From Ustilago trichophora (lineage: Eukaryota; Basidiomycota; Ustilaginomycetes; Ustilaginales; Ustilaginaceae), in assembly GCA_900323505.1 (NCBI GenBank), contig OOIN01000001.1, forward strand, positions 558,001 to 622,000: DNA of 64,000 nucleotides, written 5' to 3'. The notes below the pieces were generated by a model, which worked only from the letters and a program-made list of their open reading frames with translations, made no database searches and was not told the DNA's origin. A program made the translations under genes and the position numbers. Below are positions 1 through 64,000 of this stretch, piece by piece; the first letter of the stretch is position 1; every line of letters starts with the position of its first letter.

Positions 1-179
1 CACTCATGCGCGCCAAGTCCTTGACATGATAGTTGGCGTAGCACCACCGCCTACTTCCGTGTGTGTGAGAGAGGGATCAACGCTGAAAAAAGGAAGATGA
101 CGATGTCGTGATGTATGGGAAGGTGAAAAACAGAAAGGCCAAAGTGTGAAGCGGATGAGTTGCCGCATTGTGGGGACGA

Positions 180-180
<1 letters not shown>

Positions 181-211
<31 letters not shown>
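181..211. repeat. GT then GA dinucleotide microsatellite
   Basis: A run of TG units passes directly into a run of GA units, with no coding context. Confidence 0.9.
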
Positions 212-750
212 CTTGCGGTCCAGAACCAAAGTCTTGTTTTCACTTCTTGGCACGCTGGCTTTGGTTGTGTGGGTGGGTAAGTGGGCTTGATTGGGTTGCC
301 GTCCAAAATTGCCGCCATACGGTGTACAGTACGTTATTCGCACAACTTGGTCGGATTTCGATAACGAGAACCCGATCGGAGCTCGCATTTGCTCTTGAAT
401 CCCACTGGTTGGAGGGTCGGTGCGGTGATAGGAAAACTTTGACTCGACAAAGGCAGAGTCAGAGTCAGAGTATGGTTGCGACAACAACGAAAGTGACAGC
501 GACAGAGTCGTAACTTTGTGGGCTTTGCTTGGATGGAAAGCGACCTTCGCACAACTGGAAACCGCTAGACTTGCTCTCAAGGGATTTGTGTGTGACAACA
601 AGCGAAGATGAAGACTGGTTTTCTTTTTATTTTGGTGCAGCTTGGCACCCACAAAGCACTAGACACTGTGATAACGAATCGATGGTCGTAATTTGTGATT
701 GTGGAAAGTGAAAGAGGGGGGGGAAGAATGCTTCATCTGGTTGCCGCTCT

Positions 751-769
751 GTGTGTGTGTGTGTGTGTG
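751..769. repeat. GT dinucleotide microsatellite
   Basis: Uninterrupted GT units in intergenic DNA. Confidence 0.9.
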
Positions 770-1874
770 CACGAGTAAGTGGGACGCCACTTTGCCAAAA
801 AGAAGAGGAAAAAAGAGTTCAGGCACGGCGAATTGGATTCAAAAGCCCCTGAGCTTTTGACCCCACACAATTGCAATGCATACGCCGAATGATACCATAA
901 GATGGATCCAGCATCGTGTATGCATCCACAAGAGCAGCAGCAGCAGCAAGGCGGGTTGAGATATTGGCGGGCAAGCGAGGTGAGGAAATAGAGGTACAAT
1001 CTAGAGTGCGTGTGTCTCGGTTAGGTGCGTGCGTCGAGATGTGCGATAACGAACCAACAAGACTCAGCTGAGTAAATTGGGTTGTGGGATATGAGTCGCG
1101 AAATCAACACCCGTCATCGTATAGCTAATTGTACTCTTGAAAGGAAAAGCGATGCAGCATGGTTGACAGGAAGCTGTCGGGAATGTAGCGCAGGGCGGGA
1201 AGGAGCAAAGCGCGCGGGCGCAGCGATTCGAAATCGAATCAGAAAAGGTTAGAAAGCAGACACCTTTGTTTGGCGAATCTCGATCATGTAGGTGTATGCA
1301 AGAAGCTAGATCGACTTGTGTAAGTGTATGTCTGTACGATTGCCGAGGCAATCAAACGCATCTGAAACGGACAAAGAATGGAAGCCGGCTATTCGACGGC
1401 AGTGAAAGGGGAAGTGATGCTACAATACAATACAAGCCCGCCAGCCAAGAACGAAGCCTGCCCAAAGAGGTGAGATTCAGATCATTTGAAATCGTCGGAC
1501 AATCAAGACCGCAGCTGTGGTTTGCAAAGCATGGCAGAAATCCACGGTCATCGCCTGCATCCCTCACGCATCGCAACATCACTGCTCCTCCAAGGTGCTG
1601 GTATGTACAGTAAGGTAAGCCATCGTACACACTCCGCAGGCTGTACAGTGCCTTAAGAAATGCGAAAGTTCACAACGTCCGATGGAACAAGAACAAGCCT
1701 TTATTTTTAAGGTGCGTCAGCTGCCCGGCTCGCTAAGAGGTGTAGGTGTAATTGTGCGGTGTGCGTAGCTTGGCTGCGACAGTCCATCTGACTGTCAGCT
1801 GTTCTTCGGTTCACATCCAAAAAGGGCCAGACTCAGCTTTTTAGTTTTTTTTCTTCTGCTCTCTCCTCTGCTTT

Positions 1875-1886
1875 CTGTCTCTGTCT

Positions 1887-1933
<47 letters not shown>

Positions 1934-1940
1934 TCTGTCT
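1875..1940. repeat. CTGTCY hexanucleotide tandem repeat
   Basis: Eleven consecutive 6-bp units: two CTGTCT, seven CTGTCC, two CTGTCT. The symmetric layout, variant units outside and identical units inside, suggests recent expansion from the middle. Confidence 0.95.
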
Positions 1941-3469
1941 CTGTTGACTTGGTATCGGTTTGAAATTTCTAAAATAGCACGACTCTAGAAAGTCTTGTTG
2001 AGTGTGCCGAACTGCCTCTTTTCCCCACCTGAATATTGCAGCTTGAGGCCCAGCGAGAGAAGCAGGGTGCAAAAACTCGCTTGGAAGGGCTGGAGAAGCC
2101 TCTTTGGGGGGCGGATGCTCTGCTGCAGTTCAGAGTTCATGCTCGAGTGAGCGTTATTTTCGCATATTGGCACTCTACAGTACGACACTGTGTGTGTGCT
2201 TTTCTCTCGGATCGTCGTGCGAATTCAGCCCTCGTTTGCCTTTTGGTCTGCCTTGTATTTCATGTAAAGGCTTTCTGCTCTAGCAGATCGCTTCTCTGCA
2301 ATATTCCTAGAGGCAGAGAGTCTGTTCTGTATTGACTGTACTTCTCTGACTGCGCCTTGCAAAAACCGGCTAGCCTATCCGTTAGTCACACACACACACA
2401 GTTTAGTCGGCTTTTTTCCCTTTTTTTCGCAGCGGGCATTGGTCGAGCACTGCCGCGTGAACCCGACAGACCGACCAAACGCCTAGGCCTGACTCTCTTG
2501 CTCTCTGACTCTTTTGCTGTCTGACTCCTGCTCCCTCTCTCTCTCTTGACTGCACCCTCTTGCATCAATTCGATCCGACACACAAACTTTCCTCATCTTC
2601 CTCCTACTGCTCCTCCTCACACTCCTCCTCCTCCACCACCACCACCACCTATACCGACACCATCATATCGTCTCGAATTTCTTCTCCCCTCTTGTTCCTC
2701 CCTTCCGACCCCCTTATCTCCACCATCCTTTCTGCCGACCACCTCTCTGACGTGCAGACTCATTTCAATATATCCGACCTCCGCAATACGCACCACACAC
2801 GCACACGGATCCTCACCGCCTCCAATTAATTTCTCTGCATCTTTGTCTGCATCGCATCGGCGCGGGCTTCACCCACATAGCACGCCGCTACTTCTGCTCC
2901 AACCGCACTTCGAGCGCCGCCGCTCTTCATTGCACCCTTTCAGCCTACGTCGCCTGTCACAGACTTTAGTCGTCGTCGGCTTCTGCGCACCCTGTCACAG
3001 TTTCGTGCAATACCGACAAGACAAGCTTTTCTGATCTGAAATCTCGTCTCTTTGGCTAAAACACACCAAAAAAAGAGAATCGTCAATTTCTCCTTGGGTT
3101 TCTTCATTCACCGCTCCCTGCTCATGCAAAGTTTGTAGCCCTTGGCAACGCTTAAAGTTGCTTGCTAGTGTCAACCAGAGGCCACCCCATCCTTGTCCAG
3201 CTTTTGACTCGCATTCATCATCCAATCTGCCTCACGTTCAGCCTTCCATATCAGCGTGCACGATCGCTTTGCTACTGCTCAGGTCAAGTGCGATTCACAT
3301 TCTGCAACTGCTGGCGCTCGTCGTACTCTGCTCGGATCTCGTCCCTGCAAGTGTGTTCGACGTCCGTGACCTTGTCCAAAGAGTCTCGAGCTTTGGTTGA
3401 CGCTCCCATTGCTTAGTTGCGACACTCCTCTCTTGTGACCATTCTCGGAAGCCTCTCATCCGCTAGTCA

Positions 3470-6400
3470 ATGTCGCTGCACAGCTATCCTCCAACCAAGG
3501 ACGACACCACCATTCCTCACACTCAGCTTCCCAGCATGGCTCAACAGTCCATCCCACCCGCTTACGGCTCGGCACCCGCCCCTGGCAACCCTCTCTACGT
3601 CAACACGCCAAGAGCTATGAAGGAGTACGATCTTGCCGGTTCTGCACTCCCGCCCGCGCCTCCTGGCGCACCTTGGGACTCTGCCTCATCCGACCCTTAC
3701 GCCCACCGTCACGCCGGATTCCAGCACCAAAGACCCATGCCATATCCACCTTTCGAGTCGCGTCATCCCGCCGACGCCGAATCGCTCCGGGCGCCCTCTG
3801 TCCACCATCATCACCACGGTCCACAGCATCCACACTTGCACCATCACCCTTACAATGCCCCTCATGCCGGTCCCATGTACGCCTCGTCTTCACGACAAGC
3901 CGACATGCATCACAGGCATGTCTCTAGAGCTGCCTGTCTCTCCTGCCGCTCCGCCAAGCGCAAGTGTGATGGAGTCAAGCCGGTCTGTGGTCCTTGTGCC
4001 CTCAGGGGTGTCAAAGATGGCTACCCGCAAGATGATGGCGGATGTGTCTACGTTGCCAGCAAGCGTGGAGGTCCTCGCTTCAAAGGTGTAAAGGGCGCCG
4101 AGGCAACAAAGCGCAAGCTCGATGAGCGCGAAAAGGGTGGCAAGGTCAAGGGGGGCAGAGGCTCGGATCAACATAGCCATGATGAACCGCATTCCCAATC
4201 GCCCGACGACCACACATCTCATCATCATTCCTCTACAGCCACCACTCCGCTCGACGCCACCAACCTACATGCCCATCCTTCCTTCTCTGGGTCTAGCAGT
4301 GCATCATTGCATCTGGCAAACCTCGATCTCTCCCGGGGGGGCCCGGACATGCTCGGATCCACCGTCGTCGCTGCCGATGGCCTTCCACTTCTGGAAGAGT
4401 CCTCGGATGCGTTCTCCTTTGATCGCGAAAGGAATGCACTCACGCCTCGCAGCCTCTTCCGCCCTGATGCAACCGTCGGTGGTGGCCTCTTTGACGATCT
4501 TTCCGCCACCAACTTTGAGCTTCTCCAAAAGCTGTCGGCCAACCAGGCTTCCGTAGGCCTCTCTCTCGCCAACTTCTACCACAAGCTCGAAGACCTTCCT
4601 AAAGCCGGCGTTCTCGCTCCCCTAGCCATGGCCGAGGTGGATGAGTTTGGAAGCATTGAGGTCGACATGCCTCAGGCTCTCCTCGAGATCGAGACGGCCA
4701 ACAAGTCAAGTGCCGCCGTCAACTCGGAGCAGCAGGCACGTGCCCTGCTTCAGGACTTTTACGAGCTCGTCTACCCTGCCTGCCCAGTCATGCTGCCGTC
4801 GGGCCACCTCTCGTCTTTGGCCTTCCACCTGTCTGAGGATGAATCTTCGGCGCTACTGGCAGCAACGTCGGCCTGCGTTGCCCTGCAACTCCCTCAGACC
4901 GAAGCCAAACGCATTGTCAAAGGCAGTCTGCTCTTCCACGATCCCGACGACCACGAGACCAAGGCCGAACTCTTGGATCTCGAGCACGCTTCCCGCGAAG
5001 AGATCGCCGCTTACCACGCCAAGTCGGCTGAGAAGCTGCTCCTCAAGAAGGTGGCCTTGTTGGCGCGTGCTTCCTCATTCCCAACCGAGGCGGCGAAAGC
5101 GATCGAAGCAACCAAATTCATGCCCAATAGCCGTGGCCCTGCAGGCAGCGACCTTGAACTGGTTAGGATCAAGCTTGTCGCGACCCATACGCTTCTAGCC
5201 CACTACCACTACGGAACCTCCAACAGCCGCCGCGCCTTCCACCATGCGACACAGGCTTGGAACCATGCCCAGGCGCTCAACCTCGACTCGGGCGAGGGTG
5301 TCTCGTCGGCTCCATCCTGGTTCAGCCACGAACAAAAGTGCGAGTGGGCACGACGAGCATACTGGACCTGCTATGCGGCTGCCACTGTCATGTCGTGCAC
5401 TGGTGGCTTCAAGCCGTTATCGGTCACGCGAGACATGCCTTCGGACCTGGGTCTGCTTCCCAACCTTCGAGGCGATAGATCCAGCTGGAAGGTGTTGGTA
5501 CGCGGCGCTCAGTTTGTGTCAAGATCGTACGTGAGCCTGTACGACCTAGACTCGTACAAGAACCGACCGGAGAACAAGATGGACAACCCTGCCAACCAGC
5601 CCCGCGACAAGCGACGAAGATGGGAGATGATCTTTGAGCGCATGCAAAAGGTGGACGCCGACGTGATGCAGTATGCTCGCTCCGACCCGGCTTGGAGCGA
5701 CGAGAGCTGCTTTGCATCCACCGTCAGCGTTGGCCTTTCGAGACAGACGATGCAGTTTGAGGAGGAGAACGAGATCCGTCTCAGTCGCAGTCTGCGTGTT
5801 GCGGGCAAGCTGATGACGAGCGGTGCGCTTATCATCCTTCACCGTGCCCAAGCTTTCGCGAACGCACGCATCTTTGTCGCCCCGACATGCGGCATTCCGG
5901 GCGCGTGCGAGGACAACAGCGACACGGCATCCGATGTTGGAAGTCGCAGGGGAGGACCTGATCGCTTGTGGCATCGCGAGGCGGAAGGGCTTCCGCCCTC
6001 CGGCAAAGCAGCGCAGAGCGACGAGCTCAGCCCCAACGTCGACAACGCCGCCAAAGCCAACCCCAGCACTAGCCGATCGGTGCGATCACGCAGTGCCAGC
6101 AGCATGAGCAGCAGTGGCGCCGGCAGCGTTTCTAAGAGCCTGGTCAGCTCGTCGTCCTCGTCGATGGGTCTTGGCCAGATCACGTTTACATCATGTGGAA
6201 TCCCGGCCAGATTCAACGGAGGACCTTTCGAGCCGTCCGAATCACTCGACCGATGTCGATACGCCGCCGGTGTCATGTACGCTCAATTGGCCCACATCAA
6301 CACGAGCACCTTCCGCCATGGCCGCAGAGAATCTATGGCCGAACTTCCAATCGAAGCCACGCATGGGCGCGAGAATCGCGAGCAGTGGTCCGCGCCTTCG

Positions 6401-6787
6401 CTTCCGCCCTTCTCCGCCTGCTCTCTCGTCCTGGCCGCCTATGTATTGCTCATGGAAACGCTGCACGCCCAAATTGCCGCTGGCCTCGAAGACGATCTCG
6501 ACTTTTTCAGTACCGACGCACTCGACGAAAACGACGAAAGCCTCTACCAGCTCTCTCCGATCTTGCAGCCCGATCCACACCGAACGGCCCACATCCCACA
6601 GCTCGCAGGCAGACAAGCTTACATGTTGGCCATCAAGCTTCGCTCTTGCATCCTTCAGATCGAGTCGGCACTGGAAAAGTTCAGTCGGGCATGGGAGATC
6701 GCCAAAGGCTATGCACAGGAGGTCAAACTGCTACTCGAGGTCAATCAGTCTTTGTTCACCGGAAGTGTGGCCCAGATCAAATCGTAG
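3470..6787 (+). CDS. Zn(II)2Cys6 zinc-cluster transcription factor
   Basis: Single-exon gene of 1105 residues, probably a nuclear DNA-binding regulator. A Zn2Cys6 binuclear cluster is visible with cysteines at about 156, 159, 166, 173, 176 and 192 (ACLSCRSAKRKCDGVK and after). The last gap is 15 residues, longer than the usual 6-8. It is preceded by a Pro/His-rich region with a His tract near 112-127. The centre (about 400-720) resembles the fungal middle homology region, for example the segment CEWARRAYWTCYAAATVMS followed by a DMPSDLG stretch. A Ser-rich disordered segment lies near 850-900. The first ATG is used; a second in-frame Met 22 codons later is an alternative start. The target pathway cannot be read from sequence. 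A transposon lies 134 bp beyond the stop. Confidence 0.9.
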   Translation: MSLHSYPPTKDDTTIPHTQLPSMAQQSIPPAYGSAPAPGNPLYVNTPRAMKEYDLAGSALPPAPPGAPWDSASSDPYAHRHAGFQHQRPMPYPPFESRHPADAESLRAPSVHHHHHGPQHPHLHHHPYNAPHAGPMYASSSRQADMHHRHVSRAACLSCRSAKRKCDGVKPVCGPCALRGVKDGYPQDDGGCVYVASKRGGPRFKGVKGAEATKRKLDEREKGGKVKGGRGSDQHSHDEPHSQSPDDHTSHHHSSTATTPLDATNLHAHPSFSGSSSASLHLANLDLSRGGPDMLGSTVVAADGLPLLEESSDAFSFDRERNALTPRSLFRPDATVGGGLFDDLSATNFELLQKLSANQASVGLSLANFYHKLEDLPKAGVLAPLAMAEVDEFGSIEVDMPQALLEIETANKSSAAVNSEQQARALLQDFYELVYPACPVMLPSGHLSSLAFHLSEDESSALLAATSACVALQLPQTEAKRIVKGSLLFHDPDDHETKAELLDLEHASREEIAAYHAKSAEKLLLKKVALLARASSFPTEAAKAIEATKFMPNSRGPAGSDLELVRIKLVATHTLLAHYHYGTSNSRRAFHHATQAWNHAQALNLDSGEGVSSAPSWFSHEQKCEWARRAYWTCYAAATVMSCTGGFKPLSVTRDMPSDLGLLPNLRGDRSSWKVLVRGAQFVSRSYVSLYDLDSYKNRPENKMDNPANQPRDKRRRWEMIFERMQKVDADVMQYARSDPAWSDESCFASTVSVGLSRQTMQFEEENEIRLSRSLRVAGKLMTSGALIILHRAQAFANARIFVAPTCGIPGACEDNSDTASDVGSRRGGPDRLWHREAEGLPPSGKAAQSDELSPNVDNAAKANPSTSRSVRSRSASSMSSSGAGSVSKSLVSSSSSSMGLGQITFTSCGIPARFNGGPFEPSESLDRCRYAAGVMYAQLAHINTSTFRHGRRESMAELPIEATHGRENREQWSAPSLPPFSACSLVLAAYVLLMETLHAQIAAGLEDDLDFFSTDALDENDESLYQLSPILQPDPHRTAHIPQLAGRQAYMLAIKLRSCILQIESALEKFSRAWEIAKGYAQEVKLLLEVNQSLFTGSVAQIKS

Positions 6788-6919
6788 CCTCTCTGCAAAA
6801 GGCTCTTCGGATCTCTTTTTTTTCTCTTTTTTTCTTCGTCTTCTTTCTTTCGGATCTCCTTTTTCAATTGTACACTGATACCTCCCGTTCTCTCGCGCAC
6901 GTCACACACACATACCATG

Positions 6920-6921
6920 TA
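6920..6921. repeat. Left TA target-site duplication
   Basis: TA directly outside the left inverted repeat, matched by TA at 9156-9157. Confidence 0.75.
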
Positions 6922-6963
6922 ACGTAATTACAGTAGTACCGACGCGGATGTAGTACCGACGCG
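6922..6963 (+). repeat. Left terminal inverted repeat of the transposon
   Basis: Its 42 bases are the exact reverse complement of 9114-9155. Inside it the 14-mer GTAGTACCGACGCG occurs twice in tandem (6933-6946 and 6950-6963) separated by GAT, a layout expected of paired transposase binding sites. Confidence 0.95.
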
Positions 6964-7150
6964 CTGAGTCATTTCCGAGTCCCACCGAATCTGATGTCAG
7001 TACCCCCGTATGATCGCGTCTGTGTTTGTCCGAACCTTGCATGAGACCCACCATCCGACTTTCCGGAACCCCTCATCATCATCGCATACACCATCAATAC
7101 AACTCAATTCCACAATATAACCTTATTATACTGCTTTACTGGTCACCAGC

Positions 7151-8980
7151 ATGCCGCAACGCCCTTTCTCGAAGCGCTCTGTGGCCTTCCAAGCGGCATC
7201 AGCAGCTGATCGCAACACACGTGAGGTTTGGCTGCAGCAAGCATCTTTGGAGCTCGATAATGGACAGCATGACAGCATCCAACAAGCCGCAGCAGCAAAC
7301 AATGTTCCAGAAGCGAGCTTGCGCCACCGGAGGCAAGGCCGTCAGCCAAAAGTCCGGGCTCAGAACAACCAGCAACGCCTGACTCCAACCGAAGAGTTGG
7401 GTTTGCTTGAGTTCATCCGGCGTCATGCCTGCAGCGGCTTTGCCCTGACACTGGCGCTTCTCCGTGAGCATGCAAACAATGTCATCCATTCCAATCCTGC
7501 TCGTCGCCAAGCCCCAGACGTCACGCACACGTGGCTGCAGGTGTTCCTGCTTCGGCACCCGACAATTTGGTCCCATTGGTCTTGGTGCCTGGACAATGCC
7601 CGGCTTTCCAGAGCTACTGAGACTGTAATACAACAATGGTTCAATTGTTTGGCTGAGATCATGCGTGAGTATAATGTAGCATCCACAAACGTTTACAATA
7701 TGGATGAAACAGGGTTCATGTTTGGTCAGGCCGGAAGCGAGCGGATCATTGTGCCTTCCGGCGAGCCGGCAGCTCGGTACAAGGCACAGCCAGGAACACG
7801 TGAGTCGGCAACTATAATCAAGTGCATCGGAAGCGGCGGTCAGGTACTATCGCCGCTTATCATCACCAAAGGCCGGGTCCACACAGTTGGAGAGCAGTGG
7901 CGAATGGAAGGTGTACCGGGTTCCTGGAGGTTTGCCAAGACCGACAATGGCTGGACATCACATGCACTCGGCCTCGAATGGCTCGAAACCATCTTCGAGC
8001 CAGAGACAAGGCCGTCGACGCCATCAACTTGGCGCTTGCTCATCATCGACGGCCACAAGTCTCACACCAGCGAGCCGTTCCTCGACCTTTGCTGGAACAG
8101 GAACATCATTCCGTTCCTGCTTCCAGCTCATGCAACCCACGTAATGCAACCCCTGGATGTGTCAATCTTTGGCCCACTCTTGGCTTCCGTCAAGCGTTTG
8201 ATCTCGGACACCGCGACCCACGTGAGCGACGTTGACAAGCCGATGTTTGTAACAATGTACGCCCAGGCACGAGAGAAGGTTCTGACGCAGGCACAAGCCC
8301 GGAAGGCCTTCTCCGACAGCGGAATCACACTAAACCCGAGTGCGAATAAGGTTCTTGACCGACTACCTGGGTCAGGAACGCAGCAACACCGGCAGCCGCT
8401 GCAGGAACGTGCCGTACCGGATTCACGGACTGTTTTCGAAACCATGGTTGCTGTACTAGGTCAAGAACAGGACCCACGTGAAGCCCGAAAGCTCGGTAAC
8501 TCAATCTCACAAGCACATGCACGGACGGAAACAGCACTTGCAGCTTCTCGGGTTGAGGTTGACCTCTTGCAATTGGAGCTGGAGCGAAGGAACAAAACGT
8601 CGATGAGGAGGGGCAAGAAGAGGAAGGATGGAGACCAAAGGGTGCTATCACGGACAAAGATGATCACAAGAGAGGAAGCAGAGCAAAACTTAGTTGGAAA
8701 GGGAGCATACAAGGGTAGGAACACTGGAGGGAAGGAGCGAGAGGAGGAGGTGGTGGAGGAGGCCGAGGCCGAGGCAGTCTCTGGTGGCGACGAAGCTGTT
8801 CCTGATGGTGACGAAGGGCTCTCGGCATCACCAAGCATCTCTGCTACACCTGCACAGCCAAATATCACCAACAATATCGATCCTGAACTGTCTCTCGACG
8901 CCATCAATGACAATGACCTTGGTGGCTTCGGTTTCTTTGATATCATGCCAGTAGCAAGCTCATCACGCGTCCAACTTTGA
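7151..8980 (+). CDS. pogo/Fot1-like DDE transposase
   Basis: A 609-residue intact transposase that would excise and reinsert the surrounding element. Residues about 42-62 look like a psq-type helix-turn-helix and about 76-145 like a CENP-B-type DNA-binding segment. The DDE catalytic domain is clear: Asp185 in YNMDETGF, Asp300 in LLIIDGHKSH and Asp336 in HVMQPLDVSIF, with 35 residues between the last two (DD35D). HVMQPLD is a hallmark of the pogo/Fot1 DDE_1 family. The C-terminal tail is basic then acidic (KRGKKRKDG-like, later Glu-rich) and is probably disordered. No stop or frameshift interrupts it. It is the only gene between the element's inverted repeats. Confidence 0.93.
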   Translation: MPQRPFSKRSVAFQAASAADRNTREVWLQQASLELDNGQHDSIQQAAAANNVPEASLRHRRQGRQPKVRAQNNQQRLTPTEELGLLEFIRRHACSGFALTLALLREHANNVIHSNPARRQAPDVTHTWLQVFLLRHPTIWSHWSWCLDNARLSRATETVIQQWFNCLAEIMREYNVASTNVYNMDETGFMFGQAGSERIIVPSGEPAARYKAQPGTRESATIIKCIGSGGQVLSPLIITKGRVHTVGEQWRMEGVPGSWRFAKTDNGWTSHALGLEWLETIFEPETRPSTPSTWRLLIIDGHKSHTSEPFLDLCWNRNIIPFLLPAHATHVMQPLDVSIFGPLLASVKRLISDTATHVSDVDKPMFVTMYAQAREKVLTQAQARKAFSDSGITLNPSANKVLDRLPGSGTQQHRQPLQERAVPDSRTVFETMVAVLGQEQDPREARKLGNSISQAHARTETALAASRVEVDLLQLELERRNKTSMRRGKKRKDGDQRVLSRTKMITREEAEQNLVGKGAYKGRNTGGKEREEEVVEEAEAEAVSGGDEAVPDGDEGLSASPSISATPAQPNITNNIDPELSLDAINDNDLGGFGFFDIMPVASSSRVQL

Positions 8981-9113
8981 TTCTGTTTAGCTCGACATGT
9001 ATCATAGCATCTCAGGAACACACCATTGAAGTTTGACTCGGATTGATTCACAGACTGCTGAGATCACAATCACGCCGAGTACTACCATCAGACTGAAAAT
9101 TAAGCTCGGCGAA

Positions 9114-9155
9114 CGCGTCGGTACTACATCCGCGTCGGTACTACTGTAATTACGT
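9114..9155 (-). repeat. Right terminal inverted repeat of the transposon
   Basis: Exact inverted copy of 6922-6963, including the doubled 14-mer; followed by TA at 9156-9157. Confidence 0.95.
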
Positions 9156-9594
9156 TATCCCACACGTCACATTTGTCACACCACTTTTGGGCTTTTCACT
9201 GTTTCTTGACTTGACTTTTGTGTGGGGTTGTGCTGTGCTGGATGCCAGATGTATTTGTGTTTGTGTTTGTGTTTGTGCAATCCTGAACAGACAGCTCATC
9301 GCCATGGAAGGCTGCAAATTGTTGCCGAAACGAAAAGCTTCGTATTAAAGAAGGAAAGAAAGAGGAATACAAGATTAAGAAGACGACTCAAGGACAAAGT
9401 GTGTGTGTGTGTGTGTGGTATCATTGGGAAACAAAAGATGAAAAGCAAAGACCCTTTGTGGATGTTCGAACATCGAAAACCTAGTGTGGAAGCGTTTTAA
9501 CATCTGGTCGATCTAGGGAAAGACGAGTTGGTGGACGCCTCTTGTTGGGATTTTTGGTGTTCGGTTGGCGAGATCAAGAAAGAAAAACCCGCGC
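9156..9594. other. Intergenic, 3' side of the acetate transporter gene
   Basis: No gene seen. It contains GTTTGT-type repeats near 9250-9275 and a GT run near 9397-9417, and presumably the 3' untranslated region of the minus-strand transporter. Confidence 0.5.
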
Positions 9595-10311
9595 TTAGTC
9601 GCGACGGCTAAGCTCGATAACGGGCAAGGTAAAGTAGCTAGTGTCTGGGGTGAGAAGACCGGCAGCACCGACGTACCAGGCGATGGCGGCGGTGAGAATG
9701 CCGAAAGCGCCACCAGCGGTTTGAACCGCTGCCTTTCCGGTAAATTCTGCGATGAAGAGCAGCAAGAAAGTGATGTCGAGGAAGAAGAACAAGCTGACCA
9801 AACCGACCGAGGATCTGAAGCTGGCGAGAAGCATGATGAAAGTGAAGATGAACCAAGCGGCGAGGTAGATTCCCAAAGCGCTGGCAAGCTGGCTCTCGGG
9901 AACACCGTTCGCGTTGTAGGGACCCTGAACGATTCCGAACCAAGGAATCTGGATGATGGCGTAACTCCACCAGAAGGCACCGTAGGAGGAAAAGGCGGTA
10001 GCACCAAAAGTGTTTCCCGCTGCAAACTCCCACATACCTGCGAGGAACTGGGCCAATCCACCATAGCCGATAGCCAGACCGACTACGACGTTGGGAACGG
10101 TAACGCCGCGTGCCTTGACGTTGAACATGGAGAGGACAAAGGTGGTCGCTGCGAAACCGAAGAGGCCGAGAGGAGCGGGGTTGGCGAATTTACGATGGTA
10201 GACGGGGAAAGCGGGTTGAGACGTGTCCTGGGGATGACCACCGGGGGTGAGGGCACGAATGGGTTGGGCTCCGCCCTGGTAGCCGTTCTCTTGCTGCTTG
10301 ATTTCAGACAT
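9595..10311 (-). CDS. AceTr/GPR1-FUN34-YaaH family acetate transporter
   Basis: A 238-residue membrane protein. The family signature NPAPLGL lies at residues 44-50, just before the first of six hydrophobic segments, matching the yeast Ato/Gpr1 arrangement; the size is normal for the family. By family knowledge it moves acetate or other short monocarboxylates (or ammonium in older descriptions) across the plasma membrane, coupled to protons. The N-terminal ~43 residues are polar and cytosolic. ATG at 10311 (MSEIKQQENG) is chosen over an in-frame extension upstream, which is low-complexity leader. No intron is needed. The transposon lies about 440 bp beyond its 3' end. Confidence 0.93.
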   Translation of the reverse strand: MSEIKQQENGYQGGAQPIRALTPGGHPQDTSQPAFPVYHRKFANPAPLGLFGFAATTFVLSMFNVKARGVTVPNVVVGLAIGYGGLAQFLAGMWEFAAGNTFGATAFSSYGAFWWSYAIIQIPWFGIVQGPYNANGVPESQLASALGIYLAAWFIFTFIMLLASFRSSVGLVSLFFFLDITFLLLFIAEFTGKAAVQTAGGAFGILTAAIAWYVGAAGLLTPDTSYFTLPVIELSRRD

Positions 10312-10535
10312 TGCGAACAGAAAAGAAAAAGAGGTGATGGAAAGGATACCGTCGATGGATGGATGTCGCGGTGCGGGCAACTGAGGATGTCGTTGGTGAG
10401 GAAGCAATCACCAGATGATCTCGGCGGAGAGATGGCCTTTTAAGTACTTCTCCAAACCCCACGCAAGGCACGCAAGGAAGGACCGATCCTCTCCTCCCTA
10501 GAAAGAGAATGCCGGCGAGCCAACCATGCGGAGCA

Positions 10536-10538
<3 letters not shown>

Positions 10539-10569
<31 letters not shown>
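10539..10569. repeat. AG dinucleotide microsatellite
   Basis: About fifteen AG units some 230 bp upstream of the acetate transporter start. Confidence 0.9.
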
Positions 10570-10571
<2 letters not shown>

Positions 10572-10694
10572 AAGGTCCTCCAAGAAAGCCAAGTGCGTCA
10601 CATACCGAGGCTTGGGTGTTGTGCCTCGTCCAGTTTCGATCCTCACGCTCGGACTGTGCGCATTTTTTTGACCCCACGCAAAGAGGGCCAATAA

Positions 10695-10733
10695 TTTTTT
10701 TTTTTAAAAAAAAAAAAAAAAAAGAAAAAAAAA
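10695..10733. repeat. Adjacent T and A homopolymer tracts
   Basis: Eleven T run straight into eighteen A, then G and nine more A. The junction is self-complementary and could fold back or exclude nucleosomes. Confidence 0.85.
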
Positions 10734-11381
10734 GGTGGGACAAGGCACTTGAACGGAGATCCCGGCGTGGCTTGGATATGTCAACCTCTTCCTGCTCGTC
10801 GTTGTCCTCCTCGGTTAGAGAGAAAGAGAGAGCCTCCACAGCTAACTTAGCACGCATCCACAAATGCCGTCCTTGTCCTCTGCTTCTCCTTCCGTCTGCT
10901 TGTGCTTGTGCGTGTGAGAGAGAGGTAGAGAACTTTCCACGACTCTCCTCACCGACTCGCCTCTGTAGGCCTCACTAGTTTGTCGGTCGATCCGATGGTC
11001 TGGCATGCACCATCTTAGACTGTCCCTTGTTCGAATCAGCCCAAACCCCACCGACAGCACTAAACCTGTTTCATCTTCTTCGATACAGAAGGACGCGATG
11101 GAATCACGAAGCACTTGAGCCTTGAAGTTGGAGGAGCTTGCCAACTAGGCAACGGTCAACCTGAATCAATACCATGCATTTATTGAGAGAAAGAATAAAA
11201 GAGCGAAAAATTGCCTGACAATGCGACACATAAACAAGGAGTAAAGTTTTCGCTTCCCGACACAGAGACAGAGATCCATGATGATGCACGACAAGATTTT
11301 CAAGGCATAAAATATCTCCGCTTTGGTGAAAACATCGGTGAGAGGGCAGAGATGCCTGCGGGTGGACGCTGCCACAACAAT

Positions 11382-11387
<6 letters not shown>

Positions 11388-11425
<38 letters not shown>
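11388..11425. repeat. 38-nt poly(A) tract
   Basis: Uninterrupted A run in intergenic DNA. No flanking duplication or element body was found that would mark it as a retroposon tail. Confidence 0.9.
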
Positions 11426-11428
<3 letters not shown>

Positions 11429-13308
11429 GGTCCTCGAGTAAACAGGAAGAGGGAAAAACGCGGAGAAAAGCAAGTCAAGGCAAGGGAGGGGATGCCGTGT
11501 CGATCTGTCTCCCGTCTCACACGCTTGTACAGTACATGGCGTTGGGTGTCTGTCGGCACTGCCGATGTTGTATATACTCTAGGCTTTGAGAAAGTTGTTT
11601 TCAATGTGCATTTTTGGTCTGTGGAGAGGTTGAAAGGGTGAGGCAAAGCTCAGTAATTGCTGCTGCTGTTGTTGTTGTTGGGAAGCATCTGCACAAGAAA
11701 AGATGATTCACCGGTGACATCTGTACTGTACAGCTGCAAATCCGTCCCATCTCATTCGCCTCGCTTTTTTTAATTTTTCTCAATGTCCCTACCAAGCCAA
11801 ACTAGACCGCCTCGCTACCAGACTATTCCAATAACATCCCTCCATCGCTTTTCTTTCTCCATGCATATTGCGGGCAGGCGGAGGGCGAGCCGACCTTGGT
11901 CTTCCCGGTCCAGTATACTTCGTGTAAACGTGTGTCTGAGTTGGTCGAAAAGATGCGCGAGTTGAAATTCGTGCCGATTTGCATCCCCGCACCCGCGGCA
12001 CGGAACATTTGATCCATCCAGCGCGCTCAGATGCTGGCTTGAATTGGCGTCATACCGAGAGTCGGAGCTCCATTTTTATTTTCATACACAGTATTTTGCT
12101 CGCCTCTCAAGAGAAGATCGGTGCTGGGCCTCCATGTCTGCCTGTACAGTTTACGCACTCCGCGAAACGGTCGGCCTTTCGCAACGCTCTCATTGCATAC
12201 ACTCGAGATCTTTACGAGGAAATCTCGACTTCGCTCAAAAGCGGCGTTACGAAATGGTTCAAGAATCTACCCTTATTTTTACGGCATTACACTATCCCCA
12301 TTCCAGCACAACCCAACACAAGGTCATCTTCGTCCCTGTGTTATGCCGTTATGTTGAGTCGCCGACAATCTTTTAAAAAAAAAACCCACATCTCTCACAC
12401 GCTCCAACGTTGACCGACCACAAGTACGTCTGTCGTTGGTCACGCACAACAGGCGGAAGTGGACGGGGCTCCTCCAGAAAAAGGAAACATGTCGGCACTC
12501 TAGTCTTGTATGAAATGAGGATATTGTGCATAGCCGAGCCAGATCTCTCCCAATTCACGATCGGTCAAGACCTCCACTTTCTCCACTCGCACTCATGCTA
12601 CGCATGTAAAATTAGAAGAAGGCCCTATCAACCATGCCAAGACCAGATGTGTGAGCATTCAACCGACGCCAATGACGACGGTCAAGAGGCTTAGCATCCG
12701 TGCATCCGTCGGGTCTCCACTTGAAGTGGGGTAAAAGGTCCATCGCTTCGGTGCAATGTACCTGCTTACTGACTCTTTCCAACCCTGAGAAAAATGGGTT
12801 GAAAAGCCATCCTTTTCGATCTGATTGCGTCGTCGATAACCGTCTTTGTTTCCCCGGATCGGCGTCCAAAGTCAAAAGTCATTGGCGCTACATATACAGT
12901 ACGTCCCTGAGACTCGGCTACAATCTCCCGTCTTAGCGTGACCTCGAGTCAATGTTTGGTCAGTGCGTCTGGCAGCTTTGGCCTCTTTTCGGCTTTATGC
13001 GATCGCTCCTCCGACTCGACCGCTGCAGGCATCTAGTTTCTTGTCCTCGAGATCGCTCTATTCACACTGCGTCGACATTTGTAGTTGCCGAGCGAAAGCA
13101 CAACACAATCTCGATATTGTTCAGCTTTATCAGCCCGATCTGAGGCACAGTCCCATCGCACAGATGGGTAGCACTAACATAGCTTACCATTGACAAGACT
13201 CACGACAAAGCAGGTCACAATTCAGCCAGGGCAAAGTCGCCCCAAGAGTCCGTCAAGAAAGAGTATAATACAGTCAAGTACAGAATTTGAGTGGATGGGA
13301 GCATAGAA

Positions 13309-16300
13309 TCACTTGTCCCACGCAACGCGGCCACCGGCAAAGACATACGGATAGGCCGTCTGGTAGTAGTTGACAAACGTGCGTCGACCCGCGATCGATG
13401 GTGCCGTTGCATAGCTGCCACCGAGCACCACGCTGTGCTTGCCATCGAAAAAGTCCGAGCTGTAGCCAGGGTACAGCGCCGAATTCTGGAAGCCTTGATA
13501 CTCGGCGAAGATGGTGCTCGTCCATTCCCAGACCCCTCCGTTGTGACCCGGCAGCAGTGTGCCGTCAGAATCATAGCGCGGCAAGCTGGCTGGCACTGGG
13601 TGCCAATTTCGGAAGCCTACATTCGAAGACGGCGCCGCCTGGCCCTGAGTCGGATTCTGCGATCCTCGGCGCTTCGCAGGCTGTGTCGTTGCCTCGCTTT
13701 CCGAGGTGGTACCCGGACCATGCATCGAGATACCAGGCGGGTGGATCTCGGTCTTGAGCACACGTCGAGATTTGTTCTGTGGCTTTGGAGCGTTGGTGTT
13801 CTCCGTCACGTAGAAGCGACGAAGCATCATGATGGCTTCATCGCGAAGGTAGCCACCCACCGATTCGTAGCCGGGCGAGCTGACAATCGCGTCATCGTCA
13901 TGAAGACCAAGCACGCTGCCGTTGCCTCCGAAGCGCTCGTTACCGGCACCAAACACAACTCGTTGGATGCCAATCTGTCGAAGCGCCGCTCCACACATGA
14001 TGCAGGGCTCAATGGTGACGTAAAGCGTGGTATCCTTGAAAGGGTTGTCTCCTTCTGGACCCGAGTGAGGCGCGACCGCAAAATCGGCTGCGGAGGGAGG
14101 CAGGATGGAAAGAATGTGGTCAATGGCCTCGAGCTCCGCATGCCTGGTAGCGTTGAGAAGCTCGTTGGTGCGATTGCGTCCGCGAGCAATGATTTCGCCC
14201 CTGCGCACAAACACGCCACCTACAGGGACCTCGTTGGCATCCAGCGCTTCCTGCGCCATGGCGAGTGCCTCTCGCATCCACTTGAGGTCCTCCTCCGACT
14301 GCTCCTCGATCGGGACATACCGAACAGCGGAGCCACGGACGGGAGGCGTCTGCTTGCCAGGAGGGTCAATGTCATTCGCTTCGGGCTCTTCCTTTGCCGA
14401 GTCTCGGTCGAAAGGAGGCACCGTCAAGTCAAGCACCAAAGCCTCGGGAGGAGCATCCATAAGTTTGCGAAGCTCTGCTTGGGAAGGGAGCCGGCCGCCT
14501 TTCCATGCAGCGTAGGCCGAAAGCTGCTTGCCTGAAGCCTGAACCGGCCAGTGTTGGGCTGTCACCATGTCGACAGGCCCGTAGAAGGTACGAACCGAGT
14601 AGCTTTCTCCACTGTCGCTCTTGAGCCACGAAGCGGGGGCGTCCGCACTATCTGTAGCTTTGAGGAAGTCAAGATACTGAGCGTTCGAGATGGGCAGCGC
14701 CGAGATAGAGAATGACATGGTCTCGACTCGTCGTCGAGGATGCTCATTGTCCCAACCGAACTCGGGCTGGCCGAGCTGCATGTTGAGATCTCGAATGTCA
14801 CTTGTCGGACGGGCCGCAGTGATCTCGAAATCTCGCGTATCGTCGTCGTCATGCCCCAGCTCTACAGACGAGGCTTCAAAGTGAAAGCGTTGCTCCAAGG
14901 CTCGACGGCCACCACGTTTCTCGTACTCGGCTTGCCACCGTTTCGACAAAGTAGCCCAATCCGGCGCCATGAAGCCGGCAGGAGGCTTGGTGTTGGGAGA
15001 CTGGATGAGCATGTACAGCAGGGTCTCGAGATGGAGGTTGACATGCTCGAGTGTCATCCACAGCATCCTCGCGAGCCTGCGGTTCATGACCAGATCACCA
15101 CGTTCAACGTCTCCGTAGATCTGCTGTACGCGTGCCTGCACCGTTTGTTGATACTTGAGAATCTCGTCGAGCGTAGGCCAGTCTTGTTCGCAGGTGGGCA
15201 CTTCGCTGTGCGGATTGCACTGAGTGATATCATCCATGTGCGGGTCAATGCCACGCTCAAAGATGGTGGAGAAGCGATCGTTGGTGTGAGATCGTTTGAG
15301 ATAGGTGGCAACGTGGATGTCGACAAATGCAGGGATGTGGCCGAGGTAGAACAGGCAAATGTGACGGAGGTCAATGGGCTTTTCGTGCAACTTGTCTCGA
15401 GGGATCATGGTCAAGGTGACGCAGTTCCAGGCATCCCAGACCGTCTTCCAGTCTCGGAGGCTGGGCAGACCGAGCAGAGCGGCCTTCTGAGCCATTTCGT
15501 CCAAGTTGCTGCCTCCCCAGCCATCGTCAATTTTGGTCGCTCCTTGAGCCTGGCTTGCCTCCGAGCTCACCTTCGAGGCGAGCGATACGACATCGACTCC
15601 AGAGTTGGAGAAATGGAAGCTCGGTTTCTCGACGAGCCAGATGTCATACCGATCGGTCTTGTCGCTCCAGCGCTGAACGACACGGAGACCGGCATAGTCG
15701 AACAGGTTGAGAGTCTCGCGCTCGCCAAACTTGTAGCTTGCCTCCATGTGAATGAGCTCGCCTTTCTCGATCTTGATCGACTCGGTCAAGCCTGGGACTC
15801 GGATCTCCTGCGCTTCCTTGGCGCGATAGTAGGATTCGTGACGACCTTCGCGGGCGTTGTAACGGTCAAAGTACTCGAACTTGCGACTATTGATGGCTTT
15901 GCCGCCAAGCGCACGATCAGCATGGTCGAGACCGTTCATGATGAAGTCGCGTGTGAGACCTGCCGGGTCATTGTAGGCCAATGCGACATCAGCAGGCTTG
16001 TTGCGGCGATCAACGGAGATGAGCATAGTGTCACCGGGACGCATACTTTCGCGTGCCGTCTTGGCGAGGAACTCGGCAGCGGACTTGCGATCAAAGTTAC
16101 CGATGCTGGAACCGAGCCAAAGGAGGCACCGCTGACCTTCGACCTGTGCACCGGCAGCTGTCGACGGACCTTGGAGTCCGCCTCTGCCGATAAAGTCGAG
16201 GCCGGCGTCATAGGTGGCCCACAAGCCATTGAGGCCGACCTTGCCGCCGTGGATTGTCCACGCATCTTGGTCGGCGCTTGTGGCTTCTTGCTGTCGCAGA

Positions 16301-17103
16301 TCGCGCAGCGTGCGCTCCAGCTCGGCTTTATCGAGGTCCAAAGCATAGTAGTGAACGCTAGGTCCGCCTCCGGCAAGCGCGGGCAGGAGCTTGAGCGCGC
16401 GAAGGAGATGGATCGTCTTCTTGAGGGAGCCGGCACCGAGCTCCACGAGGGATCCTGCGCCCACAGCTCGGTCGCCGTCGAGACCTTCTTCGGCATTGAC
16501 TCCGCCGTTGAACCTGCCCACGTCGCTGTCGCCCCACCTCTCCTTGGTGGAGACACCCGCATCCCGCTGAGGAGGAAGGTGATCTTCCTTCTCAGCTTCG
16601 TTCTGGTTGTACTGAGGGGCCTGTTGATGTCCTGAGACGACGCCCAACGTCTTCTCGGTTGCTGTGGTTGAGTGACCAAAGATCCTGAGCGCGATCTCGG
16701 GACCATAATCTTTGAGGATTTGCAGTTCGGCGTTGTACAGATAGTACTCGGGAGCTGCGGTCAGCTTGTCGTAGAGGATGAGACCCTGTTCATCGTAGAG
16801 GATTGTTGTTGGCAACGTCTTCCTGTAGGCGTACTTGAGGTCCTCGGGGTCATTTTCCTTGCCAGGAATGACGAGCTGGTTGGCTTGGAGTCCCGAGATG
16901 ATTTCGAGTCGGAGCTGATCGTCGGTCGAGCTGCTGGAAAGGCTGCCAGCACTGCCCGAGTAGAGGTCGATGACGGGAGCATTGCTCAGCTTGGCAGCCG
17001 TGTCGGCGCCCGGTGCCTTGGGCATTGTCTTGTTTGGAGCGTCTGTCTTTAGGAGAGGAGAGTTGGCATCGATCGGTGTAGCTGCTACAGCGGCTGGAGC
17101 CAT
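13309..17103 (-). CDS. Egt1-type ergothioneine synthase with an embedded Tad2-type tRNA adenosine deaminase
   Basis: One uninterrupted 1264-residue frame. Residues ~55-495 form an EgtD-like SAM methyltransferase (histidine to hercynine; LVELGAGS, LLWLGSSIGNFDR). Residues ~550-705 form a DinB-like iron-binding region with HVNLHLE at 687-693 (HX3HXE). The FGE-sulfatase-like C-terminal domain starts near 800 and reaches GGRLPSQAELRKL (869-881), then resumes at NVGFRNWHPVP (1161) and ends at GGRVAWDK. Between the halves (~882-1160) lies a zinc deaminase very like Tad2/ADAT2: EVPVGG, HAE (988-990), PCIMC (Cys1034, Cys1037), NERFGGNGSVL and the ADAT2-like tail FYVTENTNAPKP. Tad2 with Tad3 makes wobble inosine-34 in tRNA. 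ATG at 17103 is preferred over an upstream in-frame Met because the extension looks like leader. Fusion versus alternative mRNAs cannot be settled from DNA. Confidence 0.88.
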   Translation of the reverse strand: MAPAAVAATPIDANSPLLKTDAPNKTMPKAPGADTAAKLSNAPVIDLYSGSAGSLSSSSTDDQLRLEIISGLQANQLVIPGKENDPEDLKYAYRKTLPTTILYDEQGLILYDKLTAAPEYYLYNAELQILKDYGPEIALRIFGHSTTATEKTLGVVSGHQQAPQYNQNEAEKEDHLPPQRDAGVSTKERWGDSDVGRFNGGVNAEEGLDGDRAVGAGSLVELGAGSLKKTIHLLRALKLLPALAGGGPSVHYYALDLDKAELERTLRDLRQQEATSADQDAWTIHGGKVGLNGLWATYDAGLDFIGRGGLQGPSTAAGAQVEGQRCLLWLGSSIGNFDRKSAAEFLAKTARESMRPGDTMLISVDRRNKPADVALAYNDPAGLTRDFIMNGLDHADRALGGKAINSRKFEYFDRYNAREGRHESYYRAKEAQEIRVPGLTESIKIEKGELIHMEASYKFGERETLNLFDYAGLRVVQRWSDKTDRYDIWLVEKPSFHFSNSGVDVVSLASKVSSEASQAQGATKIDDGWGGSNLDEMAQKAALLGLPSLRDWKTVWDAWNCVTLTMIPRDKLHEKPIDLRHICLFYLGHIPAFVDIHVATYLKRSHTNDRFSTIFERGIDPHMDDITQCNPHSEVPTCEQDWPTLDEILKYQQTVQARVQQIYGDVERGDLVMNRRLARMLWMTLEHVNLHLETLLYMLIQSPNTKPPAGFMAPDWATLSKRWQAEYEKRGGRRALEQRFHFEASSVELGHDDDDTRDFEITAARPTSDIRDLNMQLGQPEFGWDNEHPRRRVETMSFSISALPISNAQYLDFLKATDSADAPASWLKSDSGESYSVRTFYGPVDMVTAQHWPVQASGKQLSAYAAWKGGRLPSQAELRKLMDAPPEALVLDLTVPPFDRDSAKEEPEANDIDPPGKQTPPVRGSAVRYVPIEEQSEEDLKWMREALAMAQEALDANEVPVGGVFVRRGEIIARGRNRTNELLNATRHAELEAIDHILSILPPSAADFAVAPHSGPEGDNPFKDTTLYVTIEPCIMCGAALRQIGIQRVVFGAGNERFGGNGSVLGLHDDDAIVSSPGYESVGGYLRDEAIMMLRRFYVTENTNAPKPQNKSRRVLKTEIHPPGISMHGPGTTSESEATTQPAKRRGSQNPTQGQAAPSSNVGFRNWHPVPASLPRYDSDGTLLPGHNGGVWEWTSTIFAEYQGFQNSALYPGYSSDFFDGKHSVVLGGSYATAPSIAGRRTFVNYYQTAYPYVFAGGRVAWDK

Positions 17104-17715
17104 TGTTTGTGTTGAATTGAGGCAAGGTAGGGTGATGTGGTTGCGTATTTCGCCGAAGTTGCGGGCGGTCGTTTGGTGCGAGTCTTTTACCAAAGAAGCT
17201 GTTGAGGCAATGGCACTTGATTTAGGGGCAAGTAGAAAGAGCACTTGTACGCTGACGAGCGAGAGAGTTACTCGAGGGAAAAGATAGGAAAGGGAATCGT
17301 GCTAATGTTGAATGAGCCGATGATGGGGAACAATGAGGTGAGGTACGCTTGTTTGGGACAGAGGGTGAAGCTCTGAGTATATAAGGGTCCCAGGATGGCG
17401 CAGCAACAGGATGTCAGAATGTCACGGACGTGGCCAGCAGCCAAATGACAATGGCAAGGGTCCAAAGGGGTCGGATCGCTAAGCTTGGCGGCGCGCACAA
17501 TGGCTGCTCCGGAGCTGCAAGATCTGAGAGCGCCCTTCTCCCTAACCACCCTGCAAGTTCTGGTGGTCGGTGCCTTGCCGCTTTTTGGTGGGACAGCAGA
17601 CTTGGCACAGATGAACAGGAGTAAAGTCGACGTTCAACTCTGCAGAAATGGCTAAGCCAGGTGATGAAAGCTCGCAGCAACAGCACACTCTGTGACGCTG
17701 TGGCAGAGGACAAGA

Positions 17716-17745
17716 CGAGGCGAGGCGAGGCGAGGCGAGGCGAGG
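17716..17745. repeat. CGAGG pentanucleotide tandem repeat
   Basis: Six exact CGAGG units followed by a degenerate CAGGG unit. Confidence 0.92.
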
Positions 17746-19301
17746 CAGGGCGAAACGGGATCGGCGGTTGAGCGGCGGGGAAGAGTCCGTGCACTTGATC
17801 GCCGCCTACAGCTACCTGTACTGCGGCTACACAAGATGCGAGCGTCGATGACTGAGCTCAACCAAATATATTTGTTCGCCAGACAGACACGCCAGCCCAG
17901 AGCAGCCAACCAGCCACAAGCCTCCAAAGCCTCCACTTTCTCAGGCATCACAGCCAAGCACACAACAAAATCAATTAATTAAATTTCATCCATCCGGCTT
18001 TTCCTGCGGCAAGGTAGTGTCACAACATGCAAAGGTGCGGTGAAATCCCGGATCGCTATTGACTGCCACATTGTGCTCAGGGCGCTTGTACAAACGCAGG
18101 GTCTGGTGACAATCTGCATGGCAGCGAACCTTCGTACGATCTGTGTTGTCTTTCGAGTCGATATGTGCCATCGAAGCTGTTACACGGCATGGAATCAGGG
18201 TTGCTTGCTCCGAAATGAACAAGCAAGGAGTCCTCTCAGCACAACCAGCGGGCGATCCGAATTGCATGTTAGGCTCAACAGAGTCGGTCGCGGATGCCTC
18301 TCCGGGATTGACGGCTGTCTTGTGCTACAAAGATCGGCTAGCTCAACGGCATTGAACACGTTGAGGTTGTCGTCGGGCCAAGCGAAGCCATCGTCAGAAC
18401 GTGTGCAAAGTGTAACCTCAGCTCATCTTTCCAGATCTTGTACTGCACCTCTGTTCGACGTTCGAAAGCAAAGGTTCGACACGCCAATACCTTGAGACTG
18501 TCAAACGAAGCACAAACGCCACGATTGACACATTCAATCGAGCGCTCGGGATACAGGAGCATCTAATGCAATCGGTGCCTTCCGGCGGCGTGAGTGTGTG
18601 AGAGCCTCAGATCCAATGTGGTGCACCTGAACAAAGCCGGTCCTCGAGGGGCCACTCAAACCTTAGTTGCCTTTCGCTGCTTTCCATTGAATGTAACATT
18701 AATCCAACAGTGAAGACTTGATTGATCGCATCAGATTGAGCCCGATCCGTCTGGCTCAAAATGGTAAAGCGCTAGCAGCGAGCCCAGAAGGACATCCATT
18801 TGTATCTCATGGTAGCCGCCAAACGCCAATTTTGAGGCCGTTGATAGACAGCGGCTTTGAGTCTGAGACTGCAGGAACTTTGGCCCGAGTCGACGGAACG
18901 TCCTGGCGGGCGTCCCGATACTCCTGTCCTAGTCCAAGATGGGGTCGTTACCGTCACATTGCTAAGAAGGCAGAACGTAGCCCCTAACTTGCCATTCTCT
19001 GTCGTGAAGCACGCTTTCAAAAACACACGGGAAAAAGCTTGACAAGCGATCAGAACTCGACAAAGGGTTCATTGGCACTCTCGGGATCTGCCACATCAAA
19101 GTGAAGTCGCATCGGCCCAGTGGATCTGAAAGAGGCTTCCAATATCATGTCCCCCTGATAGAACGTCGATCTACAATCGTAATCTGCGTTGCCTTCAACC
19201 AAGTCGGGCGTGATCAACAGGCTGGTGCATCTAAACACACGCGAGTCAATCATAGAATATGCTGGCGTAAACAGACTTGTTTTGGATAAGAGCTTTGCTT
19301 T

Positions 19302-19319
19302 TGTGTGTGTGTGTGTGTA
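19302..19319. repeat. GT dinucleotide microsatellite
   Basis: Eight to nine GT units, about 250 bp beyond the eL31 stop codon. Confidence 0.85.
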
Positions 19320-19569
19320 GAGGTACATGTCGAAACGAAGACGGTCTGCGCCTTCGATTCAGTATCGAGAATAGGTGAAGCTACCGGGCAAAGCAACGCA
19401 AGCTCGCAACGTTGCCCCGATAGCGTGAGAAGAAAGAGTGCGTATCGTCGGTCCTGTCTGCGTGACCGTCGGTATGATGCTGATGAATCCTAGAAGCGGA
19501 CAGTGATAGGGGGGAAACTGTGAAGATGCAACTGCGAAACCATAGACATTGACTTGAAGAGAAAAAGAT

Positions 19570-19953
19570 TTACTCCTGGTCGATGACGGTGGTCTGGAGG
19601 CCCTTGCAGGTGCCAAGGCCGAGAACGGGCATGGCGTAGGTGTAGAGCTTCTCCTTGGCACCCTCGTCGTCGTTACGCTTGCGCTCGAGGCGCACACGCA
19701 GGCGGCGGGGGAAGTTCTTGACACCGTACTTCCACACCTCCTGGTTAAGCTTGGGGTCAAGACGGACGTCCTGGGTGCCCATGGCCTTCTGGGCGAAGGC
19801 AACGACCTCCTTGATGGCGCGGGGAGCACGCTTCTTGAAGGCAGTGTCGTGGACACGCTTGTGGAGGTTGACGGTGTACTCGCGGGTCACAACATCGTTG
19901 AGAGCCGAGCGGGTCTTCTTGCCCTTCTGAGACTTGTCCTTGTGGTCCGCCAT
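19570..19953 (-). CDS. RPL31: 60S ribosomal protein eL31
   Basis: A 127-residue basic protein matching eL31 end to end: [54 protein letters not shown], then [21 protein letters not shown] and [10 protein letters not shown] at the end. It is a structural protein of the large ribosomal subunit near the tunnel exit. The start at 19953 (MADHKDK) gives the normal length and N-terminus. The frame stays open upstream, but that part contains leader-like sequence ending in CTGAC...AAACAG directly before the ATG, which resembles the 3' end of a leader intron. A TATATAAG box lies about 150 bp upstream. Confidence 0.97.
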
Positions 19954-21557
19954 CTGTTTACGATTGAAGTCAGGGTTAAATGAACGAAGAGAGACGGTGG
20001 TCAGAACCTCTGTTTGTAGCACGTAGTAGCAGAACCAGCAGCCAGACTCCTTGCGTAACATCCTGATCCAGATTCTTTCTTGTATCATCATGCGGTGATG
20101 CTTATATATTCCTGTCCGTGGCAGGTCCAATTCCTCCAAACCAAGTTGACACCGTTACGTTGAGTATCTGAGTCCTTGTATGCCCTGCGCAATGCTGTCG
20201 GATGTCGCACGGATGTGGTCGTAAGGCAATTATGCAGGCCAAGTTTGCCCTGAAGCAAATCAAGCCTAATTCTGCCTGAGGTGGAGGGTGCTATATTGAC
20301 GGAATAGCGATATCGAACGCCATCCAAAAGGGCAGCATATGATGATTTGCGACGCAAGACGGTAGCCGACGCATGCTGAAGAGATCAACTGTGTCGTGCG
20401 ATCTATGAATGTTGTCTTGTCTGTTCTGCAAATGTCGAATTGATGCTGGAATCGGCTAATGCAAGGATCGTAGCAAGCTTACGATTGGTAGTGCGTGGCA
20501 GTGTCGAGCGAGAGATGTGGTGCAGAGAATGTTGATGTAGGTTGCAAAGGTGCAATGTAGAATGTGTCGATGCGCAATGGCGGAACTTCGTGCCTTCTGC
20601 CCAGATGACCTGCCAAATTCCAACCCGACCGTGATCTTTTGCTGATTCCTGCCAGCATCTAACGTACAGTGCAGCGCTTCCTCTTTCTGCTGTGTATGCG
20701 TGGCGTGCTGCTGGTTTGATGTCGCCAAACACTTACTGTTGATATCGATCTTGAGGTGATGGTATCAAAGGATATGGAGGATAGAGACAGCGAGCGTTGA
20801 CTTTGCGATACTCAACTGGCCGGCCCACAGATGCTTGGTCGCTCGCAGCAGCAACTGCGCCAAACGCTCGAATTCTTGCTGATCTGACTGCTGTCTGCCT
20901 GGGGCCTGCTTCAGCGTGTGAGGAGCCAAAAAGAACCTCGAAATTCGTTTCAGACGCCAGGGATCGGATCCGCACAAAAATTGATCTGTTCCAGGTCACG
21001 TGTGTAAAACTGTATTTTCTGGTTTTGCTGTGATATTCGTACGAGTGCGTGAGATGCTCCTACCATCGCGAACTGAAACATGTGAACTCAAGACAGTCCA
21101 CTCACCCGGTGGTCTAACAGAGTCTGCCTGTGCGCCTGATCTTTTAAACGTCAGGGTTCATCCCTTTCTTCTCAAGATGATTAATGCCGTTTCGAGCCTG
21201 CCAGCTTGATAAACATCTCGCACAGTCGAGACAGACTCGGAAGTGTGCGAAGTGGCCAACGTATCAATATGCAGAGAAAAGCTGAGTGTGGGTGGATAGA
21301 TTACAAGGGTGTTGCACAAGCCGATGCGTCGGCCCAAAAAGTATGCCATGAGAATCAGTCGAGGAAGACTCAATGTGTGCCGAAATGGTTGTGGAAGGTG
21401 ACAATGGATTCTAGATCCTGCTTTCTAAAGCCCAACATGTCTGTACAGCTTGAGCGCCACAGCGCTACAGCCATGCGAAGAGATGGTATCAGGAGCTATG
21501 AGAGACATGTCATGCTCGTTTTGGGGTTGTATGTCATGCGATGAGAAGAATGCTATT
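19954..21557. other. Intergenic region upstream of eL31 and downstream of eIF3h
   Basis: Apart from the TATA-like box at 20101 nothing is recognised: no homopolymer, tandem repeat, RNA gene or domain-bearing frame. Confidence 0.5.
20101..20108 (-). promoter_or_regulatory. TATA box of the eL31 gene
   Basis: TATATAAG on the minus strand, 148 bp upstream of the start codon, leaving room for a short leader or a small leader intron. Confidence 0.5.
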
Positions 21558-22751
21558 TTACACAGCACCGGTTTTGGCGGCGTTGAGCTGGATAACACCG
21601 AGAGCGGCGGTCTCGGCCAGACGTCTCGCCGAGCTGTCAATCTGACCAAGCAGCAAAGTGGCCTCAAGACGCGAGGGCTCGGCAGGGATCTTGAACAGAC
21701 GGTTGACGTCCTCGATGGGGAGAGGAGCAAGACCCTGAGCCTCACGTGCCGCATTCTCGGCCTTCTTGCGGACAAGGTAAGCCTCAGCCTTGGCCTTCTC
21801 TCGTGCAAGCTGACGAGCCTGGAAACCGACGTTACCGGCCTCAGCAGCGTGCTCATCGATGATCTCGAGTGTAGACTCGAGCGACGAAGCGAGGACGGGC
21901 TCCAATGCAAGGTTCAACGAAGTGTACGAGGGAGTGAGAGCAGCGGTGGGTGGGTTTCGGAGGAGATCCGAAGTGCTGGGCTGAACGATGGATGGGCCGG
22001 GTGCGCTTGGTGTCGAGATGCTGCTGAGGAAGGCGTCGAGGAGCGCAGTGTTGCGGAGCGAGACGGGGATCTCGATGAGAATGTTGGCGAAAGTGAGCTT
22101 GTGGTCGATGAGGCTCTGGGTGTGGAACTTGCCCTTCTTGTGGGCTTCCACGAAGGAGGGGGAGAGACGGTATGCCTTGACCGAGGTGTTGCCCTGAGCA
22201 GACTGGGCGAGGTCGTGAACGATGAGAACACCCTTGCCACGACCGCTAGCGCCATCACGCTCCATAAGACCAGCAATAGCGGCGAGGCCATCGACAACGG
22301 ACGAGTTGAGGAAAGCACCAAGGAAGCAGCCCTGGTAGAGACCGACGGGGTTGGCATCGGCGTTGACATCACGCAGCAATCGGACCATGTCTGAGGTATA
22401 TCTGGTTGCGTTGCGGCTGCTTCGGTCCTCCTCCTCATCACGCTCTCCGCCGCTACGGCCAGGGTTGGGAAGGGCAAAGACGTTGGAAACCTCGAGAGTT
22501 CCGCCGAGGTCCATGCCGAGAAGGGCACCGGAAGCCGAGGCGGGGTGAGCATCACGGCAGTGCTTGACGATCTTGGTGAGAGCAAGGCCGTCGAGACGCA
22601 CAGAGGTGATCACGTCCGAGTCGAGCTCGAGAGCCTCGAGGGCGGCGCGGTCAAGGTCGGACTGAGCATCGGCGGCAGGGGCCTTGGCAATAGCCGAGGC
22701 TGCGGTAGAGGCGGGGGTGGCAGCCGGTGCTGTGCGTGCGGCTGTGGACAT
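21558..22751 (-). CDS. Translation initiation factor eIF3 subunit h (MPN domain, non-catalytic)
   Basis: A 397-residue protein recognised as eIF3h: an MPN domain begins at VITSVRLDGLALTKIVKHCRDA, continues through GALLGMDLGGTLEVSNVFALPNP, and is followed by the helical C-terminal part with SLRNTALLDAFL and LEIIDEHAAEAGN. The metal-binding JAMM histidines of active MPN proteases are absent; the equivalent stretch reads VGLYQGCFLGAFLNSSVVDG. This fits eIF3h, a scaffold subunit of the 43S pre-initiation machinery in the cytoplasm. An Ala/Thr-rich N-terminus of about 35 residues precedes the domain. ATG at 22751 is used; an upstream in-frame Met at 22955 would add a non-conserved basic leader. 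Confidence 0.92.
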   Translation of the reverse strand: MSTAARTAPAATPASTAASAIAKAPAADAQSDLDRAALEALELDSDVITSVRLDGLALTKIVKHCRDAHPASASGALLGMDLGGTLEVSNVFALPNPGRSGGERDEEEDRSSRNATRYTSDMVRLLRDVNADANPVGLYQGCFLGAFLNSSVVDGLAAIAGLMERDGASGRGKGVLIVHDLAQSAQGNTSVKAYRLSPSFVEAHKKGKFHTQSLIDHKLTFANILIEIPVSLRNTALLDAFLSSISTPSAPGPSIVQPSTSDLLRNPPTAALTPSYTSLNLALEPVLASSLESTLEIIDEHAAEAGNVGFQARQLAREKAKAEAYLVRKKAENAAREAQGLAPLPIEDVNRLFKIPAEPSRLEATLLLGQIDSSARRLAETAALGVIQLNAAKTGAV

Positions 22752-25700
22752 GGTGGTGTATGATGGATCCCGGTCGAGATCAGAAAGATGCAGGTCGGAC
22801 GAGATGGTGGTAAAGAGTTGTTCGCGATCAACGTCAAAACGAAAAAGTGTGCGCGACTGTGATTCCCAAAAACGGCACAGCACCAGTGTGTTGATGCCTT
22901 TCTTTCTTCGCCTGTGCGCGTGTCGGTCGGCGGAAAGCTGAGCTGCGAATTTCATCTCAAATCTTCCTTCTGTGCCATGCCACCACTAAGGGATCAGGTT
23001 CTTTCCTTCCTGCAGCGATTTTCGATCCATGACTGAGTGTCATGAAGCAAAGGTGTAACAATTTTGTTTCGTTTTTGCAGGTGCCTGTTGCCTCGCCTCA
23101 TTAACCAATGCACTCGCATGTTGATGGCGGTGCTTGAGCTTTTGTCTGGACCCTTACTGTTGGAAGTCTCCATCCAGATCTCAACTTTATCGTTCGTTTC
23201 GATGAGATCAGACGTCTGTTGTAGAAGCGATACCTGATTGTTTGGAGGAGCAAAAGCAACACACCAGACACATTTTGCTGTTGAGAAAAAAAAATAGCTA
23301 TCAAAATTGAAACCCTAAAAGTCGAAAGGAAAACAGAACAACACCTCAAAAGTGCGGGGATGATTGAGATCAAGCCCCTACACACGATTGGAAGGCTGCT
23401 TCTTGGTTACGGCGAGACTTTGCCACAATCTGCTGCTGAGCAAGACTCCGCTGCCGAGGAAGTCTAACTCAACGAGAAGACACATTACAGAGTCTCTCAC
23501 ACGTTCTCCATTCACAGAATGAAATGATGTCGGCACAGACGCAGGGGAGGGAACGGCACCAACACTGCAAGTGAGAGATGAAGCAAGTCCGACTGTCGCG
23601 GTCCTTGAGTTCACGATGTCACTCGATGTTATGCCGAAGCGGTCGATCCCGCTGTGCGATTACAGTAGCATCCTCGGAATCATCTGACCGCAAGACCCTT
23701 ATTTCTGATTCAGGATCACAGACCATGCTCCGGAACACTTGCACGCATATTCTTCGTCGCCACGTCGTTGAATGCTCAGAAGGAGCTTCTCCGGGCCTTT
23801 GAAAGACTGACGGTCGTAGAAGCTGCTTCGTGGTCAAAAGCTACCGACGGACGAATGTTGGAGACCGCACCTTCCGCGACAAAGCAGGTAGGGCTGGAGG
23901 GATTCCCCATCGCATGCTCATTGTGCTTGTGCACTTCTTCGCCTCAAAAAAGCTTCTGTCACATGCCGGCTTCCTCAGTGGATAGGATGAAGCCGAGAAC
24001 AAAAAGGAAGGACCAAAACATTCCGCCACAAAGCATGGCGGCCAAGCGTGCTTCTAAATAGAGCTTTCCGTACCTAACTGTCTTGCTGCACAGTGACCTT
24101 ACTTGTGCAGCTGGTCAGGGCTTGCTGCAGTGTGGAGTTGGATTGCCAATTTTTTCGGAATTTTCTTTTCTTTTTAAGGAGAAATGGAATCCTCTGCTGG
24201 CGCTACGCCCTCGCTAGGATCTCGAAATGGGCGGTTAGCGCTGGAAATAGGTAAAGATCTGTGCGGAAAGGTGAGCGCAGAAGGCCCTGGCTGGGAGGCG
24301 AAAATATCGCAAATATTTTGCAACGCGGACCCTGAAAGTCGTCGCACGTTCCATCGTACCCAAGGTTTTAGCGGATGAGACATCCGTCGATCAGAGCTTC
24401 AAAGAAGAGAGGTGAGGGAGTAGGAGGAAGGCAAGAACAAGTCGGTCCGAGCTGTGACCTGGGGAAGAGGAGCAATGTGATGGTTCAGCGGTTGTCCTTC
24501 CACAGGTAAGCTTCGTCATTGAAGGCAAAAGAGTGGCTGGCTGTGCAACCAGACATGTGGATCAGCGTCAGCAAAACTTGATCTGAGTCTCAAAAAGAAC
24601 ATAATCCATGCGATGCAGTCAGCCAGCCATAAATTGAAATCATCATCCACATTGTTTTGCAGTGTCTTTGTAGGGCCACTCTTGGCACCGTTGCATTGCT
24701 GCATTGACGCTGTTCTGCAAGCAAGCTGTAGTTGTGGGATAAAGGGTTTCCACAAGGCGGTGTAAGGCGAAGTGAGAAAGGCGTGGAACCAAGACCTATT
24801 TTGTGATTGGCTCGTCAGCAAAGGAGTTTCCCGCTAAATCGACCACGGCCCTCCGGAGACGCTCGTCAATGTGGTTTTAGAAACACAGGCTCAAGCTTTT
24901 GCCAAAAGACGGTGGACGCCGTGATCCTTTGGAAGAACACAAGCCAAGCAAGCAAGTCGTACAACCAGGGCTCAAAAAGAAGCTTGCGTTGATACTACAG
25001 TAACTCGTACAAAATGACATGAAGAGCATCGGAGCCTCGAGTCCTGAAAATTTGCATCTTGCATTCCGCTCTTCAGCCCGCGTCGCAGCTTAGAGTTGGT
25101 CAGGTCGTTTCACAGCACGTTCAGTGGAAACAGCCCCACATACTGTAGCGGACCCCCTCTCTGAAGATGTATTCGGCCAACTTGATGCTGCTCTGATACT
25201 GCAAATCACAGTGCACAGGACGTGCGATGCCATGATCAAAGCTCCTGCATCTTCATTAGTTTGCAGAAGCAGAGGGCGTTACGTAGGGATCCAGATGCGC
25301 ATTGATGTCTGTTTAATATTATAAATAAATATAAGAAAAAAAGGACGCCTTCGAGAGGTTTCGAGTGGTTCTTTTGGTTCGGCTGTCCCGTAATCAACCA
25401 CAACCCAACCATCGCTCGTCCCCTTCAACCTGCCTCGGCTAACCCGAAGCTGTTTCACGATTTCCGCCTGTCAAGAGCATCCGATCCCGCCTTGGCTCTC
25501 TTGACGTTGCCCCTTCCTAAGGCCGCTTGTGCTGAGACCCTTTTTGGGTTTCCATTGCGCGCTCCAGATTTCGACTGATCTCGACTCCGGTCGCCTCAAG
25601 TCGACCTTGGCAGAAAGCCACGATCTTGTCTTGACCTCTCTCTCTCTCTCTCTCTCTCTGCTGAGCAAATCGCAGCCTCGGCCCCTCCTCAAGCACTAGC

Positions 25701-25904
25701 GCTCGGAATCACAATCACCTTCAAGCGCCAAACGCTAAGTACAAAGCAGGTCGCCAGCTTCACTACAGGTGCTCGCTACATACCATCATCGAGGTCGAAC
25801 ATAGTGCTATGCGAATCTGAAAAGCATCACTTCCCAATCAGGCTAACAAGGGCTTCAAAACCAAGCCGCAACCATCGCCGGCATTCGAATCGAGCACCAT
25901 CAAA
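22752..25904. other. 3.2-kb intergenic region
   Basis: No gene recognised. It holds TACAGTA at 24996-25002, TACTGTA at 25141-25147, an AT-rich patch near 25317-25340 and a CT microsatellite at 25636-25659 in the presumed leader of the next gene. Open frames of 60-100 codons lie in conflicting frames and lack domains. Confidence 0.5.
25636..25659. repeat. CT dinucleotide microsatellite
   Basis: Twelve CT units about 250 bp upstream of the DUF4203 gene start; pyrimidine tracts of this kind are common in fungal promoters. Confidence 0.9.
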
Positions 25905-28900
25905 ATGTTGCTCAAGCCTCGCATACACTCAGCCCTGGGTCTCGCCCTACTGGCGTTGCAGGTCTGCCTGGCTCAGGGTCAACAGCCAGCTCAGCCTTCT
26001 TCGACCGTTAGCGCTTCTGGCAGTGCAGCGACTACTGCGCCAACCGCCTCGTCAACTTCAATCCCTGCCTCAACGACGGTGGTGTCGACCATCACAACTA
26101 CTTTGTCGAGTGGACAGTCACTTCCGACCAGTCTTGCCGCATCAGCAAGCTCAAGAAGCGGCGTCTACTACATTCCAGTCACCACCGTCGTCCCAGTAAC
26201 AGCCAATGCCACATCGACGATCGCCTCGTCTTCAGCTCCCGCACCGACAACCACGGCGAACGCAACCGCATCGGCGTTGGACAAATCTCCCAACAACGCT
26301 CTACCTCTCCACACCATCATCGACCCGGCTTTCGGCGTCCTGGGCGCAATCCTTATCCTTACTGGTCTGCCCATGGCATTTTACGGTCACCGAAACCGCT
26401 GGTCCAGCTACTTCTTGTCCGGCTTTTTCGCCCTCGCTCTGATCTGCATCTCCATCATCCTCAAAGTTGGTGTAGAACCCGCCGTCAACCCACCGTCCAA
26501 GGCTATTCGAGGCCTCTTCCTTGTTGCTGCCGTCATTGCTGGTGCCGTCGGAGGTATCATCTCTGTCGTCTTTTGGCGCGGTGCTGGACTGCTGGCCTGT
26601 GGTTTGGGTGGATTCTTCTTTGGCCTCTTCCTGCAAGCCGTTCGACCCGGCGGTCTTATCCGTCCGGTCGGTCTCCGCTTCATCTTGTACATCGGCCTCT
26701 ATGCTGTCTTCTTTACCGCCAGCTGCATAGAGCGTGTCCACTCGCTCATGCTCGCACTGGCCACCGCCATCATCGGCGCAACCGCACTCACGCTCGGCAT
26801 CGACTGTTACTCGACGCAAGGTCTCAAAGAGTTCTATGTTCGCAACCTCGGCTTCGATTCTCTTTTCAGCGTCAAGTATCCTCCTACTTTCCAGAACGGC
26901 CACTTCCCGCTCGTACAGGGTATGCAGATCGAACTCGGTGTTCTAGGTGCGCTCATCCTAATGGGGTTCGCCTTCCAGATGCGACTGTGGTCCGACCTTC
27001 GTACCCAGCTCTCGGTTCTCAAACGATCCGACGAACGCCGCAACATGCGATCCAAAGCCGAGCGGGCTGCACGCGCAGTCGCTCGAACTGCCAAGCGCGA
27101 TCTCGAAGAATGGGAAGCGAAACACGGCTACAGCAAGACAGCTAGTCGCAACCAGGCCTCGAGAGACGTAGAGAACGGTCTCTCGCCAGTTCCTACCCCT
27201 GATCCCAAGGACACTAGAAGCCGCACGAGCTCATTCATGACGCTCTTCCGCGCCAATACCGATGCCACACAGCTGGCCACACCCTCCTCGCACACCGAAA
27301 AGTTCGCCGACTCTCCGGCCGCGTCTAGCATCCTCGACACAACTGCCTACCCGTTCCCTGCACAGTCTAGCGGCCGTCGCAGCTCCCAATTCCTCGACTA
27401 TATCCAGAAAGGCCCTGAGCGAGTCGAGCCCGAAGGGCCATTGCGGCTCGATTTGCCAGCCATCACCTCACCGATCGGAGATTTCAGTGCAAGCCCTGTG
27501 GCTTCGTCGGCGCCAAAGTCCTTCACGATGAGCCGAATGACGAGTGGCGCGGGAAGCACGGTGCCAGAATCAACCACCTTCAACGCATCTCAACCAGCCA
27601 ATTCGCTCGATCTCACTCGCGCCTTCTCTCCGGAGCCCGTGGCGCCTGCCGCCTCTTTCCGACAACGTTCTGCCTCTACAGCAGCGTTGATGGACAATGC
27701 TGCTACCTTTATGGACCTGGCTTCAACACAGACTGTGACAGGCAATTCTACGAGCAACTCAAGTTCCGCGGGTACTGAAGATCCGGGCCGCCTCAACCAG
27801 CCAGCGAGGCGTGCTCAGAGCCAAGGTATGGCATCAAGATCAGTCTTGGAAGCCGAGACACCGGACTGGAATCAGTCGAACGACACGTCGCCACACGAGC
27901 GCACTCTTTCTAGCCCGACAGCCCTAATAGGACCAGGCATTGCAGGCGCCATGCCCATGGCAAAGAGTCAGTCGCACCAGGGACAGCTGCAGAACAGCAT
28001 GGGTGCGCCGTATGTGGACTCACACGCAGAAAGACGCCATTCTCAAGTACAGCAGAGCCCCTTGGCTTCGCCTAGCCTCGCCCCTGTCAAGATGGTGAGC
28101 GGCGGTCCGAGCAACGCTGTGATGCAGGCACGTCGGTCCCTGGCGATGCGTCGAAGCGATCAGCCCGCCGTACCTTGGACAAATCCCGGAGCTGAGAACG
28201 GCAGCTCAGCCCACAGGAGGGCAGCGAGCGCCGAAGCCCCACGTATGCGTGCCATGTCGATTGAAGAGCTCGAGGCACGTCACCGAGCCAAGCTAGCGGC
28301 TTTGCAAGCGCCCGCTACTCAGACTGTCCACGAAGCCGATGCTCTGCGTCGGGCTAAAGAGGAATGGGAGAGGAAGCAAAAGTTGGAGAGGAGGCGCATG
28401 CAAGAGCGAGAGGCCCAGAAGTTAGCTGCCGCTGCTGCCGCTGCCGGCGTTGGTGGCTCAGCGTCCAACAGTCGGTCCATGTCACCCATTCAGGGTAGTC
28501 ATGACCTTCACAGGATTAGTAGCAACGGCTCGCGAGAAGAACGCCGACGATCGCGTAATCTGAGCGCTACGCTGCTCGAAGCAGTCGGAGAAGAAACACG
28601 GGAGAGCACCAGTGGAGGAGTCAACAAGGCTGCCGAATGGCGCAAATCGATCTCGGGCGTGGAACAGTTGGATCCCAGAGCTGCCAAGCCTTCGAACCCT
28701 GCTACGCCCAACAGCACCCGACCTACATCGCCACAGCCTGGCTCAGGCCTCGAGCGAGGATTGGCGAACCCATTCCCGGCGCAGACACTGGAGCGAAAGC
28801 GACTGAGCGAGACCGACCGACGACGTCTGAGCCAAGGTGCTGGCGAACGTTCGCAGCGTCGCAACAGCCAGCCTCTTCTCGACTTTGACTTGCCTCAGCG

Positions 28901-28907
28901 CAAATAG
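25905..28907 (+). CDS. DUF4203/TMEM198-like multi-pass membrane protein with long disordered tail
   Basis: A 1000-residue single-exon protein. Residues 1-25 look like a signal peptide (hydrophobic ALGLALLALQVCLA). A Ser/Thr-rich, probably glycosylated luminal stretch follows to about 135. About seven hydrophobic helices lie between ~140 and ~365, beginning IIDPAFGVLGAILILTGLPM and including AVIAGAVGGIISVVFW and GLLACGLGGFFFGLFLQAV, the Gly-rich pattern of the DUF4203 (TM7S3/TMEM198 N-terminal) family. The rest, about 630 residues, is polar, Ser/Pro/Arg-rich and likely cytosolic, with a short charged helix near 800-850 (AKEEWERKQKLERRRMQERE). Family members have no firmly known biochemical role in fungi; location in the secretory or plasma membrane is inferred. 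Confidence 0.8.
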   Translation: MLLKPRIHSALGLALLALQVCLAQGQQPAQPSSTVSASGSAATTAPTASSTSIPASTTVVSTITTTLSSGQSLPTSLAASASSRSGVYYIPVTTVVPVTANATSTIASSSAPAPTTTANATASALDKSPNNALPLHTIIDPAFGVLGAILILTGLPMAFYGHRNRWSSYFLSGFFALALICISIILKVGVEPAVNPPSKAIRGLFLVAAVIAGAVGGIISVVFWRGAGLLACGLGGFFFGLFLQAVRPGGLIRPVGLRFILYIGLYAVFFTASCIERVHSLMLALATAIIGATALTLGIDCYSTQGLKEFYVRNLGFDSLFSVKYPPTFQNGHFPLVQGMQIELGVLGALILMGFAFQMRLWSDLRTQLSVLKRSDERRNMRSKAERAARAVARTAKRDLEEWEAKHGYSKTASRNQASRDVENGLSPVPTPDPKDTRSRTSSFMTLFRANTDATQLATPSSHTEKFADSPAASSILDTTAYPFPAQSSGRRSSQFLDYIQKGPERVEPEGPLRLDLPAITSPIGDFSASPVASSAPKSFTMSRMTSGAGSTVPESTTFNASQPANSLDLTRAFSPEPVAPAASFRQRSASTAALMDNAATFMDLASTQTVTGNSTSNSSSAGTEDPGRLNQPARRAQSQGMASRSVLEAETPDWNQSNDTSPHERTLSSPTALIGPGIAGAMPMAKSQSHQGQLQNSMGAPYVDSHAERRHSQVQQSPLASPSLAPVKMVSGGPSNAVMQARRSLAMRRSDQPAVPWTNPGAENGSSAHRRAASAEAPRMRAMSIEELEARHRAKLAALQAPATQTVHEADALRRAKEEWERKQKLERRRMQEREAQKLAAAAAAAGVGGSASNSRSMSPIQGSHDLHRISSNGSREERRRSRNLSATLLEAVGEETRESTSGGVNKAAEWRKSISGVEQLDPRAAKPSNPATPNSTRPTSPQPGSGLERGLANPFPAQTLERKRLSETDRRRLSQGAGERSQRRNSQPLLDFDLPQRK

Positions 28908-30031
28908 TGAGCGTGCGAACGCGGCAGTGGGCTTCTGGTATCATTAAACTACATAGAATTGTCCTATGAACAACGTCGCAGTAAAGCTTTGCTTCGTATT
29001 CGACCAAGTGCTTTTCGCATTTGTTCCCTGGTCCTTTGTCACCTTCATTTACGGCTTGCACTTTCACGAACAATACATTTGTCAATGACCGCTAAAGATG
29101 ATGCTGGCCGGATGGACGATAAGTTCACGCTTGATTCGTATCGTTGCGTCTTGGATCCTTGAGACAAAAGAGTGCAGAAGATGTAAAGAAGCTTAACCGA
29201 AGCCGGCTAGCATTCCGAAAACGGACCGAGGTTCGCATCGGGGAACTTGGATCGGGAAATAATCGTGATTTGACCGTTATGACCGAGACGCAGCGCGACT
29301 CGCCGATCCGCTGTGACCAGCGACGTGGATCTAGAAATGCAGGATATGCCGGCTTTTGAAATATGAAATTAAGCCAGTAAGTAGTGGCCCTGATTGGGGA
29401 GCGATTTCTCTGATTTCTTTGGCCACAAAAAAGCTTCTCTGATGCGTTCTTATCGCACATCGTGGCTGCAGAGCGTTGGACTTTTTTTTTTTTTGGGGGA
29501 TCGCTCGCTGACTCGCTCGCACGCTCATTCGCTCAACGAACCACGCACCGAGTCAGGTTTGGTCGACAGCAAAAAAAAAGTTTCCGCCGCCTAGAGACGT
29601 TGATAGCCAAAACCCGCTCGGTATTTGACCCATTCTTGCTTCGGCAACAAGCTCTCTCTATAGGATCTCATCTGTTACGCAGCAGCAGCGCACAAGCCGG
29701 TTTCAAGTTTCCCAGGTTTCCCCACCCGTTGATGCTGCCTTCCGTTCTTGGCCCGCCCACTCCTTGCTGCTCCCTGTCAGTCTTGGCTGCTCGGCTGCTG
29801 CCTTTGTTTGCCAATCATGGCCATCTAACTGCCGACACTGTCACTGCACGAGCTAAATCAACAACGAGTCAGCAGCCAGTCGCCCTCACGACATCTTTGC
29901 AACGCCCTGGGCTGCGATCTTGGTCATTGTTCAACTTTTTCCTTGCCGAGATCAGAAGCCGTCTTGTTCCGCCCGCATCTTCTTCGCGCCCAACACCGCT
30001 GCCGCCGACTGCCCATAAACGCGAGCAGCAT

Positions 30032-30065
<34 letters not shown>

Positions 30066-30229
30066 TCTCGTTCCAGCATCTTCTCTCAACATCGCCTCCC
30101 CATCAAAGCCTATCCCTCTGCGTCCACCTTGCTGCTGCTCTCTACGTTCCTTATCTTTCTTGGCAACCCTTTGCGCCATCGCTCAAGCCTCGCACGCATC
30201 GCACAATCTCGTCCTCCAGCAAAGCTTGG
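28908..30229. other. Intergenic region and leader of the carbonic anhydrase gene
   Basis: The frame of the carbonic anhydrase stays open from about 29462 to 30229, including an in-frame ATG at 29732 and a CAG repeat at 30032-30064, so part of this could be coding in a long form. Otherwise nothing is recognised except a T/G-rich tract near 29480. Confidence 0.5.
30032..30064 (+). repeat. CAG trinucleotide repeat
   Basis: Eleven exact CAG units. They are in frame with the downstream carbonic anhydrase and would encode polyglutamine if translation began at 29732; with the preferred start they are untranslated leader. Confidence 0.95.
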
Positions 30230-31087
30230 ATGTACACGGCTCTCCCTCGCTCGTCGCTCTTAAGCGTGGCTCGTCGTCACAGCTCCCCATCGCACCTCGT
30301 GCAACAACGTCTCGCTTCCAACAGAACCATCACTACCACCATCAGCACAACCCCTCGTGTAGCTTACCGCGCCAAGGCCACTCCTTCTCCTTTTGCCTCG
30401 AAAGCTTCGATCCGATCGCACTCGAGCTGCTCAAACGAAATGTTGCAAGTCACCGACCTCCTCAAGAAGAACAAGGCCTGGAGTGCCAACTTCACCTCGA
30501 CCAAGCCTGAGCTCGCTGCCCAGCTTGCAGAGACACAGACACCCAAGATTCTGTGGATCGGATGTGCTGACTCGCGAGTCCCCGAGTCGGTGGTGTGCGA
30601 TGCCAACCCAGGCGAGATCTTTGTCACCCGTAACATTGCCAACCAATTCCGTCTCGATGACGACAACGCGTTGAGTGTCCTCACTTTCGCTGTCCAGGCG
30701 TTGGGCATCGAGCACGTCGTTGTTGTTGGTCACACCTTGTGCGGTGGTGTCCAAGCAGCCATTGCCGGCGCTGGCGCTCCCCCTACCGAAGAGGCTCTTC
30801 AGTCGAGCGCCCTCCTCCGTCACCTTGTCCCCTTGACCCAGGTCGCCAAGAAGGTCGTCGACGCCAACCCATCCCTCCAGGGCTCCGAGCTCGCACAAAA
30901 GGTCATCTACGAGTCGGTCAAGCTCCAAGTCGACAACATCGTCTCGACCAACATCATCCAGGACAACTGGAAAGGCGTCACCTCGCCCCTCTCTGGCCAG
31001 GTCATGAACAAGGTCCAGGTGCACGGTCTTTGCTACGACATTGCCAAGGCACAGCTCATCGACCTTGACCTCACCCGATCGGCCTAA
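30230..31087 (+). CDS. Beta-class carbonic anhydrase, probably mitochondrial
   Basis: From ATG 30230 the product is 285 residues. The beta-carbonic anhydrase core has the zinc ligands in IGCADSRVP (Cys, with the Asp-Arg dyad) and VVGHTLCGGV (His and Cys), plus VTRNIANQF. It interconverts CO2 and bicarbonate, supplying bicarbonate to carboxylases. The first ~65 residues are rich in Ser, Arg and Thr and nearly free of acidic residues (SSLLSVARRHSSPSHLVQQR), typical of a mitochondrial presequence. An internal in-frame ATG at 30440 (Met71, MLQVTDLLKKNKAW) would yield a 215-residue form starting right at the catalytic fold. The gene ends 341 bp from the convergent P450 gene. Confidence 0.92.
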   Translation: MYTALPRSSLLSVARRHSSPSHLVQQRLASNRTITTTISTTPRVAYRAKATPSPFASKASIRSHSSCSNEMLQVTDLLKKNKAWSANFTSTKPELAAQLAETQTPKILWIGCADSRVPESVVCDANPGEIFVTRNIANQFRLDDDNALSVLTFAVQALGIEHVVVVGHTLCGGVQAAIAGAGAPPTEEALQSSALLRHLVPLTQVAKKVVDANPSLQGSELAQKVIYESVKLQVDNIVSTNIIQDNWKGVTSPLSGQVMNKVQVHGLCYDIAKAQLIDLDLTRSA

Positions 31088-31428
31088 ACTCAAAAGCAAA
31101 AGGCTGCTCAAGCCGTCCGAACATTCTGTACCCCTTTCTTTTCTCCAATCGCATCGAACGATATAGAGTCACGTTTGTATTCCCTCTTGCGCACGCAATC
31201 GCAAGGCCAGAGATTCTGGCATTTCACCTAGGATTCATCATCTCAGCGCAGCGAAGCGGTGAAAATGCACCAAACTGCCAAAACTGAATGGCACAACTTC
31301 TGAAAGCGAGATACACGCGACTCACAGCAAAACGAGTCACAGCCAGTGAGTTTTCACGGCACGATCCTTCCAATGCATTCCTAATAATGACAAAGTGAGT
31401 GTTCAAGGCGAAAAGGGTGGATGCTAGT
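31088..31428. other. Convergent intergenic spacer
   Basis: 341 bp between the stop codons of the carbonic anhydrase and P450 genes; only 3' untranslated sequence is expected and nothing else is seen. Confidence 0.5.
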
Positions 31429-33222
31429 CTAGAGAGGATCGACGACAAAGCGGAGAGGCAGCTGACTCCCCTCCTTCTCGTATCCAATCACCGCCGGCCT
31501 CTGCACGACCGCTTCGACACTCTTGTACTTCAATCCTTCCACCGGCTCGATGCGGTACTTTGCCAGCACTCTAATCAGGATGATCTTCATCTCGGTCATG
31601 GCGAACTTGTTACCGATGCACACCTTTGGTCCGCCGTTGAAGACAAATGACCCGTAGGGGGAAGGCAGCTTCGACTTGGCATGCAGTTCGGGGAGGTTAT
31701 TCCAACGATCTGGCTTGAAGAGGTGTGTCTCGGGACCAAAGTACTTTTCGTCGAGGTTGTTACCCGTGACTGAGATGGCAATTTCCTTGCCTGCGGTGAT
31801 GGGGATGCTGCTGAGTGTTCGACCGTCTTTTGTCTTGAGCGGAGTGGTGACGGGAAGCTGGTCGTCCTTTGCGGCGTATCGGAAAGTTGTGACTACGGGT
31901 GGGCGGAGACGGAGAGTTTCTTGGATAGCGTGGTCGAGAGGTCGCATTTCGTCGCTGTTGAGGTCGGACCAGGCGAGCTCTTCGATTGCTTCCGCGTCCT
32001 TGCCTAGTGCTCGGAGGGCTTTCTGGATCTTGCTACGCAGCGTCTGCTGGTACTCTGGGTTGAGGGCGAGGAAGTAGGTGCACCAGCTCATCGTTGTTGC
32101 TGTCGTTTCGTGTCCGGCAAAGATGAAAGTGACAATCTGACCAGCGAGCGTTTCGTCCGACATTCGGTCCTCCTCTCGGATCTCAGGCGACATGTTGGCC
32201 CGCATGAGAAGATGCAAGATATCCTTCTTTCCGCCGAATGTCTCCTTGGCGTCGACACCCGCCTCGAGCTCCTTGCGGATCTGTTTGGCCTTCGCCTGCA
32301 CAATCTTGTGCGAGACCTTGATGAGCTCGCTCCTCATCTCGCGTAGCTTGCGCACGTTGTCCGTCAGGGGCAAGATGTAGAGCAGCGAGGGGACGACAAA
32401 GAACATGAACGCTCCCACGATTGCGTCTAGTGGCGACACATTCATCGTCGAGGTCATGGCAGCGTGGAAGGTCGATCGGACAGCCAACCCATTCGGTCCC
32501 TGCTCGACAGCACCAAAGTCGTAATCGAATCCTGCACGGCCAATGATGTCCAACGTAACACGACCGAACCATTTCACAGAATCTTTGACGTCTTTGCCCC
32601 AACGCTTCTCTAGCGAGGTATCCTTGGCAAAGCGGTCCATCATCTGGTTGGTCGCGTGCGTAAAGATGGGCATGAGACCACGGAGAGACTCGACGGAGAA
32701 GGCGGGGGCTAGCATTTTGCGCTGCTTCTTGTGTTCGTCACCAAACACGGCTACGATGCCGTCACCGATGATGATCTTGGTCGCTTTGGTTCCGGCTGTG
32801 CTGCGGGTGTAGTTGTAGCTGTCGTTAAGGACGTGGTTCATCGTGGCAGCGTCCCGGGTAACGAGAAGCTCCCCGCCGAGAGGACGGGGGAAGACGAGGT
32901 GGTCGGTTCCATGCTCATCGTACAATCGTGCGGTAGGGACACCGGGAGTGTCGGTGATGTCAACGTCTCCATCGCCGAGGATGGGCTCGCGGTCGGCTGC
33001 TTTAGGATTCTTGACGCCAAACTTCTTCTTCGAGTCGCGAGAGAAGCCGAGGAAGTACGAGGTGCGTTTTGGTCCAGGCAGGTTGGCCCACACTGATGGG
33101 CCTCTTGTAGCTTCTTTGAGGCCGAGGTAGAGGGTGATCGCGACGATGGGGACAAAGAGGCCAGCGAGGATGGGGTGTGCGTGGCTCCAGCGGAGGACCA
33201 TGTCGGATATGGTGGTCGACAT
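31429..33222 (-). CDS. Cytochrome P450 monooxygenase
   Basis: A 597-residue, full-length microsomal-type P450. A single N-terminal membrane helix lies at about 16-36 (HPILAGLFVPIVAITLYLGL). The I-helix oxygen-binding motif AGHETTATT, the K-helix EXXR in QETLRLRPP, and the heme-binding loop FNGGPKVCIG with its cysteine ligand are all intact, so it should be catalytically competent with a cytochrome P450 reductase partner. The heme loop and following NKFAMTEMKIIL resemble the CYP4/CYP52/CYP63 style of fatty-acid or hydrocarbon hydroxylases, but the substrate cannot be inferred. ATG at 33222 (MSTTISDMV) is used; a Met codon 42 bp upstream is an alternative. No other secondary-metabolism gene is adjacent. 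Confidence 0.93.
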   Translation of the reverse strand: MSTTISDMVLRWSHAHPILAGLFVPIVAITLYLGLKEATRGPSVWANLPGPKRTSYFLGFSRDSKKKFGVKNPKAADREPILGDGDVDITDTPGVPTARLYDEHGTDHLVFPRPLGGELLVTRDAATMNHVLNDSYNYTRSTAGTKATKIIIGDGIVAVFGDEHKKQRKMLAPAFSVESLRGLMPIFTHATNQMMDRFAKDTSLEKRWGKDVKDSVKWFGRVTLDIIGRAGFDYDFGAVEQGPNGLAVRSTFHAAMTSTMNVSPLDAIVGAFMFFVVPSLLYILPLTDNVRKLREMRSELIKVSHKIVQAKAKQIRKELEAGVDAKETFGGKKDILHLLMRANMSPEIREEDRMSDETLAGQIVTFIFAGHETTATTMSWCTYFLALNPEYQQTLRSKIQKALRALGKDAEAIEELAWSDLNSDEMRPLDHAIQETLRLRPPVVTTFRYAAKDDQLPVTTPLKTKDGRTLSSIPITAGKEIAISVTGNNLDEKYFGPETHLFKPDRWNNLPELHAKSKLPSPYGSFVFNGGPKVCIGNKFAMTEMKIILIRVLAKYRIEPVEGLKYKSVEAVVQRPAVIGYEKEGSQLPLRFVVDPL

Positions 33223-34828
33223 TTCCTTGGCGGATCGAGAGTCCTTCCGGGAAGGACAGGACAAGGTGACGGTCTATGAGGGCGATGAGGGCAGGAGTGA
33301 TGGTGTGGAAGGAAGGAAGCAGAGGATGGGACGCCAGATTGCTCTTCGTTCAATGTTCAAGAAGGCCATTCAGGAAGCACTTCAGTCGGGCTCAGTGGAA
33401 GCGGCGGAATCTGATGACGGAACCAGAGCCAGGGTCGCACGGCGAACGTCAAAGCAAAGGGTGACATCCTTTACCTCATCGAACCAGCGCCGTAGCGGGT
33501 GTGCAGTACCCTGTCACCGCAAGCCATTTGCAAAACACATAAGCAAAGAGCGGCCGGAGAGGCAGACCCTGAGACTGATTACCGTCGGCATTCATACGAT
33601 GTGCAGGCACTGGCAATACAACGCTCCCAATTTTGCAGCGGCGAGGATAACAACATCAGGTACAGTAGCTAAATCAGGCGAAACCTGCACTCTGTTCGGT
33701 CTGCGGTAGGATTCCAAAAGGGCATTCATTGACCGGCAGGAGTGTGAACATCATTCGAGTTTGGTTGACTAGTGAGTGACAGTACAGTACAGTACTGTAC
33801 TGTACCGATCGTGCAGAGCGTTCCATTGCCGACTCGCCGTGTGCGGTATCACAGGGCAGAAATGAGAGGCGCAATCTCGAAGCGGAGTACTGTAGCGAGA
33901 GTGAGGGAAAGACGCGCTCCTGTTGCCCCTTTTCTCGCCTGCGATTTCCCAACTGCGCGTGGCTGCCTGGCGCTGGGGCTAACCACACTTGCTTTGGCTT
34001 ACGAGAAACGCAGCCGAATTTGACATGACAATGTTTTGATCCTTCTGTCAGCAAGGCTACAGATATCACATGCTCAACAAGAGAGGCTGCCACGATCTGC
34101 TCTCTTGTAATAACATGATGTAGGGTGCGTTTACAGTAGCTGCTTTAAATGTAATGCAGCAGACCACACGATCCGAAGAGTCGGATGATGGAGCAGATGG
34201 TGCGAGTCTGGCAACGACTCGCACTTGACCCAAATCAGGCTGATCAGAGTCGGCCGCGGAAAAATGGATGACCCGGAATGAGCTGCGCGTGCTATTCCTG
34301 CGGAATTCAGTCGTCCACGCACTGCAACCAATATGAGCTCCCACATTCTATTTCTCAGCGTTTGGATGCATGACCTGCAACGGTCAATAGAGCTGAATTG
34401 CGTCTTTACGAACGCCATTCCGCGGTATCTCAACAGCGATGCTATTCAGCTATCGACGATAGGTATCAGGAAGGCGGATTTGAGACGCTTGTCTTTCTAC
34501 TTCTCCGGGCCATACCGCTGCTTTGGTTGTTGGCAATCAGGATTTAGGTGTCATGGCTCTAAAATCTCACTTGCGCGTCTCCTTTCGAGCACTATTAGTC
34601 TCAGCCGATCAGACGAGTACACATGGGGCGGAATTGGCTCCGTACATTCCACAACGTTCAAGACTCTTGTCCTACGAAGACGGTGCGTTTGCCAAGGCAC
34701 AGCAGACCGTCCGCAGCAGAGCATCCAGACTCCACTAAGCTTGAGCGAGAGCACCTTGAAGTGGTACAGAAAGATTGCTCGTTTGCAATCGAGCTGACAT
34801 CTAATATCGTACAATCGAAGCAAGGAAG
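33223..34828. other. 1.6-kb intergenic region with palindromic motifs
   Basis: No gene recognised. It is notable for four TACAGTA/TACTGTA sites (33661, the 24-bp palindrome at 33782-33805, 33888 and 34132) within 480 bp. Open frames here are short and without domains. Confidence 0.5.
33782..33805. repeat. 24-bp perfect palindrome built from GTAC/ACAG units
   Basis: The 12-mer GTACAGTACAGT is followed at once by its own reverse complement, with no spacer. It lies 560 bp upstream of the P450 start codon. Confidence 0.97.
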
Positions 34829-36245
34829 CTAGAGATATGCTTTGTAATCGGCCTCCGTCAGCTCATACCCCCACTGCCACAGCGTCTGCCTGACCACCGG
34901 ATTGACCGTGGGATCGTTCCATCGACCACCACCTTTCGCCGCCACGTTCACTGCCAGCGACTTGCGAAATCGTCCACCGGGACCACATGCCTTCAACCAT
35001 CGCCCGATCTGACGTGCATCATCAGCCGATCTGCGACCGAGGAAGAAGCGATAGTACCACTGGAACCACCCGCGCGGATCGAGTGGGCGGATCCAGCCCG
35101 CCTTTTCCCAGTCCTCTAGCGACTGCCCCGCCTTGACCTTGAACTTGTTGCGCGAGGGCTCGAGCCGTGGGCGTCGGAGCATGTCGTCTACGTCCAGGTC
35201 TTCGAGCCAGTGCTCTGGAAGTTCGGCTAGTTCGGCCTCTACATCTATGGTTCGTTGCAGGACTCTCGAGTAGTAGTCTCTACGAGTTGTGTAGCGCGTT
35301 AGATGCATCAGAGGGGCGAAGAGAGATCAGTGTCGTCAGTGCTGGTTTCAGGTTGTGTCGGCTCATCCGCCATCTACGTGCCATTTGCAGATACTTACCT
35401 GAAAGCGGTTCCTCCGAATGCACCTTCGCGCAGCATCTCGTCTGGCGTGACATTTGGACGGAACTGGGAATACTTTTCTTCGAAGACCAACGCTCCTCGA
35501 CCCTTCCCATTGGTTATATGCTCACGAGATGGCAAGGGCATTGTTTCTTCGTACACTTCGTCGCCTCCGCTGCTAGGTAGCGGTGGTGGCGCCGGATTCG
35601 AAAGCTTCTGAAGGATGGGTCTACCGGAAAGGTCGAAGGTGCGCGATCCGCGGCTGCTGTTTGCTTCGTCGCTGTCATCATCCTCATCTTTCATACCGCC
35701 ATTGCCATTGGGTTGAGCTGAAGCACTTCCACCACGCCATCGAGGCACATATGCGTCCGAATCATCGTCTTCGTCCGAGTCCCAGTCGGTGTACTTTGTT
35801 CTGGAGGAGGTGGAAGCTCGACTGCTTTTGCGCGTGCCCTGCCGCAACTTCCTCTCCTTCTTCTCCTTGGGTGGTCTAGCAATGGAGGGCAACAGATCTC
35901 TTTCGCGATAAGACCGGGGACGACTGCCGGACGCGATGCGAGATGACTTGCGAGAACGTCCTTGCTGGCTCGATTCTGCGGATTCTCCTGGACCGCTGCG
36001 TCGTTTTGTTGTAGGAGCTTTTCTTTCCGGGGATGGCGAGCGGAGTCGCGTCGACGTCTGTTCATGATGTTGGTCATAACAGAATCGCAGGGCTGTTTGT
36101 CAGGTCATCTGGGAGCTGTTGTAGATATGAGCTTGATCGTGATGCATATACTCACTGGGTTTAATCCTAGACTAAGCATCAGTTCGGCATTCTTGCGGAT
36201 GTTTTCCTGTCGGATTGCCTCATAGTCCTGCTCCGCTTCCGCCAT
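34829..36245 (-). CDS. Conserved fungal protein of unknown function (three exons)
   Basis: Spliced from 36245-36156, 36057-35399 and 35279-34829, giving 399 residues. Donors are GTGAGT and GTAAGT, acceptors AACAG and CGTAG; phases 0 and 2 join cleanly. Exon 1 encodes MAEAEQDYEAIRQENIRKNA, then ELMLSLGLNP. Exon 2 is Ser/Arg-rich and acidic (DWDSDEDDDSDAY), ending RPNVTPDEMLREGAFGGTAF. Exon 3 continues RDYYSRVLQRTID, then KFKVKAGQSLEDWEKAGWI, DPRGWFQWYYRFFLGRR and ARQIGRWLKACGPGGRFRKS. This Trp/Gly-rich module recurs in fungal proteins without known function; that is from memory, not a search. The basic, acidic and Ser-rich first half is compatible with a nuclear protein but proves nothing. Confidence 0.82.
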
Positions 36246-37944
36246 CTTGCTAAATTGAAGGCAGCAAGATCTCTTCCAAAGAACGATCGTGATGAAGATG
36301 CAAGTGTCAAGTCAACCTCGTTGATGATGAGAAGAATGACACGACTCATGCCTGGTCAAATTTCATGACCCTTCTTCCTCCACTTTGACTTTTGTCGGTC
36401 GTGTATGCAGCATGTGCAGACCAACACCGCGCATTTTCGCATCCGCGAGACTTTGTTAGACTTTCCGGTAAACTCACCTGATTTGTCACATCGGCGATTG
36501 AATCGGGTTTGACGAAGCTTCAAATTAGCCTCATCCTGCACGACGGTTCCGCTTATAGCTTTGCAACACTGCCACGAAACCTTTCACCCAGCCTCTTGCC
36601 ATCGCTACCACGCTGTAAAGACGCCGTCGGGAAAGCATATTCGATCCGGCCGATTCTAGGGAAAGACTTTGACTTGACAATCATGGTCGGCGCCTTGCCA
36701 TCCGAAGCCAAGCGTCTTCGGTCGTCTGCATGAACCTCGATACTGTAGCGAGGAGGGTGGGAAAACTTGGCACAAAAGCATCGGGCGAGAGAGTTGCACA
36801 AAGGACCTGCTGGGTTATAGCGCCAAATGACCGACGGTGACTTGCGTCGAAGCAGTAACCGTTCTCTGTCTGGGCTCAGGGCGATCTCGACCTGTAATCT
36901 GGTACCTATCACAGCTCAGCAGAACGGAAAGATAAGCAGGTGAACGTCAGAAAGCCGTGTTTGTTGCTGTTCGCTGTGTGTACAAATGCTTTACAGACAT
37001 AGAAGAATTTGGCCGTGGTCGGCTGAGTGAATTGGTTGGCGCGACATTTGCGAATGCCAAGACTTTGCCAAGCCACTGTTCGTCATTTTCCGGTGCCAGG
37101 CCATCGCGTGCTGTGCTAAAGTGTGCTTTTTTTAACCAGCGCCCTTCCTGTGCCCTGAAAACGCGGGGCGGCGGCAGCAGCAGCAGCATGCTTTGCTTTT
37201 TGACAGTCTTTCCAAGCCCAACCGGCCCAGCTTGGGCCCAGTTGCAAGGATTGGTCAGGGTTGGCTCCTCAGCACTACAACTATGCTGCACTGCACTACA
37301 CTGCACTGCATTTCCGCAGCTGACCTCTTCCCCCACAGCCTTTCGCCTTCCATGCAGCTTGCTGCGCTTGGCAGAACGTGCTCAGAGTCTTGCGCGCATG
37401 TCCAAGATGGCCTTGATCCCCCTCAACGCCGTTCTGAAAGCCTGCACTGCCCGTGTCGCCAATGATTGCGGCCAGTCGATGGACTTTGCAAACATGACGC
37501 CGAAAGTGCCTTATCGGCTGGGAAACAGCCGGCCAAATGACCTTGTTCTTGAACTATCACTTGGCTCGTCCGCTGCCTTCTGTCGATAGAAACACCAACA
37601 TTCTGCCACGTCCTGCCAAGCTGTGTGGGCTAACATGGCTTCCAGACGGCAGCACCTCGAAAGAGCTGGGGCATGCCGTGTTTTGTATATAGACCTATCA
37701 ATGCTGGGCGCACTCTTCTTTGTCGCCTACTCTTACTCTTCCCATAACATCCTGGACTGCTGTTCACTCTTGACAAGCGTTCCAGTTTGAAGATTCTAGC
37801 GTCCTTCGCTCGTATCTCTCTGCATTCAAAAGCCTGATAAGCTTCCCTTCTGTCTTGGCTCCAAAAAGCATCCTTCGTGATCCCACCAGAACGTGTGCAT
37901 TGCGCCTCAACAGCGACCACTTTTTCAACGCAAACCCAAAACCG
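36246..37944. other. Intergenic region upstream of the ENA-type ATPase
   Basis: No gene accepted. TACTGTA lies at 36741-36747. An open frame at 36957-37589 is GC-driven and has no domain; it overlaps an antisense frame of similar quality. A CTGCACTACA-like mini-repeat occurs near 37281-37310. Confidence 0.45.
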
Positions 37945-40900
37945 ATGGTTCAAGGTCATGGTTGCGACTCTTCTCCTGGCAAAGGATCTTCACAGCCCAA
38001 CCAGCTCGCCGGAGACCAAGCTCGTGCTACCTCTGACGCTGAAGAACCCCCTTGTAGTGGTTACTCCCACGACCCTCCGCATCAACATCAACAGCAACCT
38101 CCTTCCCATCAGCAGCAGCATGATGTCGACACTTCCATCCAGCACGAAAAGGCTCAGCACGACCAGCACCATGTCACGGTCGTCGACCTCCAGCTGGACA
38201 CGGTCAGCAGCACCACGTCGTCGACTCCCAGCCGCCGATCCTCCACCCTTACCGCAGCGGTTGATCTGCATCAACCGCATTCCCTAGAGGCCGATCAGGT
38301 GATTGCTCAATTTTCAAGTGATGTCCACACCGGTCTTTCCGAGGATCAGGCGGCCACTCGCCTCAGCGAACATGGTCCTAACCAGCTCAAAGAGACCAAC
38401 AAGGTCAGCGCAACCTCGATCTTGATCCGACAGATGGCCAACGCCCTCACCCTTGTTCTTCTCGCCGCCATGGCTCTCTCCTTCGGTGTCAAGGATTGGG
38501 TGGAGGGTGGTGTCGTCACCGCCGTCATCGTCACCAATGTGCTCATCGGTTTCATCCAGGAGTACAAGGCTGAACGCACCATGGCTTCGCTGCGCACTCT
38601 CTCTTCGCCGAACGCCAACGTGCTCCGAAACTCCGCCATCCGACAGCTCCCATCGACAGACCTTGTCACTGGTGACATTGTCCACTTCCGCGCCGGTGAC
38701 CTTGTGCCCGCCGATGTCCGTCTCGTCACCATCAGCAACCTCGAGATCGACGAGGCTCCCTTGACCGGAGAGTCGGTTCCCGCCATCAAGACGACCGGGC
38801 CCCTCACTCGACCTCACCTTGGCCCCGCTGACCGTACCAATCTCGCCTACGCCGGTACCACTGTCACCAAGGGTCGAGCTGTCGGTATCGTCGTCGCCAC
38901 CGGTATGAATACCCAGATCGGTCAGATCGCCACCGCCCTTGCCAAGAAGGGTTCCAAGGAGGATGCCGAGCGCCCTTGGTACAAGCGCACCTGGGACTCC
39001 ATCGCTACCTTCCTCGGGGTTCGCGAAGGTACTCCCCTCCAGATCAAGCTCAACAAGTTCGCTTACGTCCTCTTGTTCCTCGCCATTGTCTGCGCTATCA
39101 TCGTCTTTGGTGTCGCCGAGTTTGACATCAACAATGAGGTCATCCTCTATGCCATCGCTCTTGGTATCGGTGTGATCCCCGAGTCGCTCGTCGCCGTCCT
39201 CACCATCACCTTCAGTGTCGGTGCCAAGCGCATGGCCGAGAGCAACGTTGTGGTCCGTCGTCTTGACGCCCTTGAGGCGCTCGGTGGAGTCACCGACATT
39301 TGCAGTGACAAGACCGGCACCCTCACCCAGGGCAAGATGGTTGTCCGTCAAGGTTGGTCGCTTGCTTCCGGCAAGCAGCAAAGCTTCGATGTCGAGCAGA
39401 CTGGTGCTACCGCTTTCGAGCCCAAGGGCCGTGTTCTCCTGCCCTCTTCTTCCGCCGATGCTGAGCCTGAGCCCATCGAGCATGACCAGCTTCCCGACTC
39501 GATCCGCAACCTCGCTACCGCTGCTTCGCTCTGTAACATTGCCGAAATCGAACAGAAGGAGGACGGTGCTTGGACTGCCCGCGGTGACCCTACCGAAATC
39601 GCACTTCAGGTTTTCGCTACCAAGCTTCAGCTCTCGCGTGACTCGCTCACGCATGGCGAGCTTGCTGCCTACACCCACGAACTCGAGTTCCCCTTCGACA
39701 GCACTTTGAAACGAATGACCAGTGTCTATCGCCGTAACAATAAGGAAGTCGCTGACCGCATCTTCATCATGAAGGGTGCCGTCGAGCAGGTACTTGCCTG
39801 CTGTCATGACAGCGACGACGCTGCCCGCAAGCTCATCTTGAGCCAAGTCGAGACCATGGCCTCGCAGGGTCTTCGTGTCCTTGCCTTCGCGGAGCGAAGC
39901 ATGGATGACGTGCAGTTCAAGGATGAGAGCGCCCGTACTCGCAGCGCCTCGCAGGCTGACGATGCCGACGAGTCCGGTACCATCAGCACCACCACCGAGA
40001 AGAAGTACACGAGCAACCGTGATGCTGCCCCCGGTCTTTCGCGTTCTGCCGCCGAACAGGATTTCAACTTTATTGGTCTTCTTGGTATCTACGATCCTCC
40101 TCGTGCCGAAACTCGTGCCGCTGTTGAGGCCTGTAAGCATGCTGGTATCGTCGTTCATATGCTCACTGGTGATCACCCTGCCACTGCCCACGCCATTGCC
40201 AAGGAGGTCGCTATTGTCGATGGCACTGAAGGTGCCTCGGCTGTCATGACGGCTGCCCAGTTCGACGGTTTGACTGACGCCGAGATCGATGCTCTCGAGG
40301 ATCTGCCCCTTGTGGTTGCCCGATGCTCACCTGCCACCAAGGTGCGCATGATCGCCGCCGGTAAGCGCCGTGGTCGCTACCTAGCCATGACGGGTGACGG
40401 TATCAACGATGCTCCTTCGCTCAAGCAGGCGCCTGTCGGTATCGGTATGGGCACTGGCACTGATGTCGCCAAGGACAGCTCCGATCTCGTGCTCACCGAC
40501 GACAGGTTCGACTCGATTGTCAAGGGTATCCGCGAGGGCCGAGCCATCTTTGACAACATTCAGCGCTTCCTCATCGGCCTTCTTGTCGCCAACGTCGCCG
40601 AGGTGCTCTTGCTCCTCTGTGGTCTCGGTGTCCGCGATGCTGACGAGGAGTCGGTTTTCCCCTTGGCCCCTGTCGGTATTCTTTGGGTCAACATGGTGAC
40701 CGCCTCGCTTCCTGCCATCGGTCTCGGTCTCGAGCCTGGTGAGAGTGATATCATGGAGCGTCCTCCTCACGATCTGCGTGCTGGTGTACTCAGCCGCTCG
40801 GTCATCGTCGATACGCTCGTCTATGGTATCACGATGGGCATCACTTGTTTGGTCGCCTTCCTGCTGATGATCTACCCTATCGGCGGTGGCCAGATCGCAC

Positions 40901-41352
40901 TCGACTGCAACCACTCGTCGGCTGCCTCGTGCGAGCCCATCTTCCAAGCACGATCCGCTGTATTCACCACTTTGACACTCCAGCTGCTCTTGATCTGTTG
41001 GGAGCTGATCAGCATGGAGAAATCGTTCTTCAGCATGTCGCCTGCCAAGCACCTTTGGAAGAACCCTATGCTTCTCTGGTCGGTCGTATTCGGTATCGCC
41101 ACCATCCCTATTGCACTCTACGTGCCCAAGTTCAACACCGATGTCTTCCGCCACGCTCCCATGGGCGGAACTGGATGGGGTATCTCGATGGCCATGACCG
41201 TAGCATTCATCGCCGTCGTCGAACTCTGGAAGGCTCTTGCTCGACGTGGTCGCTGGCCTTGGTTGGCTAGGATCTCGGGCGGGCAGCGCGGTCTCGAGCG
41301 TCGTCTTGCCAAGAAGCGCCAGCAGTCCGAAAGATCGATGGCTACTGCCTAA
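37945..41352 (+). CDS. ENA-type (P-type IID) Na+/K+ ATPase
   Basis: A 1135-residue P-type ATPase. Visible landmarks: the actuator motif LTGESVP, the phosphorylation site ICSDKTGTLTQGKM, the KGAVEQ nucleotide-binding segment and the hinge motif TGDGINDAPS. The early segment RQMANALTLVLLAAMALSFG and the M4 region VIPESLVAVLTITFSVGAKR match fungal ENA Na+-pumping ATPases rather than SERCA or H+ pumps. By family it extrudes Na+ or K+ at high pH or salt; smut fungi also have related alkali-cation uptake (ACU) ATPases, which I cannot exclude. The ~110-residue cytosolic N-terminus is unusually His/Gln-rich. The C-terminus is basic. ATG at 37945 is the first in frame. No intron. Confidence 0.9.
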   Translation: MVQGHGCDSSPGKGSSQPNQLAGDQARATSDAEEPPCSGYSHDPPHQHQQQPPSHQQQHDVDTSIQHEKAQHDQHHVTVVDLQLDTVSSTTSSTPSRRSSTLTAAVDLHQPHSLEADQVIAQFSSDVHTGLSEDQAATRLSEHGPNQLKETNKVSATSILIRQMANALTLVLLAAMALSFGVKDWVEGGVVTAVIVTNVLIGFIQEYKAERTMASLRTLSSPNANVLRNSAIRQLPSTDLVTGDIVHFRAGDLVPADVRLVTISNLEIDEAPLTGESVPAIKTTGPLTRPHLGPADRTNLAYAGTTVTKGRAVGIVVATGMNTQIGQIATALAKKGSKEDAERPWYKRTWDSIATFLGVREGTPLQIKLNKFAYVLLFLAIVCAIIVFGVAEFDINNEVILYAIALGIGVIPESLVAVLTITFSVGAKRMAESNVVVRRLDALEALGGVTDICSDKTGTLTQGKMVVRQGWSLASGKQQSFDVEQTGATAFEPKGRVLLPSSSADAEPEPIEHDQLPDSIRNLATAASLCNIAEIEQKEDGAWTARGDPTEIALQVFATKLQLSRDSLTHGELAAYTHELEFPFDSTLKRMTSVYRRNNKEVADRIFIMKGAVEQVLACCHDSDDAARKLILSQVETMASQGLRVLAFAERSMDDVQFKDESARTRSASQADDADESGTISTTTEKKYTSNRDAAPGLSRSAAEQDFNFIGLLGIYDPPRAETRAAVEACKHAGIVVHMLTGDHPATAHAIAKEVAIVDGTEGASAVMTAAQFDGLTDAEIDALEDLPLVVARCSPATKVRMIAAGKRRGRYLAMTGDGINDAPSLKQAPVGIGMGTGTDVAKDSSDLVLTDDRFDSIVKGIREGRAIFDNIQRFLIGLLVANVAEVLLLLCGLGVRDADEESVFPLAPVGILWVNMVTASLPAIGLGLEPGESDIMERPPHDLRAGVLSRSVIVDTLVYGITMGITCLVAFLLMIYPIGGGQIALDCNHSSAASCEPIFQARSAVFTTLTLQLLLICWELISMEKSFFSMSPAKHLWKNPMLLWSVVFGIATIPIALYVPKFNTDVFRHAPMGGTGWGISMAMTVAFIAVVELWKALARRGRWPWLARISGGQRGLERRLAKKRQQSERSMATA

Positions 41353-42215
41353 ACGCTCCGATAGTTGCGCTCAGTTCAATACTCGCAAGCTTGGCGTCGA
41401 AGTCTAGTCGATCGAAGCATGGCCTTTGATCGGCTGTCACTGCCAGCACAGGCTCTCTCGATTCCAAATCCTTATGCTCCTTCCGTTCTCCCGTTCTCAA
41501 ACATCCCTAAGCATTCGCGCTTCTGTTCGCACCGAGGATGGCTTTCGAGTCATTCCAAGGAAGCAGTCGCCTCTTGTATCTAGTTTCTTTTCTTTGCGCT
41601 GTTTGACAATTTCACGTCGTCGTCGCTGTTCCTTGCTAGCTTGTGCATGTGTTTTGCGATCAGAAGTGCAAGGTGTGTCGGCCGGAAAGTGTTTGCATGC
41701 GCGTTCACAGACCTGCAAGTGAAAGCTTTTCCGGTGATGGTGCTGCTGCTGAATCAGCAAAGATGGCCCCAAGTCAGACGATCAAGCCAAGCACTTGGCT
41801 TCGGCGACAGCTGAGTTGAAAGCAGTGTTGCGGATGAGCCTCGAAATAGTGACTCAGGGTCGCAGCAAGGTTGCGGAATCCAACACTTCCAAAGGCACTT
41901 TCCATAAATAAAAAAAAACAAAAAGAAAAAGAAAAAGTGGAGGCTTGGTCCAGCAAAAAACGCGTCATGACCTGCGCAAAATGAGTGATGGATAGATGCA
42001 TCGGAGACAACGGGAAATGCGGGGGCACCTCATCGCGTGTGAGAGAGCCGAAATCTGGACCCATGGCTCGACCCTGTCTATGCTCTTTTGATGTTGCAAA
42101 AAATAGGAACAACGCTTTCACTGCATTGCGAGCATTGGATGCCGATGACGAATCTAGCATACGGTGAACGAGTGAATTCACTATAGTTGTGTGACACTCT
42201 TGCAGAATCCTGCCT

Positions 42216-42240
42216 TCACGGCCAATCGCAATGGCCGTGA
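42216..42240. repeat. Inverted repeat, 9-bp stem and 7-nt loop
   Basis: TCACGGCCA and TGGCCGTGA flank ATCGCAA. It is a perfect GC-rich stem in intergenic DNA; no T run follows on either strand that would suggest a terminator. Confidence 0.85.
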
Positions 42241-43253
42241 GTGAGATGGCTTCGCTTGGCAATGAGTTGATCATGTTCCCATTTTTGGCAGCTGTCGTGG
42301 CAGATCCCCAAATTTAGCTTCGTGATGCTCTTCGGCGGCGATGATCCGATCATTGTACCAGCGTTTACTTGTTCCTCCTTTATGTCAACGATAGACAAGC
42401 ATACACTCATTCAAACATTGCCTTGGCTGGTGTGCAACTGCACGCCCAAATCGTGGCGGCTGCGATTTTTGGATCATGTGGAGGCTTCTGCACGGTCCAG
42501 GTTCAAATCGCCAATGAAAATAGAGCTTTTGGACAGCAGCATCGGTAGAGATGAAGCGTGGGAGAAGGAAGCTAGACCTGAGAGAGCTGCAGGGCGAGAA
42601 TCTGGATGAGCGACGCTGACTGACAACTGCAGGAAGGCGGGGCAAGGCGGTGAATGGCGATGGCAACAGGCGATATGCCAAACAATGCTCCGATGCAGAG
42701 AGCCACAGAAAACGGTGCCAATGGCAGCAACCCACACGCTTTCCTCTTCCTCTTCTTGGCAGATTCCACACCGCTCGCATTTTTCACAGTCCGGCTGCAG
42801 CTTCCACGTCAGTCCGGCGTCGGCTACCGTACTGCTGCGGTTGCGGTTGCTGCTTCGAGACCCGTGACGTGGTCGGCGTGCTTTTTGAGCCAATATGTGG
42901 TGTTGAAGGGCCAAGTTGGCACAAAATACGAGATCTTTTGGCCAGGTGGTGCCACTTGTGAGTAATGTCGTCATCGATGCCCATTCCCTTGCCTGATTCC
43001 TTTGCGTGCTCTTTCGTTGCACTGCTGTGTTTCCACGGGAACAGCGCAGATCGCACTGTTGTGGCGTGCGTGTGTGTGTGTGATATTGCGACCGTGGCTG
43101 GCGTTGTTGCCCTTTGAGCTTTCAACACCGCGAGAACGATGGCCAACTTGGCTGAGTGTGAGCGTCGGTACGGCCGACCCAACTGGGATGGACCGCTCTC
43201 CGCAAAGGGTCTGCTCTTCCTCTCTGCTCCTCTTCCTCAACTCTCGTGTATAG

Positions 43254-43258
43254 CCCCT
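43254..43258 (+). promoter_or_regulatory. STRE-like element (CCCCT)
   Basis: A single CCCCT pentamer 186 bp upstream of the Hsp12-like start codon. This is the core stress response element bound by Msn2/4-type zinc-finger proteins in yeast; whether smuts use it in the same way is inference. Confidence 0.35.
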
Positions 43259-43333
43259 GCAGACTCAAGAGTCTCGCTGTTGGCCTGGAGTGGAGGTCGC
43301 AGACTCCCGCAGACAAGGGTTTCCAGAAAAGCA

Positions 43334-43339
43334 TATAAA
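43334..43339 (+). promoter_or_regulatory. TATA box of the Hsp12-like gene
   Basis: TATAAA 105 bp upstream of the ATG, in the sequence GCATATAAAC; the spacing suits an inducible, TATA-dependent promoter. Confidence 0.65.
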
Positions 43340-43443
43340 CCCTCCTTCGATTGCTCATCTGAACATATTCCTCACCACGCTCATCTTACTCTCTTTCTCC
43401 CACACACACACACACTCTACAAACAACTTACAAATCGCAAACA

Positions 43444-43798
43444 ATGTCTGACGCTGGACGACAGGACTTCACCGACAAGGTATGTTGATCCCTCTCCCCT
43501 CCATCTTTCTCGCCCCTCTGAACAGCACAACTGACGATCATGTTCACTTTTCCTCTCTGTTCCGTCACGCTTTCGTGCAACACAGGCCTCCTCGGCCCTC
43601 AAGCCCGACTCGCAGAAGGGTGTTGGCGAGAAGGCCAAGGAGAACCTCGACAAGGCCGCCGCCACCCTCCAGCCCGACTCGACCAAGTCGGACTCCCAGA
43701 AGGTCGGTGACAAGCTCACTGGCTCTGACAAGTCGGACGAGTCGATCCTCGACAAGGCCAAGAACGCTGTCGGCCTCGGCAACAACAACACTGCCTAA
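43444..43798 (+). CDS. Hsp12/Hsp9-like small stress protein (two exons)
   Basis: Exons 43444-43479 and 43586-43798, joined across a 106-bp intron with GTATGT donor and ACACAG acceptor, give an 82-residue hydrophilic protein. It opens MSDAGRQDFTDK and continues ASSALKPDSQKGVGEKAKEN, then LDKAAATLQPDSTKS, the classic Hsp12/WH11 layout of short amphipathic segments with PDS...K repeats. Length matches the family (about 80-110). In yeast Hsp12 is a membrane-stabilising, intrinsically disordered protein strongly induced by heat, osmotic and stationary-phase stress. A TATA box and STRE-like CCCCT upstream fit stress induction. The gene is too split to appear as one open frame. Confidence 0.92.
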
Positions 43799-44039
43799 AG
43801 TCGCTAGGGTTTGATTGACCTTTCTCCTGCTCTTTCGTCGATTCTGTCATCCACGAAGCATCAAGATTGTCATCATCCCTCTTCTATGCAATGAAAGACT
43901 AATACCTCCAATCTCTTCGCGTTCGATGTTTGTGTATTGCTGTCAGTCCCTTGAGCTGTGCTAAGATCGAAATTGTTCGTCAGAGAATGTACAAAGTGCT
44001 ACACATTGATAGTGTACAGAAGGTGCCGCTGGCAACATT

Positions 44040-46241
44040 TCAATGCGCTGCGGCGGGGCCGTCACCACTGGACTGAGAGGCATCAACGGCTCGACCACGG
44101 GTCTCAATAGGGAGCAACGCCATGGCCATGGTGACGATGAGCAGTACAGAAGTTGCGAGAAAGAGAGGCACTGCAGGTGAGATAGAGAATGCCCAGCCTG
44201 CCAAGAGAGGAGCGATGATACCAGCCACACGGCTGATGGCCGAAGCCGTTCCACAAGCCGTAGCTCTGATAGTGGGCGACATGACTTCTGGCGTGTAGCC
44301 ATAAATAGCAGCATACGAGATGGAGCTTGAGACTGAGACCACCGTCAAGCTGGACCGCCAATACGTGAGCGAGAATAGAAGCACCGAAGCAGCCATCACT
44401 GCGGTTGAGCTGACCATTGTTCCAATCCTACCTAATCTTGTCTCGACCATGTACGCAGAGATCAAGCTGCCCGGTAAAGATGAGAGTGAGTAGACAAGGA
44501 TATCAAGCATCGCACGTCGTATAGAAGCGTCGTCTGGTTCCCCACTGAGTACGTTTGGACCGTCATACCGCTGCTCAAGCAGCTTGGGGAGGAGTACGTT
44601 GAAGGTTGTGAATCCATAAGACATGCCGCCCCAGATGATCCAGATGAGCAGCGTGGTGCGCTTCCATTCTGGGGTGAACATTTCGGTGTAGCGTGAAGCT
44701 AGATCAGCTGCGCTCGGATGCCAGCTGGATGGTAGCCAGCTGAACGAGGCTGGTAGATCAAGAGAGCGGGAACGAGTGCCATGCGAAATGCTGCTGGGAT
44801 TGCGTTCGTGGATACTTGTGTCTTCGTCGTCGCTCTTTTGGGAGATGTTGTCTTGATCAGCATTTTGATGCAGAAGTGGTTTGGAGGATGCATCGCGGTC
44901 TCTAGCGTCGGTCTCGTCGTCCTCGTCGTCTGCTGTATATTCGGTTCGTATCCGATCTACAGATTGTCCTGCCTGTGCGTTTCTGTCTGTATCCCTCGCA
45001 CCTTTCGAAGGCCTTGCAGCAATTTCACCTGAGGATGGCGGTCGTTGATGCATTGAGTGTTGACTGCTTTCCAGGTCGCCATCGACGTTCGAGCCACTGG
45101 CATGGAGGTAGTCCTCTACGTCCTGTATGCGAAGCGAAATGGTCGCTCCCCCGTTGTATCGATGTATCTTTTGCAGAATATCCCTTGCCTCTTGTGGCCT
45201 TCCAGCATGCACCAGATATTTTGGTGACTCGAGCAGTCTGAAGAACACTACTCTGGCCGAGACAAACAGCACCGTAACAAAAGCAAGCGCCCCCAACAAC
45301 CACCTCCAGCCCTCTGGATTTGTCGCCGATAGCACCGCCAGTCCGATCAGACTCGACACGACGCTGCCTGCCGAAAAGAAGACCGAAAGCGCCGTGACGT
45401 AGCTATGCTTTCGCACCGGCAGATTCTCCACCAAGTTGCTCGAGTCCGTTGGCATGCTACCTCCGACTCCTGTTCCTACCGCAAACAGCAGCAAGCACAA
45501 TAACGGAAAAGACCCAGCAAGCGAAGACAGCGTTCCAAAGATGGCTGTGACGGCCAACGTGATGTTGAAAGCCGCCCTCCTGCCGTACGAGTCCGATATT
45601 GTGCCCCAGGCTATGGAACCCACGAACATCCCGACGAAGATAGAGGAGCTGGCAAGGCCGACGATACCGTCTGAAAGGGTGAAGTACCGTTGAATATGGG
45701 GTAAGATAATGGCAATGGCTTGGATCCACATGTTGTCCGCCGCCCATCCCAAACCGGAAAGGATGAGAACGGTCCATTGGTATCGACCCATGCCGATGCG
45801 GTCCATGGTGCGGTCGAGAGGGGTCGCTCCCACAGCAGTCGCTCGCCAGTCATCTCGGATGCCTGCACCATCGTTGTCGGTGTAGTTGACAGAAGGAAGG
45901 TACAAGGAGCGGGTGGAGGTGACACGGTCGACCAGCCGTGGTCGACGTGGTGAGTCGGCGCTGTTACGGGCTGAAGACGCGGCTGAGCGACCCAAAGATT
46001 GGGTGCTCAAGTGCCGTGGCAGAGATGAAGGTAGCGATGTTGGTTGCCTCGAGGAAGAAGCGATCGATGGAAAGTGAGGTGGCTTAAACCCGAGCGAAGC
46101 AGCCTCTATATGCGCATTGTTCGATGGCGGGGCTGCAATGTTGGGTGGCTCGATCCAGCTTTTGTGCCCACCCTCGCCTTCCGGTCCAAAGGATGTTGAG
46201 ACTGCCGCTATTGGCCGGCTTTGCTCCGGCAGCGAGGTCAT
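44040..46241 (-). CDS. MFS transporter, SV2/SVOP-like
   Basis: A 733-residue, apparently 12-TM major facilitator. After a 150-residue polar N-terminus the membrane part starts at GRYQWTVLILSGLGWAADNM, with the MFS motif WGTISDSYGRRAAF after TM2 and GVGGSMPTDSSNLVENLP in TM4-5, which is typical of SVOP/SV2-related and sugar-porter-like carriers. A long acidic, Ser-rich cytosolic loop (~380-560, with DDEDDETDARDRD) separates the halves; the second half begins TTLLIWIIWGGMSYGFTTFN. The substrate is unknown; niacin-, organic-cation- and phosphate-type substrates occur in related carriers. ATG at 46241 is the first Met in frame. It diverges from the mitochondrial carrier gene with 776 bp between starts. 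Confidence 0.88.
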   Translation of the reverse strand: MTSLPEQSRPIAAVSTSFGPEGEGGHKSWIEPPNIAAPPSNNAHIEAASLGFKPPHFPSIASSSRQPTSLPSSLPRHLSTQSLGRSAASSARNSADSPRRPRLVDRVTSTRSLYLPSVNYTDNDGAGIRDDWRATAVGATPLDRTMDRIGMGRYQWTVLILSGLGWAADNMWIQAIAIILPHIQRYFTLSDGIVGLASSSIFVGMFVGSIAWGTISDSYGRRAAFNITLAVTAIFGTLSSLAGSFPLLCLLLFAVGTGVGGSMPTDSSNLVENLPVRKHSYVTALSVFFSAGSVVSSLIGLAVLSATNPEGWRWLLGALAFVTVLFVSARVVFFRLLESPKYLVHAGRPQEARDILQKIHRYNGGATISLRIQDVEDYLHASGSNVDGDLESSQHSMHQRPPSSGEIAARPSKGARDTDRNAQAGQSVDRIRTEYTADDEDDETDARDRDASSKPLLHQNADQDNISQKSDDEDTSIHERNPSSISHGTRSRSLDLPASFSWLPSSWHPSAADLASRYTEMFTPEWKRTTLLIWIIWGGMSYGFTTFNVLLPKLLEQRYDGPNVLSGEPDDASIRRAMLDILVYSLSSLPGSLISAYMVETRLGRIGTMVSSTAVMAASVLLFSLTYWRSSLTVVSVSSSISYAAIYGYTPEVMSPTIRATACGTASAISRVAGIIAPLLAGWAFSISPAVPLFLATSVLLIVTMAMALLPIETRGRAVDASQSSGDGPAAAH

Positions 46242-46566
46242 AATGGAGGCATGAGCTTGCTGTTTTGTGGTTGTGACGGAGAGAGGCCATGCTCGAGCTG
46301 AGCTTTGTACGAGTGTAGAGCAAGGTTGGAGGGGCTTGTGCGGGAATGCATGCACCCTGCAGATGTCGGAACTCGGCCAGACCCTTGCTTGCAATGTTTT
46401 CCAGAGTGTTAGACCGTTGTCTGCATCAAAATGAGAAGCGAAACTTGCCGTTTAGCTCAGCACAGTTGTGGCATCTTGTGTCATTTTTTTTTTTTGGTTG
46501 GGAATTTGCCGACAAAGCGTGGCTTTTTGGTGCCGCTGCGCCACGCTCTGCGTCATGGACAGCTGA

Positions 46567-46620
<54 letters not shown>

Positions 46621-47017
46621 AAAAGGTTGCTCTTTTTCGGCTTTCGAGGTTCACATACAGTAGAGTTGGAAGGATTCGGAATTTGCCAACCTTTCCAGTG
46701 ATAGCGTAGGTGACACAGAGTGCAGGCTGAGTTCACCGTTGTTGGGCTGACTCCACTCTGTCTCGACTTGAAGCCATTTGCCTTTCTCTCTTGCTTCTCC
46801 GTCATCCTTCTCACACTCCAACCACACTCATCTCCACGATCCACACAAGACAGGTCATGTTCGCCCTATCAACGTCGTAGGCATTCGATATATATCGGAG
46901 TCAGTGATACAACAGGCTTCTGTCCTTCAGTTGAATCCACCTCGCCACTCCTCGCCTCCACTTGTTCACTTTGCATGGTCTACGATTCCACAAGTTCGAC
47001 TCGACGCTTTGTTCGCC
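46242..47017. promoter_or_regulatory. Divergent promoter of MFS and mitochondrial carrier genes
   Basis: 776 bp shared by two genes reading away from each other. It contains a 51-nt T tract (46569-46619), a shorter T run near 46484-46494 and TACAGTA at 46656-46662. No gene inside. Confidence 0.55.
46569..46619. repeat. 51-nt poly(T) tract
   Basis: Uninterrupted T run, the longest homopolymer in the window, in the middle of a divergent promoter. Such poly(dA:dT) tracts exclude nucleosomes in yeast; the same role here is inference. Confidence 0.93.
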
Positions 47018-48760
47018 ATGACATTTACATCTAGCACCGCCTCTTCATCCAGGCGATCCGATGTGGAGCCAGAAGCATTTCCCTCCATGTCGGCGACCTC
47101 ACTCGAGCGCCCCCAGTTGGGCAAGCGACGCTCTAGCTTTGGTCAAGGCGCACCACGCAAACCCGTGTCACGCAGCAAGAAGGCCGTAGCTGCCGTCACA
47201 GGCGCCGTCACCACTTCATTTCTCATGACTCCATTCGATGTGATCAAGACAAGATTGCAAACGCAGAGTAGCGCAGAACCGCTCTTCTTTCCTTCTCAGC
47301 ATCTTGCGTCCGCAGCAGCCACGTCTGGGTTGGACAAAGGTAAAGGGGTCTTCAGAGGCGGCTCATCCGGTCTGGCTGCGGGAGGACTGCAAGCCCATCC
47401 GGCGACATGCTGCCAGCAGACGTTCTTTACTTCAAATCGCCAACCAGAGTCCATCTTGTGTCGGTATGATCCACGACAAGCATCTTCGTCTTCAGCATCT
47501 GCCGCCACAGCATCGTCATCAGCATCGACAGCGACGGCTTCCTCCAGCTCATCACCAGCATTTTTCACTCCCACCTCAGCTTCCAAGTCCACATCAACAC
47601 GATCAGCGCCACGGACAACAGCATCACGATTCGGCCGTCACACTACTTCTTTTGCAGCCTCCTCCAACCCGCCTCGCTCCAGTGTCCGCATCCTTCCTTC
47701 TCCTCCACCTGCGCCAGTGGGATACCTCCACCCCTCGCCCTCAGCGGTCACAGCTAATGGATCTTCGTCCTGCGCCTGTGCGTTCCCCAATGAAACGGTC
47801 GCCGCACGCGAGCTCAATGCAGCCGCTGCCAAACAAGGCCGTCTAACGGGTCTTTGGGATGGAGTCATCAAAGTGGGCAAAGCAGAAGGTATCCGTGGAT
47901 TGTGGCGTGGCTTAGCACCTACACTCATGATGACAGTTCCGGGGCAAGTCACCTACATGTCGTGCTACGACTTCTTCCGGTCTCAACTTCTCGCTTCTGA
48001 GGATAGCTCTCAGATCCAAGCCGCTTTCCAGCAGGATTCTGCGGCGAATGGCAGAGAGCTCGGGTTGGCAGGTAAGTCACCCTCATTATCCGCCGTCACC
48101 GCTCAGTCCCTCTATGCCTCTCTCTTCGCCGGTGCTTTGGCGAGAGGAATCTCAGCTACCCTTGTTACTCCTCTCGAACTCATCCGCACCCGCCTCCAAG
48201 CAAGTTCACGCTCCCAGGCCACCCTCAGCTCCATCTTGCGCGGGTTGTGGGTCGAAATGCGGACCACCAAACTCTCTTCCGGCGGTGGGCCTTTGATTCT
48301 TTGGCGCGGTCTGACACCCACTTTGTGGCGGGACGTCCCCTTCAGCGCGATCTATTTCGCCGGCTACGAAGCCGCCAAACGCTCTCTCACCGGTGGCGGA
48401 CTCGGAGAAGGCAACGCCTCCGGAAGCGGCGAAGAGTTCGGCGTAGCATTCGTGTCCGGTGCTCTCTCCGGCTCCTTCGCAGCCGTCTTTACCCATCCTT
48501 TTGATGTCATCAAGACCCGACTACAGACCCAAGGAGCCTTAGGAGAAGGCGAAGGTCGACTATCTGGCAGCCTTCGAGGGGCCACTGCCAAAGGTTCCGG
48601 AAATGTCTGGGTCGCAATGCGAAACATTGTTGCAAAAGAAGGTGGCAAAGGGCTCTGGAAAGGCCTGAGTCCGAGAACGGCAAAAGTGGCCCCTGCTTGT
48701 GGAGTCATGATTGCAAGTTTCGAGGTCGTTGGTCGAATGTTGGCCGATTTAGATATCTAG
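47018..48760 (+). CDS. Mitochondrial carrier of the SLC25A39/40 (Mtm1) group
   Basis: A 580-residue SLC25 carrier. Three Px[DE]xx[KR] signatures are visible: TPFDVIKTRLQTQ, TPLELIRTRLQA and HPFDVIKTRLQTQ, one per repeat. RGLWRGLAPTLMMTVPGQVTYMSCYDFF in the first repeat resembles the human SLC25A39/40 segment. The first matrix loop is hugely expanded (~170 residues, Ser/Ala-rich) and carries cysteines in TCCQQTFFTS, ILCRYDP and SSCACAF, like the cysteine-bearing loop of SLC25A39. Mammalian SLC25A39/40 import glutathione into mitochondria and yeast Mtm1 is linked to mitochondrial manganese/iron handling, so a redox/iron role in the inner membrane is inferred. ATG at 47018 is the first in frame. 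Confidence 0.87.
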   Translation: MTFTSSTASSSRRSDVEPEAFPSMSATSLERPQLGKRRSSFGQGAPRKPVSRSKKAVAAVTGAVTTSFLMTPFDVIKTRLQTQSSAEPLFFPSQHLASAAATSGLDKGKGVFRGGSSGLAAGGLQAHPATCCQQTFFTSNRQPESILCRYDPRQASSSSASAATASSSASTATASSSSSPAFFTPTSASKSTSTRSAPRTTASRFGRHTTSFAASSNPPRSSVRILPSPPPAPVGYLHPSPSAVTANGSSSCACAFPNETVAARELNAAAAKQGRLTGLWDGVIKVGKAEGIRGLWRGLAPTLMMTVPGQVTYMSCYDFFRSQLLASEDSSQIQAAFQQDSAANGRELGLAGKSPSLSAVTAQSLYASLFAGALARGISATLVTPLELIRTRLQASSRSQATLSSILRGLWVEMRTTKLSSGGGPLILWRGLTPTLWRDVPFSAIYFAGYEAAKRSLTGGGLGEGNASGSGEEFGVAFVSGALSGSFAAVFTHPFDVIKTRLQTQGALGEGEGRLSGSLRGATAKGSGNVWVAMRNIVAKEGGKGLWKGLSPRTAKVAPACGVMIASFEVVGRMLADLDI

Positions 48761-49018
48761 TGTCCTTGATCGTCAGCTAGCGCAGCATACCGATGTATCC
48801 CACATGCCGTACAGTAGAAGCATCCTCATTCACTTACAAAGAAATGACATTCAGCATCTCACGTTTTCTCAGCATAAAGTTAGGTTTGTATTCAAGAGCG
48901 CGCAGTGTGTGTGCGTGCGTGAGGACTACGATTACATGCATGGCAAATGATGAGAGTGAGAACACACACTGATACTCAATTCGTTCGGTCGCATCTTGAA
49001 TAGGGCGCAGTTCTCAGG

Positions 49019-51400
49019 TTAGGCCACAGGAAACCCACTCGCATCCCCAACATCCCCAACTCGACCCGGCGTACCCTCGTAACCCTTCCATCCTTCAACC
49101 CCAACCCACTGCCAGACCCTCAACCATTCTCCCTTCTTCTGAGCCTGTCGTGTCCTCACGTTCGAATTCTCCTCGACTACCTTTGCCACCTTTCTCCACA
49201 ATCGGTTTCTCGCCTTAGCCTTGTGTTCGCCCGCAAGGATGTGATCCCGAAGATGAGAGAGCGGGACAAAGTCGTCTGGATGCAGGACAGGGTCTCGGCC
49301 GTGCAGGTATTCTTGCTCTTGGAGCCGCTCTAGTGCCGCTTGGACCAAGAGAGCGACTTTGGCGGTTTCTGCTCGAGCTGAGGCGAGTCGATAGCGCAGG
49401 TACAGAAATCCTGAGATGGCCGAAAGGAGAAGGAAGAAGTACAGCCTCGCACGCAGGACCCACCCCTTCAACGCCAACCGAGATCGGCAGGACAGCGACA
49501 GGGCAGGCTGTTTGGCAGCAAGGAAGTACTGCGTCTCTCCCACACCTTCGGAGATGGTCCCGTTAATTGAGACTGGGGTGCGGATAATGTTGCTGCGGGG
49601 GTCGGTAAGCTCGAATAGGGCCATGTACCAGATTTGCTCAAAGTAGTCCTCGTCCACTCTAGCGTCGCGGGTGGCGGACATGGAACGTTTGACTGCGGTC
49701 TCAGCGATGGCGTACGTCAGATTTCCTTCTGCTCCAAGCACCTTTTTGGGCAAACTGCGGACGGTGGCATGGGTCTTCTGTGTGCCGCACACGATCTCGC
49801 CTTTGAAATCGGCGAGCATGTGCGAGATGGCTTGAGCAAGTTCGGAGGCGAGCACCAGCTTCTGCGTGTCAGGGTAGCAGCGAGGGGCGGTGGTGCTGAG
49901 CGGCAAGAACCAGTTGGCCAGAGGGATGTGCGAGCGAAGGTTGGGCTGGAGGACCCAGTCGTCCGAAGAGCAGCCGAGTACTTTGCCGTATGCGCAGTCG
50001 GCATGGGCAGGGCAGGGCGTGCAGGTGGGCTGGAGTCGGGTGGGGAGAAGCGTCATGTCCTCGACTGTCTCATTGTTGGCCTGAGCGTAGGCAAGGGCGG
50101 TGAGTCGGCGATCCTCGACGATGGCATTGGTGTCCGAGTTGGTGTCGCAGAAGCCGAGTGCTCGTGTTTCTCTAGCGTACCAGACAGTCCAAGCAAACAC
50201 ACCGACGAGGATGAGAGTGTAAACCGAGCTGACAAGGTAGTCAGAGAGCGACTTGCCGGGCCGTGCGTCGCGTCGTCGCTGCTTGTCCTTCTTGCGTCGA
50301 AGGTTACGCATCTTGGCGAGCGCAGAAGGCGACATGAAAGCATCGACGTCAAAATCGTCCTCATCTGCTTCAGCACCAGCATCGGTGGCGGCAACCTTGG
50401 TTGCCTCATCATCGGCAGCATGTCCACCCGTCGAGTCAGCCGCAGTGGTTCCAGTGAGGCGGCTGACGATGCGTGGAGGTGTAGTAGCTGCGACAGCCTG
50501 GTCCATATAGTTGCGCAGCGTGCCTGTAAGGCCAGGACTGGACTGTTGAGCTGCTTTAGGAGGCGATTCTGCGGCCAAAGACGGGTTGGAGCTCTTCTTG
50601 CGCAGGCTGGAGGTGCCATCGGTGGTCTTGCGACGCGTCTTTTTTGCGGAAGCAGCGGCTTTGGCTGCGACGCCATGTGCAGGTGAAGATTCACTGCCAG
50701 ATTGGAAAGGATTGCTGTCTGAGAATGTGCCATCGTCATCGCTCTTTCCGCCGTAGCTCAGACGTCCGGCCTTTCGAGAGCTAGACGCAGGCGGCGAGGT
50801 GGTTGGGCCGAAGGAGACACGACGGGGTGATGCATTGTCCTCAGGTTCGGATGCCTCGACGGGAGCCGCTACCACAGCTGGAGCGGACTTGCGAGGTCGC
50901 CCTGGCTTGCGCTTGACTGGCACTTCCTCCTCTTCCACCTTTGGTTCGGGGACCTCAGGCTCGGCTTCACTCTCGGTGGATGTGGCAAGCTGGTTGGCCA
51001 AAGACGACTTCTTACGGGCAGGCGTACGCGTTGTCTTGGCAGTCGTAGAAGCGGCGGCAGATTTGCGAGGGGTTCTGGTGGTACTTGTGACGGCAGGAGC
51101 AGGTGTGACAGCCTCGCTCTTCCGGGTTCGGCCTGGTTTGCGCTTGGCAGGGGTCTGCTCGGGTGTGACCTCGTCACGCATGTCGATGATGCCGCTGGAG
51201 CTGGCGACGATGGTGGATTCCTTCTTGCGGAGCGAGGCGGTCTTTGGCAATACGCTCTCGTTGAAGTGATCGACGAGGTCGCCCTTCCTGGCTGCGCTGC
51301 TGAATGGAATGCCGTGTTCAACGAGGATGCTTCGCAGCTGTGGCATGGTGAGCGAGTTGGGGTCGAAGCCCTCTCGCATATAGTCATCGCGTTCGACCAT
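49019..51400 (-). CDS. Inner nuclear membrane protein Heh1/Src1 (HeH/LEM and Man1-Src1 C-terminal domains)
   Basis: A 793-residue protein. A helix-extension-helix fold occupies ~9-50 (GFDPNSLTMPQLRSILVEHG, IPFSSAARKGDLVDHFNE). A long basic linker follows with two copies of KRKPGR[T/P]RKS near 85-95 and 163-172, the second a canonical AT-hook core. TM1 lies near 390-412 (SSVYTLILVGVFAWTVWYA); a Cys-bearing luminal domain follows (QPTCTPCPAHADCAYGKVLG); TM2 lies near 650-670 (YFFLLLSAISGFLYLRY), then the MSC winged-helix tail. By family it tethers chromatin to the nuclear envelope and helps nuclear pore surveillance. ATG 51400 has good context (A at -3, G at +4); an in-frame ATG at 51520 would add 40 residues. 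Confidence 0.9.
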   Translation of the reverse strand: MVERDDYMREGFDPNSLTMPQLRSILVEHGIPFSSAARKGDLVDHFNESVLPKTASLRKKESTIVASSSGIIDMRDEVTPEQTPAKRKPGRTRKSEAVTPAPAVTSTTRTPRKSAAASTTAKTTRTPARKKSSLANQLATSTESEAEPEVPEPKVEEEEVPVKRKPGRPRKSAPAVVAAPVEASEPEDNASPRRVSFGPTTSPPASSSRKAGRLSYGGKSDDDGTFSDSNPFQSGSESSPAHGVAAKAAASAKKTRRKTTDGTSSLRKKSSNPSLAAESPPKAAQQSSPGLTGTLRNYMDQAVAATTPPRIVSRLTGTTAADSTGGHAADDEATKVAATDAGAEADEDDFDVDAFMSPSALAKMRNLRRKKDKQRRRDARPGKSLSDYLVSSVYTLILVGVFAWTVWYARETRALGFCDTNSDTNAIVEDRRLTALAYAQANNETVEDMTLLPTRLQPTCTPCPAHADCAYGKVLGCSSDDWVLQPNLRSHIPLANWFLPLSTTAPRCYPDTQKLVLASELAQAISHMLADFKGEIVCGTQKTHATVRSLPKKVLGAEGNLTYAIAETAVKRSMSATRDARVDEDYFEQIWYMALFELTDPRSNIIRTPVSINGTISEGVGETQYFLAAKQPALSLSCRSRLALKGWVLRARLYFFLLLSAISGFLYLRYRLASARAETAKVALLVQAALERLQEQEYLHGRDPVLHPDDFVPLSHLRDHILAGEHKAKARNRLWRKVAKVVEENSNVRTRQAQKKGEWLRVWQWVGVEGWKGYEGTPGRVGDVGDASGFPVA

Positions 51401-52651
51401 CTTGAACCGATGTGCCACTCGGTGTGGACTCTCCTGCGCCACAGTGGACTTCGGAATGGAGATGAGAGGATAGGACCTGTTGGCCGATGGTGGTTGAGAA
51501 GGAAGGACAGAAGCAGTCATCGAGCGTGCATAAATTCCCTCTTCGCTGCGTAATGCGGATCGGATCGACTGAGCTTCAGCCACAGCTCGAAGTCAATTTC
51601 TCTGCAAGAGCTTGGACCCTGATTGTCCAACGCGTGTCACAAAAAGGATCATCACGTGATCTAACAACCAGGAGAGCTTTTGCCAATGTTAGAAGTGCTG
51701 GCAAGAATCAGATGACGTAATCAATTTTAGTCAAATTTGAAACTTGGTCACAGCTTCGTCACTCGATGCCACAGAACTCTCTCCTACAAATGAAGTGTAC
51801 TGTATTGCACTGCAACTCTCAGTCAGACTGGGCCGACAGACACACAAATATGTGCTTCCGTGATGGTTGCTAAGCAGTTTGCTCAGCAGCTCCAGATCTT
51901 CGTCAGCAAAATCAGGCGAGACAAAGACAAGGTCCAAGCGATGGGCAGCGGGTAAAGCAAGGGTCGAGGGCGTTGCGCTGGAACGTTGGCTTGGATCCTG
52001 TGTTTGATGGCGGAAACGGCAAAACGTGGATACGTGTCTGCCACGAATTCCGTTAGATCCTGGCTTGGCCGCTTTACGAGACAGCTCTCCTGCCAAAAAC
52101 GGAGACATCCGAAAAACCAAGCCGGGCCCTATCCGAGGTCGCGGAAAGGTTTAATTTTTAGAGAGGGGGCGCCGAGTCGTAGAGCGCACGCAGCCCGTGT
52201 CCATTTCCAACGACACTGCAAAAGGGTCACTTCACTCTCTAGCTGCACGAGCTGCATGCTTTGACGCTGTGCAAACATTTTTTTTTGGTTCAGCTGACCG
52301 ACGCCGCACCTGTGGGTTATGCTGTAGCATAGCATTAGAGTGTTTGCAGGGTATGACTCTTGCTCGCTCTCTGACATCAGACGAGGCTTGAACCATCGTG
52401 ACCTGTTACGTTCATACTCGTGCTCAGGCTCATACCCACGGACTCATCCCGCTGTCTGCTATCTTTCCTTCTACCACCATCAACATCATTCATCTGTCAC
52501 ACAACCACACTTCAGGATCTACTGCCTAAGCTCTATCTTCTAGCCGCCACCGTTGATCCAATCCAACCAGGTTCTCATTCAGAAGTGATTGATCAAGACA
52601 CCACCTTCACCACAAGCTACAGCACCTAGAGCAGCTCTTCTCATAACCAGA
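51401..52651. other. Divergent intergenic region between Heh1 and a Ser-rich protein gene
   Basis: 1.25 kb with no gene recognised. TACTGTA lies at 51798-51804. The last ~250 bp are pyrimidine-rich and look like the leader of the Ser-rich gene. Confidence 0.5.
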
Positions 52652-53212
52652 ATGTACTCGACATCCCCATCATCATCTTCCATGGCCTCCTCGTCGGGCC
52701 GCTCGTCCCCTGAGCATCCGTCGCAGCAGCCTGCACCGCAACCACAGCGCAGCAACTCGTTCCTCCTTCCCCAATTCTTCTTCTCCTCCTCCTCCAGCAG
52801 CAATACCAACACGAACTCGGAAGCACCGCACCCCGTCACAAATGCACTCCTCGCCCAACCTCCCCGCCGCACCAGCTTCGGTGCCGGCTTCTCCAACAAC
52901 AGCCGCTTCTCTGCTCTGAGCGCATTCGGATTCATGTCGTCCTCCACCGGCCTCAGCAGCTCGCCTCCCTCGTCCTTTGCAGGTGCCGCCGACCTATCCA
53001 GGCGCTCAGGCAGCGCTATCGAGTCCCCCACTTCCGAGTCGCTATCCTCTTCGCCAACGAACGTGATGACGCAGCAGAGCAGTAGCACAAGTGCAAGCAC
53101 CACAACCTCGGCCCCTCCGGCGAAACGTCACCTCTGCTTCCCCGATGGAATGGGCGGAACCGTCTGCCTCGAGGTCAAGGATCGCAACCGTCGCGGCTCT
53201 TCCGTAAACTAG
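52652..53212 (+). CDS. Ser-rich hypothetical protein
   Basis: A 186-residue protein I do not recognise. More than half is Ser/Pro/Thr/Asn-rich and surely disordered. Two parts look more constrained: FLLPQFFFSSSSSSN near 38-52 and the C-terminal KRHLCFPDGMGGTVCLEVKD followed by RNRRGSS. The latter, with two cysteines around a Gly-rich turn, resembles a short conserved tail. The ATG at 52652 follows a pyrimidine-rich leader and the frame has no introns. Codon choice (strong C at third positions) is like neighbouring real genes, and the antisense frame is the weaker candidate. It converges with the FAD monooxygenase gene, with 257 bp between stops. Confidence 0.6.
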   Translation: MYSTSPSSSSMASSSGRSSPEHPSQQPAPQPQRSNSFLLPQFFFSSSSSSNTNTNSEAPHPVTNALLAQPPRRTSFGAGFSNNSRFSALSAFGFMSSSTGLSSSPPSSFAGAADLSRRSGSAIESPTSESLSSSPTNVMTQQSSSTSASTTTSAPPAKRHLCFPDGMGGTVCLEVKDRNRRGSSVN

Positions 53213-53469
53213 CCTCGATCAAGCTCATTCCATAGCTGTCCAGTCTTTCTTTCGTGTCGCACTGTCATCGTCGTCTCATTTGGTCTTCGGCTGAATCACC
53301 CGCAACCATTCAGCCCGTCACACGTTCTCGCACCTCGTCCCTTGTCTCTCGCATCCAGTCTTCTTTTGTAACAACAGTTCTCTCTCGTTCGGCATCTCTA
53401 ATCAATGTTATCGTCCAGTCATTCCATTCCTTTCTCCATATCTACATGAGCGGGGGTATATTCAGCGAG

Positions 53470-54750
53470 CTAGTTGGCTGTGGTCTGTGCTGCTTCGAAA
53501 GCGCTGAATGCCGGGAAAGGAGCATCTAATTTCTCAACCACCCCCTCTTCAAACCTTTCGTCCCTCGAACCGTACATCTTTACCAACCAGGGGATCGACA
53601 TGATGAAGGCCACCGTAGAGATGAACTGCTTGAAGAGCCACCTGGAGGCAGCATACTGCGGATGGACGATTCCCGGTACGTACCAGGGCAAGTGTTGGAT
53701 CTTTTGAACAAACGGCTTGAATTCGCTCTCGTACCTTTCGAAGGCGATGGAAGGGTGTTGGCCGGGCGAGAGCTGGGAGAGGTGTCCGGCGAGGAGGTAG
53801 CCTCCGTCGATGGCCAGCGATGTTCCCATACCTGTGAATGGGGTTGGGGCGTAAGCGGTATCGCCGAGACAGATGACCCGGTTCTTGTACCATTTCGAGA
53901 GACGGATTTGATGTACGGATCCAAAGTAGAAATCATCCGACTCCTCGACACCTTGCAGCAGACGCGGTGTGATCCAACCGACATCCTTGAATTCGCTCTT
54001 GAGCAGATCCAGTTGAAGCCTACGATCGTGACTTCGGACAGCACTCCTCCAGGCGTCTTTCTTCTGTTGTGTGGTAGGCATGACGGAGAAGAAGGCCCTC
54101 AGCGTACCATGGTTGTCGGGCCGAGTACCGACAGCTCGACCGTCGAGGGCTTGGTGAATGCACCAGTGGTTGCTGTCTTCTTTCAGCCTAGGTACAGTGC
54201 CGTAGATGGCGAAGTTGTTCCTGTTGATCACCTGAACCATGTCCTCAGTAAACACTTGCTTGCGGATGCTAGACCACACTCCATCGGCCGCCACGAGAAT
54301 GTCGTACTCCTCTTCCTCACCGGTGCTCAGCTTGACGCGCACCCTCTCCTGGCTGTTCTCCAGCACCTGTGTCACATAGGTGCCGAAGCGATAGCGAATG
54401 TTGGGATGGTCTTTGGTCGCCGAGTGCAGCACATAGGCCAGATCTCCACGAAGGATCTCGTAGTCGGAGGTGAGCGTGTCGACACTTTTGGTGAGAGAGA
54501 AGGAGGCATAGACCTTGCCATTTTCATCGACGAAACTCGTGCCCTGCTCTGTGGTGTTGTTTCGGCGAACCTCGTCCAGCAGGCCCATCTTGTTGACGAC
54601 GCTGACAGCTGTTCCGGTGATATCGATGTTCTGGCCCTGGCATCGCAGGCTGTCAGCCTTCTCGAGAACGGTGACGTGCGCTCCGGCACGCGAGAGGAAG
54701 AAAGCCAATGTGGGGCCTGCGATACCGGCACCGCTGATAAGTACGCGCAT
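53470..54750 (-). CDS. FAD-dependent monooxygenase (PHBH/UbiH fold)
   Basis: A 426-residue class A flavoprotein hydroxylase. The Rossmann motif is at the very N-terminus (MRVLISGAGIAGPTLAFFLS, then a Glu in VLEKAD), the DG motif is VAADGVWSSIRKQV, and the second FAD motif is CLGDTAYAPTPFTGMGTSLA. All three expected blocks are intact, so it should bind FAD and NAD(P)H and hydroxylate an aromatic or isoprenoid-like substrate. A hydrophobic patch near the C-terminus (FISTVAFIMSIPWLVKMYG) could be a membrane anchor, as in related ring-hydroxylating and tetracycline-resistance-like enzymes. Substrate unknown. ATATAAG on the minus strand at 54851-54857 is a plausible TATA box 100 bp upstream of the ATG. 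Confidence 0.9.
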   Translation of the reverse strand: MRVLISGAGIAGPTLAFFLSRAGAHVTVLEKADSLRCQGQNIDITGTAVSVVNKMGLLDEVRRNNTTEQGTSFVDENGKVYASFSLTKSVDTLTSDYEILRGDLAYVLHSATKDHPNIRYRFGTYVTQVLENSQERVRVKLSTGEEEEYDILVAADGVWSSIRKQVFTEDMVQVINRNNFAIYGTVPRLKEDSNHWCIHQALDGRAVGTRPDNHGTLRAFFSVMPTTQQKKDAWRSAVRSHDRRLQLDLLKSEFKDVGWITPRLLQGVEESDDFYFGSVHQIRLSKWYKNRVICLGDTAYAPTPFTGMGTSLAIDGGYLLAGHLSQLSPGQHPSIAFERYESEFKPFVQKIQHLPWYVPGIVHPQYAASRWLFKQFISTVAFIMSIPWLVKMYGSRDERFEEGVVEKLDAPFPAFSAFEAAQTTAN

Positions 54751-54850
54751 CTTTGCTGGAGTAAGGGGGGATGTGATGTTCAGTGGGTAGTGAGGAGAGT
54801 GGTTAAGATCTGAATGAGCGAGAGAGGGGACAGGCTCAAGCCATGACCCT

Positions 54851-54857
54851 CTTATAT
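54851..54857 (-). promoter_or_regulatory. TATA-like box of the FAD monooxygenase gene
   Basis: ATATAAG on the minus strand about 100 bp upstream of the start codon. Confidence 0.4.
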
Positions 54858-55629
54858 CTCATGAGCAGCTCTCCTCATGGAGGTCTTGGAGGAAAGCTTC
54901 TCGAGAAGGTCGATTGTGCAAGAAGGCAAGGGGACCAAAGCGGGGCTCCGCTGGAAAGTCAGCTCGCCGACCCAGGGTGGCCCAGCACCTGAACGGCACT
55001 AACCATCTGGGCGAAACGCGCTAACAAAGGCATCCCTACATTGGCAGCACGACAAGGCAAGCTGAACCAAGCTTCTTGCGCTGGGAAGACTAGACAGCCC
55101 TCATACGGTGAATGCAAACCCAGCACCGCTGCATCTTTGCGAGTGCCATACTAGTCAGTCCGTCTTTTCCGTCCAAGACAGCTACGATGCGTACTGGCAA
55201 AGAGGAAACGGGGAGGGTGGCGAACACAATAGCGGAGTTCCCGCGTTGCCTTTCATGAGGGAGAAAGGGGGAGACCCAAGCTTGTGTAACAATGGCAGAT
55301 TAGCGACATGCTGAGATGTAGTGGTTGCCGAGGATGTGGTTCGAATTGCCATGACAGCTGTCCAGAAAGATCTTGATGTGATTCTGTGCCATGTGTGCTT
55401 GTAGCATGGAAGTCGGAATACGGTATTCAACGCCAAGAGAGGCACGGATTTTTGGATCCGCTGCGACACGTAAGGTCATTTAGTCAGCGCGTGCAGCGAC
55501 TTCCGAACCCTTTTCTGTTTCTCGCCTCCACACTTTTTCTTGTCGCGGTGTCAAAGATGGTCTATGCACGGACCGCTGTCCATTTCCTGCGCCCAAAAAA
55601 CAACACCACACAGAGACACAAAATAAGAC

Positions 55630-55652
55630 AAAAAAAAAAAAAAAAAAAAAAA
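55630..55652. repeat. 23-nt poly(A) tract
   Basis: Uninterrupted A run about 125 bp upstream of the next start codon. Confidence 0.9.
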
Positions 55653-55775
55653 GTCTCAAGAACGCGTTTGTTAGAGACCCATTCTGAGTCGCATAGCATT
55701 GCTTAGCTTTCTGCCTTCCATCCACCTCGCTTTGAGCTTTCTCAAAGCTTGTTTCTGGTGCTTGAAAGAGCAGTC

Positions 55776-57041
55776 ATGGTTGGGTGTACAGCAGTCAACC
55801 CCACATCCGCACCTGTTCCGGCGACGGCAGCGGCGGCTGTGAGTGGCTCCTCAACCCCTCCCCCAGGCGCTACGGCTGCCCATTTCCGACTTGGTCGCAC
55901 CAGTAGACGCAGCAGCAGTAGCGGCGCTAGCTCCTCCTCCTCCAGCAACGGCGGTGGTGGTGCTACTAATGCCAACAATGTACGGAAGAAACGGAGACGC
56001 CATAGCACATTGTCAAGCGGTATAGCGTCAGGTTCGGATGAGGAGACCGAAAGAACTGCCAGACCCACTTTCAGATTGCGCTTGGGGAGCTACGTCTCCG
56101 ACTTCCGACTGGGAGCGAGGACTGCTAGAAGCCATTCACCTAGCTCGCCGCTCTTTCAAGGACCCCCTTCACCATCTGGGATCGTGAGGCAGAGACATCA
56201 GCTACGCATCCAGACCACTGCACCATCGTTGATTCAGGATGGAGGGATCACCGCGGCAGCAGGCGTTTCACCAACGACGACGGTGGCTCCCCATCCGCCA
56301 CCACAGGAAATACAACAGGCACAGACGGAGACAGGAGAAGATGTAGAGATGGATCTCGACGTGCAATCCACCTTCCAAGCTATGCAAGTCGACTCTCCCA
56401 CCGCTTCACCTTCTCCCACTGTCCACCAACCCTTCTTCTCCACCTCTTCGGCAACATCACGTCCCAGTCCCAGTCCAATCCCCAGCAATCTCCTTTCGCC
56501 TCTAATCACCGAAACACGATACCCACGATCCCCATCGCCACTATCTCCAACTTTAGCCTCAGCCTCGCTACCTAGCATCTCCATCGTCGCGCACACCTCC
56601 ACGTCCACGGTATCTCCGGCCTTCTTTCCCTCACCCACGTTCCTAGCTGCTCGCCGCAACTCGCGCCAGTCTCTTTCCATCCACACGCAGCACCAACAAT
56701 CGCATAGCCCAGCAAGTCCTTCGCCTCTAGCACGTTCCGTCGAGTTCCAGTCAAATCATCAGTATACCCAGCATCCGCATCAGCTCCAGCAATCAGCATC
56801 CATCTCACAACAGCAGCATCAGCATCGCGTAATTTCATCTTCAAATTCAAGGTTTCAGCACTCATTCGAATCTCCGTTGCAGCTCGAGACCAGAACCTCT
56901 AGGTCAAGATCTACCTCCACGCCACCTTCACCCATCGCTTCGACCTCGGAGGAGCAAGTAAGGGGAGTGGTGATTCCCGCTTCTCCAGTGAGAAGGCATT
57001 CGGACGGCAAACCTCCGCCGCTTCGAAAGCATGCGCCTTGA
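55776..57041 (+). CDS. Disordered Ser/Pro/Gln-rich hypothetical protein
   Basis: A 421-residue frame I do not recognise. It is low-complexity nearly throughout: an Ala/Ser/Gly-rich start, a basic patch RKKRRRH near 78-84 that could be a nuclear localisation signal, the more ordered-looking FRLRLGSYVSDFRLGARTAR near 105-125, many SPSP/PSPS motifs typical of kinase-docking sites, and Gln/His-rich stretches near 340-370. It ends RRHSDGKPPPLRKHAP. Support for coding is the long open frame with C-biased third positions; the antisense frame is shorter. A regulatory or scaffold role is possible but not shown. It converges with the DUF7704-like gene, with 132 bp between stops. Confidence 0.55.
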   Translation: MVGCTAVNPTSAPVPATAAAAVSGSSTPPPGATAAHFRLGRTSRRSSSSGASSSSSSNGGGGATNANNVRKKRRRHSTLSSGIASGSDEETERTARPTFRLRLGSYVSDFRLGARTARSHSPSSPLFQGPPSPSGIVRQRHQLRIQTTAPSLIQDGGITAAAGVSPTTTVAPHPPPQEIQQAQTETGEDVEMDLDVQSTFQAMQVDSPTASPSPTVHQPFFSTSSATSRPSPSPIPSNLLSPLITETRYPRSPSPLSPTLASASLPSISIVAHTSTSTVSPAFFPSPTFLAARRNSRQSLSIHTQHQQSHSPASPSPLARSVEFQSNHQYTQHPHQLQQSASISQQQHQHRVISSSNSRFQHSFESPLQLETRTSRSRSTSTPPSPIASTSEEQVRGVVIPASPVRRHSDGKPPPLRKHAP

Positions 57042-57173
57042 TCTCATCCCGCAAAGTTGATCGCGCAAATGCTTTCCTTTCAAGCCTCCCGTCACGAAAC
57101 TTGTCTCCAAATCGTATTTCTGTCACTATACAGCGTGGCCCAGGTGCCAAGGTGTGTCTATCAAGTATGTGAA

Positions 57174-58149
57174 TCAAGCCTTCTTTGCCTTCTTTGCAGC
57201 GGCGATTGGGCTGCCTCGTGCAACGCCGGTCCACCACATTGCTCGGAACTGTCCATTCAACAGAGCAAGCACTCTCGTCAGGTTCTGCATTTTTCCGACT
57301 AGATTGGGTGTGGGGGATGGGAGGACTTACGCAGAAGAGGATAAAGGTGATCATGATGTTTCCGAAGAGCTGCGCGATCCCAATGAGCAGTTCGGCGAAA
57401 GGTTAGCTTGTTCTACTCCTTACGAGGGCGGGTGGTGAAAGAAGTAAGTGTTGTCGGGTAACTCACGAGACTGTTCCAGTTCGCTGGGTTTGCAAGGAGG
57501 GCGAATTTGTCGACCATCGTAGCCTTGTTGATGCTGACGAGGCCTGTTCGTGTGGGCGGACCGTTGGGGAGAAGCCAAATGGTGAGGCCGATATGCGTCC
57601 CTGTTGTGATGCCAGATCAGATGAGCATTGAAATGTCAGCGCATCTTTTCTCCGTTTCACTTCTTCCAACGCAACGGCGTACTTACAATCAGCAGCACCA
57701 AGCACAAAGATCAGATACCTAACCAGCCTTTCCAGCGCCTCATCCTGTCTGCCCCTCAAGAACTTCCTCAAGGCATAGAACATCAATGCCGAGTTGAGCA
57801 TGATCAAGAAGTAACAACTTCCCAACTGGCCCAAAGCCATTCGGGTGCTGTCGGTGAGCACCCCGGCCTGCCGCAGGGAAGATTGCAACTTGGACGCAGG
57901 GAAGAAGGCCGGTGGGATCAGTTCGTGATTGTATCGTTCCGGCAGGACCAAAGCATAGTAGGTACCGGCGAGGACTGAGATAGGTTCGAGGATTCCAAAG
58001 AAGAAGTACTGTCACATTGTCGGATTTCATCCAGAACAAGAAGCCGAGGTTAGCGCGAGTCAAGAGAAGCAGCGTGAGGATGGGTTGATGCTCACCCAGT
58101 GATCCGGCAGCGCATCGAGCGCCTTACTCGGGATTATCTTGCTCGGCAT
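57174..58149 (-). CDS. Four-TM DUF7704-like membrane protein (five exons)
   Basis: Exons 58149-58096, 58008-57687, 57600-57467, 57369-57331 and 57248-57174, with GTGAGC/GTAAGT/GTGAGT/GTAAGT donors and CAG acceptors, join in frame to 207 residues. The product begins MPSKIIPSKALDALPDHW and continues YFFFGILEPISVLAGTYYAL (TM1). TM2 is GSCYFLIMLNSALMFYALR, TM3 is YLIFVLGAADWTHIGLTIW and TM4 is LFGNIMITFILFCFRAMWW. It ends with a Lys-rich tail AAAKKAKKA, resembling a cytosolic ER-retention-like signal. The pattern resembles small fungal DUF7704 membrane proteins of unknown function (from memory). It is the most intron-rich gene in the window, which is why no single open frame shows it. Confidence 0.8.
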
Positions 58150-58679
58150 GATTGCTTGATCTGAGCACAGAAGTGTATGATGTGGTGGAGAAGAAAGCAT
58201 GCCAGCCACAGACCAACGCTGGTAGAAAGAAAGCCGTCCGGGGATTTGCACTCTGCAGGACTTTGTGTGGGATTCATGCACCTGCTGCAGGCAGAACGGC
58301 TTTCGCGCCGAAAGCAGTCACGTGAACTCACACGCCACGAGAAATTCTTCGATGTTAGACTGGAGATGGTCACAAATATTTTTTTTGGCGCGCGCGACTC
58401 CGACGCGAGTCAACCAACACTTTCTTTTTTTTCGCTGTGATTCGCAATCAACACTCACCTGCATGCCGTGCAGGAGACAAAGATTGGAGTTGATGGTGAT
58501 GTGTGACTTCGTTGTTTCTACCACCACCATAATCATCTCGTCTCCACAGTTCATATATCCATACACGACTTATACCATCTGTAGCCTCTACGAATTTTGG
58601 AATCATCTCAACGGAAACCAATACCATCGAACCATCGCCTCAATCACGCCCATCAGCTCATCTACCTACACATCCGACC
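58150..58679. other. Divergent promoter between the DUF7704-like and Spc24 genes
   Basis: 530 bp shared by two divergent genes. A T-rich patch near 58378-58435 is the only feature seen. Confidence 0.5.
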
Positions 58680-59483
58680 ATGTCGACCACAACGATCCCC
58701 GAGGAAGACTCAGCGGCCCTGACGCCGTCCACATCCACCCTCTACCCCCCTACCTCCAGTATCACCGACGAAGCCCGTCTAACAGACGACGACATTGACT
58801 CCCTAATCGCCTCCCTCTCCCCCACTTCGGAACTTGACCATCTGCGATCCATCGAAAAAACCATTCGAGAAACCCAGACCCGTCGAAAGCGCGAAGAGGA
58901 AGAGAACAGGGCAAAGATCCACGCCTTGCAAACATCGCTCAACGACCTTCGTAAACAGTCGACTCGTCAAGCTGCCGATTGGAGGAGCTTGGCCCAGCAT
59001 GCAGAGACCATTGAAAAGTTGGACAACAGAAACTTTGATCTGGCAAAGAAGATCAACGAGCAGGAAGGTGTGCTTAGCGGCATGCAGAGCGAAATGGTAG
59101 AGTTGAAAAGGTTGGCAGAGGAATTGGAGGAAGTGGATGTTGAGGATGAGGCTGAGATGGATCGTGATGCGTAAGTACTCCACAAAGATCTTCGCTAACC
59201 GCACTCATCCACCAAACAAGCCAAAATCATACTGACAACATTCCTACTTGGCCAATTGTGAACAAACAGACTCTGCCTACGAATCTTCCGCGGCCTAGGC
59301 TTCCTCCCCTCCAAATCCACCGACGCATCATCAGCATCACAAGCAGAAGATTGGTCAAGCATCCTAGTCCGCTCCGACACCCGCAACACAGCCATCCAAT
59401 TCGACATTCAAACCGCCCACTTGAAACAGAACGAAATCTCTCCCCTCATTCTCGCCGATCAGATGTGGAAGGCTTCCGAGTAA
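58680..59483 (+). CDS. Kinetochore protein Spc24 (Ndc80 complex), two exons
   Basis: Exons 58680-59170 and 59270-59483, joined across a 99-bp intron (GTAAGT donor, AAACAG acceptor, phase 2), give 234 residues. The first ~40 residues are polar; a coiled coil runs ~50-155 (LRSIEKTIRETQTRRKREEE, IEKLDNRNFDLAKKINEQEG, MVELKRLAEELEEVDVEDEA). After the splice comes a small globular end: LCLRIFRGLGFLPSKS, WSSILVRSDTRNTAIQFDIQ, PLILADQMWKASE. The pattern of a coiled coil followed by RxLG, a short beta pair and a terminal aromatic helix matches Spc24, which pairs with Spc25 to dock the Ndc80 complex at the inner kinetochore. Identification rests on layout and short motifs. Confidence 0.72.
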
Positions 59484-59714
59484 CCATTCTCACCCTTTTT
59501 ATCCCCACCTCGTTCCTGTATACTATGCTCCCTCCTCCTACGCCTCTTTTGGACTGCGAAATACCCACATCTACCCTTTACACGCTACACACTGGCCCAA
59601 GTCAATCATGCTTAGAAGTCGAAAAAAAAACCCCAATGAGTTGCAATTGAGACCAAGAAACCAGAAACCAGAAAGTAGAGCCATAAGACAAGGCGTACAT
59701 AGTGCTGATGCTCG

Positions 59715-62700
59715 TCAACGCATCTCGAAACTGCTCGAGCAACTTTCTGCAGTATGATGGAGGCTAAGCTGTTGGTAAGGTTCCGAATTTTCATGGAAGT
59801 AAAATCCAGACATCTTGCCCATGGCGCCCAGATCGTCGTACGAATCATCCTCTTCCGACTGCCACATGTTGGCAAATGGGTCTTCGCCGCCACCTGCGCT
59901 GAGCGGCATGTGCGGGCTTGTGGGGGAGGCGGGCCAGAAGCCGGGGCCTGAGGGTGGTAGCCCGTGCGGCGAGTGCGGGTGGTAGATGGGATGGTAGTAG
60001 GTGATGTTGTTCTGCGACGCTTGCTGCTGCTGTTGTTGGTGGAATGCTTGTGCGAGGGAGGCAGTGGGAGACGTGGAGAGTGGATATGAGGGGGCACTGA
60101 GGGACAGTTCGCGACGACGTTGCGTGCGCGCTGCATACCATTGCGGACCTGATACTGAAGGAGCAGCGAGGTTGGTAGACGATCCTGCGGCTCCCGATGC
60201 TGCGGTCGCAGGGTGAGAGAACGTCGGTGAGCCTGCGGGCGAAAGGGTGTTGTGGCCTCCCGTGGTGGTGCTGGCCATCGAGACGTTGCTATTGCTCCTT
60301 CCTCGTGCTTCCGCTCCCGCAGCTGGAGGACGACCTGCACTCTCTCCGAGCTCCACACATACATAGTAGAATCCAGCGAAACTGGCACCGTTGATATCTC
60401 TGACTCGGTGGTCCGGTACCAGGAACTTCTCCTTCCAACGCATAAACACAAACGGTTTGTTGAGGTGATTAAATCGCAGCCCTGGCTTCGACAGCGCGGA
60501 GCGTAAGGGTCGGAAGGGTGGGAAGCGCGCCCAGTGCTTGAGGTCGTCCGCCTCGGTCGCGCCCCACTTGCCCGTTACGAATCCGTAGCGATCCCCAATG
60601 ATCTCGGCATCAAAGTAAGTCGTCAGCTCCGGCCAGTCCTCGGTAAGACCTCGAATGTTGAGATATCCGCAAAGATGCGAAGCTTCAAGATCGACGTTGA
60701 CAATGCGAACCGTAACATCATAAGAGTTGCGACCAGACTTTTGGGTGCCGTTGAAGGTTGCACCCGGATACAAGCATCCTCTGCCTTTGGGCGGCGTTCG
60801 TAAGCGTGACAGCTCGGCGAGCGGGTCGGGTTTGTAAGGGTCAAACCAGCGCACATCGCCCCATTTTGCAGCCAGACCTAATGCGACATTGTCGTCGTCC
60901 ACATCCATAGCCATGCTTTCATCCTGCTTCTTTCCTTCATCATCAGCGTGCGTGAGAGTGGAGTCCGCGTGGGAGAAAGAAAGTGGGTCGAGATGGTACT
61001 TGACAGCTCGATTAGGATCGATACCGGCGGCATGCTGGGCGGAAGATGCTGCCAAGGATGTAGATGTGGATGACGAGATGAGGGAGGCCGGACGTGTCTG
61101 TCGTGCCGAGTTGTAAAGCTCGTCCGCAATCACATGCATCGGAAGCAGGCCGAGGCGTGGTCGTGTGACTGCACCTGGACCGTAGGGATCGTCGTCTTTG
61201 CTCAGCACTGCAGAAGCATTCGCGGTAGTGGAAGTGCCGACTGCGGCAAAAGGCATTGTGGTAGGGCCGGTGGAAGAACCAGAGCGGCTGAGGCGCCGGC
61301 CCGTGGAAGGACGACGCTGTTTGACTCCACCGGGTATCGCATTTGCTGGCGCAGGGACATGAGCATGCGACGTGGATGCATGCGAACCTGTCGACGCGTG
61401 GAGATGGCTGCTGCTGCGAGATCTGGCCTGCACGGCCGAAGGCTGTGTCGATGAACAAAGAGAAGAAGCGATTGAAGATGCAACGATGTGAGTTCCGTGC
61501 GTGCTGAGCATTGGTGCTGTCTCGGATATGGGAGTTGGTACGCTAGAGGGAGGGAAGCTGACAACGACAGGGGCAGAGGAAGAGCTTACACTCTCAGGGC
61601 CGAGGCCCGACCCGTTATAGCTGAGGCTTCGGGAGAAGCTGCCAGACCTGCCGAGTGCATATGGAGAGGATCCACCCGCCGGCGGCTCGCCTGCATGGCC
61701 GTACACATCTGCACTGCGCTGCTGGTTCAAAGCGTCTCCGTTGGAAGTTGATGCATCCGCAAAGCGGATTCTGCCGCGGCTCGTGGATCGTCCGACGCCG
61801 GGCGGAGATGAAGGTGCGCGCAGAGCCGGAGAAATGGGGGCACGCTCGAGGGGAGGGAAGGCGGAAGGATCGTGCATGTGGACATCCTCTGCGGACTGAG
61901 CAAGTGCTGCATCGCCACCAGCGCCCATGTTGTCGACCGAGATGGTGAGCTGAGCCTGAGGAGCATCGATCTGTGGGGTGGCTGAAGTCGACGCGTGCGC
62001 AGCATTGGGCGAGAAGTCGGGGTTGGCAGCTGCGGAAGTGGTCGACTGCGTACTGTTATGCACGTTGCTGTTCCCCGCTTCAGAAGTTGGTGTCCGAGGC
62101 GTGTCGATTTGCGGATGCTGGGTATCAATGATCTGGGAGGAGACTGAGGCAGGCAATGATTGTGTGGAAGGCGAGACGGCAGTCTGTGCGCTGGAAGCTA
62201 TAGGTAATGCGAGGCTGGTAGCGGCGGTGACATTTGCAAGCTGAGCGGCGCACTGTGTGCACACCGCATGACCATCTGCATCGGTGGGGATGGACTCGTC
62301 AGTGTCGAGATGACGAGAAAGAGCGACTGCGGCTGCTGCGTTGATGGCAGATGTGAGGCTCTGATGTGGCTGAAGACGATGCTGTGAGCGAATCGAATCG
62401 GGTGCAAATGCATACGAGGATGGGCTGGGTGCCGACATGGAAGTTGACGACGGCGTCCGAGGCAGACTTGGCTGGCGATCTTGCGAAGATGGGAGAGCGT
62501 CAAATAGCTGGCCGCAGCGAGCGCAATGTTTGGGTTGCGCAAGAGTGGGCTCGGAGCGTCTCAAGCCATCGCTGCTACTTTGGTGCGCACTGCTGCCTAC
62601 GACGTTGCTGTTTTCACTGGCATTCGCTTCGAGTCGATGTGCCGATGTAGAAGGTTCAGCCGCGGTCGACTGATGCTGATCCAGAGCAGGAACCGCCTCA

Positions 62701-62753
62701 GCTGGAGCTGGATTGGAGGTGGTGGGAACGGTAAAAGATGGTCCGGGCGTCAT
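59715..62753 (-). CDS. Gid4/Vid24-family substrate receptor of the GID/CTLH E3 ubiquitin ligase
   Basis: A 1012-residue protein whose Gid4 beta-barrel lies at roughly 645-815: [70 protein letters not shown], then [20 protein letters not shown] and [10 protein letters not shown]. These are the diagnostic blocks of Gid4, which binds N-terminal proline degrons and targets gluconeogenic enzymes in yeast. Family members are often ~300-400 residues; here a ~640-residue Ser/Ala-rich N-terminal extension and a Ser/Pro/His-rich tail are added. The extension bears two CxxC pairs (Cys77/80 and Cys165/168) suggestive of a split zinc knuckle. ATG at 62753 is the first Met in frame. It converges with Spc24, 231 bp apart. 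Confidence 0.9.
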   Translation of the reverse strand: [1012 protein letters not shown]

Positions 62754-64000
62754 GGTGGAATGTGCTTTGTTGCAGCGTCTCAAGGATGTAGGTGCTAGAG
62801 TAGCAAGTGTTGTCCGTTTGCTGGCAAGCGCAAGCGGGACAGATCCGATCTTTTAGGTTGCCTCTGCGATCAAATGCGACGGACAAATCGGATCGTGGGC
62901 GGCGCTGCCTGTGCAAGTATCGTACTCGGACGAATGGTTCGATGGATACGCCCTTCGTTGGCTCCGGTGACGATAGATGATAGAAATTGGAGCGATCTGG
63001 GTGAGTTGATCAGGCTTCGAACCTGTCACACCAGATCGAAGTATTGCTGTTGCCCCGCTGTGTCCTGGAAGATCCACAGAATTGATGTCGACTAAACAGG
63101 GTTGGTTTGGAGTTGAAGAGAGTCGCGTTGGTGGTGAAGAGATGTCCTGAGGACGACTTGGATTGCTCCGACGTCGATGAGGAAGCAGAAGAAGGAAAGG
63201 GGGAGGAGGAGGAGTTATCCAATCTGGATTCAGATGAGATACAGTAGTCCAACTCCACACACACAGAAGCAGAGACACCTCTCTCTGTTGAGCGTGTGAG
63301 TGCGACTTGCTGCAGACACAGAGAGACAGAGAGATGATGCGGACAGATTCCGAGATTGCAGGGGCGAGGGCATACAGCGGGGCAGTTGTGGCAGAGCACC
63401 GCGTACAAGCAGGTAAAAAGGGTTGTGACTGAATAGGTGCCTGCCAATCTCCACACTACGCAACCACGCGCGCTCCAGTCACAGTCACAGTCGCAGACCA
63501 AGAAAAAGATTTAAAAAAAAAAAAGAAAAAAAAAAAAAAAAGTCAAAATTGCGTGTTTCAGCTGGGCGGCAGATGAAGAGAGAGAGAAAGAGAACTGATC
63601 TCGTCAACCCTGCAGCAGCCTGCAGCTTCTCAGTTGATCACGATTTCACTCAAAAAGAGCTGCTCGTGTGCCTTACCCACGAGATAGCGTCACCTCTGGT
63701 CGCTGCTCTGACTCGTTCGAACTTTTTTTGATTCACACTGATTTGTTTCCAAAATGTCAGAGCCGCTCCTTCAATTTGTCAACGCAACTTTGTTCTTTCA
63801 TGCAGATGCCCTTGTTTAGGCGGGCTCGTATAGAATCATACACACGCACACAATCTATAAAGGTCATCTAAGATGAGGAGCATCAACTGTTTTGCAGGAT
63901 ATCAGGATGGTGATGGAGCAGATCGTCGAAGTGGACGGCCCAAAATGCATCTAAGGACCATGCTCGGCAGCTCAACAAGTCCGCCGACGTGTTGACCATA
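62754..64000. other. Intergenic region upstream of Gid4, to the window edge
   Basis: No gene recognised. It holds TACAGTA at 63240-63246 and an interrupted A tract at 63513-63541. A tRNA-like T-arm near 63010-63030 was examined and rejected. Confidence 0.5.
63513..63541. repeat. Interrupted poly(A) tract
   Basis: Twelve A, one G, then sixteen A in intergenic DNA. Confidence 0.85.

Follow-up and report, generated by a model that had tools for sequence, protein, structure and literature searches.

A Tad2-type tRNA deaminase encoded in frame within the sulfoxide-synthase domain of a smut fungus ergothioneine synthase

In a 64,000-nucleotide window of Ustilago trichophora DNA (contig OOIN01000001.1), one open reading frame carries the landmarks of a fungal ergothioneine synthase (Egt1) and of the tRNA deaminase subunit Tad2, which raises the question of whether the locus makes one polypeptide or two products. 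The frame opens with an ATG at 17103, closes with a stop codon at 13309-13311 and has no internal stops. About 279 extra residues had originally been noticed in the Egt1 frame, and this figure is exact: the insert covers codons 882-1160 (279 residues, 14460-13624) and lies in one loop of the FGE-type sulfoxide-synthase domain. The parts of the gene are listed in the table.

Table. Features of the fused gene (positions in the window; residues of the fused protein)
Feature	Position	Strand	Evidence
Egt1-Tad2 fusion ORF	13309..17103	minus	1264 aa + stop; homologues over whole searched region
Histidine-specific SAM methyltransferase domain, best Pfam stretch residues 214-492	15628..16464	minus	Methyltransf_33 2.6e-75; NCBIfam methyl_EasF over cut-off
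DinB-like region, residues 566-694	15022..15408	minus	Pfam DinB_2 2.8e-4; HX3HXE motif at region's end
FGE-like sulfoxide-synthase domain, first half, residues 776-881, C-terminal end GGRLPSQAELRKL	14461..14778	minus	Pfam FGE-sulfatase, profile positions 14-119
Linker N, residues 882-919, with conserved DAPPEALVLDLTVPPF	14347..14460	minus	alignment; pLDDT <50 at model-fragment residues 330-356 (= 894-920)
Tad2/ADAT2 part, residues 920-1128	13720..14346	minus	best PDB sequence match yeast TAD2 7bv5_A (1.1e-44); ADAT2 fold; pLDDT
Linker C, residues 1129-1160, variable then conserved NPTQxQAAP	13624..13719	minus	alignment; within pLDDT <50 stretch 541-595 of model fragment
FGE-like sulfoxide-synthase domain, second half, residues 1161-1264, NVGFRNWHPVP...GGRVAWDK	13312..13623	minus	alignment and genome profile search

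The fusion groups with fungal Egt1 by its methyltransferase (PF10017, 2.6e-75, over the cut-off). DinB_2 scored 21.8 bits, under the cut-off of 24.8 (29.9 in the unfused control P0020), and this region is identified as that of fungal Egt1 by the HX3HXE iron motif, which is present in 15/15 fused proteins; HVNLHLE starts at residue 687 here. An FGE-sulfatase domain completing the sulfoxide-synthase fold is also present, and Pfam matches it in two stretches (best 776-879, 2.3e-24). In the genome profile search, the FGE halves match profile positions 14-119 and 141-254, with the deaminase between them. The NCBIfam egtD equivalog gave 165.7 against a cut-off of 290.9 (153.0 for P0020), and the equivalog cut-offs for EgtD, EgtB and TadA were missed both by the fusion and by the unfused controls P0020 and P0123. 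Production of hercynylcysteine sulfoxide is the predicted function of this part of the protein. In the available part of the published record, related yeasts produce ergothioneine (n = 1 in the source's Table 1), in other strains than those that supplied the sequences compared here.

The results for the insert confirm the Tad2/ADAT2 hallmarks that had been read from the letters alone. Pfam finds dCMP_cyt_deam_1 (PF00383) at residues 937-1052 (4.1e-22) and MafB19-deam at 938-1065 (4.3e-22), with HAE at 988-990 and PCIMC at 1033-1037, and the HAE and PCxxC zinc motifs are intact in all 15 fused proteins. Beside yeast TAD2, the insert matches ADAT2 (3dh1_A, 1.5e-42) far better than bacterial TadA (at best 3.6e-21); in the tree, the Tad2 part clusters with basidiomycete Tad2. 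Purifying selection on this part is extreme (dN/dS = 0.007). The Tad2 part is predicted to pair with Tad3 and make inosine at position 34, and tRNA-Thr(AGT) genes, which require inosine, are present in the genome.

The AlphaFold model shows an intact EgtB-like fold from which an ADAT2 fold hangs, in agreement with the embedded deaminase proposed at the outset. Two flexible linkers carry Tad2 within a surface loop of the FGE-type domain, and the placement of the domains relative to each other in the model is unconstrained (pTM 0.68, linkers with pLDDT <50). Residues ~1105-1128 of the Tad2 part are predicted to be disordered.

The same insert is found in 14 other database proteins, with named species from three Ustilaginomycete orders, and the frame is open across both junctions in 15/15 fused proteins. 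Between G[G]RLP and NxGF..WHP lie 288-310 residues in every fused protein, this ORF included, compared to 23-28 in the 54 non-fused sequences that match both patterns. These results place a complete Tad2 inside the Egt1 sulfoxide-synthase domain, as the original prediction had stated. P0121 and P0144 are both pieces of the fusion. P0007 (shortened N-terminus) and P0011 (filed under plants; a stretch missing and the C-terminus altered) were kept in the motif counts (n = 15) and left out of the alignments and tree, which used 13 of the 15. No free Tad2 from a named Ustilaginomycete was seen among the best 120 of 7805 Tad2 matches, many of which carry no species name. The Tad2 tree lends moderate support to a single origin (85/80; 87% of bootstrap trees), and the best reading is that the fusion arose once.

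The genome holds a second, diverged copy of the fusion (90.5% DNA identity over the main matching piece), which has the same uninterrupted frame, no gaps over 1264 codons and the same junctions. Beyond these two copies, no Egt1-type gene was found by genome searches and no Tad2 gene by protein and Pfam searches (six-frame, exon by exon), in which the best candidates alone were scored on an assembly that may be incomplete. Thus, the separate Tad2 gene named in advance as counter-evidence did not appear, and the fusion is apparently the only source of Tad2 here. The Tad2 protein search pointed to five places, namely this ORF, the second copy, a small secreted-looking deaminase ORF (twice) and one other (E 0.033), which is probably a chance match. 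The PF00383 search gave seven pairs, none accepted as a free Tad2: the fusion, a dCMP-deaminase-like, a secreted-looking, a cytidine-deaminase-like and a PAP2-linked pair, one further pair and SET-Tad3; several of these enzyme names are presumptive, resting on motifs. The Tad3 candidate is a separate gene, present as SET-Tad3 ORFs on C1 and C2, and owes its name to profile matches to solved Tad3/ADAT3 (8aw3_3, 3.3e-15; 7nz7_B, 6e-15; 7bv5_C, 7.3e-15). It reached 15.7 bits against the Pfam deaminase, under the cut-off of 25, and its AlphaFold model was poor (mean pLDDT 55.9) and left unused. The profile matches indicate that the Tad3 partner is encoded in this genome.

The original prediction had left two readings side by side, one polypeptide or a nested gene made from its own transcript. 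The linkers evolve as coding DNA, in a dN/dS test that rests on 13 differences because the linkers are short, and purifying selection extends across the junctions. The splice-signal scan of the ORF showed no in-frame intron with a consensus donor that would remove Tad2. Taken together with the frame open in 15/15 proteins, these results favor the first reading. A nested gene with its own transcript is disfavored, since no Met before Tad2 that could serve as an internal start is conserved across the 15 fused proteins and none of them has a stop codon after Tad2. We consider it highly probable that the locus specifies a single polypeptide that joins two ergothioneine steps to the Tad2 subunit through a single in-frame insertion, with the free Tad2 lost. 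On this sequence evidence, the unspliced protein would be the cell's product, with both halves active and the Tad2 part dimerizing with Tad3.

The main competing explanation, which we regard as unlikely, is that the locus gives two products: Egt1, either full-length or spliced, and a shorter one containing Tad2 that arises by internal initiation or from a transcript with an internal start. There is a precedent in the available part of the report on Fusarium FgTAD2, in which alternative transcription starts give long and short transcripts and alternative initiation gives two proteins (PMC11087585). In the fused proteins, the KWM Met at the Tad2 start is present in 15/15 and a Met at codon 882, the start of linker N, in 11/15; however, codon 882 is Leu in the other 4, with no other Met ahead of KWM (only presence or absence was scored; offsets of aligned rows include gap characters). 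Without a stop after Tad2, an unspliced internal product would also carry the second half of the FGE domain. For a spliced product, 31 in-frame GT..YAG combinations exist when weak donors are allowed, but the only GTRNGN donor within codons 869-960 is in phase 2, whereas all six YAG acceptors around the C junction fall in phase 0 or 1. CTRAY does not occur within 60 nt of any of these acceptors, which is weak evidence because CTRAY near YAG is rare over the whole ORF (2/83). Egt1 rows lacking Tad2 also argue against two products, their identity across the matched part being no more than 75%, comparable to the named Exobasidium row (72%); rows without a species name are unplaceable, and the lack of an unfused Egt1 in Ustilaginomycetes holds for the named rows.

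Translation of the whole frame followed by cleavage in the linkers, which would free Tad2 and leave FGE as two associated pieces, is very unlikely. The linkers are predicted to be disordered and linker C has a basic RR pair in 14/15 fused proteins (RRx[ST] in 13/15), but the junction-adjoining DAPPEALVLDLTVPPF and NPTQxQAAP are conserved, as would not be required of a simple cleavage site. We give scarcely any credence to an embedded domain that no longer acts on tRNA and serves solely to regulate or stabilize Egt1, with I34 supplied by another enzyme: nothing favoring it was found, the intact catalytic motifs and the dN/dS of the Tad2 part speak against it, and Tad3 is retained in a genome in which another Tad2 was not found. 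An assembly or gene-model artefact fusing two loci can be dismissed, because, although record P0121 shows part of the arrangement with a tail unlike the others, P0121 itself has Egt1 sequence ahead of Tad2 and identical junctions occur in two diverged copies here and 14 other proteins from other genomes.

For the single polypeptide, we propose that the N-terminal methyltransferase would convert histidine to hercynine and that the DinB/FGE-type iron enzyme would then add cysteine to form hercynylcysteine sulfoxide, the ergothioneine precursor, while the embedded Tad2, with separately encoded Tad3, would deaminate tRNA A34 to inosine. A single event in an ancestor of the Ustilaginomycetes sampled may have put an almost entire Tad2 coding sequence, in frame, in the place of a short variable loop, with the free Tad2 gene lost afterward. 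Both functions appear to be supplied by one gene in the smut fungi and in closely related yeasts. In all named Ustilaginomycetes seen here, an enzyme that decoding cannot do without is a nested domain of an antioxidant enzyme, a clear case of a whole enzyme within another's loop with both under selection. It is predicted that egt1 is not simply deletable in smuts, a trap for the engineering of ergothioneine yeasts such as Pseudozyma and Moesziomyces. A functional role of the nesting, by which Tad2 access to Tad3 or tRNA varies with the state of the iron- and thiol-dependent synthase or with phosphorylation of the linker RRx[S/T], is a speculative and rather improbable extension; if true, wobble-inosine decoding would be tuned to redox or nutrient state in these fungi.

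Fungal Egt1 proteins, as described in the available text of PMC4020840 for S. pombe SPBC1604.01 and N. crassa Egt-1, have an EgtD-like methyltransferase, DinB/HX3HXE and FGE-sulfatase in sequence. The fusion has this domain order, with both FGE halves present and aligned, but carries the Tad2-bearing insert in place of a short loop. Deletion of S. pombe egt1 leaves growth normal (available text of PMC4020840), whereas the fusion gene should be essential. The same text (Pluskal et al. 2014) notes a 'long non-homologous' insert of unexplained function in the FGE domain of U. maydis UM00197, a protein of the same class; the insert is not named there, and we infer that it is Tad2 because the insert is conserved in relatives, which would account for it. 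No description of the arrangement had been known at the outset, and this stands for the identification of the insert as Tad2, none having been found in a literature largely outside subscription papers, but not for the insert itself. The Tad2 part resembles Tad2/ADAT2, the catalytic subunit of the tRNA A34 deaminase, in sequence, in its catalytic motifs and in the fold predicted for it. Tad2 is normally small and free, as is the case in Sympodiomycopsis, Tilletia and Malassezia, whereas here it is tied at both ends into another enzyme. Since Tad3, the partner in the same heterodimer, is fused to SET in the same fungi, both tRNA-deaminase halves are tied to other domains, and the reason for the tying is directly testable. 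In yeast Rib2/Pus8, a single gene encodes an RNA-modifying enzyme together with one of the deaminase family. Rib2/Pus8 and SET-Tad3 are end-to-end fusions; in contrast, in Egt1-Tad2 one enzyme is nested within the fold of the other.

As listed in the table below, the fusion ORF encodes 1264 residues counted from the first ATG, and its cytidine-deaminase-type domain lies between two FGE-sulfatase stretches within an insert that has no counterpart in ordinary Egt1. The patterns flanking the insert were 288-310 residues apart in 15 of 15 fused proteins; in non-fused sequences matching both patterns (54 of them) the spacing was 23-28. The insert itself, at 279 residues, bears out the original prediction of about 279 extra residues inside Egt1. 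Alignment of 13 fused proteins with four unfused Egt1 and six free Tad2 proteins shows that the short Egt1 loop (DATSGPNVTDRPGS in Exobasidium) is swapped for linker N, Tad2 and linker C. Two stretches of free Tad2 proteins such as the database protein P0122, PPPVRGSxxxYVP at the N-terminus and RVLKTExxPPGxSMHG at the C-terminus, are retained in the fused Tad2, which indicates that nearly the whole Tad2 coding sequence was inserted, minus start and stop. In linker N, DAPPEALVLDLTVPPF is exact in 9 of the 15 fused proteins, with one change in 5 more, and is much better conserved than plain linker. The variable linker C carries RRx[S/T], which we take to be a PKA-like motif, in 13/15, followed by a conserved NPTQxQAAP-like stretch ahead of the second FGE half.

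Coordinates of the fusion ORF, its parts and other deaminase-family ORFs in the searched assembly (G000)
Feature	Position	Strand	Remark
Fusion ORF	window 13309-17103	-	
Histidine-specific methyltransferase	residues 214-492	-	Pfam
Insert	residues 882-1160		279 residues
Cytidine-deaminase-type domain	residues 937-1065	-	Pfam
DAPPEALVLDLTVPPF	window 14410-14457		linker N
Linker C	window 13624-13719		contains RRx[S/T]
SET-Tad3	L030 1323-3476 (contig C2, ~2.457 Mb)	-	SET domain, then Tad3
SET-Tad3	L031 1400-3604 (contig C1, ~2.466 Mb)	-	SET domain, then Tad3
PAP2-deaminase ORF	L014 1219-2799 (contig C24, ~8.1 kb)	-	PAP2-superfamily and deaminase domains
PAP2-deaminase ORF	L015 (contig C19, ~498 kb)		matches L014

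The original prediction allowed either one polypeptide or a nested gene with its own transcript. Between the two G000 copies, which align with zero gaps across 1264 codons, dS was 0.27 overall, and dN/dS was 0.007 for Tad2, 0.088 for the methyltransferase part, 0.131 for DinB plus the first FGE half, 0.040 for the second FGE half, and 0.139 and 0.131 for the two linkers. The pooled linkers, a small sample of 9 synonymous and 4 nonsynonymous changes, were non-neutral (Fisher p=0.0007). No in-frame intron with a GTRNGN donor was found when the sole donor in codons 869-960 was set against six YAG near the C junction; with any GT allowed, there were 31 in-frame donor-acceptor combinations. The insert-start Met is missing in 4/15 fused proteins, and there is no conserved Met ahead of KWM, which stands at the start of the Tad2 core.

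G000 (38.8 Mb, 45 contigs) holds the fusion locus twice, on C1 and C2, with 90.5% DNA identity across the main piece. PF00383 matched 14 places (seven pairs) and PF14437 seven; these whole-genome searches revealed no further Tad2, only the fusion ORF and its second copy being Tad2-like. PF10017 and PF03781 had no matches in G000 outside these two copies. Since the deaminase, Egt1 and Tad3 genes looked for were all paired, the egt1 pair at ~90% DNA identity, G000 seems to combine two genomes or haplotypes that have diverged. A deaminase domain also shares an ORF with a PAP2-superfamily domain in one such pair; in L014, the member analysed with Pfam, it scores with PF18785 (Inv-AAD, 2.1e-29) and with PF00383.

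Tad3 is present as a SET-Tad3 ORF in both G000 copies. Its SET domain resembles SET domain-containing protein 7 (5h6z_A, 1.6e-46), and a Pfam SET mark is present in 19 of the 21 relatives listed, which are mostly smuts with one Auriscalpium vulgare and include P0242, probably G000's own protein. Eight of 30 tRNA-like loci scanned read as tRNA-Thr(AGT), which needs A34 deamination. Two papers describe Tad2 as acting with Tad3, both as essential, and the Tad3 N-terminal domain as binding tRNA (PMC11087585, PMC8216470).

Among 120 listed of 301 region-search matches, Pfam content gave 15 proteins with all three domains (the fusion ORF protein and 14 others, motifs recounted), 99 Egt1 without deaminase and 6 deaminases without Egt1. 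Named fused entries in this list came from Sporisorium graminicola, Kalmanozyma brasiliensis, Pseudozyma hubeiensis, Ustilago nuda, Testicularia cyperi, Thecaphora frezii, Pseudozyma flocculosa and Violaceomyces palustris; a further entry is assigned to a plant, Cichorium endivia. By taxonomy look-up, the named fused species include members of Violaceomycetales (Violaceomyces), Urocystidales (Thecaphora) and Ustilaginales (Ustilago). Among the matches listed, Egt1 proteins without Tad2 reached at most 75% identity over the matched part, comparable to the 72% of the named Exobasidium entry. Sympodiomycopsis and Jaminaea each have one Egt1 without deaminase plus one free Tad2, and no free Tad2 stood under an Ustilaginomycete name among the named entries in 120 listed of 7805 Tad2 matches. 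P0121 and P0144 were rejected as free Tad2 because both contain Egt1 sequence and are fusion pieces. In a 38-entry Tad2 tree, the 13 fused sequences form a single group (85/80; 87% of bootstrap trees) adjoining Tilletia and Malassezia (branch of all three, 96/88). UniRef names one member 'Related to TAD2'.

Most likely, judging from this analysis, the methyltransferase and FGE-type parts would yield the precursor of ergothioneine, as their counterparts do in other fungi, and the tethered Tad2 would pair with Tad3 for wobble inosine. In a strain-level survey, ergothioneine was produced by 16/16 basidiomycetous yeast strains tested, U. maydis, P. hubeiensis and A. flocculosa among them (PMC10858013), so interruption of the FGE domain would seem compatible with synthesis. 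In Pluskal et al. 2014 (PMC4020840), UM00197 appears as the Egt1 homologue of U. maydis, with long non-homologous inserts, described as of unknown function, in its methyltransferase and FGE domains; a statement that the Egt1 insert is Tad2 was not found in the open-access literature searched. The same paper reports normal growth of an S. pombe egt1 deletion; egt1 is thus dispensable there, whereas smut egt1 is predicted to be essential, which makes the prediction a sharp one. Gene fusion is a known phenomenon; what is unusual here is the nesting, the apparent sole-copy status and the conservation across the sampled class.
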